64,000 bases of DNA. Source: Acidobacteriota bacterium. GTDB taxonomy: Bacteria > Acidobacteriota > Blastocatellia > RBC074. The stretch lies in contig JACPYM010000033.1 of the NCBI GenBank assembly GCA_016196035.1, forward strand, positions 92,027-156,026, given 5' to 3'. Of the stretch, positions 1 to 64,000 are shown piece by piece. Positions within the stretch are counted from its first letter, which is position 1. Each line of letters opens with the position of its first letter. The position numbers and the translations under genes were made by a program. The notes below the pieces were generated by a model. It saw only the letters and a program-made list of their open reading frames with translations. It did not search any database and was not told where the DNA came from.

Positions 1-2339
1 TTGAGTTGCGCGTCGAAACTGCCACGGATGTTGCGGTCGGCGGTGAAGACGATGGTTTCGCGGTCGCCGGTGATGGTGGTCGTGACGACAGCGCTGATGG
101 TGGCGGGCGCATTGCTGTCGCCCAGATTGATGCGCAGCGTTTCGCCGGAGAGGTAATTCGGTTTGTCGGTGCGCAAGGAACCGAGCGTCAGGCAATAGGG
201 CGCGCTGGCCAACGCTTCATCAGGCGCGCCGTCGCTGGCGTCCGAAGTGAAAGCGTCAAAGCCCATGCCGCGTTTGGCGAAGGCTTGCCAGATCAAACAT
301 TGATTCGCGCCGCCATTGTTGACGCGGTCGGCCAGCAGGATGGCGTTGCGCGCATCCAGAAACGAGGGCGAGCGCGGCGTCAGCTTCAACCCATCCACCA
401 CGAGTTGAATGGATTGGCGCTGGCCTTCTTTGAAACCAAGTTGCCGAATCAGCGCGGCGCGCATTTCGAGCAGCGCGTTGCACCAGATTTCGCCGACGTT
501 GTGGACTTCGGTACTCAGCCGAATGTCTTTGAAGGTCAGCGGAAAAACGCTGGGGTTAGTGCTGTACGCATAGCGGCGCACGCCCTTCGGATAGTTGTTG
601 AGCACCCATTGGCCGGACGGATACGCGCCGTCCAGATCATCGCGTTCATCGCGCAGCAGCACCAGGCCGAAATAGTCCGACCAGCCTTCGCCCATCCCGC
701 CGGCCTGCATCCCAGTCAGACCGGTGGAGTTGCTGACCAGCCGTTGGCTCAGGCCGTGCGACAATTCATGGTTGATGATGCCTTGTTCCAGATCGCCATC
801 GCGGTTCGGATTGGTGATGGTGAAGATGTACATCTGCACGCGCCCCGCTGTGCCGTCGGGCGGCGCGGAGAAATTGGCGTTATTGGTGCCGCTGCCGTCC
901 TGCGCATCGGCAAAGATGGCGTCGGCGGCGCGCCCGCCTCGGCCAAAGTTGTCTGTCTGGTAATTGCCGGCGGCTTCGGTGAAACCGTATTGATAGAGAA
1001 TGTCGTGGTAGCGGTTGACCCAGTAAAACAGATTGACCTGCACCGCTTTCTGATAGTCGGCGTCGGTCGGCTGTTTGGTGAAATCGAGTGGGAAGTTGAA
1101 ATTGCCATCCGCCGCTTCCAGCCGTGGTAAATCGGCTTGGTTGTTGGCGTCGCGATCAAGATGCGCGTCAACGTTGTTGGTGATGAGGTTATTCGCCGGT
1201 TTGCCCGCCCACCAATCGTAGTGCGGATCACTGGCCGGAAAAATCTCCGTGCCGTTGAAGGGCGTCGCGTGGAAGGGCACGTCTTCGCGCGGCGTGGCGG
1301 GCGGCGTCGAAGTCGTGTAAGGCAGACTGTAAAACGGCGAATCTTTGGTGAACACCGGGCCGTGCGGTTTCAACGGGTTCTCGTCATAACTGGTGAAATT
1401 GTAGCGGAACAGCAGCGTGCCTTTTTCGGCGTCAATCAAGGTCAAATAAACATCCGGCGTCTCCGGCATCCAGAGCGTGAATTGCCACGCCAGCCGCACC
1501 TGTTCGTGCGTGAGCGGGAAGTAGACCAACTGCGCTTCGACATCACGGGCGAAACCCAGCGCGCGGTCAAAGGTTTGTTTTTGCGCCGCGCCCTGGGGTT
1601 GGACTTTTAAGGACACGGTGTCGCTGAGTTCCACTTCGGCCTCGGCGGCGGCCAGGCGCAAGGCTTCGACGGCGCTCAGATGCGGCTTGCGCGCATTGGC
1701 CAGGGTTTCGATATGCGGCAAGGCTTCGCCGCTCAGGGCGACGATTTCGCCGGTTCGCGCGATGTGCAGGGCAAGTTCGCCCTGAAAGACTTCGATGCCG
1801 TCGAGTTGCTGTTGCAGCGTCAGGTGCGTCAGCCCGTTGTGTGCATCCTGATAACGGCGCGCGACCTGTAAGGCGGCGACATCGTCGCTATCCAGCCGCA
1901 GCAAATCGGCGTTGTCATTCAAAAAGCGGCGCGCAATCGTTTCAGCATCCGCATTGCTCGGGCCGCTGAGCGTGTCTTGAAAGCTCCAGAGGCGGCTGGG
2001 CGCCTGGGTGAGCGAACTCCATCTCATTTGCACCGTGGGACGGGCGCGGCGCAGCGCATAAGGCAACTCGCTGCGGCGTAGTTTGGTTTGTGCGTTGGCC
2101 CCAGTTGGCGAAGAAGACGCGGCGAAGGGCACGACGATTTCGGCATCGGCGGGGTCTTTGAGCGTGCGTTGCAAACCGGCGCGAATGTCGAAATCGGCTT
2201 TGGTTTGCGGCGCGCGGCTGGCGGCGCGCGCGACGGCTTGCAGCCGGTTTAACCAATGGGCGGGCGTCAAAACTACGGAGACGAGAAACAAGCTGGCGGC
2301 CACGCCCCAGCCTGATAACCAAAGGTGTTTGCGTGTCAT
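1..2339 (-). CDS. Secreted M36 (fungalysin-type) metallopeptidase, 3' end outside window
   Basis: Zinc endopeptidase predicted to be exported. The reading frame is open from the ATG at 2339 to the window edge (about 779 codons), so the C-terminus is missing. A hydrophobic N-terminal segment follows MTRKHLW and looks like a signal peptide. An FTP-like propeptide region starts near residue 125 (DAETIARRFLNDN). The catalytic core carries HELSH at residues 524-528 (zinc ligands and general base) and GMGEGWSDYF, with Glu551 as the expected third zinc ligand, both typical of family M36. The start is supported by a GGAG Shine-Dalgarno sequence about 10 bases upstream. Sequence after the catalytic core suggests a further beta-sandwich domain (TDKPNYLSGETLRI) before the edge. 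Family assignment is firm; the substrate is unknown. Confidence 0.9.
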   Translation of the reverse strand, partial: MTRKHLWLSGWGVAASLFLVSVVLTPAHWLNRLQAVARAASRAPQTKADFDIRAGLQRTLKDPADAEIVVPFAASSSPTGANAQTKLRRSELPYALRRARPTVQMRWSSLTQAPSRLWSFQDTLSGPSNADAETIARRFLNDNADLLRLDSDDVAALQVARRYQDAHNGLTHLTLQQQLDGIEVFQGELALHIARTGEIVALSGEALPHIETLANARKPHLSAVEALRLAAAEAEVELSDTVSLKVQPQGAAQKQTFDRALGFARDVEAQLVYFPLTHEQVRLAWQFTLWMPETPDVYLTLIDAEKGTLLFRYNFTSYDENPLKPHGPVFTKDSPFYSLPYTTSTPPATPREDVPFHATPFNGTEIFPASDPHYDWWAGKPANNLITNNVDAHLDRDANNQADLPRLEAADGNFNFPLDFTKQPTDADYQKAVQVNLFYWVNRYHDILYQYGFTEAAGNYQTDNFGRGGRAADAIFADAQDGSGTNNANFSAPPDGTAGRVQMYIFTITNPNRDGDLEQGIINHELSHGLSQRLVSNSTGLTGMQAGGMGEGWSDYFGLVLLRDERDDLDGAYPSGQWVLNNYPKGVRRYAYSTNPSVFPLTFKDIRLSTEVHNVGEIWCNALLEMRAALIRQLGFKEGQRQSIQLVVDGLKLTPRSPSFLDARNAILLADRVNNGGANQCLIWQAFAKRGMGFDAFTSDASDGAPDEALASAPYCLTLGSLRTDKPNYLSGETLRINLGDSNAPATISAVVTTTITGDRETIVFTADRNIRGSFDAQL

Positions 2340-2698
2340 CGGTGGTGCTCCTTCAGTAGGCGGATGCCTCCCCGGACGTGCGAAGCAGGCAGGATTTGCC
2401 ACAAACGAACGGGGCGGCGCATTTGATCTTCCTACGAGCGCGCAGTGGCGCCCGCGCTAACGGCTCTGTTTGAGAATGACAACTGAAAACGGCAAAAGCT
2501 GAACCGGCTGTATTACTATCTGTTTTTTTTGGTTATTACTCGATGCCCTAAAAAAGCGCGCGCATTGTAGCGCAAGCCCGGCAAAACCGGTATAGCTGAA
2601 CGCGGTTAATTGGCAGCCGGTGCAGAGAAAATCCACCTGCCTTCAACACACGAAAATTGTAGCGAGCAATGGTATTGAATTAAGCCCTACAAACTGCC

Positions 2699-2761
2699 GT
2701 TCAGAGTTCACGCTTCAGCGTGTTGACAAAGTTTAGACACGCTGAAGCGTGAACTCTGAAC
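2699..2761. repeat. Inverted repeat, family A (25-bp perfect arms)
   Basis: The arms 2699-2723 and 2737-2761 are perfect reverse complements beginning gttcagagttc, with a 13-base spacer. Complementarity continues imperfectly outward (ttgaatta versus taattcaa). The terminal gttcagagttc is shared with the palindrome at 37511-37613, which has a different inner sequence, so the two belong to one family. Confidence 0.85.
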
Positions 2762-2778
2762 TTTAATTCAATGCCATT

Positions 2779-2820
2779 GCCAGTTGGAGTGCGGCGACGA
2801 GACCCCGCACTCCAACTGGC
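2779..2820. repeat. Inverted repeat, 16-bp arms
   Basis: The arms 2779-2794 and 2805-2820 (gccagttggagtgcgg and its complement) flank a 10-base loop. It sits 17 bases after the family A palindrome. It could act as a transcript hairpin, but no T-run follows on either strand. Confidence 0.75.
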
Positions 2821-3221
2821 ATCGGAAGCTGATGCGCGGCGGCCATTCCCTGTAACGATTTCCTTGCATTCCCACTTTCGGATGTGACGTGTAATTTTAT
2901 TGTTGGTGCAAGGAATGGGGCGGCTTTGGCGGCTTAACGCCAAACGCCGCAGGTCGCGGCCTGAAACGAGCAGGCCCAGAAACGAAGCGCGTCCAACCGG
3001 CTTTTTCTCACCCGCGTAAACATATATTCGCCCTGCCCGAACCGCCGCAGGTTGTCCCCTAAGCCATTGTTTCAACCGGTGAGAATTGGCCTGACGTTCA
3101 CTTGACCTACCTTGCTTGTGCCTACTTCCCAGCGCCGCTGCCGCGCCAGCTTACTCTGCTGTTGGCCTCCTTGGTTGACACACTTGACGCGGGCTGGCGC
3201 GAGTCATAAGGAGCTTTAGCA

Positions 3222-5339
3222 ATGCGATCATCCATCATTTTGCTCGAACAGCATTTTAACTATCCCTGGAATTCGACCCGCCGCCGCGCGCATATTGTCA
3301 TCAGCATCCTGGCGACACTGCTGGCGCTCGCGATGTGGGCAGTTGCTCCCTTTCAAGCCTCGCTGGCAGCGCCGGTCAGCCCAAATCCGGAAGTCGCCGC
3401 GACCCTGGCCGCCTTGCAGGAAAATGCCGCCGTGTTTGCACTGGTGCCAAGCGGCAACGATCTCTATGTCGGCGGTTCGTTCACGACGATTGGCGGCCTG
3501 AACGCACGGGGCGTGGCGCGCTATAACCTGCAATCGGGCGTCTGGACGGCGCTCGGCGCTGACAATGTCGCGGCGGGCAATGGCGTCAACGGGTTGATCT
3601 CGACCATCCTGGTGGTCGGCAACGATGTTTATGTGGGCGGCAGCTTTACCAAGGCTTACAACAATTCATCCTCCGCGTTTATCAGCGCCAATTGCATCGC
3701 CAAATGGAACACGGTGAGCAAGACCTGGTCGGCCCTGGGGGCGGACGCCGGCCCTGGCGGCAACGGTTTTGATGGTGACGTAGTGGCGCTGGTCGCGCTC
3801 AACGGGTCGGTGTATCTGGGCGGCACCTTTCATAACGCGCATAACGCCAATGGCAATGACGTGGCGGTCAATGGCATCGCGCGTTGGAACAACGGCTGGT
3901 TTGCGCTGGGCAAAGGCACCAGCACCGCCAGCAATGCCGGGGTGGTGAATGACCTGGCCGTGATCGGCAATGATTTGTATGTCGGCGGTTCATTCAGCGG
4001 CGTGACCAACACCGACAACAGCAAATTGACGGTGGATTGCATCGCGCGCTGGAACACGCTAAGCAGCGCCTGGGCCGTGCTGGGCGCGGGCAATGGCAGC
4101 GGCAACAACGGCGTCAGCGGCGATGTCTTCACACTGACGACCAACGGCACGGAGTTGTATGTCGGCGGCGGTTTCTCTTCGGTCAACAACAGCACGGCCA
4201 ACAAAGTCCCGGCCAATCACCTGGCGCGCTGGAACGGCACAAGCTGGGGCGTGGTGGGCAGCGCCGCGACCGCCAACAGCAACGGCGTGAATGGCAATGT
4301 GACGGAGCTTTCTATCAGCAACGGCGTGCTGTATGTCGGCGGCAGTTTTGACAGCACCATCAACAACGGTACGACCAGCAGCGCCAATTGCATTGCGCGC
4401 TGGACGGGTTCGGCCTGGGAACGTTTCGGCACGGGCACGGGCACGACCGGCAATGGTGTGGATCAGGACGTGTGGGTCATCGCGCCCATCGGCAACATGA
4501 TTTATGTCGGTGGGGAATTCACTTCGGCCTATAACAGCAGCGGCAATACGGTGAACGTGACCAAGCTGGCGCGTTGGAATGGCAGTAGTTGGTCAGGCTT
4601 GAGCGCGGCGGCGGTCAAAGCCCTGGCGACCGTCTCTGCCGCCAGTTTCAGCGCGGGCGAATTGACCGCCGAAGGCATCGTCGCGGCCTACGGCACAGGG
4701 TTGGCCACCACGACGCTGGCGGCGACGACTACGCCGCTGCCGACGACGTTGGCAGGCACCAGCGTCGCCGTGCGCGATAGCGCCGGAGTGACACGTTCGG
4801 CTCCGCTCTTTTTCGTCTCGGGCGGACAGATCAACTTCATGATTCCGACGGGCACGGCGGCGGGCGTCGCCAATATCACGGTCACGTCGGGCGACGCTTC
4901 GTTGTCGGGCGGCGATGTGACGGTTGCCAACGTCGCGCCAGGCCTGTTCACGATGAATACCAACGGCCAGGGCGTGGTGGCGGCGGTCGCCTTGCGCACC
5001 AAGTCGAACGGCGTGCAAACGTATGAGACGGTCGCTGATTTCAATACCAGCACGCAGCGTTGGGTGACCAAACCGATTGATCTAGGCCCAGCCACCGATG
5101 TGGTTTATCTGATCGCCTATGGTTCCGGCTTCCGCAATCGGTCGGCGCTGGCCAACGTCAGCACGACCATCGGCGGCACGGCGATGCTCACTGATTTCGC
5201 GGGCAAGCAAGGCGGATTGGTGGGCGTAGACCAACTCAACGTCAAACTCGACCGCAGCTTGATCGGGCGCGGCGAACTGGATTTGGTCTTGCGCGTAGAC
5301 AACAAACCGGCCAACACGGTGAAGGTCAACATCAAATAA
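3222..5339 (+). CDS. Secreted seven-repeat propeller protein with TIGR03437 C-terminal domain
   Basis: 705 aa, function unknown. The N-terminus is long and basic, followed by a hydrophobic segment (about residues 25-48) ending ASLAAP, consistent with a signal peptide. Residues about 60-460 hold seven copies of a motif of the form LYVGGSF, each followed about 35 residues later by ARWN and a W-x-x-LG turn; seven such units suggest a seven-bladed beta-propeller. The last 235 residues match TIGR03437, with VSAASF, LFFVSGGQINF, VAPGLF, GSGFRN and LVGVDQLNVKL. An AAGGAG Shine-Dalgarno sequence 8 bases before the ATG fixes the start. The gene is single and followed by a hairpin terminator. The combination suggests an exported adhesion or scaffold protein, but that is inference. 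Confidence 0.85.
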   Translation: MRSSIILLEQHFNYPWNSTRRRAHIVISILATLLALAMWAVAPFQASLAAPVSPNPEVAATLAALQENAAVFALVPSGNDLYVGGSFTTIGGLNARGVARYNLQSGVWTALGADNVAAGNGVNGLISTILVVGNDVYVGGSFTKAYNNSSSAFISANCIAKWNTVSKTWSALGADAGPGGNGFDGDVVALVALNGSVYLGGTFHNAHNANGNDVAVNGIARWNNGWFALGKGTSTASNAGVVNDLAVIGNDLYVGGSFSGVTNTDNSKLTVDCIARWNTLSSAWAVLGAGNGSGNNGVSGDVFTLTTNGTELYVGGGFSSVNNSTANKVPANHLARWNGTSWGVVGSAATANSNGVNGNVTELSISNGVLYVGGSFDSTINNGTTSSANCIARWTGSAWERFGTGTGTTGNGVDQDVWVIAPIGNMIYVGGEFTSAYNSSGNTVNVTKLARWNGSSWSGLSAAAVKALATVSAASFSAGELTAEGIVAAYGTGLATTTLAATTTPLPTTLAGTSVAVRDSAGVTRSAPLFFVSGGQINFMIPTGTAAGVANITVTSGDASLSGGDVTVANVAPGLFTMNTNGQGVVAAVALRTKSNGVQTYETVADFNTSTQRWVTKPIDLGPATDVVYLIAYGSGFRNRSALANVSTTIGGTAMLTDFAGKQGGLVGVDQLNVKLDRSLIGRGELDLVLRVDNKPANTVKVNIK

Positions 5340-5362
5340 GCGCGGTTAAAATTGAAGGTATG

Positions 5363-5393
5363 AAAGCCAGCCGGGCATCGCTTGGCTGGCTTT
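5363..5393 (+). terminator. Rho-independent terminator-like hairpin after the propeller gene
   Basis: A 10-bp perfect stem (aaagccagcc / ggctggcttt) with an 11-base loop starts 23 bases after the stop codon of the preceding gene. The T-run is short (four T), so termination strength is uncertain. Confidence 0.6.
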
Positions 5394-5396
5394 TAT

Positions 5397-5678
5397 TGTG
5401 CTGGGACGGCACCGCGCGCGTCAGCAAGCGGCGCAGCAAGCATTGTGCTGGGACAGTACCGCGCGCGTCAGCAAGCGGCGCAGCAAGCATTGTGCTGGGA
5501 CGGTACCGCGCGCGTCAGCAAGCGGCGCAGCAAGCATTGTGCTGGGACGGTACCGCGCGCGTCAGCAAGCGGCGCAGCAAGCATCACCCAGCGGCACAAA
5601 TGCATCGTCTCCGCTGGCTGACGCGCGCGGTACCGTCCCAGGCCAGCTTTTTACGCCAAAGTGCAAACCGCTCGAATA
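5397..5678. repeat. Family C palindromic element with a 47-bp tandem array (4 copies)
   Basis: Four near-identical 47-base direct repeats begin at 5397, 5444, 5491 and 5538; each contains gtaccgcgcgcgtcagcaag or a one-base variant. They are followed by one inverted half at about 5610-5640 and then by gtgcaaaccgctc near 5660, the outer arm seen in other family C copies. Elsewhere in the window (11071, 12290, 20749, 50919, 59559) the element occurs as a single palindrome, so the left arm has been amplified here. Open frames across it are an effect of the repeat and are not genes. Confidence 0.9.
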
Positions 5679-5712
5679 GCCGGACGTGTGCGCTTGTTTT
5701 ATACTGCGCGCG

Positions 5713-5973
5713 ATGAAACCGCTATCCACTGACACCCCGCCTGAAATCGAAAAGCTGCTTATCGAGGGCTATCGCCAAATGCCTGAGTGGCGCAAGCTGC
5801 ATTGCATTGCTGAACTCAATGCCGGTTTGCGAATGATGCAAATGGCGGAAATTCGCCGCCGCCATCCGCAGGCGGATGAACGCGAACTCAAGTTGCGGTT
5901 GGCGGCGCGTTGGATCGAGCCGGAGTTGATGCGCCGGGCCTTCGGTTGGGACCCTGAGCGTGAGGGCTATTGA
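5713..5973 (+). CDS. Small conserved-looking protein paired with a nucleotidyltransferase-fold gene
   Basis: 86 aa, not assigned to a named family. The protein is rich in charged helices (EIEKLLIEGYRQMPEWRKL; ELKLRLAARWI; RRAFGWDPEREGY) and has no signal or membrane segment. It overlaps the next gene by one base (TGATG), so the two are almost certainly translated together. I chose ATG 5713 over an upstream ATG at 5686 because the codons between look like leader sequence; TATACT sits 8 bases before 5713. The tight pairing with a nucleotidyltransferase-like partner resembles a two-gene toxin-antitoxin layout, but nothing in this protein proves an antitoxin role. Confidence 0.65.
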   Translation: MKPLSTDTPPEIEKLLIEGYRQMPEWRKLHCIAELNAGLRMMQMAEIRRRHPQADERELKLRLAARWIEPELMRRAFGWDPEREGY

Positions 5974-6581
5974 TGTTGCCGGACGTGTTACAACTCATTT
6001 GCCGCGTGACACAGGTCTTTGAGGCGTTGGGGATCGCCTATTACATCGGCGGGTCGGTGGCGAGCGGGCAATATGGGCTGCCGCGTTCGACGCGCGATGT
6101 GGATTTCATTGCCGACCTGCGCGAGAAACAAGTGGCGGCCTTTGTGGTGGCGCTGGAAAATGATTTTTATGTGGACAGCAATGCCGTGCTGCGTGCGGTG
6201 CGCGGGCTGGGCAATTTCGACCTCATTCATTTTGAAACGGTTTACAAGGTGGACATCTTTGTCGCGGGCCGCGATGAATGGGCGCAAGCGAAGCTGTCGC
6301 GCCGGCAGGCGAAGCGCTTGGCCGCCGAACCGGATGCGCCGCTGGCTTTTGTTTCGAGCGCCGAAGACACAGTGTTGCAAAAGCTGCGTTGGTTTCAAAA
6401 AGGCGGCGGCGTTTCAGAACGCCAGTGGGATGACGTACTGGGCGTGTTGAAAGTGCAAGCCGGGGCGTTGGATTACCCCTACCTGCAACGCTGGGCGGCG
6501 GAACTGGGCATAGCGGAGTTGTTACAGAACGCAATGGTGGATGCCGGGTTGACGCCTGACACTGCTGCGGAAACACACTGA
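5973..6581 (+). CDS. Nucleotidyltransferase-fold protein (MNT/AbiEii-like)
   Basis: 202 aa. Residues about 20-50 show the nucleotidyltransferase signature: YYIGGSVAS followed by STRDVDFI, giving the GGS and D-x-D elements expected to bind nucleotide and metal. FDLIHFETVYKVDIFV supplies a candidate third acidic strand. The C-terminal half (SAEDTVLQKLRWFQKGG, RQWDDVLGVL) resembles the helical part of uncharacterised stand-alone nucleotidyltransferases and the AbiEii group. The ATG at 5973 overlaps the upstream stop codon by one base; a TTG one codon earlier is also possible. Similar folds act in toxin-antitoxin systems by modifying tRNA or proteins; here that is inference from fold and pairing. 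Confidence 0.75.
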   Translation: MLPDVLQLICRVTQVFEALGIAYYIGGSVASGQYGLPRSTRDVDFIADLREKQVAAFVVALENDFYVDSNAVLRAVRGLGNFDLIHFETVYKVDIFVAGRDEWAQAKLSRRQAKRLAAEPDAPLAFVSSAEDTVLQKLRWFQKGGGVSERQWDDVLGVLKVQAGALDYPYLQRWAAELGIAELLQNAMVDAGLTPDTAAETH

Positions 6582-6587
6582 AACACG

Positions 6588-7739
6588 ATGATGCAAGCAA
6601 ACAAACTTTCTCTGCTTCTTTGCACGCTGCTGCTGAGTCTCAGCGTCTATTCACAACAGGCCGGGCCGCCGCGCGGCTATACGATCCCGCTGCTTGATCT
6701 GGCGGCAGAAACACAGCGGCAGGTCATCGTGGATCGCGAGCCGGGCCAATACCTGGGCCATCCGACGACTGTGCTGCTCGAAGACAAACGCACGATCCTC
6801 GCCGTTTACCCCAAAGGCCACGGCAAAGGCGCGATTCAACTCAAACGCAGCCGCGATGGTGGTCTGACGTGGTCGGAGCGCCTGCCGACGCCCAGGAGTT
6901 GGGAGACTTCACTCGAAACGCCGACGATTCATCGCGTGGTGGATCGCCAAGGCAAGAAACGCCTGCTTGTCTTTTCGGGCTTATACCCGATTCGGATGTC
7001 AGTGTCAGAAGACGATGGCGCGACGTGGAGCGAGTTGAAAGCCATCGGCGATTTTGGCGGCATTGTGGCGATGGGCAGCGTCGAACGCTTGCGCAATGGC
7101 GATTATGTGGCGCTCTTTCACGATGACGGGCGCTTCTTTACCAAAGATGGCAAGCGGTCGCCGGTGATGACGCTCTATCAGACCTTTTCCAAAGACGGCG
7201 GCTTGACTTGGTCGGCGCCGCAGGAGATTTACAAAAACGATCAGATTCATCTGTGCGAACCCGGTTTGATTCGGTCGCCGAACGGCAGGCAGTGGGCGAT
7301 GCTGTTGCGCGAAAACCGCCGGTTGCGCAATTCGTATGTGATGTTCAGCGATGACGATTGCCACACCTGGTCGGCCCCGCGCGAATTGCCGGGCGCGTTG
7401 ACGGGCGACCGGCACACGGGCAAATACGCGCCCGATGGGCGGCTGTTTATCTCGTTCCGCGACACGACGCACGAGAGCCCGACCAAGGGCGATTGGGTCG
7501 CCTGGGTGGGCCGTTACGAAGACATTGTCCAAGGCCGCGAAGGACAATACCGCGTGCGTCTGATGCAGAACCACAAGAACGCCTCAGGCTGGAATGCCGA
7601 CTGCGCGTATCCCGGCGTCGAGGTATTGCCGGGCGGCGTCTTCGTCACGACGACATACGGACATTGGATCGAAGGGCGGTTGCCGTATGTGGTAAGTGTG
7701 CGGCTGACGTTGGCGGAACTGGATCGCAAGGCAAAATGA
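6588..7739 (+). CDS. Exported sialidase/neuraminidase-superfamily protein (BNR/Asp-box propeller)
   Basis: 383 aa. A short signal peptide (LSLLLCTLLLSLSVYS, cleavage near SQQ) precedes a six-bladed-propeller-type sequence. Four Asp-box motifs are visible: SRDGGLTWS, SEDDGATWS, SKDGGLTWS and SDDDCHTWS. This pattern is typical of exo-alpha-sialidases and related glycan-active proteins (GH33-like fold). Candidate active-site residues are not obvious enough to claim sialidase activity; it could be another BNR glycosidase or a binding protein. It begins 6 bases after the nucleotidyltransferase gene and may be read on the same transcript. ATG 6588 is followed directly by a second ATG at 6591, so either may be used. 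Confidence 0.8.
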   Translation: MMQANKLSLLLCTLLLSLSVYSQQAGPPRGYTIPLLDLAAETQRQVIVDREPGQYLGHPTTVLLEDKRTILAVYPKGHGKGAIQLKRSRDGGLTWSERLPTPRSWETSLETPTIHRVVDRQGKKRLLVFSGLYPIRMSVSEDDGATWSELKAIGDFGGIVAMGSVERLRNGDYVALFHDDGRFFTKDGKRSPVMTLYQTFSKDGGLTWSAPQEIYKNDQIHLCEPGLIRSPNGRQWAMLLRENRRLRNSYVMFSDDDCHTWSAPRELPGALTGDRHTGKYAPDGRLFISFRDTTHESPTKGDWVAWVGRYEDIVQGREGQYRVRLMQNHKNASGWNADCAYPGVEVLPGGVFVTTTYGHWIEGRLPYVVSVRLTLAELDRKAK

Positions 7740-7780
7740 ATCCGCCTGCTAAACGAATGTGTAACCGGGAAAGAAATTAT

Positions 7781-7862
7781 TGTACAGCAGGCTGCCAGCC
7801 TGCTGAGTTCTTCGCCAGACGTACAATGCGCAAGCCGCAGCAGGCTGGCAGCCTGCTGTACA
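7781..7862. repeat. Inverted repeat, family B (25-bp perfect arms)
   Basis: The arms 7781-7805 and 7838-7862 are perfect complements (tgtacagcaggctgccagc and on), each with an inner ctgccag/ctggcag core. The element at 13736-13826 has the same arm length and core but different flanking bases. It lies 19 bases upstream of the STAS gene, outside its ribosome binding site. Confidence 0.85.
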
Positions 7863-7881
7863 GTTTTCAAAGGAGCACTGC

Positions 7882-8223
7882 ATGGAATTGAATGAACGCA
7901 AGGTGGGCAACATCGTCGTGGTGGATTTGAAAATCGGCGTGCAGCAGCGGGGGCAATATGAACCATTGCAGCAACTGGTGCGCGGGCATCTGGCGGCTGG
8001 CCAATCGCGCTTCATCTTGAATCTGGCGGCGTGTGAATGGATAGATAGTTCGGGCTTGGGCGAATTGATCAAACTGTTGGTCGCCGTGATGCGCCAGGGC
8101 GGAAATCTGAAATTGGCGGCGGTGCCGCACAAGCTGAAAGGTATCTTGACGGTGACCAATCTGACCCAGGTCTTTGAGATTTACGATAGCGAACCGGCGG
8201 CATTGGCAAGCTTTCCGGCCTGA
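7882..8223 (+). CDS. STAS-domain protein, anti-sigma-factor-antagonist type
   Basis: 113 aa, a single STAS domain. The sequence runs as a SpoIIAA-like fold: VGNIVVVDLKIG, then RFILNLAACEWIDSSGLGEL, where DSSGLGEL carries the serine normally phosphorylated by a partner anti-sigma kinase, then GNLKLAAVPHKLKGIL and VFEIYDSEPAAL. Such proteins release sigma factors or act in phosphorelay switches. No kinase or sigma factor gene is adjacent, so the partner is encoded elsewhere. A good AAAGGAG ribosome site lies 7 bases before the ATG. The gene stands alone between a palindromic element and the serA spacer. Confidence 0.9.
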   Translation: MELNERKVGNIVVVDLKIGVQQRGQYEPLQQLVRGHLAAGQSRFILNLAACEWIDSSGLGELIKLLVAVMRQGGNLKLAAVPHKLKGILTVTNLTQVFEIYDSEPAALASFPA

Positions 8224-8609
8224 GCCAGCGGCTCAAGCAAGCTGATCAATCAACCCACCCTCAGCACAAACAAGCTGTTTGCAATTTGCGGCCCCGCTCC
8301 GTATGATGCGCCTTCGTTTTTGAAGCCTACACTTGCAACGCCCGCGTTCGGCACTCCGCTGCGACCGGCACTGGCAATCAATTATGATCGGAAAAGAGCG
8401 ACACAATTTGAGTTTGCCTGTACGCATAGCCACCTGTTTGGATGGTTCAGCCCCGTCCGGTCAGTCATCGTATTCCTCGTGGCACTGCTCGTGGTGTCGC
8501 TCTTATTGATTGGCAAGCGCGCGCGCCACTCCTCCAATTCGTTTTCTTCATCTATTCACTGTTACAATTCATTTTAGACCCACTTTTAGAAAGGCTGGTT
8601 TCATTCCCA
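8224..8609. other. 386-base spacer upstream of serA
   Basis: No gene is supported here. A small palindrome (tgagccagcggctca, 8221-8235) overlaps the STAS stop codon and could end that transcript, although no T-run follows. The serA promoter should be in this spacer; I could not identify it with confidence. Reading frames continuous with serA extend into the spacer but have atypical composition. Confidence 0.5.
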
Positions 8610-10190
8610 ATGAAAATCTTGATTAGCGACAATCTAGCAAAGGTCGGCGTCGAATTGCTGCAACAACGCGGCAAGTTCGAGGTGGACTTCAAACCCGGTC
8701 TCAAACCCGAAGAACTCAAAGCCGCCATCGGCGATTATGACGGCCTGATCGTGCGCAGCGAATCGAAAGTCACCGCCGACATCATCGCCGCCGCCGACAA
8801 GCTCAAGGTCATCGGACGCGCCGGTTCGGGCGTAGACAACATTGACACGCCCGCCGCCACGGCGCGTGGCATCGTCGTGATGAATGCGGCGGCAGGCAAC
8901 AGCGTCACGACCGCCGAACAAACCATCGCGCTGTTGCTGTCGCTGGCCCGCAAAACGCCGCAAGCGCACGCCAAGCTGAAAAATGGCGTTTGGGACAAGA
9001 AGAGTTTCATGGGCACCGAACTGCAAGGCAAAACCCTCGGCGTCATCGGCCTGGGCAACATCGGCAAAATCGTGGCTTCGCGTGCGCAAGGCCTGGCGAT
9101 GAAAGTCATTGCTTACGATCCCTTCATCACCAAAGAAGCCGCCGCCAAAGCGGGCATCGAAGTCGGCTCGCTTCACGATGTATTCACGCGCGCGGATTTC
9201 GTCACCGTACACACGCCGCTCACCGACGAGACACGCGGCATCGTGGGCACGGCGGCGTTTGAAAAGATGAAGAAGGGCGTGCGCATCATCAATTGCGCGC
9301 GTGGCGGGCTGGTGGACGAGACGGCGCTTTACAACGCGATCAAGTCGGGCAAAGTCGCGGGCGCGGCGCTCGACGTTTTCGTCAAAGAACCCGTGCCGAC
9401 CGATCACCCCTTGCTCACGCTGGATGAAGTCATCGTCACTCCGCATCTGGGCGCTTCCACCAACGAAGCCCAGGACTCGGTGGCTGTCATCATCGCCGAA
9501 CAAGTGGCGAATTACCTGGAAACCGGCGCGATTGCGGGCGCGGTCAACGTCTCTGCCGTCAGCGCCGAGGCCTTGAAAGTCGTTGGCCCCTACCTGACGC
9601 TGGGCGAAAAGCTCGGCGGCTTCCAAGCGCAATACTTCGACAAACCGGTGAGCGAGGTTCAAATCAATTATAGCGGCGAAGTCGCTGACCTGGATGTCAA
9701 ACCGATCACCCAAGCGATCCTGACGGGCTTGCTCGCGCCCTTCAGCGCCCGCGTCAATCAGGTCAACGCCTCGGTCATCGCCGAAGAGCGCGGCTTGCGT
9801 GTGACCGAAGCCAAAGCGCGCGCGCCGCAGGATTACGCCGCCCTGATCGAAGTCATCGTCAAAGGCGAAGACGCCCAGGCCAGCGTGGCCGGTACGCTCT
9901 TTGGACGCGACGATCTGCGCATCGTCGCGATTGACGATTACCGCGTCGAAGCCCTGCCCAAAGGCAATCTGCTGCTGATTCGCAACGACGACAAACCCGG
10001 CGTTGTCGGGCGCGTCGGCACCTTCCTGGGCGAACATTTCATCAACATCGCGCAGTTGAATTTGAGCCGCAATCGTGCAGGCGGCACGGCGATGTCGGTG
10101 TATCAAGTGGACGAGGCATTGCGCGGTTCGACGTTGCAAGAGTTGGCGCAAGTGCCGTTGGTGTTGTCAGTGAAGCAGATCAATCTTTAG
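8610..10190 (+). CDS. serA: D-3-phosphoglycerate dehydrogenase
   Basis: 526 aa, the usual length of the long bacterial form. It oxidises 3-phosphoglycerate to 3-phosphohydroxypyruvate with NAD, the first step of serine synthesis. The N-terminal substrate-binding part has [13 protein letters not shown]. The NAD-binding domain has [14 protein letters not shown] and [11 protein letters not shown]; the catalytic His lies in [12 protein letters not shown]. An intervening domain (about 320-450) and a C-terminal ACT domain ([20 protein letters not shown]) suggest allosteric control by serine. ATG 8610 matches the family N-terminus ([13 protein letters not shown]); upstream in-frame codons are spacer. 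Serine is a substrate of the tryptophan synthase encoded downstream. Confidence 0.97.
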
Positions 10191-10193
10191 TGA

Positions 10194-10279
10194 AAAAGAT
10201 GCTAGATGCTGGATGCTAGCGACAATGACGCGCAGCCTCCAGCCCCCAGCATCTAGCATCCAGCATCTAGCATCTTTTC
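10194..10279. repeat. Inverted repeat built of heptamers, family D
   Basis: The left arm is gatgctagatgctggatgct and the right arm is its complement repeated in 7-base units (ccagcat, ctagcat). The element fills the gap between serA and hisF. It leaves an open frame into hisF, which can mislead start prediction. A second copy lies before trpA at 22203-22298. Confidence 0.85.
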
Positions 10280-10281
10280 TT

Positions 10282-11055
10282 ATGCTGGCAAAACGTATCA
10301 TCCCCTGTCTCGACGTTGACCGTGGCCGCGTGGTCAAAGGCATTAGCTTCGTCAACTTGATTGACGCGGGCGATCCCGTCGAACAGGGCGCACGCTATGA
10401 CCGCGAAGGCGCGGACGAGTTGGTCTTTTTGGACATTACGGCTTCTTCTGACCGGCGCAATACCGTAGTTAAAATGGTGCGCCACGTCGCGGACAGCGTC
10501 TTTATCCCGTTCACCGTCGGCGGTGGCATTCGCACGGCTGAAGATGTGCACGCGATGTTGAAAGCTGGGGCCGACAAGGTTTCGGTCAACACGGCAGCGG
10601 TGAAGAATCCGCAACTGATTCGCGAAGGTGCTGAACGTTTCGGTGCGCAATGCATGGTTGTGGCGGTGGATGCCAAGCGGCGTGCACGGGCGGACGAAAG
10701 CGTGCCGTTAAGCTGGGAAGTTTACTTGCACGGCGGGCGCACAAAGACTGGCAAAGACGTGATTGAATGGGTGCAGCAGGCGGCGGAGTTGGGCGCGGGC
10801 GAGATTCTATTGACCAGCATGGATTGCGATGGGCAGCGCGATGGCTATGATCTGGAGTTGACCCGCGCGGTGGCCGAGGCGGTCAACATCCCGGTCATTG
10901 CTTCGGGCGGCGCGGGCGCGTTGCAGCATCTGTATGAAGCCTTCACCATCGGCAAAGCGAGTGCGGTGCTGGCGGCTTCGATCTTCCACTTCGGTGAGTT
11001 TACGATTGGCGCGGCCAAGGCGTATTTGCGCGAACGCGGCATTTTGTTGCGTTGA
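10282..11055 (+). CDS. hisF: Imidazole glycerol phosphate synthase, cyclase subunit
   Basis: 257 aa, standard length. With HisH it converts PRFAR and ammonia to imidazole glycerol phosphate and AICAR. Diagnostic segments are [19 protein letters not shown] (catalytic Asp11-type residue), DITAS, VGGGIRT and VAVDAKRR, then [15 protein letters not shown] and IASGGAG, which form the two phosphate sites of the (beta/alpha)8 barrel. ATG 10282 gives the canonical [12 protein letters not shown] start; the frame continues upstream only through the heptamer repeat. HisH is not in this window. hisI and hisE lie about 1.5 kb downstream, so the his genes are only loosely grouped. Confidence 0.97.
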
Positions 11056-11070
11056 GTTTGGTTATGCAGC

Positions 11071-11166
11071 GGGGCGGTACCGCGGGCGTCGGCAAGCGGA
11101 GGCTCTGCCCTTGCACTATTCCGCTAGACTTGACGCACCGCTTGCTGACGCGCGCGGTACCGTCCC
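11071..11166. repeat. Palindromic element, family C
   Basis: A single copy: the left arm ggcggtaccgcgggcgtc is slightly degenerate, and the right arm from 11138 contains cttgctgacgcgcgcggtac. It occupies most of the hisF-hydrolase gap. Confidence 0.85.
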
Positions 11167-11201
11167 GGTGTTGTGCCCCCGCTTTTTGTAGGAGTTCATG
11201 A

Positions 11202-12284
11202 ATGACATATTTCTTGGTCAAAGCCGGTTGCCGAATGACGCTGCTGGGCATGCTGTGTTGCTTGTCATTGAGCACATTGACAACGGCACAACCACCAGCG
11301 CAAAAGGCCGCGAAAGCGTCCGTGCTTTCAGGCGTGCGCAGCGAGGAGATCAAATTCGACAGCGCGGGCGTAGCGTTGGCGGGCACCTTGTTGTTGCCGG
11401 AAACCGAAGCGGGCAAACGCGCGCCAGTCGTGTTGTTGCTGTCCAGTTATGGCGAGACGACGCGCGACGGGTTCAAATTCGGCAATGTCGCCCAGCCGGT
11501 TTATCGTGAACTGGCTGAGCATCTGGCGGGCCAGGGCTTTGGCGTGTTGCGCTATGACAAACGCTGCGCGGGCGCGAGCGGGTGCAAACCGAAAATGCTC
11601 TTTGATGACTTGGTGGATGACGCGCGCGAGGCCGTGACGTACTTGCGCAAGCGGCCTGAATTCGAGCCGACCAAGGTCTTCATCTTCGGTCACGGCGAAG
11701 GCGGCTTTATCGGTTCGGTGCTGGGTACCAACGATGACAAATTGGCTGGGATCATTTTGGCGGCTTCGCCGGGGCGCACTTGGAACAAATTGCTGCGCGA
11801 CCAATTTCAGCAGCAGTTAAAAGAAGCCGGGAAACCGGCGGCGGAAATCGCCGCCTTCATTGCCAAATTTGACGGCCTGGTGCGCTTGATGGGATCGGCG
11901 GGCGGCGAAGAGTTGAGCAAAGGCTTCGACCCGCAACAGCCGCAAGAGGCCGCCGTGCTCAAACTGGTCGGCCATCCGGAATTTGCCATCCCGCTTTTCA
12001 TCAACGATCCCTTGCAGGTCGCCAACGGCGTCAAAGCGCCGCTGCTGATTTTGCAAGGCGGCAAGGATTTGATGGTGAGCGTGAAAGATGCGCAGTTCTT
12101 GAATGAAGCCATGACCCGCGCCCATCACCGTGACACTACGCTGCAACTGTTCCCGGACGTTGATCACTTGCTGAAAACCAACCAAGGGTCGGCGACGAGT
12201 GCTGCCAACAGCGATGCCGCCCGCCCGCTGGATGCGGCGTTGCTCACCACGCTGACCCAATGGTTGCAAAAACGGGCGCAATGA
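11202..12284 (+). CDS. Exported alpha/beta-hydrolase-fold protein lacking the nucleophile serine
   Basis: 360 aa. It has a signal peptide (CRMTLLGMLCCLSLSTLTTA) and an alpha/beta-hydrolase core resembling the esterase/peptidase-like group with the GHSEGG elbow. Here the elbow reads GHGEGG (residues 163-168), so Gly165 replaces the catalytic serine. The candidate acid in LQGGKDLMVS and the histidine in FPDVDHLLK are still present. An AGC-to-GGC change would account for the loss. It may be an inactive or binding-only protein, or the change may be a sequencing error. The gene is flanked by family C elements on both sides and has no evident pathway link to the his/trp genes. A TAGGAG Shine-Dalgarno sequence precedes the ATG. 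Confidence 0.8.
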   Translation: MTYFLVKAGCRMTLLGMLCCLSLSTLTTAQPPAQKAAKASVLSGVRSEEIKFDSAGVALAGTLLLPETEAGKRAPVVLLLSSYGETTRDGFKFGNVAQPVYRELAEHLAGQGFGVLRYDKRCAGASGCKPKMLFDDLVDDAREAVTYLRKRPEFEPTKVFIFGHGEGGFIGSVLGTNDDKLAGIILAASPGRTWNKLLRDQFQQQLKEAGKPAAEIAAFIAKFDGLVRLMGSAGGEELSKGFDPQQPQEAAVLKLVGHPEFAIPLFINDPLQVANGVKAPLLILQGGKDLMVSVKDAQFLNEAMTRAHHRDTTLQLFPDVDHLLKTNQGSATSAANSDAARPLDAALLTTLTQWLQKRAQ

Positions 12285-12289
12285 TGTTT

Positions 12290-12430
12290 AGAGCGGTTTG
12301 CAGTTGCGGTTACGGGAGTCAGTTGACGCTGGGACAGTACCGCGCGCGTGAGCAAGCGGAGCTTTGGCAGTTCAGCTAAGGGGGCAAGCTGGGCGCGCGG
12401 TACTGTCCCGCTGCGTGGTTTTCCCGTACC
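12290..12430. repeat. Palindromic element, family C, with outer arm
   Basis: It begins with the outer arm agagcggtttgca, followed by gggacagtaccgcgcgcgtg and the complementary ggcgcgcggtactgtccc near 12391-12409. The right outer arm is not clear, so this copy looks partly decayed. Confidence 0.8.
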
Positions 12431-12447
12431 CCGTGGTGAAACCGATC

Positions 12448-12554
12448 TAGTACTCCATCAAGCTGAAAATGAGGGATGTAGGGCGGGATTTAATCCCGCC
12501 CTACATCCCGGATGCGCTCTCAGCATCCATCACTTACAGCTTGATGGAGTACTA
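12448..12554. repeat. Nested inverted repeat upstream of hisI
   Basis: The outer arms 12448-12465 and 12537-12554 (tagtactccatcaagctg and complement) enclose an inner perfect hairpin 12473-12490 / 12492-12509 (gggatgtagggcgggatt). It ends 20 bases before the hisI start and is distinct in sequence from the other families. Confidence 0.85.
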
Positions 12555-12573
12555 GGTGCAAAGGCGGCTCAAG

Positions 12574-12915
12574 ATGTACGAAGCGCAAATTCAAAAACTG
12601 AAGTTTGATGAACAGGGCTTGATCCCGGCTATTGTGCAGGACGACGGCAGCAACGAAGTGCTGATGATGGCCTGGATGAACGCCAAGAGTCTGGCGCGCA
12701 CGCTGGCGACGGGCGAGACCTGGTTTTGGAGCCGTTCGCGCCAACAGTTGTGGCATAAAGGCATGACTTCGGGACATACGCAGCGCGTCGCCAGTGTGCA
12801 TTACGATTGCGATGCCGACACTTTGCTGGTGCGCGTTGTGCCCAAAGGCCCCGCCTGTCACACCGGCGCCCGCAGTTGTTTCTATAGGAGTTTGACGGCA
12901 AAGGACAATGAGTGA
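12574..12915 (+). CDS. hisI: Phosphoribosyl-AMP cyclohydrolase
   Basis: 113 aa. It opens the adenine ring of PR-AMP in histidine synthesis (third step). Family signatures are present: [25 protein letters not shown], the metal-binding [11 protein letters not shown], and the cysteines of [11 protein letters not shown] that bind zinc. I chose ATG 12574 because [18 protein letters not shown] matches the normal N-terminus; a GTG at 12556 would add six residues. It overlaps hisE by 8 bases, indicating translational coupling. Unlike enterobacteria, the cyclohydrolase and pyrophosphatase are separate proteins here. Confidence 0.95.
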
Positions 12916-13318
12916 CGAAATACTGATCGTGGAAAGCAGCATCGAGATCGAACAGGCGCAAATCGGTCTGGTCAACGTGGCCGCCATGAACCTGGGCATC
13001 TTGCTGCAAGACCTTTATCAACTGATTCTCGACCGCAAAGAACAACGGCCGGAAGGTTCGTATACGACCTATCTGTTCAACAGCGGCCTCGACAAGATTC
13101 TCAAAAAAGTCGGCGAAGAATCCGCCGAGACGATCATTGCCGCCAAGAACGGCAGCAGCGACGAGGCACGCAAGCTGCTGGCCGGTGAAATCAGCGATTT
13201 GCTCTATCACCTGTTGGTGCTGATGGTCGAACGCAACGTGAGTTTGCAAGACATCCTGACCGAGTTGAATCACCGCGCGGGCAAAGCGGCGAACCAAAAA
13301 TACAGCAAGCAAGGATGA
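12908..13318 (+). CDS. hisE: Phosphoribosyl-ATP pyrophosphatase
   Basis: 136 aa. It hydrolyses PR-ATP to PR-AMP, the step before HisI. The MazG-like core shows [32 protein letters not shown] and [15 protein letters not shown], which carry the metal-binding acidic residues. The protein has about 25 extra residues at its N-terminus compared with the shortest family members; ATG 12986 ([11 protein letters not shown]) is an alternative start without that extension. It overlaps hisI by 8 bases, so the pair forms a functional unit. Confidence 0.93.
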
Positions 13319-13328
13319 GCGCGTAACG

Positions 13329-13724
13329 ATGATCGAGCGACTTGACCATATCGCGCTGATGGCAACGGACATCGAGCGCACTGCACAGTTTTATTGCGAC
13401 TGGGCCGGGATGGAAATCATTCATGACCGCCGTGACCCGGGCCACACGCACCGCGTCATCTGGGTGCGGCGCAAAGCTGATCCGGCAGGTTTGATCATTG
13501 TCTTGATTGAAAACGAGCGCACGTATCCACACGGCCGGATGGATCATTTCGGCTTCCACATCTCGTCGCGCGCCGCAGTGGATGCGCTGGCCGAACGCGC
13601 CCGCGCCGCTGGCATTTTGGTAGATGCGCCACAATACGCCGGGCCGGTCGTCGGCTATTACTGCATGATCAAAGACCCGGACGGCAACCTGATTGAATTT
13701 TCGTGCGACCAGTTGAAGGTTTAA
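13329..13724 (+). CDS. VOC-family (glyoxalase/dioxygenase superfamily) protein
   Basis: 131 aa, one vicinal-oxygen-chelate domain made of two beta-alpha-beta-beta-beta halves. Likely metal ligands are the His of LDHIALMATD, the His of DHFGFHIS and the Glu of DPDGNLIEF, in the usual spacing. The family includes glyoxalase I, ring-cleavage dioxygenases and antibiotic-resistance proteins, so the substrate cannot be named. It starts 11 bases after hisE and may be co-transcribed with it, although no histidine-pathway role is known for such a protein. Confidence 0.85.
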   Translation: MIERLDHIALMATDIERTAQFYCDWAGMEIIHDRRDPGHTHRVIWVRRKADPAGLIIVLIENERTYPHGRMDHFGFHISSRAAVDALAERARAAGILVDAPQYAGPVVGYYCMIKDPDGNLIEFSCDQLKV

Positions 13725-13735
13725 TGCTGCCCGGC

Positions 13736-13826
13736 TGTTCGACAAGCTGCCAGCTTGTCGGCGGCTTGGCAGTAAAACCCAATGTTCGCCAGCCTAGACT
13801 TCGACAAGCTGGCAGCTTGTCGAACA
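13736..13826. repeat. Inverted repeat, family B (25-bp perfect arms)
   Basis: The arms 13736-13760 and 13802-13826 (tgttcgacaagctgccagc and on) are perfect complements, with the same inner ctgccag core as the copy at 7781-7862. The right arm ends 20 bases before the trpE start. Confidence 0.85.
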
Positions 13827-13845
13827 ATCGTTTGACCACTGCTTT

Positions 13846-15333
13846 ATGTCGCCAGCAACCTACGAAGAATTCCTGCAACTCGCCGCGCAAGGCACCGTCG
13901 TGCCGTTGGTCAAAACGGTGATGGCCGATTTGCTGACGCCGGTGTCGGCTTACTTACGCATCGAACGCCAAGCGCCGCACGCCTTCCTGCTCGAATCCAT
14001 TGAGGGCGGCGAGAAGATCGCGCGTTATTCCTTTCTAGGTTGCAGGCCGCATACCATCGTCAGAGCGCGCGGGTCTGCGGTCACAATTGAAAAGGCGGAT
14101 GGCAGCAGCGAAACGATCAACGCGCCGATGCTGGAAGTTTTGCGCGGATTGATGCAGCCGCATCGCCCGGTCAAGCTGCCCGGCTTGCCGCCGTTTTCGG
14201 CTGGCGCAGTGGGCTATTTCGGTTACGACGCGGTGCGCTGGTTCGAGCGCTTGCCCAATCAGGCCAAAGACGATTTGCAGATGGACACGGCCTGCGTGAT
14301 GTTCTTTGCCAGCCTGCTGGCCTTCGATCACGTCAAGCACCAGATTCAAATCATCGCCAACGTGTTTACCGAAGGCGAAACCGACGGCGAACGCTTGCGC
14401 GAAAAATACATCGCCGCCTGCACCGAACTGGCGCGTTTGGAAGCCTCGCTGGCCGCGCCCGCTGAATTGCCGCCCTCGGCGCGCCGGGCGGAACCCCTGC
14501 AAATCCGCTCGAACATGACCAAAGAGTATTACGTGTCATGCATCGAGCGGATCAAAGAGTACATCCGCGCGGGTGACGCCTTTCAGGTGGTGTTTGCGCA
14601 GCGCTTCGAGACCGATTTGAAATCGCATCCGTTCCAGGTCTATCGCGCGCTGCGTGTGGTCAATCCGTCGCCGTACATGTTTTATTTGAAACTGGGGCAA
14701 GACGAGACGCTGCTGGGCGCTTCGCCGGAAATGCTGGTACGCTCGGTCAATCATCAACTCGAATACCGCCCCATCGCGGGCACCAACCGGCGCGGCGCGA
14801 CGGAAGCCGAAGACCATGAACTTGAACAGCATTTGGTGCATGACGAAAAAGAACGCGCTGAACACGTGATGCTGGTGGATTTGGGCCGCAACGATTTGGG
14901 CCGCGTGGCGGAATACGGTTCGGTGCGCGTGGACGGGCTGATGTTCGTCGAACGTTTTTCGCACGTGATGCATTTGGTTTCGTCGTTGAAAGCCACGCTG
15001 CAGCCCGAGTTGGATTGCTTCGACGCGCTGGCCGCGACCTTTCCGGCGGGTACGCTCTCAGGCGCGCCGAAAGTGCGCGCGATGGAAATCATTGATGAGC
15101 TGGAACCGACGCGGCGCGGGGCCTATGCCGGGTCGGTGTTATATTTCGATTACTCCGGCAACCTGGATTCCTGCATTGTACTGCGCACGCTGTATGTGAA
15201 AGGGCAGCACGCCTATGTGCAGGCGGGCGGCGGCATCGTGGCCGATTCGGCGCCGGAAAGTGAGTTTCAAGAGACACTCAACAAATCGCGCGCCTTGGTG
15301 CGCGCGATTGAAATCGCGGAGAAAGAGCTATGA
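13846..15333 (+). CDS. trpE: Anthranilate synthase component I
   Basis: 495 aa. With TrpG it converts chorismate and glutamine to anthranilate. The N-terminal regulatory part contains AFLLESIEGG; the LLES motif is the known tryptophan feedback site, so end-product inhibition is expected. The chorismate-binding domain shows LLGASPEMLVR, IAGTNRRGATEAED, LVDLGRNDLGRV, TLSGAPKVRAMEII and YAGSVLYFDYSGNLD. ATG 13846 fits the family start. The stop overlaps the next gene by four bases (ATGA). It heads a run of trp genes; no leader peptide or attenuator is obvious upstream, where a family B palindrome lies instead. Confidence 0.97.
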   Translation: MSPATYEEFLQLAAQGTVVPLVKTVMADLLTPVSAYLRIERQAPHAFLLESIEGGEKIARYSFLGCRPHTIVRARGSAVTIEKADGSSETINAPMLEVLRGLMQPHRPVKLPGLPPFSAGAVGYFGYDAVRWFERLPNQAKDDLQMDTACVMFFASLLAFDHVKHQIQIIANVFTEGETDGERLREKYIAACTELARLEASLAAPAELPPSARRAEPLQIRSNMTKEYYVSCIERIKEYIRAGDAFQVVFAQRFETDLKSHPFQVYRALRVVNPSPYMFYLKLGQDETLLGASPEMLVRSVNHQLEYRPIAGTNRRGATEAEDHELEQHLVHDEKERAEHVMLVDLGRNDLGRVAEYGSVRVDGLMFVERFSHVMHLVSSLKATLQPELDCFDALAATFPAGTLSGAPKVRAMEIIDELEPTRRGAYAGSVLYFDYSGNLDSCIVLRTLYVKGQHAYVQAGGGIVADSAPESEFQETLNKSRALVRAIEIAEKEL

Positions 15334-16511
15334 AGAGATTGCGGATTGCGGATTGCGGATTGCGGATTGGGTTGCTGAGTTTCTGCCTGTTGTTCTGTTG
15401 CGACGTGTTGGCACAGACGATTCCGCCCGCGCGCAAGAAGAATGCGCCGAAGCCGGAAGCCGAAGCGCCGCCCGTTTCGCTGGAAGAAGCCGCCAAGCTG
15501 GATGCTGTTATTACGACTGAGTTGGGCGTGATTCGTTTCGAGTTCTTCCCGACCAAAGCGCCGAAACACGTGCAGGCCTTTATCAAAAACGCGCGCGCCG
15601 GTTTTTATGACGGCTCGGCCTTTCATCGCGCCATCAGTCGCGGCGTCGTTCAAGGCGGCGACCCGTTGCTGAAAGATGCCAAAACACCACGTGCGCGCTG
15701 GGGCACGGGCGCATTGAATCAACTGCCGGATGAGTTCAGCGAAGTCAGCCATCTGAGCGGCATCGTCTCGACCGTGCGCCTGCCCGGCAAAGCCAACAGC
15801 GGCGGCGCGCAGTTTTTCATCTGCGTTTCAGATCAAACGCAACTCAACGGCGAGTATTCCGCTTTCGGCCAAGTGACCGAAGGCATGGACGTCGCCACGA
15901 AAATCTCGCTGGGTGCGGCGGATGCCGAACAGAAGCTGACCACGCCAATCAAGATCATCAGCATCAAGATCGAACCCAAACGCGAAGAGCCGTTCAAGGA
16001 TGCCAGCGTGAACGATATGCGCCGGGAAGTTTTGCTGATGACTTCGCTCGGCCCGATCACCATTGCGCTTGATCCCGAACTCGCGCCGGAACACGTGCGC
16101 AACTTTTTGAAGCTGGTGCAGAGCGGCTGGTACGATCACACCTCGTTCCACCGCATCGTTTCGGGCTTTGTCGTGCAAGGCGGCATGGGCGCGACGCGCA
16201 ACGTCAACGGCCAGCCGCAGAGCCATTACGCCGATCAGTGGGTGCACAATCTCAAAGGCGAATTCAGCCCGGTGCGCAAACACATTCGCGGCGTGCTCTC
16301 GATGGCGCGCACGGACGATCCCAATTCGGCCAACACCTCATTCTTTCTGATGCTGGCGCCAGCGAGTCACTTGGATGGCAAATACACGATCTTCGGCAAG
16401 ATGGTGGACGGCTTCGACACGCTGGACAAGATCGAAAAAGTGTTGCGGCGCGAGGACGGGCAAACGCCGGTGGAGCGGATTGAATTGATTGAGGCGACGA
16501 TTAAACCGTAG
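15330..16511 (+). CDS. Exported double-domain cyclophilin peptidyl-prolyl isomerase
   Basis: 393 aa. The protein has two cyclophilin-type domains in tandem: residues about 55-210 (GVIRFEFFPTKAPKHV, FHRAISRGVVQGGDP, NSGGAQFFICVSD) and about 230-390 (GPITIALDPELAPEHV, FHRIVSGFVVQGG, NSANTSFFLML). Each keeps the F-H-R and Q-F-F or S-F-F segments of the active groove. The N-terminus is a hydrophobic signal peptide, so it likely acts on exported proteins. Unusually, four copies of gattgcg encode the first part of that signal peptide. The start overlaps the trpE stop by four bases, placing a folding enzyme inside the trp gene run; a metabolic link is not evident. Confidence 0.92.
   Translation: MKRLRIADCGLRIGLLSFCLLFCCDVLAQTIPPARKKNAPKPEAEAPPVSLEEAAKLDAVITTELGVIRFEFFPTKAPKHVQAFIKNARAGFYDGSAFHRAISRGVVQGGDPLLKDAKTPRARWGTGALNQLPDEFSEVSHLSGIVSTVRLPGKANSGGAQFFICVSDQTQLNGEYSAFGQVTEGMDVATKISLGAADAEQKLTTPIKIISIKIEPKREEPFKDASVNDMRREVLLMTSLGPITIALDPELAPEHVRNFLKLVQSGWYDHTSFHRIVSGFVVQGGMGATRNVNGQPQSHYADQWVHNLKGEFSPVRKHIRGVLSMARTDDPNSANTSFFLMLAPASHLDGKYTIFGKMVDGFDTLDKIEKVLRREDGQTPVERIELIEATIKP
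15337..15371 (+). repeat. Heptamer array inside the cyclophilin signal-peptide codons
   Basis: Four perfect gattgcg units (15337-15364) and a fifth variant (gattggg) begin just after the start codon of the cyclophilin gene. Seven bases times three gives a 21-base period, so the encoded residues run RLRIADCGLRIG. A related heptamer array lies at 41573-41606 in another gene. Confidence 0.9.
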
Positions 16512-16526
16512 CAGTTGAGCAAGCTG

Positions 16527-17102
16527 ATGATTCTCGTCATAGACAACTACGATTCTTTCACCTACAACCTCGTGCAACATCTGGGCGAGTTGGGCGGGCA
16601 CCTGCACGTCGCGCGCAATGACCAGATCACCATTGCCGAGATTGAACGCCTCGCGCCTGAACGCATCGTTATTTCGCCCGGCCCCTGCACGCCCAATGAA
16701 GCAGGTATCTCGCTCGCCATCTTTGAACACTTCGCGGGTAAGCTGCCTTTACTGGGCGTTTGTCTGGGCCATCAGGCGCTGGGGCAGGCGTTTGGCGGCA
16801 AGGTGATTCGCGCGCCGTACTTAATGCACGGCAAGACCAGCCAGATTTTGCACGATGGCAAGGGGCTGTTTGCAGGGCTGGACAATCCGTTCACTGCCAC
16901 GCGCTACCACTCATTGATTGTCGAACGCGAGAGCCTGCCGCCCGTGTTGGAAATAACGGCGACGACTTCGGATGGCCTGATTATGGGCTTGCGGCATCGC
17001 GAATTCGTTTGCGAGGGGGTGCAGTTTCATCCCGAATCCATCATGACTGTGGCGGGCAAACGGCTGCTGCAAAACTTTCTCAAGCTGCCGGCGCATTCCT
17101 GA
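16527..17102 (+). CDS. trpG: Anthranilate synthase component II (glutamine amidotransferase)
   Basis: 191 aa class-I glutamine amidotransferase. It releases ammonia from glutamine for TrpE. The start [20 protein letters not shown] is canonical. The catalytic triad is visible: the Cys in [10 protein letters not shown] and the His and Glu of [15 protein letters not shown] supports the TrpG/PabA group; since trpE precedes and trpD follows, it is annotated as TrpG, though it may also serve p-aminobenzoate synthesis. ATG 16527 was preferred over a TTG at 16515. The gap to trpD is 7 bases. Confidence 0.95.
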
Positions 17103-17109
17103 TTCAACC

Positions 17110-18120
17110 ATGCTCCAACCGCTGCTCAACAAATTGATGACGGGGGCCGACCTCGCCCAAACCGAAGCGGCGCAGCTGCTGGACGCGCTCTTGGCTGATG
17201 ACGTCACCGACGCGCAAATCGCGGCGGCGCTGATTGCCCTGGCGCTCAAGGGAGAAACGGCGGAAGAGTTGGCGGGCTTTGCCACGACCATGCGCGGGCG
17301 CGCCGCGCGCATCGTTGCGCCACACGCAAAATTCATTGATACCTGTGGCACGGGCGGCAGTCCGGCGAAGACTTTCAACGTTTCGACGGCGGCGGCCTTT
17401 GTCGTGGCGGCGGCAGGCTTGCCCGTTGCCAAACACGGCAACGTCGGCGTGACTTCCAAAGCGGGCAGCGCCGATGTCTTGCGCGCCTTGGGCGTGCGCG
17501 TAGACTTGCCGCCCGCCCGCGTCGGCGAAATCTTTGCCGAGATTGGGCTGTGTTTTATGTTCGCGCCCTTGCATCACGCGGCGACGAAGCGTGTGGCAAT
17601 AGTGCGGCGCGAATTGGGTGTGCGCACGATTTTCAATTTGCTGGGGCCGCTGACCAATCCGGCGGGCGCGCCCTTCCAAGTCATCGGTGTATCGAATGCT
17701 GCCGCCGTTTCAAAGGTCGCGCACGCCTTGGCGCATCTCGGCACGCAACGCGCCTGGGTCGTGCGTGGCGAAGACGGCCTGGATGAAATCACGCTGGCGG
17801 GCCGCACGCTGGTTTACGAAGTTGCGCCCGCTGGCGTCGAGCAACTCGACATCACGCCGGGCCATTTCGACGTGCCGCGCCATTCGCTGGAAACCTTGCG
17901 CGGTGAATCCGCCGCCGCGAACGCCGCCACGATCCGCGCCATCTTGCAGGGCGAACTGACGGGCGCGGCGCGCGATCTGGTATTGATCAATGCGGCGGCC
18001 AATTTATACGTGGCTGAACTGTGCGACAGCTTGCAAGCGGCGTTTGAATTGGCGCGGGAAACGGTTGAATCCGGCGCGGCGTTGGCGAAGCTGGAAGCGT
18101 TGCGAGAGGTGAGTCAGTAA
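17110..18120 (+). CDS. trpD: Anthranilate phosphoribosyltransferase
   Basis: 336 aa. It joins anthranilate to PRPP, the second committed step to tryptophan. DTCGTGGSPAKTFNVST is the PRPP-binding glycine loop; the usual GTGGD reads GTGGS here, a common variant. KHGNVGVTSKAGSADVLRALG carries the second substrate-binding loop (usually HGNRSVSSKSGSAD, so slightly divergent). RTIFNLLGPLTNPA and the ending helices complete the family pattern. Its stop TAA overlaps the trpC ATG by one base. Confidence 0.96.
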   Translation: MLQPLLNKLMTGADLAQTEAAQLLDALLADDVTDAQIAAALIALALKGETAEELAGFATTMRGRAARIVAPHAKFIDTCGTGGSPAKTFNVSTAAAFVVAAAGLPVAKHGNVGVTSKAGSADVLRALGVRVDLPPARVGEIFAEIGLCFMFAPLHHAATKRVAIVRRELGVRTIFNLLGPLTNPAGAPFQVIGVSNAAAVSKVAHALAHLGTQRAWVVRGEDGLDEITLAGRTLVYEVAPAGVEQLDITPGHFDVPRHSLETLRGESAAANAATIRAILQGELTGAARDLVLINAAANLYVAELCDSLQAAFELARETVESGAALAKLEALREVSQ

Positions 18121-18899
18121 TGAGCGATATTCTCGAAAAAATCGTCGCCCGCAAACGTGAGCGCCTCGCTGCCAGTCAAGCCGCGTTGCCGTTTAGCGAA
18201 TTGCGCACGTTGGTCGCGCCCCAACCCGGCGAGCGTTTCATCCGCGCCTTGCAAGGTGATGACATCAACATCATTGCCGAAATCAAACGCCGCTCGCCTT
18301 CCAAAGGTGTCATTCGCGAGAACTTCGACCCGGTGAGCATTGCCCGCAACTACACGGCCAACGGCGCGGCGGCGCTTTCGGTGCTGACTGAAGAAGACTT
18401 CTTCGACGGTTCGCTCGACTATCTGCGTGGGGTGCGCGCAGTGACGCCGCTGCCGCTGTTGCGCAAGGATTTCATCTTCGATGAATATCAGCTTTGGGAA
18501 GCCGCGCACGCCGGGGCCACTTGCATCCTGTTGATCGCGGCCATGCTGGAACCGGCGCAGTTCAACGATCTGCTGCAAACGGCCTATGGCTTGGGCCTGG
18601 ATGTGCTGGTCGAAGTCCATGACCGGGCGGAGTTGGAAAAGGTTTTACCCTATGACGTGCGCTTGCTGGGCATCAACAATCGCAATCTGCGCACCTTCCA
18701 CACGACGCTCGACACTTCGTTGCAGTTGGCGGCGGATTTGCCGCAGTCGCTGACGCTGGTTAGCGAGAGCGGGTTGCGCACGCGCGCCGACTTGGACTTA
18801 TTACGTGGCGCAGGCTTTCACGCCTTTTTGATTGGCGAAGAATTGATGCGCGCGGCGGATGAAGGCGCAGCGTTACGCAGCCTGCTTGAGGCGCAGTGA
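18120..18899 (+). CDS. trpC: Indole-3-glycerol phosphate synthase
   Basis: 259 aa (beta/alpha)8-barrel enzyme that cyclises and decarboxylates CdRP to indole-3-glycerol phosphate. Signature segments are IIAEIKRRSPSKGVIR with the catalytic lysines, LRKDFIFDEYQL, LDVLVEVHDRAELE, LLGINNRNLRTF and LVSESGLRT. It overlaps trpD by one base and ends 2 bases before the TrpF ATG, so translation is tightly coupled. It is separate from TrpF, unlike the fused enzyme of E. coli. Confidence 0.97.
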   Translation: MSDILEKIVARKRERLAASQAALPFSELRTLVAPQPGERFIRALQGDDINIIAEIKRRSPSKGVIRENFDPVSIARNYTANGAAALSVLTEEDFFDGSLDYLRGVRAVTPLPLLRKDFIFDEYQLWEAAHAGATCILLIAAMLEPAQFNDLLQTAYGLGLDVLVEVHDRAELEKVLPYDVRLLGINNRNLRTFHTTLDTSLQLAADLPQSLTLVSESGLRTRADLDLLRGAGFHAFLIGEELMRAADEGAALRSLLEAQ

Positions 18900-18901
18900 G
18901 T

Positions 18902-19528
18902 ATGCAGAAGGTAAAGCTCAAAGTTTGTGGTATCACTTCGTTGCCTGATGCGTTGGCGGCGGTGGAAGCCGGGGCCGCATACCTGGGCTTTAACTTTTAC
19001 CAGCCCAGCCCGCGATACCTCGAACCGGCGGCGGCCTGGACGATCATTGCGCAATTGCCGCCGGGCGTGATCGGCGTCGGCGTGTTCGTGAACGAACTGG
19101 AGCCTGACAGCGTGCTTGAATTGATGGAACGCAGCGGCGTGCGGTATGCCCAATTGCACGGCGATGAAGATGCGGAGTATTGCGCCGAAGTGGGCGCGGC
19201 GCGCGTGATCAAAGCGTTGCGGGTGGGCGCAGACTTTGTCGTCCACGACGTGCTGGAATATCCGGCGTCAGCGATCTTGCTCGATGCCTACGACAAGAAT
19301 CTGTACGGCGGCACGGGCAAAACGGCGAACTGGGAACTGGCGCAGAAGGCGGCGCGCCTGACGACAGTTTTCCTCGCGGGCGGCTTGTCGCCGGACAATG
19401 TTGCCGAAGCTGTGCGCACCGTTCATCCTTTTGCGGTGGACGTGAATAGCGGCGTCGAGAGTGCGCCGGGCCGCAAAGATGCGGACAAGCTGAAATTACT
19501 AAGACAAGCACTTGATTCGATCCAATGA
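18902..19528 (+). CDS. trpF: Phosphoribosylanthranilate isomerase
   Basis: 208 aa barrel enzyme that isomerises PRA to CdRP, the step before TrpC. It has LKVCGITS with the catalytic Cys, [37 protein letters not shown] with the catalytic Asp, and [13 protein letters not shown] 18902 is preferred; a GTG at 18896 overlaps the trpC stop and would add two residues. The last four bases overlap the start of trpB. Confidence 0.96.
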
Positions 19529-20739
19529 ATAACACGATGGATTTTTCTGTTTACCCGGATGCGGGCGGGCACTTCGGCCTCTACGGCGGCAGCTTCGTGC
19601 CCGAAACGCTGATGCATCCGCTCGAAGAGTTGAAGACGGCCTATGCCGTCGCGCGCGACGACGCGGCGTTCCAGGCCGAATTCCACGCGCTGTTGCGCGA
19701 TTATGTGGGCCGTCCGACGCCGCTTACTTTCGCCGATCGGCTGACCAATCAACTGGGCGGCGCACGGATTTTTCTGAAGCGCGAAGACCTCAACCACACG
19801 GGCGCACACAAGATCAACAACGCTGTCGGGCAAATTCTGCTGGCCAAACGCATGGGCAAGACGCGCATCATTGCCGAAACGGGCGCGGGCCAGCACGGCG
19901 TGGCGACAGCGACCGTGTGCGCGTTGATGGGTTTGCAGTGCGTCGTTTATATGGGCACCGAAGACATGCGGCGGCAGGCGTTGAACGTCTTTCGCATGCG
20001 CCTGTTGGGCGCCGAAGTCGTCGGTGTGGAATCGGGCAGCAAGACGTTGAAAGACGCTATCAACGAAGCCTTGCGCGATTGGGTGACCAACGTCGGCGAC
20101 ACGCATTACCTGCTCGGCTCGGTGCTGGGGCCGCATCCGTACCCGATGCTGGTGCGCGATTTTCAAAGCGTGATTGGCAAAGAAGCGCGCGCCCAGATGC
20201 TGGAACGCGAGGGCCGCCTGCCCGATTACCTGGTGGCCTGCGTCGGTGGAGGCAGCAACGCGATGGGCTTGTTTCATGCCTTTCTGAACGATGCCGACGT
20301 GAAAATGATTGGCGTTGAAGCGGGTGGACGTGGCCTTTCATTGGGCGAACACGCGGCGCGCTTTTTGACCGAAGGCGGCGGGCGCGTCGGAGTGTTGCAA
20401 GGCACGCGCAGCTATGTGTTGCAGGATGAGCGCGGGCAGATTTCGCTGACGCATTCGGTTTCGGCGGGGCTGGATTACGCCAGCGTGGGGCCGGAACACG
20501 CGCTGTTGCACGATCTGGGCCGCGCGGAATATCACTACGCCAGCGATGAAGAAGCACTAGCAGCGTTTCAAATGCTGGCGCGGCTGGAAGGCATCATCCC
20601 GGCGTTGGAGTCTTCGCACGCGATTGCTGAAGTGGTGAAACTCGCGCCGCGGTTACCGAAAGACGAAATCATTCTGGTCAATCTCTCTGGCCGTGGCGAC
20701 AAGGACGTCAACACAGTGATGGAGCAGATTGCGTTGTGA
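19525..20739 (+). CDS. trpB: Tryptophan synthase beta subunit
   Basis: 404 aa PLP enzyme joining indole and serine. It is a TrpB1-type sequence: [19 protein letters not shown] at the start, [10 protein letters not shown] with the PLP lysine, ETGAGQHG with the catalytic Glu, [10 protein letters not shown] for the phosphate loop, and [17 protein letters not shown] [13 protein letters not shown]. The start codon overlaps the trpF stop (ATGA). trpA, its partner, is not adjacent: a family C element, a dehydrogenase gene and a heptamer palindrome lie between. Confidence 0.97.
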
Positions 20740-20748
20740 ATTTGAAAT

Positions 20749-20896
20749 TAGAGCGGTTTGCAATTTGCGCCAGGACAGTACCGCGCGCGTCAGCAAGCGG
20801 AGACAGCACGTTTGTGCCGCTGGGCATACTTGCTGACGCGCGCGGTACTGTCCCAAGCCGCGCTTTTCCCGTACATCGAAGTGCAAACCGCTCTAA
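20749..20896. repeat. Palindromic element, family C, complete with outer arms
   Basis: The best-preserved single copy: outer arms agagcggtttgca (20750 on) and tgcaaaccgctct (ending 20894), inner arms acagtaccgcgcgcgtcagc and gctgacgcgcgcggtactgt. It lies between trpB and the dehydrogenase gene. Confidence 0.9.
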
Positions 20897-20917
20897 GTGA
20901 ACAACGAGAGGAAAACT

Positions 20918-22198
20918 ATGCAGCAAAACTATCGCGGAATGTTTTTGGCAGTCGCAATGCTGGCGGCAGGGTTACAGCAGAGCGCTGTCGCACAAACGCA
21001 AAAGAATACGCCAGCAGGTAAACCGCAGCGCATCGTCATCAAACCCGATGGCTTGCCCAAACCCTTTGCGACTGAATCCGTGCGCAATTCGCCTAAGGTC
21101 GTCAAGGCTCCGGCGGGCGCGACCTTGAGCGTGCCTGCCGGGTTTGATGTCAGTGTCTATGCCGATGGCGATTTCAAAGCGCCGCGTTATCTGATCGAAG
21201 GCCCGAACGGCGACGTCTTTGTTTCCGATTCGTATGGCGATGTGGTGTACCTGCTGCGCGATGCGAACAAGGACGGCAAGATTGACAATGCGACCGAACG
21301 CTTCACCTTTGCCACCGGCTTGAAACGGCCCTTCGGCATGGCGATTCAAAAGGTCGGCGCGCAGAACTATTTTTATGTCGGCAACACCGATTCCATCGTG
21401 CGGTTCAAATACGAAATCGGCGCGACCAAGGTCGAAGGCACCGCCGAAAAGTTAATTGACCTGCCGACCGGCGGCCACTGGACGCGCACGATTCTGTTCA
21501 GCAAAGACGGCAAGAAGATGTACATCGCGGTCGGTTCGGGCAGCAATGTCAATGCGGGCGAACCGGAAATTCGCGCGGCGATCAACGAATACAACCCCGA
21601 CGGCAGCGGCCATCGCATCTTTGCGGCGGGCATTCGCAACCCGGTCGGCTTGGCCTGGAACCCCTTCAGCAAAGCGGCCAACGGCGAGTTGTGGACGGCG
21701 GTCAACGAACGCGATTTGTTGGGCGATGATCTGGTGCCTGAATACGCGACCTCGGTCAAAGACGGTGCGTTCTATGGCTGGCCGTATGCGTACATGGGTC
21801 AGAACGAAGACCCGCGGCGCAAGGGCGAGAATCCAGCCTTGGTCGCCAAGACGATTGTTCCCGACGTCTTGATCGAACCGCACGCGGCGGCGCTGGGCAT
21901 TATCTTTTACACCGGCAAGATGTTTCCGAAAGAGTATCAGGGCGATGCCTTCGTCGCGTTGCACGGTTCGTGGAATCGCAAAGAGCGCTCGGGTTACAAA
22001 ATCATTCGCATCCCGTTCGAGAAAGGCAAACCCGAAGGCGGCTACGAAAACTTCCTGACCGGCTGGGTACCCGACAAGATGGGATTGGAAGTGTGGGGCC
22101 GCCCGGTGGCCCTGGTGATGTTGCGCGATGGTTCGTTGCTGGTGTCGGATGACGGCGGCAACAAGGTGTGGCGTGTGACCTATGGCGGAAAGAAGTAA
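20918..22198 (+). CDS. Exported glucose/sorbosone dehydrogenase-family beta-propeller (PQQ type)
   Basis: 426 aa. A signal peptide (MFLAVAMLAAGLQQSAVA) is followed by a six-bladed propeller of the soluble sugar dehydrogenase class. Characteristic segments are FDVSVYADG, APRYLIEGPNGDVFVSD, GLKRPFGMAI, TILFSKDGKKMYIAVGSGSN, IRNPVGLAWNP and FVALHGSWNRKERSGYKI. Relatives oxidise sugars or sorbosone using PQQ in the periplasm; the substrate here is unknown. ATG 20918 has a GAGAGG Shine-Dalgarno sequence 7 bases upstream. It interrupts the trp genes between trpB and trpA and has no role in tryptophan synthesis. Confidence 0.88.
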   Translation: MQQNYRGMFLAVAMLAAGLQQSAVAQTQKNTPAGKPQRIVIKPDGLPKPFATESVRNSPKVVKAPAGATLSVPAGFDVSVYADGDFKAPRYLIEGPNGDVFVSDSYGDVVYLLRDANKDGKIDNATERFTFATGLKRPFGMAIQKVGAQNYFYVGNTDSIVRFKYEIGATKVEGTAEKLIDLPTGGHWTRTILFSKDGKKMYIAVGSGSNVNAGEPEIRAAINEYNPDGSGHRIFAAGIRNPVGLAWNPFSKAANGELWTAVNERDLLGDDLVPEYATSVKDGAFYGWPYAYMGQNEDPRRKGENPALVAKTIVPDVLIEPHAAALGIIFYTGKMFPKEYQGDAFVALHGSWNRKERSGYKIIRIPFEKGKPEGGYENFLTGWVPDKMGLEVWGRPVALVMLRDGSLLVSDDGGNKVWRVTYGGKK

Positions 22199-22202
22199 GC
22201 CA

Positions 22203-22298
22203 GAAGATGCCAGATGCTGGATGTTAGATGCTGGGTTCAATTCCAGTCCCGCACTAACCTCCAGCATCCAGCATCCAGCATCCAGCATCCAGCATCTA
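22203..22298. repeat. Inverted repeat built of heptamers, family D
   Basis: The left part has gatgccagatgctggatgtt and the right part five tandem ccagcat units (22261 on). The gap sequence contains ccagtcccgcactaacc. It fills the spacer before trpA and stays open in the trpA frame, like the copy before hisF. Confidence 0.85.
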
Positions 22299-22303
22299 TT
22301 CCA

Positions 22304-23095
22304 ATGACCAGAATTTCAGCCAAGTGGCAACAACTCAAAGCAGAAGGGCGCAAGGCCTTCATCCCTTACATCACGGCGGGCGATCCCGATTTGGCGACGA
22401 CCGAAGCGTTGTTGCTGGCGTTGGCCGACGCGGGCGCGGACATCATCGAATTGGGTGTGCCGTTTTCCGACCCGATGGCGGATGGGCCGGTGATTCAACG
22501 CGCTTCAGAACGCGCCTTACTGAAGTCGCTTGGAGTCGCCGACATCCTGCCAATGGTCGAACGGGTGCGGCAACACAGCCAGGTGCCGCTCATGCTGTTC
22601 ACCTACTTCAATCCGCTGCTGCAATTCACCCGCGAGGGCTTGGGCGCGAAGCTCAAAGCGGCGGGCCTTGACGGCGTCTTGATCACCGACCTGATTCCCG
22701 AAGAAGCCGACGCCTTTGTCGCCGAGATGCGCGGTGCTGACATTGACACGATCTTTCTAGCCGCGCCGACTTCGCCGGATGAACGGTTGAAACTGATTGC
22801 GCAGTATTCCAGCGGTTTTGTTTACGTCGTCGCGCGCACGGGCGTGACGGGGATGCGCGAGAGCGTGGCGACCGAAGCCCACTCGCTGGTCGAACGCGTG
22901 CGGCAATATACGCCGTTGCCCGTTGCGGTAGGCTTTGGCATCTCGAAACCGGAGCACGTGCGGGACGTGTGGCGTTATGCCGATGGCGCGGTGGTGGGGA
23001 CGCGGCTGGTGTTGGAGATTGAAAACAATCTGGGCGCGCCGGATTTAGTTGAACGGGTAACACAACTTGTGCGCGAGTTGCGCCAAGCCTATTAA
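22304..23095 (+). CDS. trpA: Tryptophan synthase alpha subunit
   Basis: 263 aa barrel enzyme that cleaves indole-3-glycerol phosphate to indole and glyceraldehyde 3-phosphate and channels indole to TrpB. It shows FIPYITAGDPD, IELGVPFSDPMADGPVIQRA with the catalytic Glu, GVLITDLIPEEAD with the catalytic Asp, FVYVVARTGVTG and VAVGFGISKPEHV. ATG 22304 gives the normal N-terminus (MTRISAKWQQLKAEGRKAFI). Lying 1.5 kb from trpB, it must rely on its own or a long transcript. Confidence 0.97.
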   Translation: MTRISAKWQQLKAEGRKAFIPYITAGDPDLATTEALLLALADAGADIIELGVPFSDPMADGPVIQRASERALLKSLGVADILPMVERVRQHSQVPLMLFTYFNPLLQFTREGLGAKLKAAGLDGVLITDLIPEEADAFVAEMRGADIDTIFLAAPTSPDERLKLIAQYSSGFVYVVARTGVTGMRESVATEAHSLVERVRQYTPLPVAVGFGISKPEHVRDVWRYADGAVVGTRLVLEIENNLGAPDLVERVTQLVRELRQAY

Positions 23096-23130
23096 ACCCG
23101 GTAACACAAGCCAGTAAAAGGAGGACAGCA

Positions 23131-23763
23131 ATGTCACAAAATCTTGCTTATGTATATTCTGCGCGGATGACGCCGGAAGAGTATTTGGTGTTTGAGCGCG
23201 CGGCTGAATTACGTCACGAATATGCGGACGGGATACTGTATGAAATGAATGGCGCGTCGCGCCAGCACGTGCGCATCGTGATGAATGTAAGCAGCGGACT
23301 GCTGGTGCAATTGCGTGGTAAGACTTGTGAGCCATACGCCAATGACATGCGTGTGTGGGTGCCGCGTCGGCGCACCTATAACTATCCTGACATCGCGGTA
23401 GTCTGTGGCGAAGCAAAATTTCTGGATGAGGAATTCGATACCCTGCTCAATCCCGTGCTGGTTATCGAAGTGTTGTCGCCTTCAACCGAAAGGCGCGACC
23501 GGGCGGCAAAATTCCGTGATTACCGCACGCTCGACTCCTTTGCCGAATACGTGCTGATTGCGCAAGACAAGCAGGAGATTGATCACTATGTAAAACGCGC
23601 CGGCCTTTGGACGATTCTGGAAGTCGGTGACGTGCTTGAATTGCAGAGCGTCCAGGTTAAGTTACCGCTCGCTGAGATATACGCGCGCGTAGAATTTGAG
23701 ACGACCCAAGCGCCGGACGCGCGCGCCGCAGCGTTGCAGCCGGATGTGAAAACCAATGAATGA
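23131..23763 (+). CDS. Uma2-family (DUF820) putative endonuclease
   Basis: 210 aa. Members have a PD-(D/E)XK nuclease fold and occur in many copies in cyanobacteria and acidobacteria, but their role is not established. Visible family features: MTPEEYLVFERAAELRHEYADG, NYPDIAVVCGE with the conserved Asp, NPVLVIEVLSPSTERRDRAAKFRDYR with Glu and Lys, and YVLIAQDKQEIDHYVK. The ribosome site AAAGGAGG lies 9 bases before the ATG. Its 3' end overlaps the chorismate mutase gene by 8 bases. A second, divergent member lies at 25923. Confidence 0.9.
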   Translation: MSQNLAYVYSARMTPEEYLVFERAAELRHEYADGILYEMNGASRQHVRIVMNVSSGLLVQLRGKTCEPYANDMRVWVPRRRTYNYPDIAVVCGEAKFLDEEFDTLLNPVLVIEVLSPSTERRDRAAKFRDYRTLDSFAEYVLIAQDKQEIDHYVKRAGLWTILEVGDVLELQSVQVKLPLAEIYARVEFETTQAPDARAAALQPDVKTNE

Positions 23764-24118
23764 AGCGAAAACCAGCGAAAAGACAATGGATGATTGGCGT
23801 TGCCGGATTGACGAAATTGATCTGCACTTGGTCAAGCTCTTCAACGAGCGCACGCAATGCGCCATCGAAATCGGCCACATCAAAAAGCGGCTCGGCCTGG
23901 AAATCTATTCGCCGACGCGCGAGGCGCAGGTCATCGCCAACGTGACCAACGCCAACCACGGCCCACTGGATGGCGAAGCGATTCGCCGCTTGTTTGAACG
24001 CGTGATTGACGAAGCGCGCCGCATTGAACGCGTCCATGCAGACAATGGGACCGATGGCGGCAAACCGAAAGAAACTGATCCGTTGGCACTGATCGAGGAA
24101 CTGAGCGAGAAAGAGTGA
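23756..24118 (+). CDS. Chorismate mutase, AroQ type
   Basis: 120 aa all-helical enzyme converting chorismate to prephenate, the branch point to Tyr and Phe. It has the AroQ pattern: WRCRIDEIDLHLVKLFNERTQ (Arg and Asp near the N-terminus), IGHIKKRLGLEIYSPTREAQV with the catalytic Lys and Arg, and LFERVIDEARRIER. It is free-standing, not fused to prephenate dehydratase or dehydrogenase; DAHP synthase follows 4 bases later and TyrA is encoded 2.5 kb downstream. Free-standing mutases next to type I-beta DAHP synthase often form regulated complexes; that is inference here. Confidence 0.93.
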   Translation: MNEAKTSEKTMDDWRCRIDEIDLHLVKLFNERTQCAIEIGHIKKRLGLEIYSPTREAQVIANVTNANHGPLDGEAIRRLFERVIDEARRIERVHADNGTDGGKPKETDPLALIEELSEKE

Positions 24119-24122
24119 AATT

Positions 24123-25133
24123 ATGATTGTTGTCATGCAGGAAAACGCCACCGAAGACCAGATCACGAATGTCGTGGATCGGCTGGTGAGTCTGGGTTTC
24201 GACATTCACCGTTCGACCGGCGAACGCTACACGTTGCTGGGTGCGGTGGGGGCGCAAATCGCCGATCAGCGCGATCTGGAATTGCTGGACGGCGTGCGCG
24301 AAGTCGTGCGCATCAGTGCGCCTTACAAACTGGCCTCGCGCGCTTTCAGGCCCGAAGGCACCAAGATCAAGATCAAAGACGTCGTCATTGGCGGCGAACA
24401 AGTCATCATGATGGCCGGGCCGTGCACGCTGGAAAATCGCGAACAAATCGAAGCTGTCGCGGCCTCCGTGGCTTCGCAAGGGGTTCAAGTGATGCGCGGC
24501 GGCGCTTTCAAGCCGCGCACCTCGCCGTATAGCTTTCAGGGTCTGGGCGAACCTGGGTTGAAGATGATGCGCGAAGTGGCCGATAAACACGGGCTGCTGA
24601 CCGTGTCGGAGATTATGGAATCACCACAGATTCCGATGTTCATCAAATACGTAGACATCCTGCAAATCGGCGCGCGCAACATGCAAAATTTCAATCTGCT
24701 GAAAGACCTGTCCAAGCTGAACAAGCCGATTCTGCTCAAACGTGGCCCGGCGGCGACGATTGAAGAGACGCTGCTTTCTGCCGAATACCTCATGTCCGGC
24801 GGCAACCACGAAGTCATCATCTGCGAACGCGGCATCAAGACCTTTGAGACGTACACGCGCAACACGCTCGACATCTCGGCGATCCCGGTCATCAAGAAAC
24901 TCTCGCATTTGCCCGTCGTGGTTGATCCTTCGCACGGCACGGGCCGCCGTGACAAGGTGCCGCCGATGGCGCGCGCGGCGGTGGCGGCAGGCGCGGACGG
25001 CTTGTTGATCGAAGTGCATAACGAACCAGAGCGCGCGCTGTGCGATGGCGCGCAGTCGTTGTTGCCGGAACAGTTTGAAAAGCTGATGGTGCAGTTACGG
25101 ATGATTGCGCCGGCGGTTGAGCGGAAAATGTAA
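24123..25133 (+). CDS. aroF: 3-deoxy-7-phosphoheptulonate synthase (DAHP synthase), type I-beta
   Basis: 336 aa. It condenses PEP and erythrose 4-phosphate, the first step of the shikimate pathway. The N-terminal 70 residues (MIVVMQENATEDQITNVVDR, EVVRISAPYKLASRAF) form the ferredoxin-like regulatory domain seen in Thermotoga-type enzymes that are inhibited by Tyr or Phe. The barrel carries MMAGPCTLEN, VMRGGAFKPRTSPYSFQG, LKRGPAATIEE, NHEVIICERGIKTFE and VVDPSHGTGRRD with the metal and PEP ligands. It is tightly linked to chorismate mutase. aroF is used as the common name for this family; aroG/aroA naming also exists. Confidence 0.95.
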   Translation: MIVVMQENATEDQITNVVDRLVSLGFDIHRSTGERYTLLGAVGAQIADQRDLELLDGVREVVRISAPYKLASRAFRPEGTKIKIKDVVIGGEQVIMMAGPCTLENREQIEAVAASVASQGVQVMRGGAFKPRTSPYSFQGLGEPGLKMMREVADKHGLLTVSEIMESPQIPMFIKYVDILQIGARNMQNFNLLKDLSKLNKPILLKRGPAATIEETLLSAEYLMSGGNHEVIICERGIKTFETYTRNTLDISAIPVIKKLSHLPVVVDPSHGTGRRDKVPPMARAAVAAGADGLLIEVHNEPERALCDGAQSLLPEQFEKLMVQLRMIAPAVERKM

Positions 25134-25150
25134 AGAACAGTGGCGGGTTG

Positions 25151-25401
25151 TATAGACTTCAAGAAAAAGAATTGCCGTAGCAAGCTCCAACGGAGCATCA
25201 GCCAACAGCCTGGGGTGCACAGCCCCAGGAAACACATTGAGTCGTTGTGCGAAGCCCTGAAAGGGCGGCAGCCATCGGCTTGGCTGTCGCCCTTTCAGGG
25301 TTTCGCACAACCATTTGCACGTTCCCCCAGGGCTTCACCCTGGGCTGTTGGCTGGTCGTCCCTTTGGGACTTTTCGGAAATTCTTTTTCTTAAAAACTAT
25401 A
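25151..25401. repeat. Family F palindromic element, 251 bp
   Basis: Terminal inverted repeats tatagacttcaagaaaaag and the near-complement ending cttaaaaactata bound a sequence that is itself a set of nested hairpins (ccctgaaagggcg / cgccctttcaggg; cagcccagggtg-type arms). A second copy lies in the opposite orientation at 59360-59558. It has no coding capacity and the ends look like those of a non-autonomous mobile element. Confidence 0.85.
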
Positions 25402-25448
25402 GAAATAATTAGGCAGTCTTACGACCTGAATCTCCGGAGGTTACTCGC

Positions 25449-25682
25449 GTGGATGAGTTAACTGGAAATCTTGGACGCGTGCTTGCTGCGATGCTGTTGC
25501 TGGTATTCGCCGGAATTGGCGTCGCCCATGTTCTGAACCCCGACCGGTTTATCGCGCGATCTGGGGTACGAAAGGGTGGCGAATTGCTGACAGCGTGGAA
25601 TCGGCTCGGGTTTCGCATCTTTGGAGCGTTCTTCACAGGTGGGGCCCTATATATGCTTTACCATGTCATTTCGGATCATTAA
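25449..25682 (+). CDS. Small two-helix membrane protein
   Basis: 77 aa, unknown function. Two hydrophobic helices are visible (VLAAMLLLVFAGIGVAHVL and FGAFFTGGALYMLYHVI) separated by a short basic loop with NPDRF and WNRLGFR. The start is GTG 25449, supported by a perfect CCGGAGG ribosome site 8 bases upstream; no in-frame ATG offers an alternative near the N-terminus. It stands alone after the family F element. The two-helix form resembles small immunity-like or DUF membrane proteins, but no assignment is possible. Confidence 0.6.
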   Translation: MDELTGNLGRVLAAMLLLVFAGIGVAHVLNPDRFIARSGVRKGGELLTAWNRLGFRIFGAFFTGGALYMLYHVISDH

Positions 25683-25922
25683 TGTTTATGAGTGTGATCA
25701 CAGCAGCTTCGTGCAAGAAAGATTCCTTGACGCTGCTGACTGGAACTCGCTTCAGCCTGCCGCTGCCTAACCCAACGCTGCAACCGACGAGCGGCGCATT
25801 CGGGTTGCGGCTGCTGGCGAGTTTGGCTCACGCGCCGCTCGCGATTGAGCTTTGAGCCGTTGTGCGGCGCGTCGTGTTATATTGCGTTGGCCCGGCAACA
25901 TAACCACAGAAAGGCGGTGACC
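25683..25922. other. Spacer with attC-like palindrome before the second Uma2 gene
   Basis: No gene is supported. The stretch at about 25766-25875 begins gcctaac, contains the complementary pair gcggcgc (within cgagcggcgc) and gcgccgctcg separated by 34 bases, and ends near gccgttgtgc. The 5' motif fits the RYYYAAC core of an integron attC site but the 3' end fits GTTRRRY poorly. The similarity is suggestive only. Confidence 0.35.
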
Positions 25923-26648
25923 ATGTTTCCCAAAGTCGTAACACAAACCTCTGAACCTTTTCCGGCAAGCATGTCACCCGTGCCGCTGCTGGAAGACGGC
26001 GCATACTTGACGCGCGCTGAATTTGAACGGCGTTATGAAGCCATGCCCAGCCACCTCAAAGCCGAATTGATCGAAGGGAGAGTGTGTATGTCGTCACCCG
26101 TGCGCCGGAAAAATCACAGCATCCCTGACAATCATCTCAGCACCTGGCTTGGTGTTTATGCCGCCGTTACGCCGGGTGTGCTTGCCGGTAACAATGGCAC
26201 GGTGCGGTTGGATGAGTGGAATGAAGTGCAGCCCGACTCGGATTTGCGCATTGATGAAACGCGCGGCGGCCAGGCCCTCGTCAGCAGCGACGATTATCTG
26301 GAAGGCGCGCCCGAACTCGTCATCGAAATTGCCGCCAGCAGTGCGCCGCGTGATTTACGCGAAAAGTTTACGGTCTATCAACGCAACGGCGTGCGCGAAT
26401 ACATCGTCTGGGCGGTTGCCGACGGCCAAATCCATTGGTTCAGTTTGGAAGCCGGAACATTCACACCTTTGAATCCCGATCCCAATGGTTACTTGTGCAG
26501 CCGTGTGTTTCCCGGCCTTTGGCTGGATGTGCAGGCTTTGTTACGTGGTGAGATGGCGCAGGTGTTGCAGGTTTTGCAGCAAGGCTTGGCCGCGCCCGAA
26601 CACGCAGAATTTATCACTGCTTTAGCCCGCCGCCACACGCCGCTGTAG
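25923..26648 (+). CDS. Uma2-family (DUF820) putative endonuclease
   Basis: 241 aa, second member of the family in the window and clearly diverged from the one at 23131. Family features are LTRAEFERRYEAMPSHLKAELIEGRVCM, PDSDLRIDE with the conserved Asp, GAPELVIEIAASSAPRDLREKFTVYQ with Glu and Lys, and VREYIVWAVADGQIHWF. A C-terminal tail (LLRGEMAQVLQVLQQGLAAPEHAEF) is typical of the longer subgroup. ATG 25923 has an AAGGCGGTG ribosome-site-like sequence. Function in vivo is unknown; tyrA starts 17 bases downstream, so it may share a transcript with the aromatic genes. Confidence 0.88.
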   Translation: MFPKVVTQTSEPFPASMSPVPLLEDGAYLTRAEFERRYEAMPSHLKAELIEGRVCMSSPVRRKNHSIPDNHLSTWLGVYAAVTPGVLAGNNGTVRLDEWNEVQPDSDLRIDETRGGQALVSSDDYLEGAPELVIEIAASSAPRDLREKFTVYQRNGVREYIVWAVADGQIHWFSLEAGTFTPLNPDPNGYLCSRVFPGLWLDVQALLRGEMAQVLQVLQQGLAAPEHAEFITALARRHTPL

Positions 26649-26665
26649 CCTCCACAATTTGTCGA

Positions 26666-27580
26666 ATGCTCAATCTCCATCACATTGCCATCGTTGGTTG
26701 CGGCTTGCTGGGCGGATCGTTTGCGCTCGCCTTGCGTCGCGCCGGATTCAACGGGCGCATCACAGCCTGCGGCGGCAAGCGTTCGCCGCAATTGGCGATT
26801 GAACGCGGTGTGGCCGATGCGCTGGAAGAAAGCTTCGAGCGTGGCGAGGTGTGCGAGGCTGATTTGATTTATCTGGCCGCACCCATCGGCGGCATCATTG
26901 ATTTTTTGAAAACGCGTGGCGCACAAATCAAGCCTGGCGCACTGGTCACCGACGCCGGCAGTACTAAGGTTGAAATCTGTCGGACGGCACGCGCCGCGTT
27001 GCCCCCCGGCGTGCATTTCATCGGCGGTCACCCAATGGCGGGCAGCGAACAGACGGGCGTTGAGTATGCGCGGGCTGATTTGTTTGATCGCGCAACTTAC
27101 GCGCTCGTGACTGAACAGGGAACTGACGAGGCTGCGTTCGAGCAGTTCAAAGCTATCGTCGAAGCTGTCGGCGCGCGCGCCCTACCGGTCGAAGCCGAAG
27201 CGCACGATGCCGCTGTCGCATTGATTAGCCATCTGCCGCAATTGCTGGCGAGTACGCTGGCGACGTTGCTCGATGCTGAGCACGATGGCCCAACTGGGCG
27301 AAATGCCGCCGAGCGCGAACTAGCGCAACGTCTGGCCGCAACTGGTTGGCGTGATATGACGCGGCTGGCCGGCAGTTCGTGGAGCATGTGGCGCGACATC
27401 TGTCTGACGAATCAGCCGAACCTGTCGGTTGCCTTGGGCACGATGATTAGCGAGTTGCAGGCGCTGAAAGAGACACTGGATGGGCGCGATTTCAATGCGG
27501 CGCGTGAATTGTTTGCGGCGGCCAATCGCTCGGTCGAAGAGCAGCGCGCCTTGCATTACGGACGGTTTGAAAAGTTGTGA
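26666..27580 (+). CDS. tyrA: Prephenate dehydrogenase
   Basis: 304 aa. It oxidises and decarboxylates prephenate to 4-hydroxyphenylpyruvate with NAD(P), the Tyr branch. The N-terminus has the dinucleotide fold IAIVGCGLLGGSFALALRRAG. Downstream are LIYLAAPIGGI, VTDAGSTKVEI, FIGGHPMAGSEQTG with the catalytic His, and the helical C-terminal dimerisation domain (HLPQLLASTLATLL, WRDMTRLAGSSWSMWRDI). No ACT domain follows, so tyrosine feedback through such a domain is not expected. A linked ATG 26666 follows the Uma2 stop by 17 bases; tyrS follows 16 bases after the stop. Confidence 0.95.
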   Translation: MLNLHHIAIVGCGLLGGSFALALRRAGFNGRITACGGKRSPQLAIERGVADALEESFERGEVCEADLIYLAAPIGGIIDFLKTRGAQIKPGALVTDAGSTKVEICRTARAALPPGVHFIGGHPMAGSEQTGVEYARADLFDRATYALVTEQGTDEAAFEQFKAIVEAVGARALPVEAEAHDAAVALISHLPQLLASTLATLLDAEHDGPTGRNAAERELAQRLAATGWRDMTRLAGSSWSMWRDICLTNQPNLSVALGTMISELQALKETLDGRDFNAARELFAAANRSVEEQRALHYGRFEKL

Positions 27581-27596
27581 ATCTGGAGAGTATTCG

Positions 27597-28871
27597 ATGA
27601 ATCTGTTTGAGGAATTGGAATGGCGCGGTCTGGTTTACGACCACACCGAGGGCACAAAAGAAGTGCTCGCCAAAGAGAAAGTGACCGGCTACATTGGCTT
27701 TGATCCGACGGCGGCCAGTTTGCACGTCGGGTCGTTGTTGCCAATGATGGCGCTGGCGCGCTTGCAACGCTGCGGCCATCAACCCATCGCCATCGCGGGC
27801 GGCGGCACCGGTCTGATTGGCGATCCCAGCGGCAAAACCGCCGAGCGCAAGTTGCTGACCACTGAAGACGTCGAAGCGAACCTCATTGGCATCAAGGAGC
27901 AGTTGAGCCGCGTGCTCGACTTCGACGCCAAAACCAATCCGGCGCTGATTGTGAACAATGCCGACTGGTTGACGGTGATCCCTTTCGTCGAATTCCTGCG
28001 CGACATCGGCAAGCATTTCACGGTGAATTCGATGCTCGCGCGCGAATCGGTCAAACGCCGCTTGGAACAGGAAGAGGGCATTTCGTATACCGAGTTTAGT
28101 TATATGTTACTCCAGGCCTACGACTATCTGGTGTTGTACGACCGCCATAACTGCACGCTGCAAATGGGCGGCAGCGATCAGTGGGGTAACATCCTGAGCG
28201 GCATCGAACTGGTGCGCCGGTTGCGCGGCGGCAAAGCCTATGGGCTGGTTTCGCCGTTAGTAACAACCTCATCAGGCGTGAAGTTCGGCAAGACCGAAGC
28301 GGGCGCGGTCTGGCTGGATGCGAAACTGACATCGCCGTACCGCTTCTATCAATTCTGGTTGAATACGACTGACCAGGATGTGCTGCATTACTTGAAATAC
28401 TTCACCTGGCTCGGCAAGCTGGAAGTTGGCGAGTTGGCCGAAAAGCTGAAAACACAGCCGGAAAAGCGTGAGGCCCAACGGGCGTTGGCGCTCGAAGTTA
28501 CTAACATCGTGCACGGCGCAACAGAAGTGGAAAAAGCCCAACGCGCCTCACATGTGTTATTTGGTGGCGAGCTTGCTGGATTAAGTGCGGATGAGGTGCT
28601 GGATATTTTTAACGACGTACCTTCGAGCGAGTTACAGCTCGAGAAACTCGCAGGCAGCGGGTTGCCGTTGACCGAAATTTTAGTTACTTCCGGTTTGGCG
28701 CCGTCAAAGGCAGAAGCGCGGCGGTTGGTGGGCGGCGGCGGTGTTTATCTAAATAACATTCGTGTTACTGACGACAAAACCAGCGTAACTTTGGAGCAGT
28801 CGGTCGAGGGGCGCTTTTTTGTATTGCGCAAGGGGCAAAAGCAGTATCACCTGGTCAAGCTGGCCGGCTGA
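27597..28871 (+). CDS. tyrS: Tyrosyl-tRNA synthetase
   Basis: 424 aa class-I synthetase charging tRNA-Tyr. It keeps YIGFDPTAASLHVGSLLPM, where HVGS replaces HIGH, SDQWGNILSGIELVRR for tyrosine recognition, and KFGKT of VKFGKTEAGAVWLD, the KMSKS equivalent in bacterial TyrRS. An S4 RNA-binding domain ends the protein (PLTEILVTSGLAPSKAEARRLVGGGGVYLNN). ATG 27597 is preceded by CTGGAGAG; longer upstream frames overlap tyrA and are not used. No T-box leader is visible before it, and it follows tyrA closely, so tyrosine synthesis and use are encoded together. Confidence 0.97.
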   Translation: MNLFEELEWRGLVYDHTEGTKEVLAKEKVTGYIGFDPTAASLHVGSLLPMMALARLQRCGHQPIAIAGGGTGLIGDPSGKTAERKLLTTEDVEANLIGIKEQLSRVLDFDAKTNPALIVNNADWLTVIPFVEFLRDIGKHFTVNSMLARESVKRRLEQEEGISYTEFSYMLLQAYDYLVLYDRHNCTLQMGGSDQWGNILSGIELVRRLRGGKAYGLVSPLVTTSSGVKFGKTEAGAVWLDAKLTSPYRFYQFWLNTTDQDVLHYLKYFTWLGKLEVGELAEKLKTQPEKREAQRALALEVTNIVHGATEVEKAQRASHVLFGGELAGLSADEVLDIFNDVPSSELQLEKLAGSGLPLTEILVTSGLAPSKAEARRLVGGGGVYLNNIRVTDDKTSVTLEQSVEGRFFVLRKGQKQYHLVKLAG

Positions 28872-28928
28872 GCGTGCATGCCACGGCCCCTTTTGATTTG
28901 GGAATAAAGCTGAGAATGAAAACGCCCT

Positions 28929-29336
28929 TCACTTGATATTCGTCTGCACCATATTCGCCGCCCTACCATCCAGCGACAACACGATGCCCGCTTCGCCGCG
29001 TCCGAGCAGCGCGCGTGGCACGGCTATGTTCACTTGATCCAAGCCGACCAGATCGCCCTGCGCTCCAGCATAAGAAACTTGCGCACTCAAGCCACCGATC
29101 AGCACAGTCGTCGCGGTCAGCGAACTGCCCCCACGCAAGCCCGTGCCGAAGAGCAACAGGGACACTTGTTCGCCTGTCGGCCCCGAATCCAGCGGCGTGC
29201 CGACGAACTGCTGGGTCGTGGTGTCAAAGCGCGCGATCAATTCATAGCTCTGCGCGTCGCCACGGCCACGGTGATGTTGCCCGGCGCGATCAAGCGGGCA
29301 AAAGCGCGGAAATTGCGCACCTCATTTCGCGTACTT
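28929..29336 (-). pseudogene. Broken TIGR03437 protein gene (C-terminal remnant)
   Basis: The stretch 29240-28929 on the minus strand encodes the last ~100 residues of a TIGR03437 domain ([39 protein letters not shown], ending TNIK), closely similar to the same part of the giant gene next door. The domain's first half is missing. Just upstream, in another frame (29336 to 29237), a short open stretch (GSTRNEVRNFRAFARLIAPG) resembles the FG-GAP-type sequence found at the start of such proteins. I read this as a copy that lost its middle by deletion. It is separated from the intact gene by a palindromic repeat. Confidence 0.7.
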
Positions 29337-29347
29337 CCATCTTTAGC

Positions 29348-29478
29348 AGGACTTACGCAAAGATTTGCCACAGAGGCACAGAGGCACAGAGGAAAACAGA
29401 GAACTCCACCAACACTGTAAAAAAGCTCTGTGTCTCTGTGCCTCTGTGGCAATCTCGCTCGCGTTTTGCGTAAGTCCT
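29348..29478. repeat. Inverted repeat with 'cctctgtg' tandem core, family G
   Basis: The outer arms aggacttacgcaaa (29348 on) and tttgcgtaagtcct (ending 29478) enclose gccacagaggcacagagg repeats and their complement ctctgtgcctctgtggc. The element ends 2 bases before the stop codon of the giant gene and its other end lies about 11 bases from the pseudogene. Similar 'tctgtgcctctgtgg' repeats are common in several bacterial phyla. Confidence 0.88.
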
Positions 29479-29480
29479 AT

Positions 29481-32400
29481 TTAGTTTGAAAGCAAAGCCC
29501 GCCTCACATTAAATGCGGCAGCGGCGGTTTGTGTGACAGTGAAAGTTATCCCGGCGATGGTCATCGTTCCGCTACGCTGGCTGGCGGCGGTGTTGGCGGC
29601 GACGGCGAAATTGACCGTGCCGTTGCCGTTGCCGTTGGCACCGCTGGTGATGGTGAGGAAGCCAGCGTTGCTTGTCGCCGTCCAGGCGCAGCCGCTGGTG
29701 GCGGTGACGTTGAGGCTGCCCGTGTTGGCATTGGCGTTGAAGCTCTGGCTGGTGATGGGAATTGAATAAGAGCAAGGCCGCCCTGTTTGCGTGACGGTGA
29801 AGGTTTGTCCGGCGATGGTCAGCGTGCCCGTGCGCTGGCTGCCGGGGTTGGCGGCGACGGTGAAATTGACCGCGCCGTTGCCCGCGCCGCTCGCGCCGCC
29901 GGTGATCGTGATGAAATCGGCGTTGCTCGTCGCTGTCCAGGCGCAACCGTTCTGCGTCGTCACATTCACGCTGCCCGCGCCGCCGCCGGACGGAACGTTC
30001 TGACTCGCCGAGGAAAGGGCGTAACTGCAAGTTTGGCTTCCCGCGAAAGCAACACGCACCGTATTCGCCGTGCTGCCGTCCACCGTCAACACCAAATCCA
30101 CCTCGCCGCGTCCAATCAATGCGCGGGGTACGGCTAGGTTCACCTGATCCAAGCCGACCAGATCGCCTTGTGCGCCGGCATAAGAAACCTGCGCACTCAC
30201 GCCGCCGATCAGGGCAGTCGTCGCAGTCAGCGAACTGCCCCCACGCAAACCCGTGCCGAAGAGCAGCAGGAAGACCTGTTCGCCCGCCGGCCCCAGATCC
30301 AGCGGCGTGCTGACGAAGCGTTGCGTGGCGGTGTCGAAGCGCGCGATCAGTTCATAACTCTGCGCGCCGTTCGCTTTGATGCGCAGTGCGACGGCAGCCG
30401 CGACGCCTTGCCCGTTGGCGTTGGCGGTGAACAGGCCCGGTGCCACGTTGGCAATTGTTACGTTGCCGAGCGAGAGTGCGCCTGCGCCGTTGGTGACCGT
30501 GATGGTGGCTGTGCCGTTGGCCGTGCCGGGCGGGATCAAGTAATTGATTTGCCCCGGCGCGACGAAAAAGAGCGGGGCCAGGCGTGCAACGCCCAGGCTG
30601 TCGCGCACTTCGACAATCGTGTCAGCCAGCGAAGCGGGCAAGGGCACTTGATTGGCCGTGACCACGCTGTTTGCCAGATTCACCCCGAAGGCGGCGACAA
30701 TGGAATTGGCGGCGAGCGTTTGGCCGGTGAAGCTGGCGGCGGAGACGGTCGCTAACGCATTCGTCGTGGTGGACGGCAGAATTTGCGGCGGGAGGCCGGC
30801 GAGCGCGCTGCCCGTGTCCGTGCCAAAGGCCGCGCCTGCCAGGATGGGTTGATCCGCGCTGAGCGTGAAATAGCCAGCGGCTTGCCCGCGCGCGCCACTC
30901 ACGAGATTGCTCAACAGATCGCCAAAGACCGTGCCAGCGGGCACGTTGACGCTGGTTTGCCCTAACGACGCGCCGTCCGGGTTGAAGCAGGCGAGTGTGA
31001 CACGCGCCGCTTGCGCGGACGGATTGAAGAGGCCCAGTTCGGTGAAGGAGCCGGTCACGGTGTTGAGGTGCGCGAAGAGCAGCCGGTTGGCGGGCGCGCT
31101 TTCCAGCGGCAGCGTGGCGCGGAAGGCTTGCGCGCCGGTCGCGTGCAGCAGCGTCACCGCGCCCGCCAGTCCCGCCAGATTGCTTTCAAGCACGAGCGCG
31201 GAACTGGCCGCCGCCGCGCGGTTGAGGTTGAAAAGCTGGTTGAGGTCGCGCTGGAGTTGTTGCCCCGCGTCCAGCGTCAGGTTGACCGGCGCAGTCACGG
31301 GCACACCCGGTTCGTTCACCAGCCGCAGCGTCAGGTTGGCGGTTTGCGCGCTGGGATTGACCAGTGTGAGCCGCACCGCCGCCGAGCTGCCCAGCGGCAA
31401 ATGGGGCGCGTAAAGTTTGGTCGCGCCGCCGCCGAGCGGTTGTGCGTTGAGCGCGCTGATTTCTTTATCCAAAACTTGCACTGCCGCCGCCCCCAGATCG
31501 CGTTCGCTCAAGATCAACAGGTAGCCGGTGAAAGGCTGCGCGAGATTCGGAAAGATGTCTGGCAGTTGCTCGGCGAAACGGGCTTTGGCTTCGAGCCGGA
31601 CTTCTTCACTGCCCGCCAGCCGCCCCGTGGCGTCGTGCAATTCAAGTTGCACCAGGCCAGAGAAGTTGGTGGCGTTGGCGAGATGCACTTCGGTGGTTTG
31701 CGTCGTGTCGTAAACGGCTTCGGGCAGGATGAGCGCGCTGTCGTAACCGCTCAGCGCGTTGAGGCCGTCGAAGCCGTTGCCGCTCGTCAGCAATTCATAG
31801 CCGGCGACCGTGTTGCGATTGGCGCGCGTTTGCACCCAGCCGTCGAGCGGCGTGATGGCTTTGAATAGATCGCCGATTGAACCGGTCAGCATCCGTGCGG
31901 CGGCCAGTGTGGCGGTTAGCGGATTGACCAGATTGGGTGCTTGCAAGTCGGTGCCTGCGTCATCGTAGGCGCGCAGCGTCAACGCCGCGTCCGTCGTGCC
32001 CGCATTCACCAGGTTGAAGCGCGTGCTGAAAGCATTGCCGCTGTGCAGCACGGGGAAATTCAAGCTGCGTTGCGCAAAGGGGCCGAAGACGCCAAGCGTG
32101 TAAAAGCGCGCCAGCCCGTTGACGCGCGCCGTAGCGGTCTTCGCGCTGGTGTTGACCGTGGTCGGATAGCTGATCAGTTGTCCGCTGTCGGGATCGAAGG
32201 AAGCGACCTTGAGCGCAGCTTCGCTGAAGTTCGGATCGTCGGGCAGCATTTCGGCGTCGTAGTTGAACGTTAGATCAGCCACGAAGCCGCCATCGGCGGG
32301 GATGGGCGGGGTGAATTCCCAGTAGGCGTTGACGCCGATAAAATCGCGCAGGAGCGAGGCGGCTTCGGCGTAACGCAACGCGAACGGCGCTGCGGCATTT

Positions 32401-35400
32401 GCGCCTCCTTCGAGCTCCGCCCCCAATTTGAGTGAGTCGAGAAAGCCTTTGAACTGGACGCCTTTGCGCGCCACCTTGGTCGTGCGGTTTACGCCATTTT
32501 GTAAGAGGTTCGCGGCAACCCCCAACCCGGTGTTGACGGAGGTGATGCCGCCGGGGAATTGCACTTCCTTGGTAAAGTTGCTGAATTCGATTGCCGGAGT
32601 GCTGGCGCGGCGCTCATCCGCAGCGTTGCTCAGATAAAAGTACACTTTCACCACGGTAACTTTGGCATTGTCTGGAACGCGCACGTCGAAATCCCTGACC
32701 GGCGGATTGGCCTCGCTGTGGTCTCCCGCCTTCAGGTCGAGCAGTTTGATGGGCGGCGGCGTTGGCTCGCCGCTGATCGAGTTGTACTCGGCTTGGGCGA
32801 ACAACTGGCTCGCGCCCGCACGGGCGACATTGTATTCAAGCGCGCAGCCAATCTTTTCCGTGATGCCACGCTGCAATTCAATCCCCTTGGGTGGGCGGCA
32901 CTGCCCGGCCACAATGCGTAAGCGCTCAATCGGCAAGAGCAGCGGCGTCGAGACGAGTTGGTCTTTGCCAGGCGGTGAGTACACCAGTTTCAGTTCCCAT
33001 ACATCCACGTCGTAGGGCACGTTGTCAGGCAGAAAGATAAAGAAAGCCGGGCGCGGAAGATTGGGGTAAGGGCCGAGATAAGAGAGTTGCGGGTCTTGGC
33101 GGCGGACTGTGCCGTCTTTCAGTTTTTCGGAAAGCACGATACCTACCGGCGTATTCAGCGGCAGATTCAACTCGTCCTTGACCGTGAGCATCAGCTCTTC
33201 AGTGCCTGCGCTGATCAACTCGAAATCACGTCTTACCTTGTCGCCCGCGACCAGCACCGGCAGGGGATTGATTGCCACAGGCATGGGGTTTTGCAGCAGT
33301 GCATAATTCAATTCGATGCGAAACGCGCCACGCCGATAGATCAAGGGCACGGCGCGTTTGAGCACTGTCCCATTTTCAGCGAGCAACGCCGCCGAAATTC
33401 TGACCAGCGGTACATCGGGCGGCACGGCAAATTCAAAGTCGAGCGCAAAGCCCAAAGTCACCGGTTGCGGGGTGGCAACGACCGTGACCAGGTCTTTGAG
33501 CGCAATGGATTGCTCACTGAAGCCGTTGAAGGCTTCCAGCCGTAACTTGCCCCGCACGTCGTTGGTCAGTTGATAGCGCAGCCCGCAATCGAACTTGATC
33601 TTGCCATCCTCTGGGAACGAACTGCCGTCGGGCGCGGACTTCCCGTTGATGGTGGGATTGCTTTCAAAGGCGCTGACATCGGGGACGACTTTGTACGTCA
33701 GGTCGGCGCGTTTGAAAATACTGTTGGTGGCGGGATCAATCAGCAGCGCCGCGAGCTTCAAGCCGGTCGGTACGCTGCCGCCGATCAAGGTTGTGAAATC
33801 AACGCTGAGCGGTAATAGGTTGAATTCCCTCGTGGGCAGCGGGTTGGGGCAAGACTGCGGCCGCGTGATGTCAATTTCGCCCGCAAAAGAGGCGCGTGCG
33901 TTGCCGTCTTCGTCGAACAAACTCACCCTCAGCGTGGCGTTCGCGCGGCTTTGCAACAGGTAACGCACCGTGACTTTCAAGCCGCCGAGTTTGAGCAACG
34001 CGCCCGAAACCGGCGTGTCATTGTTTGGCATTGGGTTCACGAGTTCGAGCGTATCCTGGCTCTGATCCGGCGCAGCGTTGGCGAAGTTCAGCGTCGCCGC
34101 GCAGCCTGTCACCGTCAACGTGACCGCCACGGTGCGCGGGCTGTTGCTGGCGTTGGCGGAAGTGATGGTGAGCGTGCCGTTGTACGTGCCCGCCGCCAGC
34201 GCGCTCGCATTGACCGCCACCGTCAGCGGCACGGCTTGCCCGGCGTTGAGCGGGCCTGTAGGAGGTGTGACCATCAGCCAATTGCCGCCGCTGGTCGTGG
34301 TGGCCGCCGCCTGCCAAGTCAGTGCGCCGCCACCGGTGTTGCTGAGCGTCACGGTTTGCGTCGCTGGGTTGCTGCCGAGCGTGGTGTTGAAGTTCAGCGT
34401 CGGGGTACTGAGCGTCAGCGTGCCCGGCGCGCTGCCTGCCGCACAAGCTGAGAATGGCGAGGTGCTGCTGCCTGTTGCCGTGGCGGTCGCCGTCACGTTC
34501 TGCCCGGCGGGAACGCTGAAGCTGGCCGCGCCGCTCGCGTTGGTCGTCACTGTCACATCGCTGATGAAGGTCTTGCCTTGCGTATCGGTGCCGCAGGTGG
34601 GGTTGGCGAAGAATTCGATGACGTGCGCGGTGTTGGGCGGCGCGCCGCTGAGCGTGCCTTGCGTTGTTCCGGCAGTCGTCGTCAGCACAGGGGTTTTGTT
34701 GGCAGGGTTGTTGTTTTGGATACCGGCATTGGTGGTAACCGGCGTCCCATTGCTGAAGATGGAATTGCGGCGCACCGCATTGACGGCACTGCCGCTCAAG
34801 GCTATCCCCTGCGAGCTATTAAAAGCGCTGATATTGGCCGCGCCGCTCTCTGTCCCGCCGATAAGGTTGTTGTTGCCATTGACAGTTATCCCATTGCCAC
34901 CATTGCCCAAATTGGCCGTGCCGTTCATATCCGTGCCGATGTAATTACCCTGCACCCGATTGTTGGAGCCTTGAATAAAGACGCCGCCGTTACTGCCATT
35001 CGCTGAGATGAGGTTGCGCGCGCCCGTCACCGTTCCGCCCACTGTGCTCGCGTTTGCATTGCTGCTGAGGAGAACCCCGTAAAACGTGTTGCCCAGCGCC
35101 TTCGTGCCATCTTTATCCGTGCCGATGTAATTGCCTTGCACAAGAGAAGCGGCGCTGAAATCCAAATTCACGCCACCACTGTCGCAGCCGGAAATAATGT
35201 TCCGCGCCGCTAGAGTCGTGCCGCCGAGCGTGAAGCCTACCGCACTAGCGCCGCTGCCAGATAAGAACACGCAGCCCCCATTCGGCTTGAGCACCGCCGT
35301 CCCATTCGCATTCGTCCCAATCAGGTTGCCCTGAATCAGCGCGGTAGAATCGCTGGTAATACGCACAGCCTGCGACTTGATGCCTGCAATCACATTGCCC

Positions 35401-37460
35401 GCGCCTGCCTCCGTGCCGCCAAGTTGCAGGTTCGAACTTCCATTGCTGAATAGCGACACACCATTATCGCTACCCAATGCTTTCGTGCCTGAGGCATCAA
35501 TGCCGATGTAATTGCCTTGCACCTTAGTGCCCGGCGAATTCGCGTTTAGGCGAATGCCGTAAGCGGGCGGTGCGATGAGGTTGCGCGCCGCCGCCGCCGT
35601 CCCGCCAATCAGGTTATTCGGCGAAGTGCTGATTACGATCCCATCACAGTTCGTGCACGTGCCGAAGGCTGCGCTCGCGCCTGCGGTGTCCGTGCCGAGA
35701 TAACAGCCTTCGACGATGTTGCCGCCCTTAGTAACCAGAGTGATGGTTCCAGGGCTACCAGGTGAAATGCGATTGAGCACCAGCCCCCGAATCGTACTGT
35801 TTCCTCCCAAAATACTTACACCGAAGCCAAGATTGCTGATCTCGACCCGGCTGGCGCCACCATCTATCGTGACCACATCGGTGATGTTGGGTAATGAGGT
35901 GAACGAGATGGACGAAATCGAGGGGCTGAAGTTGATGAGGTCAGCACCCATGCTCGTATTGGCTTGTTGAATCGCCGCCGTCAGCGTGCAAATGCCATTG
36001 CCGGGCGCAGTCTCGCACTTGCCATCGCCGGTATTGGAGTCGCTCTGTGAGCCGGTACTGTTGACTGTGAACGTGGCCGTCGGCGCAGTCAATGCCGCCG
36101 CCAGGGACGACTCGCCGCCGCGTTTGAGCACGACCAGATCGCTCAACGCATCCATATTCAACCGCATCGGCAGCACCGCGACTGGCTCACCCGCGACTGC
36201 TAGCGTGACTGGCGCGCGTGGTTCCGCCGCTGCTTGCGCCTCCTCGCCACGCAGCATGCCGCCGGTCAGGATTTGCAACTGTTGCGCGTCTTGATCAATA
36301 ACCACCAGATCGTCGTAGCCGCTGACCGAGACGCGCGCGCGCACCAGTAGCGGCGCAGCAGTCTTGTCGTTGGCGACGACGGCTTCAGCGCGGCTGCGCG
36401 TCGCCACTGCGCCCAGCAGCTTGCTAAGCGTTTTGCCGCGCGCGTCTTGCCCTAACACTTGCACCACGCCATCCGCCGCGAGCACGGCGATTTCGTTGCG
36501 CGCATCGCCGCTGAAATCGCCGACGGCCAACGCCACGCTGTCGAAGGGCTGCGCGTGCGTTTCAATGACGGCGGCTTTGACCTCGGCCTGCCGCTCTTCG
36601 CCGACAGACAAACAGCGATCCCGTCCGTGGACGATCAACACATCGTGCCCCGCCGCCACAGCCAAATCCATTTCGTACTGATCGTCCAATTGCCCCAGCG
36701 CCAGCGCAGCCGCTTCCGCCGGCAACGCGATCACTTCGGGCGCGCGGCTGAAGGCGCCCTCCGGCCCTTCAAAGACCAGCGCCTGCGCGCCGTCGTCGGT
36801 GTTGACGGCGACGACGACATCTGCCAATCCGTCCGCGCGATTGATCTCGCCGACGGTCAACGCTGTCACGCTGCCTGGGAGTTTGATGGCTTGCGCTGGC
36901 CCCAAGCCGCCGCGGCCATCACCCGCGAGCCAATAGAGCGTCGCGCTGCCCTGCGTCGCCGCGACGACATCCACGTGCCCATCGGCGTTGAAATCGCCCG
37001 CGCCCACGAAGTCGGCTGCGGCGGGCAGCGCCAACACGCGCGCGGGTGAAAGGAACGGCGCATCGGTGAATTCGCCGCGCGCGCGCCGCTGTTCGGCGGC
37101 GGGCGTGTCGGGATAAATCGCGTCCACGTTGCCGCGCTGCCACACCAGCACGCCGCCGTCCGCGCTGGCGTAGCCGCTGAGCAAATCGGGCACGCCGTCT
37201 TCATCAAAATCGCCCGCCGCGAGCGCCAGCGGTTGCGCCGCCTCACGCTGCAACAGTCCATTCGCCTCCGCGCCGACCGGCAAGTCATAACCGTCGCGCA
37301 GATTGATCCACGGATAGCCGCGCCCGGCGGCCTGCACGGCTACGCGCGCCGCGTGAGGCGTTGGCAAGCTGCGGCTTTGCGCGCGCCAGTAAACCGGCAT
37401 TCCCGCGCCCAGGCTGAGCGCCAACAGCAACACGACCATCATTGATTTTCTGCGCATCAT
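29481..37460 (-). CDS. Giant exported multidomain TIGR03437 protein (module A)
   Basis: 2,659 aa. After a signal peptide ([14 protein letters not shown]), residues about 70-430 hold FG-GAP/VCBS-type repeats ([30 protein letters not shown]). About 464-505 is a CSLREA-like entry segment ([14 protein letters not shown]), followed to ~960 by a right-handed beta-helix with repeated NLIGGT and VQGNYIGTD rungs. A BACON-like sandwich (about 1040-1140) precedes a long region of beta domains. TIGR03437 spans about 2237-2473, and two BACON repeats ([24 protein letters not shown]) end the protein. Domain content suggests a surface or secreted adhesin-like or glycan-binding protein. GAGGTAACT precedes the ATG. 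It lies downstream of the small CPVC gene, with a 103-bp palindrome between. Confidence 0.85.
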
Positions 37461-37510
37461 AGTTACCTCGATGAGTAGTTTGGAGCAGTGATTGAAAAGC
37501 GCCCCATGGC

Positions 37511-37613
37511 GCGCGGGTGTTCAGAGTTCCGCCTTTAGGCGGTGGCGGCGCGTAGCGCCGAAACGCGCCTGCGGCGCGCCACCGCCTAAAGGCGGAACTC
37601 TGAACACCCGCGC
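37511..37613. repeat. Inverted repeat, family A (37-bp perfect arms)
   Basis: The arms 37511-37547 and 37577-37613 are perfect complements containing gttcagagttccgcctttag; the spacer also folds (gcgcgtagcgcc). It shares the gttcagagttc segment with the copy at 2699-2761. It sits between the small CPVC gene and the giant gene of module A; the matching junction in module B has no element. Confidence 0.9.
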
Positions 37614-37661
37614 CTGCCGCGTTCAGTGGAACCTGAGTGTCTCAATGGCAGTTGCTTCGCT

Positions 37662-37910
37662 TTAGGCCCATAACGAATCCCGGCAAACCCGCTGGCTGCC
37701 GCTCACCAACGCAAGCGCATGCACGCGCCCGGCGGCGATCAGACTTGCAAGCATCTCGCCATCAACTTCCAAAACCTCGGCGGCCTGGACGCGGGCGAGC
37801 GTCTCAACCTCATGTGCGCATACCGGGCAAAAGGCGCGCACAACAATCCCGGCGGGCCGCAGCACGCGGCGGCGGGTGACGGTGATTTTCAAACGGCGAG
37901 TTAGGTTCAT
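37662..37910 (-). CDS. Small CPVC-motif protein with excisionase-like tail (module A)
   Basis: 82 aa. The N-terminus is basic (MNLTRRLKITVTRRRVLRP), then comes a paired-cysteine motif FCPVCAHEVETL and a segment EVLEVDGEMLASLIAAGRVHALALVSGSQRVCRDSL. The latter resembles MerR/excisionase-type winged helices (AA-x-L, one turn, then G-x-x-HA and a final strand ending in C-x-DSL). I infer a small DNA-binding protein with a zinc-type knuckle, but no family name is certain. It is a paralogue of the gene at 45187-45447. The ribosome site AGAGGAA precedes ATG 37910. It is divergent from the module A regulator. Confidence 0.7.
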   Translation of the reverse strand: MNLTRRLKITVTRRRVLRPAGIVVRAFCPVCAHEVETLARVQAAEVLEVDGEMLASLIAAGRVHALALVSGSQRVCRDSLWA

Positions 37911-37938
37911 CCGGCTTATTCCTCTCCAAAAGCGGTGC

Positions 37939-38001
37939 TATACTCCGCCACATTCGCGCGAAAAGTAACGAAAGCCTGACGAAATTTTCCGAAATTTGCC
38001 G
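37939..38001. promoter_or_regulatory. Conserved divergent control region, module A
   Basis: Two motifs are shared with module B (45524-45636). TATACTCCGC (37939-37948) may hold, on the minus strand, the -10 region of the small CPVC gene. AGTAACGA (37964-37971) is followed after 7 bases by a direct repeat at 37979-38001 with units CGAAATTTT and CCGAAATTTG, about 10 bases apart. It ends 26 bases before the regulator ATG. Direct repeats near helical spacing are the usual targets of OmpR/PhoB-type winged helices, so self-regulation is likely. Confidence 0.65.
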
Positions 38002-38027
38002 CAAACAGACGGTTTGCCCGGCGGTTT

Positions 38028-40403
<2,376 letters not shown>

Positions 40404-40405
40404 CC

Positions 40406-43400
40406 TCACTTGATATTGACCCGCACCACATTCGTCGCCTTGCCATCCACCGTCAACACAATATCCACTTCGCCGCGTCCAATCAGCGTGCGCGGCACAG
40501 CCACGTTCACTTGATCCAGCCCGACCAGATCGCCTTGTGCGCCCGCGAAGGAAACCTCCGCATTCACACCGCCGATCAACGCGGTCGTCGCGGTCAGCGC
40601 ACTGCGTCCGCGCAAACCCGTGCCGAAGAGCAGCAGGAAGACCTGTTCGCCCGCCGGCCCCAGATCAATGGGCGTACTGACAAAACGCTGCGTCGCCGTG
40701 TCGAAACGCGCAATCGTCTCAAAACTCTGCGCGCCATTCGCCTTGATGCGCAAGGCGACAGCCGCCGCGACGCCTTGCCCGTTGGCATTGGCCGCAAACA
40801 AACCCGGCGCGACTGCGGCAATCGTGATGTTGCCCAATGAACGCGCGCCCGCGCCGTTGGTGACGGTGATGGCGGCCTCGCCCGGGGCCGTGCCCGGCGG
40901 CAGCAAGTAGTTGATTTGTTCGGGCGCGACAAAGAACAAGGGCGCGAGGCGTTCGACGCCAAAGCTGTCACGCACGCTGACGGTCGTGCCCGCCAGTGTG
41001 GTGGGCAGTGGCACTTGATTGGCCGTGACGACACTGGCGGCCAGGTTCACGCCGAATGCCGCGACGATGGATTGGGCCGCGAGTTGCTCGCCCAGAAAGC
41101 TGGCGGCAGAGACGCTGGCGAGCGCATTGCCGAGCGTCAGCGTGCCGTTCGTGTACGTGGCTTGCAGCGCGTTCGCATTGGCGTCGGAGAACTGGCGGCG
41201 AATCGGTTGATCGCCGAAGCCGATAGTGGTCGTTGCGCCGCTGTTGGCCGCCGCGTTGAAGCGCACGGTCGCAATCGCTTGCCGGCCCGCGCGTAAACGC
41301 TGTCCGGCGGGCAGCGCCAGCGCCAGGCCCAAGCGCCCCGCCGCCGTTTGCGTGTTGTTCGTAATCAACAGCGCATCGCTCGCGCCGCTGCCAGCCGCCG
41401 CTGACACAAAGGTCAAGACGTTCGGATCGAAGTTCAGGCTGAATCCCAACGCGTTCTCGTCACCCACAGCATCGAGTTCGATGTTCAGTGTATTGGTTTG
41501 GCCCCGCGCAAGCAGCGCATCGGCGACGCGCAAGACGCGCTGCTGTTGATTGCGGGTTGCCGAACGCGAGGCATTCCGCAATCCGAAATCCGCATTCCGC
41601 AATCCACTGGGTGCAGTTGGCCCACCGACGGTTTGCGCCGCATCGAGGTTGGCGGCGTAGCGTCCGGCTTGCACCCAGTCCACGATGGCGAGTTGGCCGT
41701 CGCCTTTGCTGTCACGCGGGGCGCAATCCGCGCGTTGGAATTCGCTGCCAACTGCCGCCGTGTCCAGCCCGGCGGCAAAGCGCCCGACCAGTACCCAATC
41801 GGTGATCGCAATCGTGCCGTCGTTCTTGCCGCCAGGGCGCGGCGTCACGTCGGCTTCGTAACCGCGCGTGATCGAGATCGTCGTGCAGCCGATAAAATTG
41901 GCCGGGAGGGCTTGGGCATTGGCGTTGGAGACCTGGCGGCGAATCGGCTGGTCGCTGAAATCCAGCGTCGTGCCGTTGGCGGTCGTCGTCGCCGAAACTG
42001 CAAAGGTGACGTTGATGATTTGCCGCGTGCCCGCCGGGAAGGTCACGCCGAAATCCAGCGCCAGCGCCAAGCCGACGCGGCCTTGCGCGAGTTGATTGGT
42101 ATTGATGTTGAGCGCGCCATTGCTGACGGAGCTACCGCGCGCGGCGCTCTGATACGTCAGAATCGCCGGATCGAAGGCCAGGCCGAAGCCCAGCGCGTTC
42201 TCATCTCCTTGCGCGATCAATTCAATCGGCACCGTCAGCGTGCCGCCCGGTGTGGCGCTGCCACAGACCAAGCGCACAGTGCGGCTGGTTGGCGGCGTCG
42301 GGGTTGGATTGGGCGAGGGTGTGGGTGTGGGCGTGGGTGTGGCTGTTGGTGTCGGCGTGGCTGTTGGTGTCGGCGTAACTGTCGGTGTGGGTGTCGGGCA
42401 ATTCGTGCCTTGCAGTTGTGCGCGGATCAGGAAGTTCCCGGCCAGGCCAGTGACCGAATCGAGCAGCCGCAGGTTGCCGGTGCCGGTGGCGTAATAGGAA
42501 CGCATCTGCGAGGGCGAATTGTCATCGAGCATGGCGGGATAAATCTCTGGCGGTACGTCCACGCGGAACCCGATCACGAAGTCGCCGGAAGTGATCGTCA
42601 ACGGCGGCACGTCGTAACGATTGAAAGCATTCGCCGTATTGATCCGCGCCGCCGCTGTTTGGTAGGTCGGCGTGGTGAGCGTGCTGCTGCCCGAAGGATT
42701 CGCGGCAACCAGCACGGTGATTGACGAACCGATGGGCAGGGCGTCCAAACTGTTCGTGAAAAAGATCGAGATGCTTTGTAGCGTCGCCGGATAGCTGGTG
42801 GGCGTCAGCCGGTTGACGAAGCTCGCGTTGCTGGCGCCCGCGCGAAAGCCAATCGAGCTTTCAACGGTTCCATCGTCTACTTTTAGCTCGGTGACGCAAT
42901 TGCCGGGCGCAGAGCTGATGGTGAAGTTTTCAGTCAAGAGCAGGTTGCCGTTATAAAACACGCGCACCTGCCAGTTGCCGGGCAAGGCGGCGGCGGCCTG
43001 ACCGGCGATGTTTATCGCATCCCAGAAACAGACATTTTGGGCGGTGTTGTTGATCGGGGCTTGAAACTGCTTGTAGATCGAGCCGTTCGGTTGAACCCAT
43101 TCCCAACGGATCAACGCTCCGTTTTGAAAGCCTGAAATGAACGTCCATTGATATGCCATCGGATCGGTCGGCGCGAAGCTGGTTTTCAGCGTTGGGGGGA
43201 CGCAGTCGGCGGGAATGGGGCCGCCGCTCATGCGGTGGTCGGTGACCGTGACGCCGCCGCCGGGCGTGGGCGTGGGCGTGGGCGTGCCGCCGCCGGTGAC
43301 GGTGAAATTAACCGCGTTGCTGGTTTGCGCACGGACGGTGACGGTCACGGGCGCAGTGCCTGCGGATAAGTCGGGCGGGACGATGACTTCGAGCATCGTG

Positions 43401-45187
43401 CCGTCAGCGGTAGCACTGAGCACGCGCGCCTGCCGGTTGCCAAAGAGCACGACGTTGTTGGCGGCGACCGGATCGAAATTGCTGCCGGTGAGCTTGACTT
43501 GAATGCCTGCCGGGCCGCTCGGCGGCGTGATCGAAACGAGCATCGGCCCCGCGCCGCCCGGCGCTTGCGCGAGCACGAAGAAAGGCGTGGCATCTACGGC
43601 GGTGATCTGGCGCAGGGAAGTAGCGATGGCGTGCGTGCGAATCTGCAGCGCCGTGTTGGGATCGGGCGGGGCCAGATCGCTGCGTACTTGGTTCTGCGTG
43701 AAAAGTCCGTCGTTGGCCGTTTGGTCGCCGCCCTGCGTGCCGTTGTCGAACAGCGCGAGGCCAAAGGGTGTCCCACCGCTCAGGTAACGGAACTCATAGG
43801 CGCCGTTTCTGAGCGTGTTGCCGCAGGTGCGGCGGCGCAAGCCGCCTTGCCCGCCCTGCGCGTCAGTGGCGCGTGCGGTGAACGTCGCCGTGGACCCGTT
43901 GTTGGCGACAACATACGACGGATTGAAAGTTATCTCAGTGATGCGGGGAGCGTCGCCAGTCGTGGCGGGATCAATGTCGGCTACCCAAAGCTGTTCGGGC
44001 GCGCCGGGCACGCGCGTGCGGAACGCGAAGCGCCGCCCGTTGGCGGCCAGCGAACTGTAGCTGCGGTCATCCCCGCCAAAGAGCAGATCAACGTCGCAAT
44101 CGGTGGGAATCAACAGGTCTACACGCCCGCTGCCGTTGGTGTTGAGCAGCGGCAACGCATGACTGCCGGTCGAAACCAGGGCCTGCGCGCCATTGGTGGT
44201 CAGCCCGCCGATGCTCAGACCATTGATGCTGAAGGGTGCCAGCAATTTGGTTTGGGTGCTGCCGTCGAAGTTCAGCGAAAAGACAGTGCGTTCCTCGTTG
44301 CCTACCGCGCGGGCCGATAAGATCTTGCCGCCATCGCCACTGAGGGCCAGGCGCTGGTCACCATCGCCCGGCACCCGCCCGGTTGCGCTGACGAGGCTGC
44401 GCAGCGTCGTGCTGTCAAAGGTGAGCGTAGCGCCTCCCGCGCTCAGACAACCAACCCCAATGATCAAGCGCGCGCCGTTATCGGAAATGTCCAGGTTGTG
44501 CGTGAATCTGCCGCCACCGCAATTGTCAATCGTGTTGGTGCTCAGGCCGACGAGGTCGGCGATTTGCCGGAAGCTGAAAAGCCGCCGCAAATTCGCGCCG
44601 TTGAAATCAATCACGAAGACGCCTTCGGTCTCGTAGGTATTGCTCCGGGCATAAAAATAGACGCGGTTGCCGTCCGCCGTGAGCCGCGGCGCGTAGTTTT
44701 CGAGGCCCAACCCGATGGGGCCAAAGCCGCCCGGTATTTCGGTGGCGATGCGCTGCCGGTTGTTGCCGTCGCTGTTGGCGCTGAAGATTTCGCCCTGGCC
44801 GTCGGTCCAAATGATCCGAGAGCCGTTGGCGCTGATGTCTACGAAGGGGACGGCTGCGCTGCGGAAGGTGGCGTAATCGAAGACCTGCGTCAGCCCCGTC
44901 CCATCGCTGTTGATGGTGAAGACCGTCTTGTTGCCGGTGTTCCGGTCGCCGGTGGAGAAGACCAGCCTTGATCCGTCGGCGCTGAGCTTTAACTGGCCGA
45001 TAAAAGAGGCGCCGTTCTGAAAGTCGCTGATCTGGCGGTAGACGATGGTGCGGATCACGGTGGCCGGGGTTGACTGTCCCTGCGCGGCTACGGCGGCGTG
45101 ACTGGCCCGGCTGACGAACCAGGCGGGCGCGCAAGTTAGGGCGATGGCGAACAGGATGCAGGCGCTGGTAAGTCTGAAGGTTGTCAT
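40406..45187 (-). CDS. Giant exported protein with cohesin- and dockerin-like modules and TIGR03437 (module B)
   Basis: 1,593 aa from ATG 45187, which has an AGGAG site and overlaps the small gene's stop (TAATG). The order is: signal peptide; WD40/TolB-like propeller (about 45-420; [27 protein letters not shown]); IPT/TIG domain (about 545-640); Thr-Pro linker; a domain shared with the 59795-63712 protein ([12 protein letters not shown], about 670-770); a second Thr-Pro linker (about 930-965); a cohesin-like domain; a dockerin-like pair (about 1109-1180; [16 protein letters not shown] and [18 protein letters not shown]); a second cohesin-like domain (1216-1350); and TIGR03437 to the end. A heptamer array encodes residues about 1194-1205. 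It is probably a secreted scaffold or matrix protein; the partner is unknown. Confidence 0.85.
41573..41606. repeat. Heptamer array within the module B giant gene
   Basis: Units attccgc, aatccga, aatccgc, attccgc and a partial aatcc lie in the linker between the dockerin-like pair and the second cohesin-like domain. The encoded peptide includes [13 protein letters not shown]. They are of the same general type as the array at 15337-15371, on the opposite strand. Confidence 0.85.
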
Positions 45188-45447
45188 TATGATCTCCTGG
45201 GTTGAAACAACGAATCTTGGCAAATGCGCAAGCTGCCGCTCACGGTGGGCAGCGCGTGTATGGTGGCGTCAGTCAGCAAGCGTTGAAATTCCAGCGGTGT
45301 GAGTTCGAGCACGGCGGTGGCTTGCGCCGCGTCAAGCGTATCCACCTCGCGGCCGCAGACCGGACAGTTCGCACGCACGCGCAGGTATGGCACGCGCATC
45401 AGGTGGCGGCGGGTGACGGTCATTGTCAAACGGCGGACTTCCTTCAT
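45187..45447 (-). CDS. Small CPVC-motif protein with excisionase-like tail (module B)
   Basis: 86 aa from ATG 45447. It aligns along its whole length with the 82-aa protein of module A: KEVRRLTMTVTRRHLM, NCPVCGREVDTL, then ATAVLELTPLEFQRLLTDATIHALPTVSGSLRICQDSLF. The start at 45447 has AGAAAGG 5 bases upstream and matches the module A start; a 15-base tandem duplication of that ribosome site (with ATG) gives another start at 45462. A longer frame reaches 45582 but has no counterpart in module A. The stop overlaps the giant gene's start by one base, so synthesis of the two proteins is coupled. The role may be regulatory; not proven. Confidence 0.72.
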   Translation of the reverse strand: MKEVRRLTMTVTRRHLMRVPYLRVRANCPVCGREVDTLDAAQATAVLELTPLEFQRLLTDATIHALPTVSGSLRICQDSLFQPRRS

Positions 45448-45523
45448 CACAATCCTTTCTGGCATCGCAATCCTTTCTGGTAAACCCTCCCGGCCTCGTT
45501 TGGTCACTTCTAGCTGACAGCCG

Positions 45524-45636
45524 TATACTCCGCGCGCTATCTCAAAGGTGTTGGTCATGGTGATGCGGTACTCTTTTCGCACTGAGTTGGGGCTGAAGTA
45601 ACGACATTCGCACGATATTCTTCCGATATTTCTCCG
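45524..45636. promoter_or_regulatory. Conserved divergent control region, module B
   Basis: TATACTCCGC (45524-45533) and AGTAACGA (45597-45604) match module A. After the same 7-base gap, the direct repeat at 45612-45636 has units CGATATTCTTC and CGATATTTCTC, 11 bases apart, ending 22 bases before the regulator start. In module A the repeat period is 10 bases and ATATT reads AAATT. Conservation of position and pattern with base changes argues for a functional operator. Confidence 0.65.
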
Positions 45637-45658
45637 TAATTGTCTTGAGGGCGCGCTG

Positions 45659-48037
45659 ATGAAGCTCTCCGAAAAACCTGTTTATCTTCTTGCTGGTCTT
45701 GAGGTTGACCCGGCGCGTAACTGTTTGCGGCGCGCTGGTGCCGAACAAGTCTTGCGGCAAAAGAGTTTTCGGGTGCTGCTTTACTTGGTGGAACACCGCG
45801 AACGGCTGGTTACCAAAGAAGAGTTGCTCCAAAACGTTTGGGAGGGAACCGCCGTCACCGATGATGCGCTAGTCCAAATCATCGTCGAGTTGCGTAAGGT
45901 GCTCGGCGACGATTCACGCCAGCCGCGCTTCATTCGTACCATTCCCAAAGCCGGTTACCACTTCATTGGCCCGGTCGAAGAGTTGTCTGCATCTTCAATC
46001 CAGCTTGGCCAGTCCACAGTCATTGAGATCGAAGAAACCGCTTCCGTGCAGGTCGAGTTTGAAGAAACGCTTGCTCCAACTCCAGCTTTGCCGTCACCGC
46101 GCTGGTTCAACCGCAAGCCTGTTTTGTTAGCGTCGTTGGGCAGCGGTTTGGTGATTGCCGTGCTGACGCTTTTGTCGTTTAGCCAACGCCCAGCGGCGCG
46201 CACTGAAATCGCCCTGCCACATATGCCGGGCAAGCGGACCGTGGCCGTGCTGTATTTCGAGAATCAGTCGGGTGACCGCGAGTTGGATTGGCTGCGCGAA
46301 GGCTTGACCGATATGTTGATCACCAACCTCTCGCGTTCACGCACCCTGACACTGCTGAGCCGCCAGCAACTGGCCGCACTGCTCGGCCACATCGGCCAGC
46401 AAAATGCTGTGAAACTGAACTTGGAAGACGGCTTGGAAATCGGGCGGCGTGCCCAGGCAGAGATGCTGATCCTGGGCCGCTTCGCTCGCCTGGGCGAACA
46501 GGTGCGGATTGATGTCTCGCTGCACGAGGCGCGCACCGGGCAATTGCAGGCCGCCGAAGCGCTGGTGGCCGAACGCCCGGAGTTGATCCTGGGCCAGCTA
46601 GATCTGCTCGCGCTCAAACTGGCGCAGCATCTGGGCGCGACGCCTGCACAAGAAGAAGCGTCCGGCGGCGGGCTGGCGACGGTGATGACGAGCAATCTGG
46701 ACGCTTACCGCTATTACTCGCTGGCGCTGGAACAGGCGCAAATGTATCAGTTCAACGAGGCGATTGCGTTGCTGGAAAAAGCGCTCGCGCTCGATCCGCA
46801 GTTTGCGCTGGCTTACGCGCGCATCGGCCACATTTACGCCGTGCGGATGGGCCAGGGCGAAAAGGCGCGCCCATACCTAGAGAAAGCCTTGCAACTAAAC
46901 GAGCAGTTGCCGGGCCGCTTGAGTGAGCGGGACAAACTCTACATTGCCGCTTGGTCAGCCAACGCCAGCTACGACCCGGAACGCGCCATCGCCACTTACC
47001 GAGAATTGCTGGCCCGCTATCCGTTGGAAACCGAAGCCTATCAACGGCTGGGTTGGGTCTTGCAAAGGCTGGATCGAAACGAAGAAGCGTTGCAAGTGAT
47101 CCGGCAAGGGCTGGTCACTGATCCCGATGAGAAAGACCTCTACAATGCACTCGGCGGCGTTTGCGCGCGACTCGGGCGCAATGACGAAGCGTTGGCAGCC
47201 TTTCAACGTTACATTCAACTGACGCCGAATGACCCGAATGCCTGGGATAGTCTGGGCGGGTTCCACCAACTGTTAGGCCAATATGAACCAGCCGCCGCCG
47301 CTTACAGCCGCGCGCTGGCGCTCAATCCCGAATCCCGCATCGCCATCATTCATCTGGGTACGCTTTATGTAAGACAGGGCCGTTATCGCGCCGCCATCGA
47401 GCAATTTCAGCGCCACTTTCAGATTGCGCGGGATGACAATCAGCGCGCCCGCAGCTTCCAATACACGGCGGCAGTCTATCTAAAGCAGAGCGACCTGCCC
47501 CGCGCCGCCGCTGCGATCAAAGAGGAAGTGAAGTACGGGCCGGATTCGTTATGGAACTCGCTCGTGCTGGCGCTCGCGCACGGCGAGCAAACCGCTGCGC
47601 AAAAACTCAACGCGGCAATCTTTACGCCAGCGAATTACAACCTCAACAACGAACGCGGCTTTTTACGGCACTGGAATTACCAGCGCGGCTACGTAGCGTT
47701 GAAACAAGGGCGCACTGACGAAGCCATCAACCATTTCCGCGCGGCAGTACGGCAGTGGCCCCTCGAATGGAACTATGATTCGTATGAAGATTGCTTGGCG
47801 AATGCTTATCTCGAATTAGGGCGCACGGATGAAGCCATTGCCGAATATGAACGCATCCTGAAAATCAATCCGCATTATCCGCTGGCGCAATACCACCTCG
47901 GTCAGGCTTATGAGCGCAAAGGCGAGCGGGCACAGGCGCGCGCTGCATACGAACGCTTTTTGCAGGTTTGGCAAGCTGCTGATGCGGACATTCCCGAAGT
48001 GCTCAAGGCCAAGACTTGGTTGGCCAATTCCCAATAA
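45659..48037 (+). CDS. CadC-like membrane regulator: winged helix, TM, TolB-like domain, TPRs (module B)
   Basis: 792 aa, a paralogue of the module A regulator with the same order and nearly the same length. The winged helix (about 5-107) reads [48 protein letters not shown] and [15 protein letters not shown] membrane helix lies at about 155-175 ([19 protein letters not shown]). The TolB-like domain follows ([24 protein letters not shown]), then TPRs from about 345 to the end ([37 protein letters not shown]). The recognition helix differs little from module A ([15 protein letters not shown]), so cross-recognition between modules is possible. It probably controls the divergent small and giant genes. 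Confidence 0.88.
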
Positions 48038-48161
48038 GGCTGACGCGCCTTTGCCTTGCCCGCTCATCTGCGGTAGAAAGCATCCACCGTGATCAATAAA
48101 TGCTGACGGACTGGCACGCTACCCGTCAGCTTTCTCTCTTCCAAAGACAAGGAGCCTTGTT

Positions 48162-50366
48162 ATGAACGCCTATTTACGCCGTTACCGCGTCGGTGTGGTT
48201 GTGCTGCTCGCGTTGAGTCTGAGCCTGAGTTCGAGTTTAACTGCGCCCGCCTATAGCCAGACCAAGCGCAACATCACCGAGCTGGACTTGTTCAAGTTCA
48301 ACTGGCTTGCCGATCCGCAAATCTCGCCCGATGGCGCGCGCGTCGCGTTCGTCAAGGTCTGGGTGAATCAGAAAACCAATACTTACGATTCAGCATTGTG
48401 GGTGGTGCCGACCAATGCCCAAGCAGGCGGTGGCCCAAACGCCGAGAAGCCGCGGCAATTGACCGCCGGACCGCGCGACACCACGCCACGTTGGTCACCG
48501 GATGGCAAGACGCTGGCGTTCACACGCTCTGCTGAAAAGGAAGGCAAGCCGCAACCGCCGCAAATTTATCTGATGTCGTTTGATGGTGGCGAAGCGCAGC
48601 CATTGACTGAAATGCCACGCGGTGCGGGCGCGTTTGAATGGTCGCCCGACGGCAAGACGATTGCCTTTCAATCCACCGACGAAGGCAAGCCCGAAAAGCC
48701 GATGACCGAGGCCGGCGGCGAGCTGAAAGAGAAAGACAAAGCGCCCGAACGTGTCAGCGATGTGCGCGTCATCAACAAGGCGACCTATCGCTCGAACGGC
48801 CCCGGCTATCTCAATCCGAAAACGCACGCGCATATTTGGACGGTTAGTGTACCGGCGACACTTAGTGAAGTCGCCAAAGCTAAACAACTGACCAAAGGCA
48901 ATTGGGATGAAGGTAGCGTCAAATGGTCGCCCGATGGCACGCGGCTCTATTTCATCGCGCGCCGCGTGGCCGAAGCCTATTACGAACAGCCGCACACCGA
49001 TCTTTATTCGATTGATCTCAACGGCGGCGACGAAAAGAAGGTGCTGAGCTTTGACGGCGGCATGCGCGGTTACGATTTCAGTAACGACGGCAAGCGTATT
49101 TCTTTTGGCGGTTCGCTCTCGACAGTGCCCGTGCTGTCTTATAAACAACCTGACTTGTTTGTCGCTGATAACACGGTCGGCGCGACGGCCAAAAACCTGA
49201 CCGAGAAATACGACTTCGACATCGGCGGCGGCATCGGCGGCGATCAGAGTGCGCCGCGCGGCGGCAGCCCCGGCAGCGCGCTGTGGAGCAAAGACGACCG
49301 CACGTTAATCGTCAATGTCGCTGAACAGGGGCACGCCAACCTGAAACGTATTGACGCGGCCACCGGCGCTGTCACGCCGCTCACGACCGGCGATCATTCC
49401 GTGCAGGCCTATTCGGCCACGCCCGATGCCTCAAAGCTGGCGTTGCTGATTTCGACTTCGGTCAACATCGGCGATTTGTTTCTGCTGGATGCGGCCAGCG
49501 GCAAGCTGACGCAACTGACCGACATCAACAAAGACCTGTTCTCACAACTCAACCTCACGCATCCCGAAGAGTTCTGGTACACCAGTTTTGACGGCAAACG
49601 CATTCAAGGGTGGATTCAGAAGCCGCCCAATTTCGACGCGACGAAAAAGTATCCATTCATTCTCGAAATCCACGGCGGCCCGCACTCGGCCTATGGCTTC
49701 ACCTTCACGCACGAGTTTCAGTGGATGGCGGCGAAGGGCTACGTCGTGCTCTACACCAACCCGCGCGGCTCGACGAGCTATGGGCAGGATTTCGGCAACA
49801 TCATCCAGTACAACTACCCCGGCGACGATCACAAAGATTTGATGGCGGGCGTGGATGAAGTCTTGAAGCGCGGTTATGTGGACGAAAGCAAGCTGGGCGT
49901 GACGGGCGGCAGCGGCGGCGGTGTACTGACGAATTGGGCGGTGGGCCACACCAACCGCTTCAAGGCGGCAGTCTCGCAACGTTCCATCGCTGATTGGGCG
50001 GGTTTCTGGTACACGGCGGATTTCACGCTCTTCCAACCGACCTGGTTCAAAGCCGCGCCCTGGGAAGACCCCGAAGATTTCACCAAACGTTCGCCGCTCA
50101 CTTACATCAAAAACGTCACCACGCCGATGATGTTCATCGAGGGCGAAGCCGATTACCGCACGCCCCCGGCGGATGGCGGCGAGATGATGTTCCGCGCGTT
50201 GAAGTACAAGAAAGTGCCCACGGTGATGGTGCGCTTCCCCGGCGAATCGCACGAGCTGTCGCGGTCGGGCGCGCCCTGGCATCGCGTCGAACGTTTGCAG
50301 CACATCGTGAATTGGTTCGACATTTATTTGCAGGATAAACCGCTCAAGCTTTACGAAGTAGAATAG
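48162..50366 (+). CDS. Exported S9-family prolyl-oligopeptidase-type peptidase
   Basis: 734 aa. A signal peptide ([21 protein letters not shown]) precedes a beta-propeller of WD40/PD40-like repeats ([46 protein letters not shown]). The C-terminal alpha/beta-hydrolase domain has the catalytic triad in order: Ser584 in GVTGGSGGG, Asp664 in EGEADYRTP and His697 in [10 protein letters not shown]. This is the acylaminoacyl-peptidase/DPP-like subgroup, which removes dipeptides or N-acyl residues from peptides. CAAGGAG lies upstream of the ATG. It stands alone between module B and the DGR island. Confidence 0.93.
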
Positions 50367-50403
50367 GCTGCCAGCACGGCTTCATGCCGGTAAGGAGGAG
50401 AAG

Positions 50404-50877
50404 ATGAAATGGAGTAAGTGGCTCGACAATTGGGATATGACCGCGCTCAAGATCAATGCGGCCTTTCTCGAAATGGAATGGAAGCCGCAAGACGAAGACA
50501 AGGCCGCCGCCTGGGCGATGTATATCGAATTGCTTACGCGCATCACGACGCAACCGCTGCCCGACGCGGATGGTGACGAAAAGGCGGCGCTCAACAGCGT
50601 CTATGCGCTATTCCCGCTGACGCGCGAGATCATCAAGGCGAATGGCCGCCACTGCCTTGAATTCACCAAAATCGCCATCGTCGTGTTGAATCAGGTCATT
50701 CGCCCCTTCACCGCCAAATGGCACAAACGGTCGTTGGCGGGCGCGTTCGACAATCCGGCGGATTGCCAGACCTTCCGCGCCGAGTTGACGGCTTTGCAGG
50801 CGGAGTTGCGCAAATACACGCGGATGCTGGCCGATATGGCGGGCGTCGAAGACCTGACGACGCTGGAGCAGGCTTAG
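50404..50877 (+). CDS. Conserved-looking helical protein at the DGR island edge, function unknown
   Basis: 157 aa, no signal or membrane segment. It begins MKWSKWLDNWDMTALKINAAF and has a long helical second half (PLTREIIKANGRHCLEFTKI, RPFTAKWHKRSLAGAFDN, RAELTALQAELRKYTRMLADM). I do not recognise a named domain. A strong GGAGGAG ribosome site precedes the ATG. It is on the same strand as the first TIR-NTPase gene 190 bases downstream, with a family C palindrome between, so it may be an accessory of that system or simply a neighbour. Confidence 0.7.
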   Translation: MKWSKWLDNWDMTALKINAAFLEMEWKPQDEDKAAAWAMYIELLTRITTQPLPDADGDEKAALNSVYALFPLTREIIKANGRHCLEFTKIAIVVLNQVIRPFTAKWHKRSLAGAFDNPADCQTFRAELTALQAELRKYTRMLADMAGVEDLTTLEQA

Positions 50878-50918
50878 CGCGACACGTTCAGATTGAGGTC
50901 TGGGAAAGATCGTGCTTC

Positions 50919-51014
50919 GGGACAGTACCGCGCGCGTCAGCAAGCGGAGACTCAGGACGCACCGCGTTGCGCCAACGTTGACGCGCCGCTTGCTGACGCG
51001 CGCGGTACTGTCCC
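50919..51014. repeat. Palindromic element, family C
   Basis: Single copy with arms gggacagtaccgcgcgcgtc and gacgcgcgcggtactgtccc at its two ends. The outer agagcggtttgca arms seen in other copies are absent. Confidence 0.88.
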
Positions 51015-51068
51015 AAACTCTGACGCCCATACTTTCAACTGCAAGCTGCAAAGGTAGACGCCCCCTCG

Positions 51069-54000
51069 ATGACACAGCCAACTTACGTCTTTCTCTCTTA
51101 TGCCAAAGGCGATCTCGCTGCCGCCAGCGCGTTGGAAGCCGCGTTGCGCGCAGCGGGCTTGCGAGTCTTTCGTGACCGCAGCGACATTCGCCCCAGCGAC
51201 CACTGGCCGCTCAAGATTCATCAGGCGCTGTGCGAATGTGAGCGGATGGTCTTGCTGCTCTCGCCGCACTCGATGCCATATCACAAAGAGACCTTTGCCG
51301 AATGGTTCTTTTTCGAGCAACAGGGCAAACCGATTTTTCCGTTGCTGCTGGCCGATTGCCAGTTGTTTTATCGCCTGCCTTTCACCCAACACATGGACGT
51401 GCGCGGCGGTTTGGATGCCGTTCTGCCGCAGTTGCTGGCGTGCCTGGCTGAACCGGTCGAATCCGCGCCGCCATTGCCGCCCGCCGAAACCATCGCCATT
51501 GTGCCGGATGCCGAAAAACCGGTGGCGCTTGTCGAGGCGCAAGCCGCCCTCGCCGCCGTCGCTGACGCTGCGCCCCAGCCCGTCGTGCTCACTGAAGCCG
51601 AAGCCGAGGCCATCGCCGCGCATCCGCCCGCCGATGTGCGCGCATACAGGCTGTCGCGCGTGGCGGCCTGGTCGTTGCCGCGTTATCAACTCGACCGGCG
51701 TTTCGTCAGTTTGACGCTCACGCTCGATCAGGGCGAAGAGGCGCAGGAACGCTTTGTGCCTGCGCGGCAGATGCGTTTCAACGATTTGCGCGAGGTGTTG
51801 GCGGCGGCTGACACAGACCGCGCGCTGGTGTTGCTGGGCGCGCCGGGCGGCGGCAAATCCACCGTCTTGCGGCGGCTGCAACTCGATCACAGCCTCGATC
51901 GGTTGCGCGACGAACGGGACGAAATCAGTTTTCTGCTGCCGTTGAACAGCTATCCCGCTGATTATCCGCCGCCGCGCCAGTGGCTCAACGCATGCTGGGC
52001 GCAGTTCTATCCGCATCTGCCACCGCTCGAAAGCTGGCTGGCAAACGGGCGCGCGTTGTTGTTGCTGGATGCGCTCAACGAAATGCCGCACCGCGACGCG
52101 GCGGAATACTTCGACGCCGTGGCGCGTTGGCGCGCCTTTGTGCAGGAAGCCGCCGCGCAAGGCAACCGGCTGGTGTTCACCTGCCGCAGCCTCGATTACA
52201 GCGCACGCTTGAGCGCGCCCGAATTGCGTGTGCCCCAGGTGCAGGTGCAGCCGATGGATGACGAACAGGTGCGCGCATTCCTGTTCGCCTATTGTCCGGC
52301 GCACGCCGCGCAGCATTGGGAACCGTTGCGGCGCTCCGCCCAATTCGCGCTCTATCGCACGCCATATTTGCTCAAATTGTTGAGCGATCAACTCACGGCG
52401 ACGGGCAAACTGCCGGCGGGCCGCGCGGCTCTGTTCACAGGTTTTGTGCGGCAGGCGTTGGCGCGCGAAAGCAATGCGCCTTTGTTCCAACCCCTGGGTA
52501 CGCACCGCTTCCAGCGTGCGGAGGTGGCAACAGACACGTCAATGCCGGAGGAGGTTCCCTCGGCATCAGTTCGTCCAATGCCAAGCCTGCACGCTGGAAG
52601 CGGTGCGTACCCAGGTGCGTACCCAGGTTCATCCTCGGACGAATTGCTGACGGAAGACGATCACCTCAAGCTCAATCATCAAACCTGGCGCGACGATTTC
52701 GACTTGCCGGACGACGGCGCGTTGCTGCCCGGCCTGAGCGCGCTGGCGCTGGCAATGCAACGGCAGGGTCAGGAACGGCTGGCCGAAGCCGAGGCCCGCC
52801 GCGTGCTGGCCCAGCCGCGCAGTCGCGATGTGCTGAAAGCCGGGCTTGCGCTCGGCCTGCTCGACAAAGACCTGGCGCGCGCCGAGATCGGATTTTTTCA
52901 CCAATTGTTGCGCGAGTATTTTGCCGCGCGCCAACTGGCCCAGGCACCCGACGCGGCGCTCGCGCACGTCGAGTGGGAAGCGGCCCGCGTCACGCCGTCG
53001 CTGACAGAGACGCTGGCCGGATTGGCCTCCAACGATCCGCTGCCGCCGCTGGCGCAAACCGGTTGGGAAGAAACCTTGCTGACCGCCGCGCCGATGCTGA
53101 GTGATGTGGCCGGGTTCATACGGGAATTGCTGCCGCACAATTTGCCGCTGGCCGGACGTTGCGCCGCCGCGCCCGATGTGACCGTCGGCGCGGCCTTCAA
53201 GCGTGAATTGCAGGACGCGCTCATTCAACGCGCACAGGATTTCAAACGCGCCGATTTGCGCGCGCGCATTGCGGCGGGCGAGGCGCTGGGGCAATTGGGC
53301 GATGCGCGCTTCACCCTGCGCCAGGGCGCGCACGGCGCTTACCTGTTGCCGCCGCTTGTCACCATCGCCGCTGGTGAATATCCCATCGGTTTGAACCAGA
53401 GCGATTACGAAGACGAAACGCCGCAAATCAAAGTGCGCTTGGCGGCCTTTGAGATCGGGCAGTTCCCCGTGACCAATGCCGAGTATGCGCATTTCATCGC
53501 GGCACGAGGTTACGAAGACGAACAATGGTGGGACACGGCGGAAGCCCGCGCCTGGCGCAGTGGCGAGAGTACGGCACAAGGAGAAAAGGGCAGTTGGCGC
53601 GACTTTCGCAAACAGCTTCAGAGTTATTCAGAAGACGAATTGCGCGGAATGGTTCAGACAAACCGTGCCACGCCTGACGAAGTGGATGATTGGTTGGAGA
53701 CGCGCAACTGGTCGGACAAAGAGTTCGAGCAATGGCTTGATGATGAATTTCCTCCGGGTACTTTCTATCGGGAACCGCGATACTGGAATGACGCGCGGTT
53801 CAACCAGCTCGCGCAGCCTGTGGTCGGCGTCTCGTGGTTCGAGGCGCGCGCCTATGGCAAGTGGCTGACAGCGAATGTCGCCGATGGGCGCGACTTTCGC
53901 TTGCCGACCGAATTTGAGTTCGAGGCGGCGGCGCGCGGCCAGGCGGGCAGGCTGTTTCCTTACGGCAACAAATTCGACAAGGAGCGCGGCAATACGTTTG

Positions 54001-54311
54001 AGAGCCACCTGCGGCGCACGACGCCCGTCGGCATCTTTGACAACGCGACGCCTGAAAAGGCTTATGACCTGACGGGCAATGCTTATACCTGGACGCTTTC
54101 GCTTTATGATCAACAACGTTTTGGCTACCGGCAGGGCGATGTGGCAGGGCGCGACGACATTCACGCGACGAACGTTAAGCGTGTCCTGCGGGGCGGCTCG
54201 TGGATCGACGATGGTGGCGTCGCGCGCTCTGTGTACCGCAACGTCAATCTTCCCGGCGTCCGCTTCAACGATTCCGGTTTTCGGGTCGTGGTAGTGCGTC
54301 CCCCTTCTTAG
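51069..54311 (+). CDS. DGR target 1: TIR-STAND NTPase with variable C-type-lectin (FGE-like) domain
   Basis: 1,080 aa. The N-terminal TIR domain (about 5-125: YVFLSYAKGDLAAASALEAAL, AEWFFFEQQGK) has Glu83 at the place of the NADase glutamate (W+4). A NACHT/STAND-type NTPase follows, with Walker A GAPGGGKST (257-265), Walker B RALLLLDALNEMP and LVFTCRSLDY. A palindromic element is inserted in frame at about 476-517. The C-terminus (about 760-1080) is an FGE-sulfatase-like, C-type-lectin-fold domain (VTIAAGEYPIGLN, FPVTNAEYAHFI, VVGVSWFEARAYGKWL, RLPTEFEFEAAAR). Its last part (1040-1078) is variable repeat 1. Likely a ligand sensor whose NTPase and TIR trigger a cell response. No good Shine-Dalgarno sequence precedes ATG 51069. 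Confidence 0.9.
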   Translation: MTQPTYVFLSYAKGDLAAASALEAALRAAGLRVFRDRSDIRPSDHWPLKIHQALCECERMVLLLSPHSMPYHKETFAEWFFFEQQGKPIFPLLLADCQLFYRLPFTQHMDVRGGLDAVLPQLLACLAEPVESAPPLPPAETIAIVPDAEKPVALVEAQAALAAVADAAPQPVVLTEAEAEAIAAHPPADVRAYRLSRVAAWSLPRYQLDRRFVSLTLTLDQGEEAQERFVPARQMRFNDLREVLAAADTDRALVLLGAPGGGKSTVLRRLQLDHSLDRLRDERDEISFLLPLNSYPADYPPPRQWLNACWAQFYPHLPPLESWLANGRALLLLDALNEMPHRDAAEYFDAVARWRAFVQEAAAQGNRLVFTCRSLDYSARLSAPELRVPQVQVQPMDDEQVRAFLFAYCPAHAAQHWEPLRRSAQFALYRTPYLLKLLSDQLTATGKLPAGRAALFTGFVRQALARESNAPLFQPLGTHRFQRAEVATDTSMPEEVPSASVRPMPSLHAGSGAYPGAYPGSSSDELLTEDDHLKLNHQTWRDDFDLPDDGALLPGLSALALAMQRQGQERLAEAEARRVLAQPRSRDVLKAGLALGLLDKDLARAEIGFFHQLLREYFAARQLAQAPDAALAHVEWEAARVTPSLTETLAGLASNDPLPPLAQTGWEETLLTAAPMLSDVAGFIRELLPHNLPLAGRCAAAPDVTVGAAFKRELQDALIQRAQDFKRADLRARIAAGEALGQLGDARFTLRQGAHGAYLLPPLVTIAAGEYPIGLNQSDYEDETPQIKVRLAAFEIGQFPVTNAEYAHFIAARGYEDEQWWDTAEARAWRSGESTAQGEKGSWRDFRKQLQSYSEDELRGMVQTNRATPDEVDDWLETRNWSDKEFEQWLDDEFPPGTFYREPRYWNDARFNQLAQPVVGVSWFEARAYGKWLTANVADGRDFRLPTEFEFEAAARGQAGRLFPYGNKFDKERGNTFESHLRRTTPVGIFDNATPEKAYDLTGNAYTWTLSLYDQQRFGYRQGDVAGRDDIHATNVKRVLRGGSWIDDGGVARSVYRNVNLPGVRFNDSGFRVVVVRPPS
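52493..52615. repeat. Inverted repeat, family E, in frame inside DGR target 1
   Basis: The arms 52493-52517 and 52591-52615 (cctgggtacgcaccgcttcc and on) are perfect 25-bp complements. The final gtgcgtacccagg is repeated in tandem to 52628. The reading frame passes through, adding roughly 45 residues (FQPLGTHRFQRA to SGAYPGAYPG). The same cctgggtacgcaccgc arm occurs at 55826-55866. Confidence 0.88.
54185..54302 (+). other. DGR variable repeat 1 (VR1)
   Basis: 118 bases aligning without gaps to the template at 56056-56173. There are 14 differences in 11 codons, all at template adenines (8 A-to-G, 6 A-to-T). It encodes the end of target 1, from LRGGSW to VVVVRP. Non-adenine positions are identical, which is the DGR hallmark. 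Confidence 0.97.
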
Positions 54312-54331
54312 ACTGAAGCACTGACCACTGT

Positions 54332-54356
54332 TGCCCTGCGACGAAGGAGCAGGGCA
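54332..54356 (+). other. DGR post-VR hairpin 1
   Basis: An 8-bp stem tgccctgc / gcagggca with a 9-base loop (gacgaagga) lies 29 bases after VR1. The whole stretch 54303-54367 matches the VR2 flank with one mismatch. Hairpins just after the VR mark retrohoming targets in known DGRs. Confidence 0.85.
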
Positions 54357-54389
54357 TGAAATTTTTTTTGAAAACAGCATATGCGGTTT

Positions 54390-55469
54390 TCAATCTGGGG
54401 CGGGGCGTTCAAACACCAACCCCTGTCCCAGCACGTGTTCGCGCAAGCCCCAGGTGTCGGCATAGCGCACGTGATTGATCCAGCCTTGCACCGAAGCATC
54501 GAATTCGGCAAAGCTGATCTGGCCGGCGCAATACTCGCTCCAACGGTCGCGCAAACGGCGCGCGAATTTGACGACGTTGCGCGCCTTGACGCGGCGCTGG
54601 GTCGGATAGACCACAAAGCCCAACCACGGGATGCCGTGCGCGCAGGGAATGACCTGGGCAGGCGCGGCATGAACGGTCAGGCGCAATTGGGCGAGGCACT
54701 CAATGACGGCGCGTTTCCATGCATACAACTGGCGCTTGCTGTCGCTGAACAAACAAAAATCATCCACGTAACGCAAATAGGCCGGGCAGCCGAGCGTTTG
54801 CGTGACAAACCGGTCTAACGGGTCGAGATAGACATTGCTCCAAAACTGGCTGGTCAAATTGCCGATGGGCAAGCCGCGCGGACGATTGACCGCGAACAAA
54901 TCATCGCCAGGGAAAAACACCATCTCGTATTCGTCAGCGAGCACGCCCGCGCCGCTCTGAATAAGGCGTTCGCACAGCCACAGCGTCGCGTCATCGGTCA
55001 GCGTCGCGCGCAACAAATCCAGCAGGATGGCGTGATCGAGTGAGGGGAAGTGTTTGACCACATCCAACCGCAGCGCGTAACGAAAGCGCCGGGCAAAATA
55101 CTGCAACCGATCAACCGCGCGATGCGTCCCCTGGCCCACGCGGTTGGCATAAGAGTCGGCGTGGAAGTGCGCTTCAAAGAGCGGCTCGATCAGGTTGCAG
55201 AGCGCGTGATGCACGACGCGGTCGCGGAAGGGCGCGGCGCTCACCCGCCGTTGTTTGGGTTCGTAAATCGTAAAATTGACGTAAGCGCCCGGCTGGTAAG
55301 TGAACGCGGCCAGTTCCGCTTGCAGGTGCAACAACCGGTCGGCGAGTTGATGTTCAAATGCGGCAGCGGCCCCTTTACCGCGTTTGCCGCGCGCCGCTTG
55401 TTGATAGGCCGCCAGCAGATTCGGCCAGGCGCTGATTTGGGAATAGAGAGAACCACGGATGATGTCCAA
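54390..55469 (-). CDS. Diversity-generating retroelement reverse transcriptase
   Basis: 359 aa. Reverse transcriptase motifs are present in order: [73 protein letters not shown] with the SQ typical of DGR enzymes, and [11 protein letters not shown] with the catalytic YVDD at about 233-236. [16 protein letters not shown] and a C-terminal thumb-like helix follow. The start is probably TTG 55469 ([11 protein letters not shown]); no in-frame ATG is near. It copies the template RNA with errors opposite A. It is divergent from avd and converges on VR1 of target 1, an unusual layout. Confidence 0.95.
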
Positions 55470-55815
55470 GGAAAAGCTCAGTGAAATGACGATTCTGACG
55501 CGCTGTTATGATTTATTGGCGTGGCTCTTGCCCAAAGTCGAACGCTTTCCCAAAGCGTACCGCCACACCCTGACGCAGCGTTTGCTGGACGCCGCGCTCG
55601 ATTTTCAGGAGCACCTGTTCGACGCGCAAAGCCAGAGCGGCGCGGCACGGCAAAAACAATTGCGCGCCGCCGATGCGCACCTGAACAAACTCAGGTTGTA
55701 TTTGCGCCTGGCGCATCAATTCGGCTGGCTCAATCACGGGCAATATCAGCACGTCAGTCTCATGGTCGCGGAATTGGGCCGCTTGTTGGGCGGTTGGCTC
55801 AAGGCGGAGGCGTAA
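55459..55815 (+). CDS. avd: DGR accessory variability determinant (Avd), four-helix protein
   Basis: 118 aa, the size of known Avd proteins. The sequence is all helical ([82 protein letters not shown]) with many positive charges for binding RNA and the reverse transcriptase. The W-L-L-P-K-x-E-x-F-P-K segment is family-typical. ATG 55459 or 55462 can be used; the 5' end overlaps the RT start region by 11 bases on the opposite strand. Avd is essential for mutagenic copying in studied DGRs. Here it is encoded against the direction of RT and template. Confidence 0.9.
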
Positions 55816-55825
55816 GCTGGTGACA

Positions 55826-55866
55826 ACCTGGGTACGCACCGCTGGCAGCAGCGGTGCGTACCCAGG
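55826..55866. repeat. Inverted repeat, family E
   Basis: The arms acctgggtacgcaccgc (55826-55842) and complement (55850-55866) follow the avd stop by 10 bases. The outer 15 bases match the element inside target 1. Confidence 0.85.
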
Positions 55867-55869
55867 TCA

Positions 55870-55908
<39 letters not shown>

Positions 55909-56055
55909 CGCGATTGCGCCTTCTTTCAGACTCTTCGCCTCGGTGCGCCGAGCGTACTCGACGCACATTGCCGGAAGCCGCCGCCTTCGTAAAGAAAGCG
56001 GCTGGCTCGTCAACAGCGCCGCCGCCGCTGACCTTTGAAGAGGGACGAAAGGAGT

Positions 56056-56173
56056 GGGACGCACTACCACGACCCGAAAACCGGTATTGTTGTTGCGGTC
56101 GCCGGGTTGATTGATGTTGCGGTACACAGAGCGCGCGTTGTCATCATTGTTGATCCACGAGCCGCCCCGCAGG
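56056..56173 (-). other. DGR template repeat (TR)
   Basis: 118 bases on the minus strand matching VR1 and VR2 except at adenines. Its codons at the variable sites are mostly AAC/AAT (three in a row near 56086-56094), giving Asn-rich translation RGGSWINN and [11 protein letters not shown], typical of DGR templates. It is not part of a gene. Its 3' flank differs from the VR flank and lacks the hairpin. Confidence 0.97.
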
Positions 56174-56248
56174 TGCGTTACAACCGGCCCCACAAGTTGC
56201 CTTGCGCCACGCATCTTAGCCTGCGCTTGGCCCATGTCAAAAAACCAA

Positions 56249-56390
56249 GTAACTGCTCAGCCCCCGGTGCGGCGCGCGTCTCGCGGGCATAGTCAAATGG
56301 GGCGGATTGAAATTGAAGGGCGTCTCGGCCAGCCAGTTTGGTCTGATTTGACGCTTGCCCGCGAGACGCGCGCCGCACCGACTGAGTAGT
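56249..56390. repeat. Long palindrome between TR and VR2
   Basis: The 24-bp perfect arms 56266-56289 and 56356-56379 contain cggcgcgcgtctcgcgggc. Imperfect complementarity continues outwards (gtaactgctcag / ctgagtagttac). It lies upstream of TR in the TR direction, where the template promoter would be expected. Confidence 0.85.
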
Positions 56391-56411
56391 TACAAAACCA
56401 AAAAAATTTCA

Positions 56412-56436
56412 TGCCCTGCTCCTTCGTCGCAGGGCA
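56412..56436 (-). other. DGR post-VR hairpin 2
   Basis: The same 8-bp stem (tgccctgc / gcagggca) and loop as the copy after VR1, 29 bases after VR2 on the minus strand. The T-rich run follows it. Confidence 0.85.
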
Positions 56437-56456
56437 ACAGTGTTCAGTGCTTCAGT

Positions 56457-59231
56457 CTAAGAAGGGGGACGCACTACCACGACCCGAAAACCGGTAAGGC
56501 CGTCGCGGTCGCCGGGAAGACCGAAGTCGCGGCACACAGAGCGCGCGACGTCAACACTGCCGATCCACGAGCCGCCCCGCAGGACACGCCTGTCATTTGT
56601 CGTCAGGTTCTCCTTCCGCGCTTCAAGCTGCGGTTTGTCGTAAGCACTCAAACACCACTCCCACACGTTCCCGCTCATCTCTTCGACGCCATACGGTGAC
56701 GCCCCTTGCGGATAGACGCCCACCGCAGTCGTTTGCCCAATGCTGTTTGCCACATTGCCTTTCGCCGCGTCGTAATCGTTGCCATAAGGATAGACCCGGC
56801 CATCCACACCGCGCGCCGCTTTTTCCCATTCAAATTCTGTCGGCAGGCGCACCTCTTCGCGCCACGCCTTGTCCAACTCTGCCAGCCGCCACGTCAGCCA
56901 GCGGCAAAAGGCGCTGGCTTCGAACCAATTCACCGTGTCGCGCGGATGATTGCCGAATTTGAAAGACTGCTCAGCGGGCTGGCGATGACTGTCATTCGCC
57001 GCCAAGCCCTGCCACCAGCGCGCATCGCCGTAGCCACCGTCATCCACGAAGCACTGATATTGCGCATACGTCACCGGATAGCGGCTGATGAAATAGCGCG
57101 GCAGCGTCAACTTTTGCGGCTTGGCTGCCGATGCATCATTCGCCAAGCCGTACTGAAACTCGCCCGCTGGGATTTCCTTCCATTCAAGGTCGGGCAAACC
57201 ATCACGCACGCCCACGCCGCGCCGCTTGTCCAAACCGGTTTGCCCCAAGGCACGGCCAATGGCGGCGCGTGCGTGCGCATGCGGTTCGCGTTGCACAGCG
57301 GTCAGACGCGGCAGCCAGCGTTCGCGCAACCGTGCGCGTGTCGCCTCAGCCAGGGCCGCGCCGCTGCGCACGATGCACTGCGCGGCGATTTCGGGTTGGG
57401 CGTCGGCCAGCCATTCGACGATGGGCGTGCAATCGTCGCTATACAAACCGGCCAGCAGGATGGCGGCCTCTTCCCAGTTGGTGCGCTCCCACCAACGCGC
57501 GGGGGGCCAGAGGTCGGCGGCGCGCAAACGACCGGCGCGGCGTTCGGCGTCCATAAAGTGCGCGGCGAAATACTCCTGCAATAACTGGTGGCTGAAGGCG
57601 ACCTGCTCGCCCAGATTGAGCAAACTGGCGCTGCCCGCCAAATATAACAAACGGTCAGCCAGAATGGTTTTGGCTTCGGCTAGCGGCAACACGGTTTGCG
57701 CGTTGCCGCTGGCGTTTTGCGCGCGGCGGATTTGCATTTCATAGGCGACGCGCGCCAGCCCGCCGGTGAGCAGGGTTTGTTCCTCAGCGCTCACTTTCTC
57801 GCGTTGCAGCAAGGTGCGCACAAACAGCGCAAAGAGTTCGCCGCGATTGTCGGGCAAATCGCCCTCTTCGGCGTAAACGCTGGTCAGCATCAACAGCATG
57901 TAAGGATTGCGCGCCAGTTCCAGCAGCGTGTGCTGGCCGCGCACCTTCTCACGCCAGACGCGATCTTGTTCGCCCGTCGTGCCGCCATACACATTCGGGT
58001 TTTCTTTGGGAATGTCAGCCGCCGTCCAAAACAACTCGAAGCTTGCGCCCGCCTTTTGCCAGGCATCCCACGTCGCCCGGACTTCGGCGCCGCCCGCCAG
58101 CCGCCAAAACAGCGTTTCGCCCGCGTTGGGCAAATAACCCGTGACGAATTGGCGGATGCGCGGCGGGTCGAGCGGCGTGATGTTGAGGCGGTCAAAGCCC
58201 AGCTCAACCTGGTCGTAATCGAGCACGCGGCACGATACGACCGCCAGCAAGGCGGGGTGCTGATGCGTGGCGAGAAAGCGTTTGACCTCGGCGTATTTGG
58301 CGGCGTGCTGGGCGGCGGGCAATTCGTTGAGGCCGTCGAGCAAGAGCGCGGCACGGCGCGTTTGCAGCAATTCGTCGAGCCGCCCGCCAAGATCGCCCAA
58401 TTCGGCGGCGATGAAATCACGCAGCGTTTGCGCGGGGTCAATCCATTTTTTGAGTTGAATCAACAACGGCAGCGGCGCGGCGGCGTCCTGACGGGCGCGC
58501 TGATCCAAATCCGCCGCCAGTTTGAACAGCGTCGTCGTTTTGCCCGCGCCCGGTTCGCCCAGCAATACGGCGCGTTTGAGGCGGTTGATTTCGGCGACGG
58601 CGTCTTCAAAGCGTTTGGGTTCGTCTTGGGCGCGAAACGAGAACAATTCAAACACCGCCGGCATTTCGGCGGCGCGCCGCTGTTGTTGCGTAACGCCGCC
58701 CAACGGCGTGTATTTGTCGTTGTGGATGATCTGCCGCAGGTTGAGCCGGTCAAGGTAATCGGTTTCGAGCGTGCGCGCGGTGGGCGTGGTTGTGGTGGTT
58801 AGGGGGCGCGGCAAGGCGCTCAATAACCGCGCCACGGCGTTTTCATACGCGCAGTTGAAACAGGCTACGCCCTGGCAATCGAGCAGCAGAAAGTAATCGT
58901 CCGCGGCGGCGAGGTCTTCGGCCAGCAGCGGGATGATGAGTTTCTTTTTCTGGAGCGCGAAAAGAATCTCTTTGCGCACCCAATGGCTTTGCAACGCGGC
59001 GGTCGTCACGATGACGACCAGAGCGTAAGAATTGTTGAGGCCGGTGACGATGGCCTTGATCCATTCGTCGCCGCCCTTGATCGCTTCGGTGTCAATCCAA
59101 CTGGCGTGCCCGGCCTGCCCCAGGTCGTCAATCAGCCGCGCAGCCAGGTCGGCGCTCGTGTGGTGATAGCTGATGAACACCGTCGGGCGGCGTTCGCGCG
59201 CGGGCGTGGCTTGGGTCAAAGGGGAAATCAT
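56457..59231 (-). CDS. DGR target 2: TIR-NACHT NTPase with variable C-type-lectin (FGE-like) domain
   Basis: 924 aa from ATG 59231 (a TTG two codons earlier is possible). The TIR domain (about 15-130: PTVFISYHHTSADLAARLIDDL, SHWVRKEILFALQKKK) has Glu88 at the NADase position. The NACHT NTPase has GEPGAGKTT (225-233), RAALLLDGLNELP and LLAVVSCRVLDYD, then a helical region (VAFSHQLLQEYFAAHF). The C-terminal FGE-like domain (KEIPAGEFQYGLA, RYPVTYAQYQCFV, VNWFEASAFCRWL, RLPTEFEWEKAARG, GNVWEWCLSAYD) ends in variable repeat 2 (884-922). It is clearly diverged from target 1 outside the variable region, so the pair is not a recent duplication. Probable variable sensor with a TIR effector. Confidence 0.92.
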   Translation of the reverse strand: MISPLTQATPARERRPTVFISYHHTSADLAARLIDDLGQAGHASWIDTEAIKGGDEWIKAIVTGLNNSYALVVIVTTAALQSHWVRKEILFALQKKKLIIPLLAEDLAAADDYFLLLDCQGVACFNCAYENAVARLLSALPRPLTTTTTPTARTLETDYLDRLNLRQIIHNDKYTPLGGVTQQQRRAAEMPAVFELFSFRAQDEPKRFEDAVAEINRLKRAVLLGEPGAGKTTTLFKLAADLDQRARQDAAAPLPLLIQLKKWIDPAQTLRDFIAAELGDLGGRLDELLQTRRAALLLDGLNELPAAQHAAKYAEVKRFLATHQHPALLAVVSCRVLDYDQVELGFDRLNITPLDPPRIRQFVTGYLPNAGETLFWRLAGGAEVRATWDAWQKAGASFELFWTAADIPKENPNVYGGTTGEQDRVWREKVRGQHTLLELARNPYMLLMLTSVYAEEGDLPDNRGELFALFVRTLLQREKVSAEEQTLLTGGLARVAYEMQIRRAQNASGNAQTVLPLAEAKTILADRLLYLAGSASLLNLGEQVAFSHQLLQEYFAAHFMDAERRAGRLRAADLWPPARWWERTNWEEAAILLAGLYSDDCTPIVEWLADAQPEIAAQCIVRSGAALAEATRARLRERWLPRLTAVQREPHAHARAAIGRALGQTGLDKRRGVGVRDGLPDLEWKEIPAGEFQYGLANDASAAKPQKLTLPRYFISRYPVTYAQYQCFVDDGGYGDARWWQGLAANDSHRQPAEQSFKFGNHPRDTVNWFEASAFCRWLTWRLAELDKAWREEVRLPTEFEWEKAARGVDGRVYPYGNDYDAAKGNVANSIGQTTAVGVYPQGASPYGVEEMSGNVWEWCLSAYDKPQLEARKENLTTNDRRVLRGGSWIGSVDVARSVCRDFGLPGDRDGLTGFRVVVVRPPS
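56466..56583 (-). other. DGR variable repeat 2 (VR2)
   Basis: 118 bases aligning without gaps to the template. There are 18 differences in 12 codons, all at template adenines; changes include A-to-G, A-to-T and one A-to-C. It encodes the end of target 2. Seven codons differ between VR1 and VR2 where both differ from TR, so the two repeats were mutated independently. Confidence 0.97.
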
Positions 59232-59359
59232 CGGCAATCAATAACGGTTCTAAGTGCTGGCGTAGGCGCGCTGCGACGCGACGAGAGCGCCGCCCGCTGG
59301 GCAGTGGCGCGGCGGCGTGCGCGGAATGTACCCCCGGCCCGTCACTCAAGGCAAGCAAC

Positions 59360-59558
59360 TATAGTTTTTAAGAAAAAGAATTTCCGAAAAGTCCCAAAGG
59401 GACGACCAGCCCACAGCCCAGGGTGCAGCCCTGGGGGGGCTGACGCCCTTTCAGGGCTTCGCACAACGACTCAATCTGCGTTCTGGGGCTGCCCCCCAGG
59501 CTGTTGGCTGACGCTCCGTTGGAGCTTGCTGCGGCAATTCTTTTTCTTGAAGTCTATA
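59360..59558. repeat. Family F palindromic element, 199 bp
   Basis: Opposite in orientation to the copy at 25151-25401. Its ends are tatagtttttaagaaaaag and cttgaagtctata. Shared inner parts include acagcccagggtg, gccctttcaggg and cgaagccctgaaaggg in complement; the middle differs. It abuts the family C copy that follows. Confidence 0.85.
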
Positions 59559-59747
59559 GATCGGTTTGCAATTGCGTTTACGGGAGCAGCTTGGGTCGGG
59601 ACGGTACCGCGCGCGTCAGCAAGCGGCGCGTCAAGCTTAGGCCGTGGCCCGAGCCATTCAGGCTCCGCTTGCTAACGCGCGCGGTACCGTCCCACCAGCC
59701 AGGCTCGCCTGACCGGTCACCTTGTAAACTCAATGGCAAACCGGTCT
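59559..59747. repeat. Palindromic element, family C, with outer arms
   Basis: Outer arms gatcggtttgca (59559 on) and tggcaaaccggtc (59734 on), inner arms ggacggtaccgcgcgcgtca and taacgcgcgcggtaccgtcc. Together with the family F copy it fills nearly the whole gap between target 2 and the next gene; 59232-59359 holds nothing I can identify. Confidence 0.87.
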
Positions 59748-59794
59748 GCCGCTGGTTGTTATGAAATCAGGCAGCAGGAACCAGGCAGCGGGAA

Positions 59795-62700
59795 TCAGCG
59801 TCGTTTCGCCAGCGCGCCACAGCGGCTTTGCGCCGCGCCGCCGCTGGGCAACGCTGGCAAGGCCAGCGCTGCCGCCGCTATGGCCGCCCGGTTGATGGTG
59901 AAGTTGTCCGCCGCAATCAGCGTGTCTTTGTAATACGCCCGCGCCTGCCAATTGCCGGGCAGTCCGGCAGCGTTCGCGCCCGCAATGTCAATCCAGGCCC
60001 AGAAACAGCCAAAGCCGTTGAAGTTGAGCGTAATGTTGGTCGTGAAGTAGAGGGAACCGTTGGGTTGCAGAAAGTCTACGCGCACGACATCGCCGACGGT
60101 CGCGTTGGCCACGCGCGTCCATTGGTAGGCGCGCTGATCGGTTGTGAGGAAGACCGATTTGGGCGTCGGCGTCACACAGCCCTGCGCAATCGGCCCGGCG
60201 GTCGTCTGATGTTCAAGGACGCTCAGCGCGCCGCTGCTGCCACAAGGCGAGGCGGGCGGGTCAGCCGCAAGCAAATTGATGTCGGTGAGCGCGCCGTTCT
60301 GGCCGTTCAAGTCAAACACATGCCAAAACTCACCCGCGCCGCTCGGCGCAATATACGTGCGCAGCAAACCGCTGCTGCCAAAAATCTGCACCGTCGCCCG
60401 CGAACGTGCGATGCCGTCGGCGTATTCGCTTTCGTAATCGTCAATGAAAAAGCGATAGGTGCCCGCCGTCTGTCGGGCAATCTGCACCGTCTCGGTGGGT
60501 GGATGCCCTGAGAGTTCGATGTTGTCCACCTCCAACGCGGCGTAGGGCGCGGCGGTCAGGCTGCCGTAATCATTCCAATACACGTGGAAACAATTGTTGG
60601 AACCGTCGGGGCCGTACAGGTGCGCGTCCAGATCATCGGGAAAACCCGCCGTGTCTTTTGTCCAGTTGACGGTGATGCGCAACTGGCCGGTAGCCAAAGT
60701 CGGCGAGAGCGAAATGTTTTGCGTCAACGTCTGCCCGGCCACCACGGTGATGGCGAATTGCGTGGCGGCAAAGCCAGTCGCCGCCGCCGTCAACGTGCGC
60801 GGGCCTGGTGGCACATTGTTGAGCGTGTATGCGCCATTCGCCGCCGAGGTCGCGGTCAGTGTCGTATTCGCAATGCTGATGGCCGCGCCTGCCAATGGCT
60901 GGCCCGTCGCGGCATTGCGCACGATGCCGGTCACTGTGCCCGTCGTGGCCGTTGAGCCAACGGTGATCGCCACCGTTTTGGTATCGCTCAGCGGCGGTGT
61001 GCCGCTGTCGGTGACGGTGAAGCTGACGGTGTACGTGCCGGTTTGTGCGGCGCTGGGCGTCCAACTGAATTGACGTGTCGCCGCGTTGAACGATGCGCCC
61101 GCAGGCAGATTGCTGGCCGCATAGACCAGCGTTTGCCCGGTGTCCGCATCGGTGGCCGACACGGTGAAATTCAACGGCTGACTGGGCTGCACGGTTTGCG
61201 CGCCGGGCACGGTCAGCACGGGCGCGCGATTGGCGCTGCGAATGACGTTCACCAAAAACGCGCGCGCAAAGCCTGCGCCCAGGTTGTCAATCGCGGTGAG
61301 CGTGAAGCCGAACGTGCCGACATCATTCGCGCCCGGTGACAATCGAATGGTGCGGCCATTGGCTGGCAGCGTAGCCCACGGCGGCCCGTTCAACGTGACC
61401 TGCACGGTTTGGCCGCTGTCAGGGTCTTCGGCGACAAAGGCGATGTCGCTGCTCGTGCCGGCCACCACCGTCAAATCGGGTGGGATCAAAATATAAGGCG
61501 ATTGATTGCTGGTCGCGGCAGGCAAGGTCAGCGTGCCAACATCGGTGAAGCCGCCCGGATTGGCAGTGGTGCGATTGCTTTCGGTGCGGTCTACGCGAAA
61601 GTTGGGCCGCACATAACTGGCTTCGACGATCAGCACATCGCTGGCGGAGTTGACGGGCACGTTGCGAATCACAAAGCCGCCGTTGCCATCGGTGAAATCT
61701 TCCTGCCCACGCACGCGCACCAGCACGCGCCGCGCCGGTGTGCGGTCGCTATCGAGCACGCGCCCGATGACGGTGGTCGTGGGCCGGGCGAGCGCGGCGA
61801 AATAATACGTGGCTTCGGGCACCGTGCCGTTGGGCGCGAGAATCTGTTTGCCATCGCTGGAAACAGTGGCCGCTCCCGCATCAATGAAGCGGCCCAGCGT
61901 CGCGCTGTCGGCAGTTTGATCCAGGCGATACAGCCGTAGCGTCGCGCCTGCCGGAAAGCCGTCGGCGTTGGGGAAGGTGAGGCGTGCGCCGGGTGTGAAC
62001 CTGGTGCCAAAGGGCGTGATTTGAATGATGGTCGAACTGAAAACGCCGGTGGGCAAACTGACGGGCGTGCGGCTCAATTGCACCTGCGTCAGCGTCAGCA
62101 CGCCGCTCGTCGCGCCGTCAGGGAACTGAAAGCGCATACCCACAGGCAAGCCCAGTGTCACGTCGCCAGTTTGAATTTGCGGCGGCGTTTGCTGTGTGTC
62201 GTCAGGCGCAAACGCGGCTGGCGCATAGCTCGGCACGCTCAGCATGATTTCTTCCGACTCGTCCGCCTGCACGTTCTGGCCGCCGACTTGCGCCGAAGCG
62301 CCATAGGTTTGTTGCAAGGTGATGGGCCGCGCGATTTGATTGTCGCGGTTGGCGGTGAAGGGCAGTAGGAAACTGACCTTGCCGAAGGGCGGACTGACCG
62401 GCAATTTGCTGCCGTCCACTTCGACAATCGCGCCCAACGCCGAGCCTTGCGGTTCGGGAAACACAAACGAGCCGGACAGGCCCGTATTCACCAGCGCCTG
62501 GCGCACGCGCACGGTCACGTCTTTTAACGGCGCGCGCTCGGTATTTTCCACCAAGCCGCTCAGCGAGGTGCGAATGCGCAAGGGATCGGCGCTGCGGCCT
62601 TCGCCCTGCGGCGTGCGCACCGTGACGACGCTGGTTTCGACGCCCGTCGGCAAGGTCACGGTCAGTTGGGTGGGCGCTGCGTTGGTGACTTGGGCCTCGA

Positions 62701-63712
62701 CGCCGCCGATGCGCACGGTGTTATTGGCCGCCGTGCCCGCAAAGCCGTTGCCCTGAATCGTCAGCGTCTGGCCCGCCAAGGCCGTCGCCGCGCTGAAGCC
62801 GCTGATGACCGGCGGCGCGTTGCCCGCTGGCGACGCGATTTCAATCTCGACCAGATTTGAAGACTGACCGCCGCCCGATCCACCGTTTGACCCAATGGAC
62901 AGGCTGACACGCCCCAGGCCGATCAAGCTGCGCGGCAATTCGACATTCATTTGATCCAGCCCGGCCAGCCCACCCTGCGCGCCGGCGAAATCCGGTGTGA
63001 CCGCCACGCCGCCCAACAGCAGGCGCACCGATTCCTGACGATTGCCGTCGTTGTTCGGATCAGCCGCGCGCAACGTGCCCGTGAAAAACAACAGCAAGAA
63101 GACCCGCTCACCCGCCGGCGAAAGATCGAGCGGACGCGGACGCAGCAAGCCCGACGCCGCGTCGAATTGCGCGACCGTTTCAAAACTCTGTTCGCCATTG
63201 GCCTTGACGCGCAGCGCCACCGCCGCCGGTGCGCCCGTGCCGTTCGCATTGGCCGTGAAGATGGCAGGTGCGACGGCTTTGACGTCCAGCGTCCCCGTCG
63301 AAGTGCCCGCGCCGGATTGCACCGTGAGCGTGGCCACGCCCGCTGCCGTCGCTTCAGGAATCACGAAGTTGATTTGATTGAGCGAGACGAAAAACAGGCC
63401 CGCCGCGCGTTCAACGCCCGCGCTGTCTTTGACGCGCACACTCGTGCCCGCCAGCGTGGTTGGAAGCGGAACGCTGCTCGAAGCCTCGGTGCCGGTGGAC
63501 AAGGCCGCGCCAAAGGCCGAGACAATCGCACCGGGCGCCAGCGCCGTGGCTTCAAAACTGGCGGCGGAGATCGTGACCACCGCGTTTTGCTGCGCGTGAA
63601 ATTTGGCGGCGACGGAAGGATGGTTGGTTGTGTTTAGCAGCAGGAAAGGTGCGACAAGCACCAGAACGATGGCGTAGCGAACAGAATCGGTGAGCGCGTG
63701 GGGATGTCTCAT
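59795..63712 (-). CDS. Large exported TIGR03437 protein with IPT/TIG, cadherin-like and DUF2135-like domains
   Basis: 1,305 aa. ATG 63712 has a strong AGGAGG site 4 bases away and a signal peptide (YAIVLVLVAPFLLL). Here TIGR03437 is N-terminal (about 45-285: VTISAASFEATALAPGAIV, FFVSLNQINFVIPE, GGLAGLDQMNVELP). It is followed by an IPT/TIG domain (about 298-380), carboxypeptidase-regulatory-like sandwiches (GLVENTERAPLKDVTVRVRQ, TGIVRNAATGQPLAGAAI), a cadherin-like Ig domain (PLNFTVSATDADTGQTL), a DUF2135-like domain (LRITVNWTKDTAGFPDDLDAHLYG), and a final domain shared with the module B giant protein (AYQWTRV, PGNWQARAYYKD). Probable surface protein; function unknown. It lacks a neighbouring CPVC gene or regulator. 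Confidence 0.85.
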   Translation of the reverse strand: MRHPHALTDSVRYAIVLVLVAPFLLLNTTNHPSVAAKFHAQQNAVVTISAASFEATALAPGAIVSAFGAALSTGTEASSSVPLPTTLAGTSVRVKDSAGVERAAGLFFVSLNQINFVIPEATAAGVATLTVQSGAGTSTGTLDVKAVAPAIFTANANGTGAPAAVALRVKANGEQSFETVAQFDAASGLLRPRPLDLSPAGERVFLLLFFTGTLRAADPNNDGNRQESVRLLLGGVAVTPDFAGAQGGLAGLDQMNVELPRSLIGLGRVSLSIGSNGGSGGGQSSNLVEIEIASPAGNAPPVISGFSAATALAGQTLTIQGNGFAGTAANNTVRIGGVEAQVTNAAPTQLTVTLPTGVETSVVTVRTPQGEGRSADPLRIRTSLSGLVENTERAPLKDVTVRVRQALVNTGLSGSFVFPEPQGSALGAIVEVDGSKLPVSPPFGKVSFLLPFTANRDNQIARPITLQQTYGASAQVGGQNVQADESEEIMLSVPSYAPAAFAPDDTQQTPPQIQTGDVTLGLPVGMRFQFPDGATSGVLTLTQVQLSRTPVSLPTGVFSSTIIQITPFGTRFTPGARLTFPNADGFPAGATLRLYRLDQTADSATLGRFIDAGAATVSSDGKQILAPNGTVPEATYYFAALARPTTTVIGRVLDSDRTPARRVLVRVRGQEDFTDGNGGFVIRNVPVNSASDVLIVEASYVRPNFRVDRTESNRTTANPGGFTDVGTLTLPAATSNQSPYILIPPDLTVVAGTSSDIAFVAEDPDSGQTVQVTLNGPPWATLPANGRTIRLSPGANDVGTFGFTLTAIDNLGAGFARAFLVNVIRSANRAPVLTVPGAQTVQPSQPLNFTVSATDADTGQTLVYAASNLPAGASFNAATRQFSWTPSAAQTGTYTVSFTVTDSGTPPLSDTKTVAITVGSTATTGTVTGIVRNAATGQPLAGAAISIANTTLTATSAANGAYTLNNVPPGPRTLTAAATGFAATQFAITVVAGQTLTQNISLSPTLATGQLRITVNWTKDTAGFPDDLDAHLYGPDGSNNCFHVYWNDYGSLTAAPYAALEVDNIELSGHPPTETVQIARQTAGTYRFFIDDYESEYADGIARSRATVQIFGSSGLLRTYIAPSGAGEFWHVFDLNGQNGALTDINLLAADPPASPCGSSGALSVLEHQTTAGPIAQGCVTPTPKSVFLTTDQRAYQWTRVANATVGDVVRVDFLQPNGSLYFTTNITLNFNGFGCFWAWIDIAGANAAGLPGNWQARAYYKDTLIAADNFTINRAAIAAAALALPALPSGGAAQSRCGALAKRR

Positions 63713-63736
63713 GGGGCCTCCTTGTTGATAAAGCCT

Positions 63737-63765
63737 ATGGTATGGGGGCGGGCGCATCATACCAT
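63737..63765. promoter_or_regulatory. Possible operator palindrome upstream of the large TIGR03437 gene
   Basis: atggtatg (63737-63744) and cataccat (63758-63765) form an 8-bp inverted repeat 25 bases upstream of the start codon. It may be a regulator site; no paralogue of it is seen in modules A or B. Confidence 0.35.
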
Positions 63766-63792
63766 CCGCCTTGGCGGAGAAAGTAGCGCAAC

Positions 63793-64000
63793 CTGCCGAG
63801 GTTGCGCCGCTTTATCCACTTCAAGTGTGGCGCAACCTGTTGCCTATTGCTGTACTAAATGAAGCCGCGCAACCTCGGCAGCATTCGTTTCTACACAAGT
63901 CTGACGCTCTGTGTCTTTGCCCTGCAAGGGCAGCATTCAATAGCCGTGGGCAACGCCCACGGTAGGCCGTCAGCAGGTTCTACGGCCCTGAAGGGGCCGG
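63793..64000. repeat. Palindrome-rich repeat DNA at the right window edge
   Basis: The arms ctgccgaggttgcgc (63793-63807) and complement (63867-63881), the tandem gcgcaacct motif, and ccgtgggcaacgcccacgg (63944-63962) are visible. ggccctgaaggggcc follows at the edge. It resembles the family F type of nested hairpins but is cut by the window. No gene is supported. Confidence 0.75.

Follow-up and report, generated by a model that had tools for sequence, protein, structure and literature searches.

The diversity-generating retroelement (DGR) of Bordetella phage BPP-1 is the prototype of these systems, with its reverse transcriptase (RT) motifs, its accessory variability determinant (Avd) and its adenine-specific mutagenesis; a hairpin located 3' of the variable repeat (VR) has a role in this element. 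An SQ motif is the mark of DGR RTs. DGRs that diversify NACHT/TIR proteins with C-type-lectin (CLec) domains, including by trans action, have already been published (PMC10907252). In the parts of that study drawn on here, Dore et al. 2024 report that two STAND-CLec targets are common in DGR clade 5D, some of them with a TIR domain, and that trans targets were inferred from a perfect fit at non-adenine sites, DGR 2 being assigned in this way to DGR 4 and 5 (PMC10907252).

The window analysed here, a stretch of 64,000 nucleotides from an Acidobacteriota genome, contains a complete cellular DGR: an RT, an Avd, one template repeat (TR) and two targets of the TIR-NACHT-FGE type. The RT (54390-55469, minus strand), assigned from its motifs and relatives, harbors IGNLTSQ at residue 202 and YVDD at residue 234, in agreement with the preliminary description, which had read a YVDD and a DGR-type SQ motif in this gene. 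Among proteins of solved structure, its closest relative by sequence is 8ub7 (‘Reverse transcriptase’, E 4e-47), presumably the RT of the BPP-1 DGR, in an alignment that spans IGSLTSQ; it also matches phrog_1423, while its score against the NCBIfam group II model stays below that model's cutoff. The single Avd that had been claimed is indeed present (55459-55815, plus strand), with 94.7 bits against NF033474 DivGenRetAVD (cutoff 80) and matches to Pfam bAvd (PF22296) and phrog_3206. Repeat comparison places the TR at 56049-56173 on the minus strand, with a core at 56061-56172 in which only adenines differ. Target T1 (51069-54311, plus strand, 1080 amino acids) ends with VR1 (54185-54309, plus) and target T2 (56457-59237, minus strand, 926 amino acids) with VR2 (56459-56583, minus), both delimited by comparison with the TR, so that the one template and two variable repeats of the preliminary description are all found. 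Folding predicts a hairpin with an 8-bp stem (TGCCCTGC/GCAGGGCA) 3' of VR1 (54332-54356, plus), and the same sequence recurs 3' of VR2 (56412-56436, minus).

A genome-wide repeat search located a palindromic interspersed repeat upstream of T1, in the interval that separates it from the open reading frame p157 (50924-51009), and again beyond T2 (59603-59688). These are two of 617 such repeat arms in the genome and are likely incidental; since they belong to a family with 617 genome-wide matches, no mobile unit is claimed for the T1-T2 cassette. Base composition does not point to recent acquisition, the cassette having 61.5% G+C and the window 60.2%, and scans of the window with Rfam at gathering thresholds and for tRNAs returned no matches. 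In a genus neighbour (G001), the contig stops inside the peptidase gene that adjoins the locus.

Within the 112-nt core, 14 positions of VR1 and 18 of VR2 depart from the TR, all of them at template adenines (hypergeometric P 4e-11 and 6e-15, respectively). The window TR also fits two further TIR-NACHT-FGE genes, T3 and T4, both on other contigs; the two targets initially proposed thus stand, but their count was short, the template having at least four. T3 and T4 are called trans targets by contig, in an assembly of 139 contigs, and may lie at any distance from the RT. All four VRs carry CCCCCTTCT at the presumed homing end versus CCCACTCCT in the TR, and the hairpins 3' of T3 and T4 differ from those of T1 and T2. 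Differences at non-adenine sites as frequent as those at adenines, the outcome named beforehand as contrary to a DGR, are absent: 61/61 differences between the four VRs and the TR core fall at template adenines. All 35 non-adenine third codon positions of the core are common to the four VRs, whereas in the 300 nt upstream only 35-54 of 88-93 third codon positions (39-58%) are shared. As judged from the sequences, adenine-only differences combined with shared non-adenine sites despite upstream divergence are the hallmark of a single template acting in cis, and likely also in trans. The DGR therefore almost certainly acts on T1 and T2, and its action in trans on T3 and T4 is highly probable. Because one TR matches the VRs of T1-T4 at every non-adenine site, the window DGR likely rewrites all four targets.

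Other templates and other targets were considered. A relic template adjoins each of T3 (contig C34) and T4 (contig C84), and no RT match was found on either contig. These local relics are rejected as the source of the VRs, the one next to T3 (TR2) differing from the T3 VR at 20 non-adenine sites as compared to none for the window TR. A genome search with TR2 gives 8 matches; apart from TR2 itself, those above 80% identity are confined to TR-like segments of C84 and 43 bases of the T3 VR. FGE genes on contigs C99, C35, C64 and C116 were discarded as targets, with 22-36 non-adenine differences each from the TR by ungapped count, as were the second matches on C84 and C34 (38 and 22 non-adenine differences), which are the relic templates themselves.

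Could the match of the four VRs be explained by gene conversion or recent duplication of paralogues, T1 and T2 being the only real targets? T3 and T4 are paralogues of T2 (63% and 54% to T2), and the relic loci on C34 and C84 reveal past duplication. Gene conversion would level all sites, yet the VRs differ from each other at 13-20 of 26 adenine sites while agreeing at 86/86 non-adenine sites in all six pairs, and identity between the targets drops directly outside the VR. The pattern is moreover repeated with a different TR in a second genus of the same family (G008), where two cis targets and one trans target differ from their own TR at 10, 12 and 12 adenines and at no other site (112-115 nt); the trans VR shows 13 and 24 non-adenine differences from the TRs of G010 and of the window. 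We thus regard conversion or duplication as very improbable. A relic, with an inactive RT and frozen VRs, is a somewhat more serious alternative, albeit an unlikely one. Relatives have decayed: the RT core is deleted in G008, an RT fragment is left in G270, and the contigs of T3 and T4 lack an RT match. In the window, the reading frames of RT, Avd and targets, as well as the TR, are all open, and no non-adenine drift is seen in the core of any of the four VRs. This last argument has its limit, as the G008 VRs still fit their TR after loss of the RT core, and a perfect TR-VR fit is consequently no proof of present activity.

The domain organisation of the targets had been correctly recognised: TIR_2, NACHT (PF05729) and FGE-sulfatase all exceed their Pfam cutoffs in both T1 (TIR 51087-51404, NACHT 51822-52295, FGE 53349-54290, plus strand) and T2 (TIR 59180-58824, NACHT 58571-58131, FGE 57176-56478, minus strand), and the VRs form the C-terminal ends of these proteins. 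Walker A (GAPGGGKS in T1, GEPGAGKT in T2) and Walker B motifs (LLLLDALNE and LLLDGLNE) are readily identified. The predicted T2 structure exhibits fold matches to NOD2, NLRP3 and NLRC4 (best E 1.6e-9, TM-score ~0.3 by query length), and its TIR domain resembles that of SARM1. The FGE match (PF03781) reaches the C-terminus of the targets, with a sequence match to TvpA (2y3c); as the FGE end of the T2 model (residues 810-926) has a pLDDT below 50, the varied residues were not placed on the fold. Sixteen codons of the TR are changeable, none of them into a stop codon, allowing 2.1e14 protein variants. Among 35 sequences of the T2 family, the 16 mutable residues rank within the top 13% most variable, with a mean entropy of 2.98 bits as compared to 0.54 for the other VR residues and 1.25 for the whole protein. 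With the adenine-only VR differences, this agrees with the proposal that the FGE/C-type-lectin ends of TIR-NACHT proteins are hypermutated. A sensor role of the targets is reasonably likely. No avs model appears among the PADLOC matches at E 0.1; the PADLOC TIR-NLR model matches T2 weakly and in part (E 0.0052, residues 52-93), and matches to the NCBIfam NACHT protein EruA lie far below cutoff.

The open reading frame p157 (50404-50877, plus strand) encodes an unnamed protein of 157 amino acids outside the DGR core, predicted to be a helical bundle (pLDDT 90.7). It has no family in NCBIfam, PADLOC or PHROGs, and its sole Pfam match is below cutoff (E 0.088). As the reading frame that opens the reported range, it was considered as an Avd and rejected: it gives no Avd, Pfam or NCBIfam match above cutoff, and it is carried by one of 17 RT-anchored loci (L066). 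With 4325 homologues the family is common, and at 8 of the 9 plasmid sites inspected its relative has a TIR gene within about 5 kb. The protein probably acts with the TIR, as its partner or its regulator. That an unnamed helical protein usually accompanies TIR genes is a new detail, and the family could shed light on the assembly or restraint of bacterial TIR systems.

T1 and T2 represent two old classes of paralogues, A and B respectively, which form separate clades in the tree (SH-aLRT 100 and 96). The pair recurs in several other loci, so that two targets per template are not rare, contrary to what had been supposed: the same layout is found in G008 and in Leucothrix pacifica, and two STAND-CLec targets are described as common in clade 5D in the parts of Dore et al. 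drawn on here (PMC10907252). The VR scaffolds of A and B agree more within loci than between loci (0/20000 permutations). Pairing of A with B is not universal. Leucothrix (L065) combines two class B targets, locus L067 pairs a B-like target with one of the nSTAND1 type, a single target was found in L054, and in G270 a class A gene is accompanied by an RT fragment and an Avd, with no class B gene in the 19.9 kb covered; G317 was left out of this call, its contig being too short. A Thermoflexales locus (L060) possesses two NACHT-FGE targets, one of them with a TIR. Close class A relatives are rare in the phylum sample, with at least 3 of 396 genomes, window genome included, a lower bound as scoring covered two candidates in each genome. 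That an A and a B target are paired under one template is a new detail.

Taken together, one cellular DGR probably rewrites T1-T4, varying the tip by which NLR-like sensors are predicted to bind their ligand. The RT would copy the TR RNA with errors at adenines, and the cDNA would replace the VR of each target, those of T3 and T4 being replaced in trans after their own loci had lost a working DGR. The varied FGE/C-type-lectin tip would bind a ligand of foreign or non-kin origin, the NACHT NTPase would oligomerise, and the TIR would cleave NAD+ or make a signal, leading to cell shutdown. For this output we lean slightly towards an NADase. The putative catalytic glutamate that had been put forward for both proteins is clear in T2, where E90 is aligned with that of SARM1 and invariant in 35 homologues; it is less sure in T1, whose glutamate is aligned by MAFFT while the neighbouring tryptophan of the TIR motif is absent. 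This absence is what a TIR acting as a scaffold, with signalling through another effector, might look like, and the fusion of p157 to patatin-like lipases in three rhizobial plasmids hints at other effectors in TIR loci; in view of the T2 glutamate, such a scaffold role seems the less probable reading. As to purpose, a role in defence is mildly favoured over kin recognition. Kin or self recognition, comparable to fungal heterokaryon incompatibility, is an alternative raised in the portion of Dore et al. used here (PMC10907252). It would suit dense or aggregated growth, and no result of this analysis ties the locus to phages. Against it, the TIR-NACHT architecture resembles NLRs, and p157 relatives lie amid TIR and TIR-WD40/TPR genes resembling defence loci, neither observation being direct evidence either way; we hold kin recognition to be possible but doubtful.

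Within this reading, T1 and T2 would serve as the two chains, or as partners, of a single receptor. More speculatively, the locus would encode a two-chain hypermutated NLR receptor, with anciently diverged A and B partners receiving both tips from one master template, dispersed spare B chains (T3, T4 and the second B gene of G008) kept in play after the death of their own DGRs, and p157 as a partner conserved with the TIR. Such a receptor, which we propose only tentatively, would be the bacterial equivalent of a paired receptor that is diversified somatically. If the element is active, one template tunes several NLR-like receptors together, with ~2e14 possible, stop-free tips per gene. The case yields checkable predictions, namely adenine-only VR change in cis and in trans, and a two-partner receptor.

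The locus shares with phage BPP-1 the RT motifs, the Avd and the adenine-specific differences, with candidate hairpins 3' of the VRs, but it is cellular and has several targets, which are NLR-like proteins in place of tail-fibre proteins. The window targets show the order of effector, STAND NTPase and C-terminal sensor known from Avs and other antiviral STAND proteins, but their sensor is a presumably hypermutated FGE/CLec domain. Paired plant NLRs, in which two NLR-like genes of different class are held at one locus, resemble the T1/T2 pair, with the difference that both ends are here probably rewritten from one template. Leucothrix pacifica (NZ_QGKM01000039) offers a close parallel, with an RT 63% identical to that of the window, an Avd, one TR, adenine-only differences and two TIR- or SEFIR-NACHT-FGE targets, but both targets are of class B and the phylum is another. 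DGR 3 and DGR 6 of Thiohalocapsa PB-PSB1, and other clade 5D elements, likewise combine, as far as the parts of the study drawn on here describe them, an RT and a TR with two targets composed of a central STAND NTPase and a C-terminal CLec/FGE domain (PMC10907252). The likeness to clade 5D rests on target architecture, and the genome studied here stands apart from those elements by its four TIR-NACHT-FGE targets, by two cis targets that represent two old, separately conserved classes, and by the additional p157 (PMC10907252).

From left to right, the locus of the diversity-generating retroelement (DGR) comprises a 157-amino-acid protein (p157, 50404-50877, + strand), the first target T1 (51069-54311, +), the reverse transcriptase (RT, 54390-55469, -) with its IGNLTSQ and YVDD motifs, the accessory variability determinant (Avd, 55459-55815, +; above the cutoff of the NCBIfam Avd model), the template repeat (TR, 56049-56173, -) located between Avd and the second target, and this target, T2 (56457-59237, -). 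T1 and T2 each terminate at the 3' end in a variable repeat (VR1 and VR2, respectively), and for TIR_2, NACHT and FGE-sulfatase alike both proteins score above the Pfam cutoff. ORF, repeat and domain scans confirm the preliminary description of an element with an RT, an Avd, a TR, two VRs and two TIR-NACHT-FGE targets. The nearest solved relative of the RT by sequence is 8ub7 (E 4e-47, alignment spanning IGSLTSQ), which we take to be a Bordetella phage DGR RT. To note, the T1 coding sequence harbors at 52493-52615 a 60-nt inverted repeat inside a segment missing from T2 and from the two further targets T3 and T4; it looks like an in-frame translated repeat insertion.

The TR core (112 nt) contains 26 adenines, and 24 of the 26 TR adenines occupy codon positions 1 and 2; its 16 changeable codons, none able to yield a stop, make 2.1e14 proteins possible. 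Within this core, 14 differences separate VR1 from the TR and 18 separate VR2 from it; every one falls at an A (P 4e-11 for VR1 and 6e-15 for VR2, under random placement). A TR search of the same genome (9.59 Mb, 139 contigs) returned 11 matches; besides the TR, VR1 and VR2 themselves, these include the VRs of T3 (contig C34, L012:8629-11469, -) and T4 (contig C84, L011:4840-7830, +), both with confirmed TIR-NACHT-FGE domains, which display 15 and 14 core differences, again all at A. Non-A differences as frequent as those at A, named in the preliminary description as evidence against diversification, are thus not what the four cores exhibit: 61 of 61 differences fall at A. Directly past the core, in a segment excluded from this count, all four VRs carry CCCCCTTCT and the TR CCCACTCCT; over the whole 125-nt repeat, the non-A differences (two in VR1, two in VR2) all lie at this end and are read as a probable homing-end asymmetry, a feature known in other DGRs. 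An 8-bp hairpin is found 3' of VR1 and of VR2. In an alignment of T2 with 34 of its 120 listed homologues (T3 and T4 included), which reports variation between homologues rather than between isolates, the mean entropy is 1.25 bits over the whole protein and 0.54 over the remaining 21 VR residues, but 2.98 bits over the 16 TR-mutable residues, all of which rank at or above the 87th percentile.

The four targets share one template. In each of the six VR pairs, none of the 86 non-A sites differs, and 35 of these sites are third codon positions; in the 300 nt upstream, by contrast, only 35-54 of 88-93 third positions are shared. Neither protein selection nor recent copying therefore explains the identity of the VRs. 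T3 lies next to a relic with a template-like repeat and an Avd of 77% identity, and T4 next to a relic consisting of a shortened template-like repeat. The T3 VR exhibits 20 non-A differences against the adjacent template and 0 against the window TR. The genome-wide RT search gave no match on C34 or C84. The remaining six TR matches are the relic templates of these two contigs, which diverge from the TR by 22 and 38 non-A differences (gaps not counted), and the TR-like ends of four other FGE genes, on C99 (L013), C35 (L014), C64 (L015) and C116 (L016). With 22-36 non-A differences against the TR, these four genes were not counted as targets; they are possibly retired targets. C99 has the same 3' hairpin region as T3 and T4.

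A second genus of the family (G008) possesses the same cassette, with a TIR-NACHT-FGE target on either side of TR, Avd and RT (contig C12, L101). Its cis VRs differ from their own TR at 10 and 12 sites of 115 nt, all at A. A third target (C34 of that genome, L120), matching T2 along its whole length, has a VR with 12 A and 0 non-A differences against the G008 TR, but 13 and 24 non-A differences against those of G010 and the window. Of the three TRs, this VR fits only that of its own genome, so dispersed targets keep pace with the template of their genome. Other relatives depart from this: a G010 target (C1095, L119) shows 21 non-A differences against the G010 TR, and the single targets of G006 (L121) and G005 (L123) at least 11 against each of the window, G008 and G010 TRs, their own genomes' TRs lying outside this comparison. 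In the G008 RT (L101:7782-8126), an in-frame deletion has removed the catalytic core and left just the two ends, while TR, Avd and both cis targets are still open; a perfect TR-VR fit can thus outlast the enzyme, a caution that extends to the window locus. Among 58 relatives, the sole close full-length RT match is in G010 (75%), besides the G008 remnant; the remaining matches spanning most of the RT stay at or below 49%. Among named relatives, the best for RT and T2 are MAGs of Acidobacteria and of Blastocatellia or Blastocatellales, with Chloroflexi and others next, which points to a likely Acidobacteriota host.

The window's genome encodes two further complete DGRs with TR/VR differences at A only (80-90 nt compared): one on C104 (L028), with a secreted-looking FGE target (13 A, 0 non-A), and one on C91 (L029), with a protein kinase-FGE target (8 A, 0 non-A). 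A palindromic interspersed repeat, GGTACCGCGCGCGTCAGCAAGCGG, has 617 genome matches at up to 2 mismatches (reversed control, 0) and 13 in the window at up to 3 (sites 5408-5634, 11076-11161, 12336, 20777, 50924-51009 and 59603-59688); it is a MITE- or REP-like family of very high copy number. The peptidase-like gene neighboring the element (48162-50366) has 72 matches, counted as aligned pieces, in its own genome, indicating a large expansion.

T1 and T2 are only distantly related (their local score is 579, against self scores of 5657 and 4851), with at least 495 and 474 homologues, respectively, at E 0.001. A quick 46-row tree, built with the VR removed, places class A (T1; 21 rows) and class B (T2; 23 rows) on opposite sides (SH-aLRT 100 and 96), with a long branch for the A row of L060 (Thermoflexales). 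Leaving out their own contig, 16 contigs occur among the best 120 matches of both targets; they were equated by equal size, by eye, and the shortest (6667 bases) could be a chance match. By score, all 16 encode one T1-like and one T2-like protein, which follows partly from their selection; G008 C12 and L060, chosen independently through their RT, also hold one of each. The VR is readable in both members of 16 of the 19 pairs; in these (indels unaligned), scaffold residues of the VR agree between A and B at a mean of 0.90 within a locus versus 0.68 between loci, a level reached by 0 of 20000 permutations, although in pairs 25001, 220048, 206060 and L060 the own partner is no better than another's. 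A distances correlate with B distances (r 0.70, 1/5000 permutations; r 0.51, 27/5000, without L060). Against an obligate pair stand Leucothrix pacifica (L065), both targets of which are B-like, and G270, with no B gene in the 19.9 kb near its A. Of 396 genomes in the phylum, at least 3 (own included) have close relatives of A; of 11 genomes in the family, 6 (own included) have close relatives of T2.

p157 matches no NCBIfam, PADLOC or PHROGs family, only a sub-cutoff Pfam entry, and no phage record. It has 4325 homologues, with one copy in the window's genome, and is rare in the phylum (4/247 genomes, own included; one other weak, E 8e-4). Eleven matching plasmid records yielded nine places, two further S. 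longwoodensis records and a second Calothrix place being left out. In eight (Photobacterium, Sinorhizobium, Mesorhizobium, two Streptomyces, Rhizobium, Calothrix, Vibrio) a TIR gene lies within about 5 kb; none was seen near the ninth, in Ruegeria. Three control 50-kb stretches from three such plasmids contain 3 annotated TIR genes among 130 features, in a single cluster. Three rhizobia (L089, L093, L114) carry plasmid-borne fusions of this family to a patatin-like lipase (below the Pfam cutoff in one) with adjoining TIR genes. Homologues also neighbor TIR genes in G099 and G062 and, in a Sphaerotilus MAG (L066), a DGR with a TIR just below cutoff. By size match, contigs of 29873, 66987 and 86945 bases are common to the p157 and T2 matches; among the matches listed, none but the own contig is common to p157 and T1. 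We read p157 as a putative TIR partner whose position before T1 would be incidental.

RT and Avd would copy the TR RNA mutagenically, and the copy would replace VRs in cis and in trans. By analogy with their families, the FGE/C-type-lectin ends may bind ligands, T2 having a sequence match to TvpA (2y3c). The middle of its model, whose FGE end is unreliable, resembles NOD2, NLRP3 and NLRC4, and may be NLR-like. Its TIR resembles SARM1, with E90 invariant in 35 sequences; that of T1 is less canonical, with two weak matches to PDB sequences, both ending before the Glu region. Ligand binding would then likely lead to NAD+ cleavage or a TIR signal and, as predicted output, to cell shutdown.

The main text of PMC10907252, in which the word Acidobacteri is absent, describes DGRs of clade 5D that have a pair of STAND-CLec targets, some bearing a TIR, uses the same non-A criterion to deem trans action likely for some DGRs, and proposes antigen sensing for DGR targets. 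The likeness to clade 5D is one of target architecture. DGR-linked conflict systems, DGR immunity and DGR ecology are the subjects of PMC7159879, PMC10053308 and PMC8144416. Titles and abstract openings of the listed papers on DGRs (TIR/NACHT, STAND/FGE, Acidobacteri, paired NLR) mention no A/B pairing. DGRs with TIR/STAND-CLec targets and likely trans action are thus already known, and a possible two-chain receptor formed by the A and B targets would be new.
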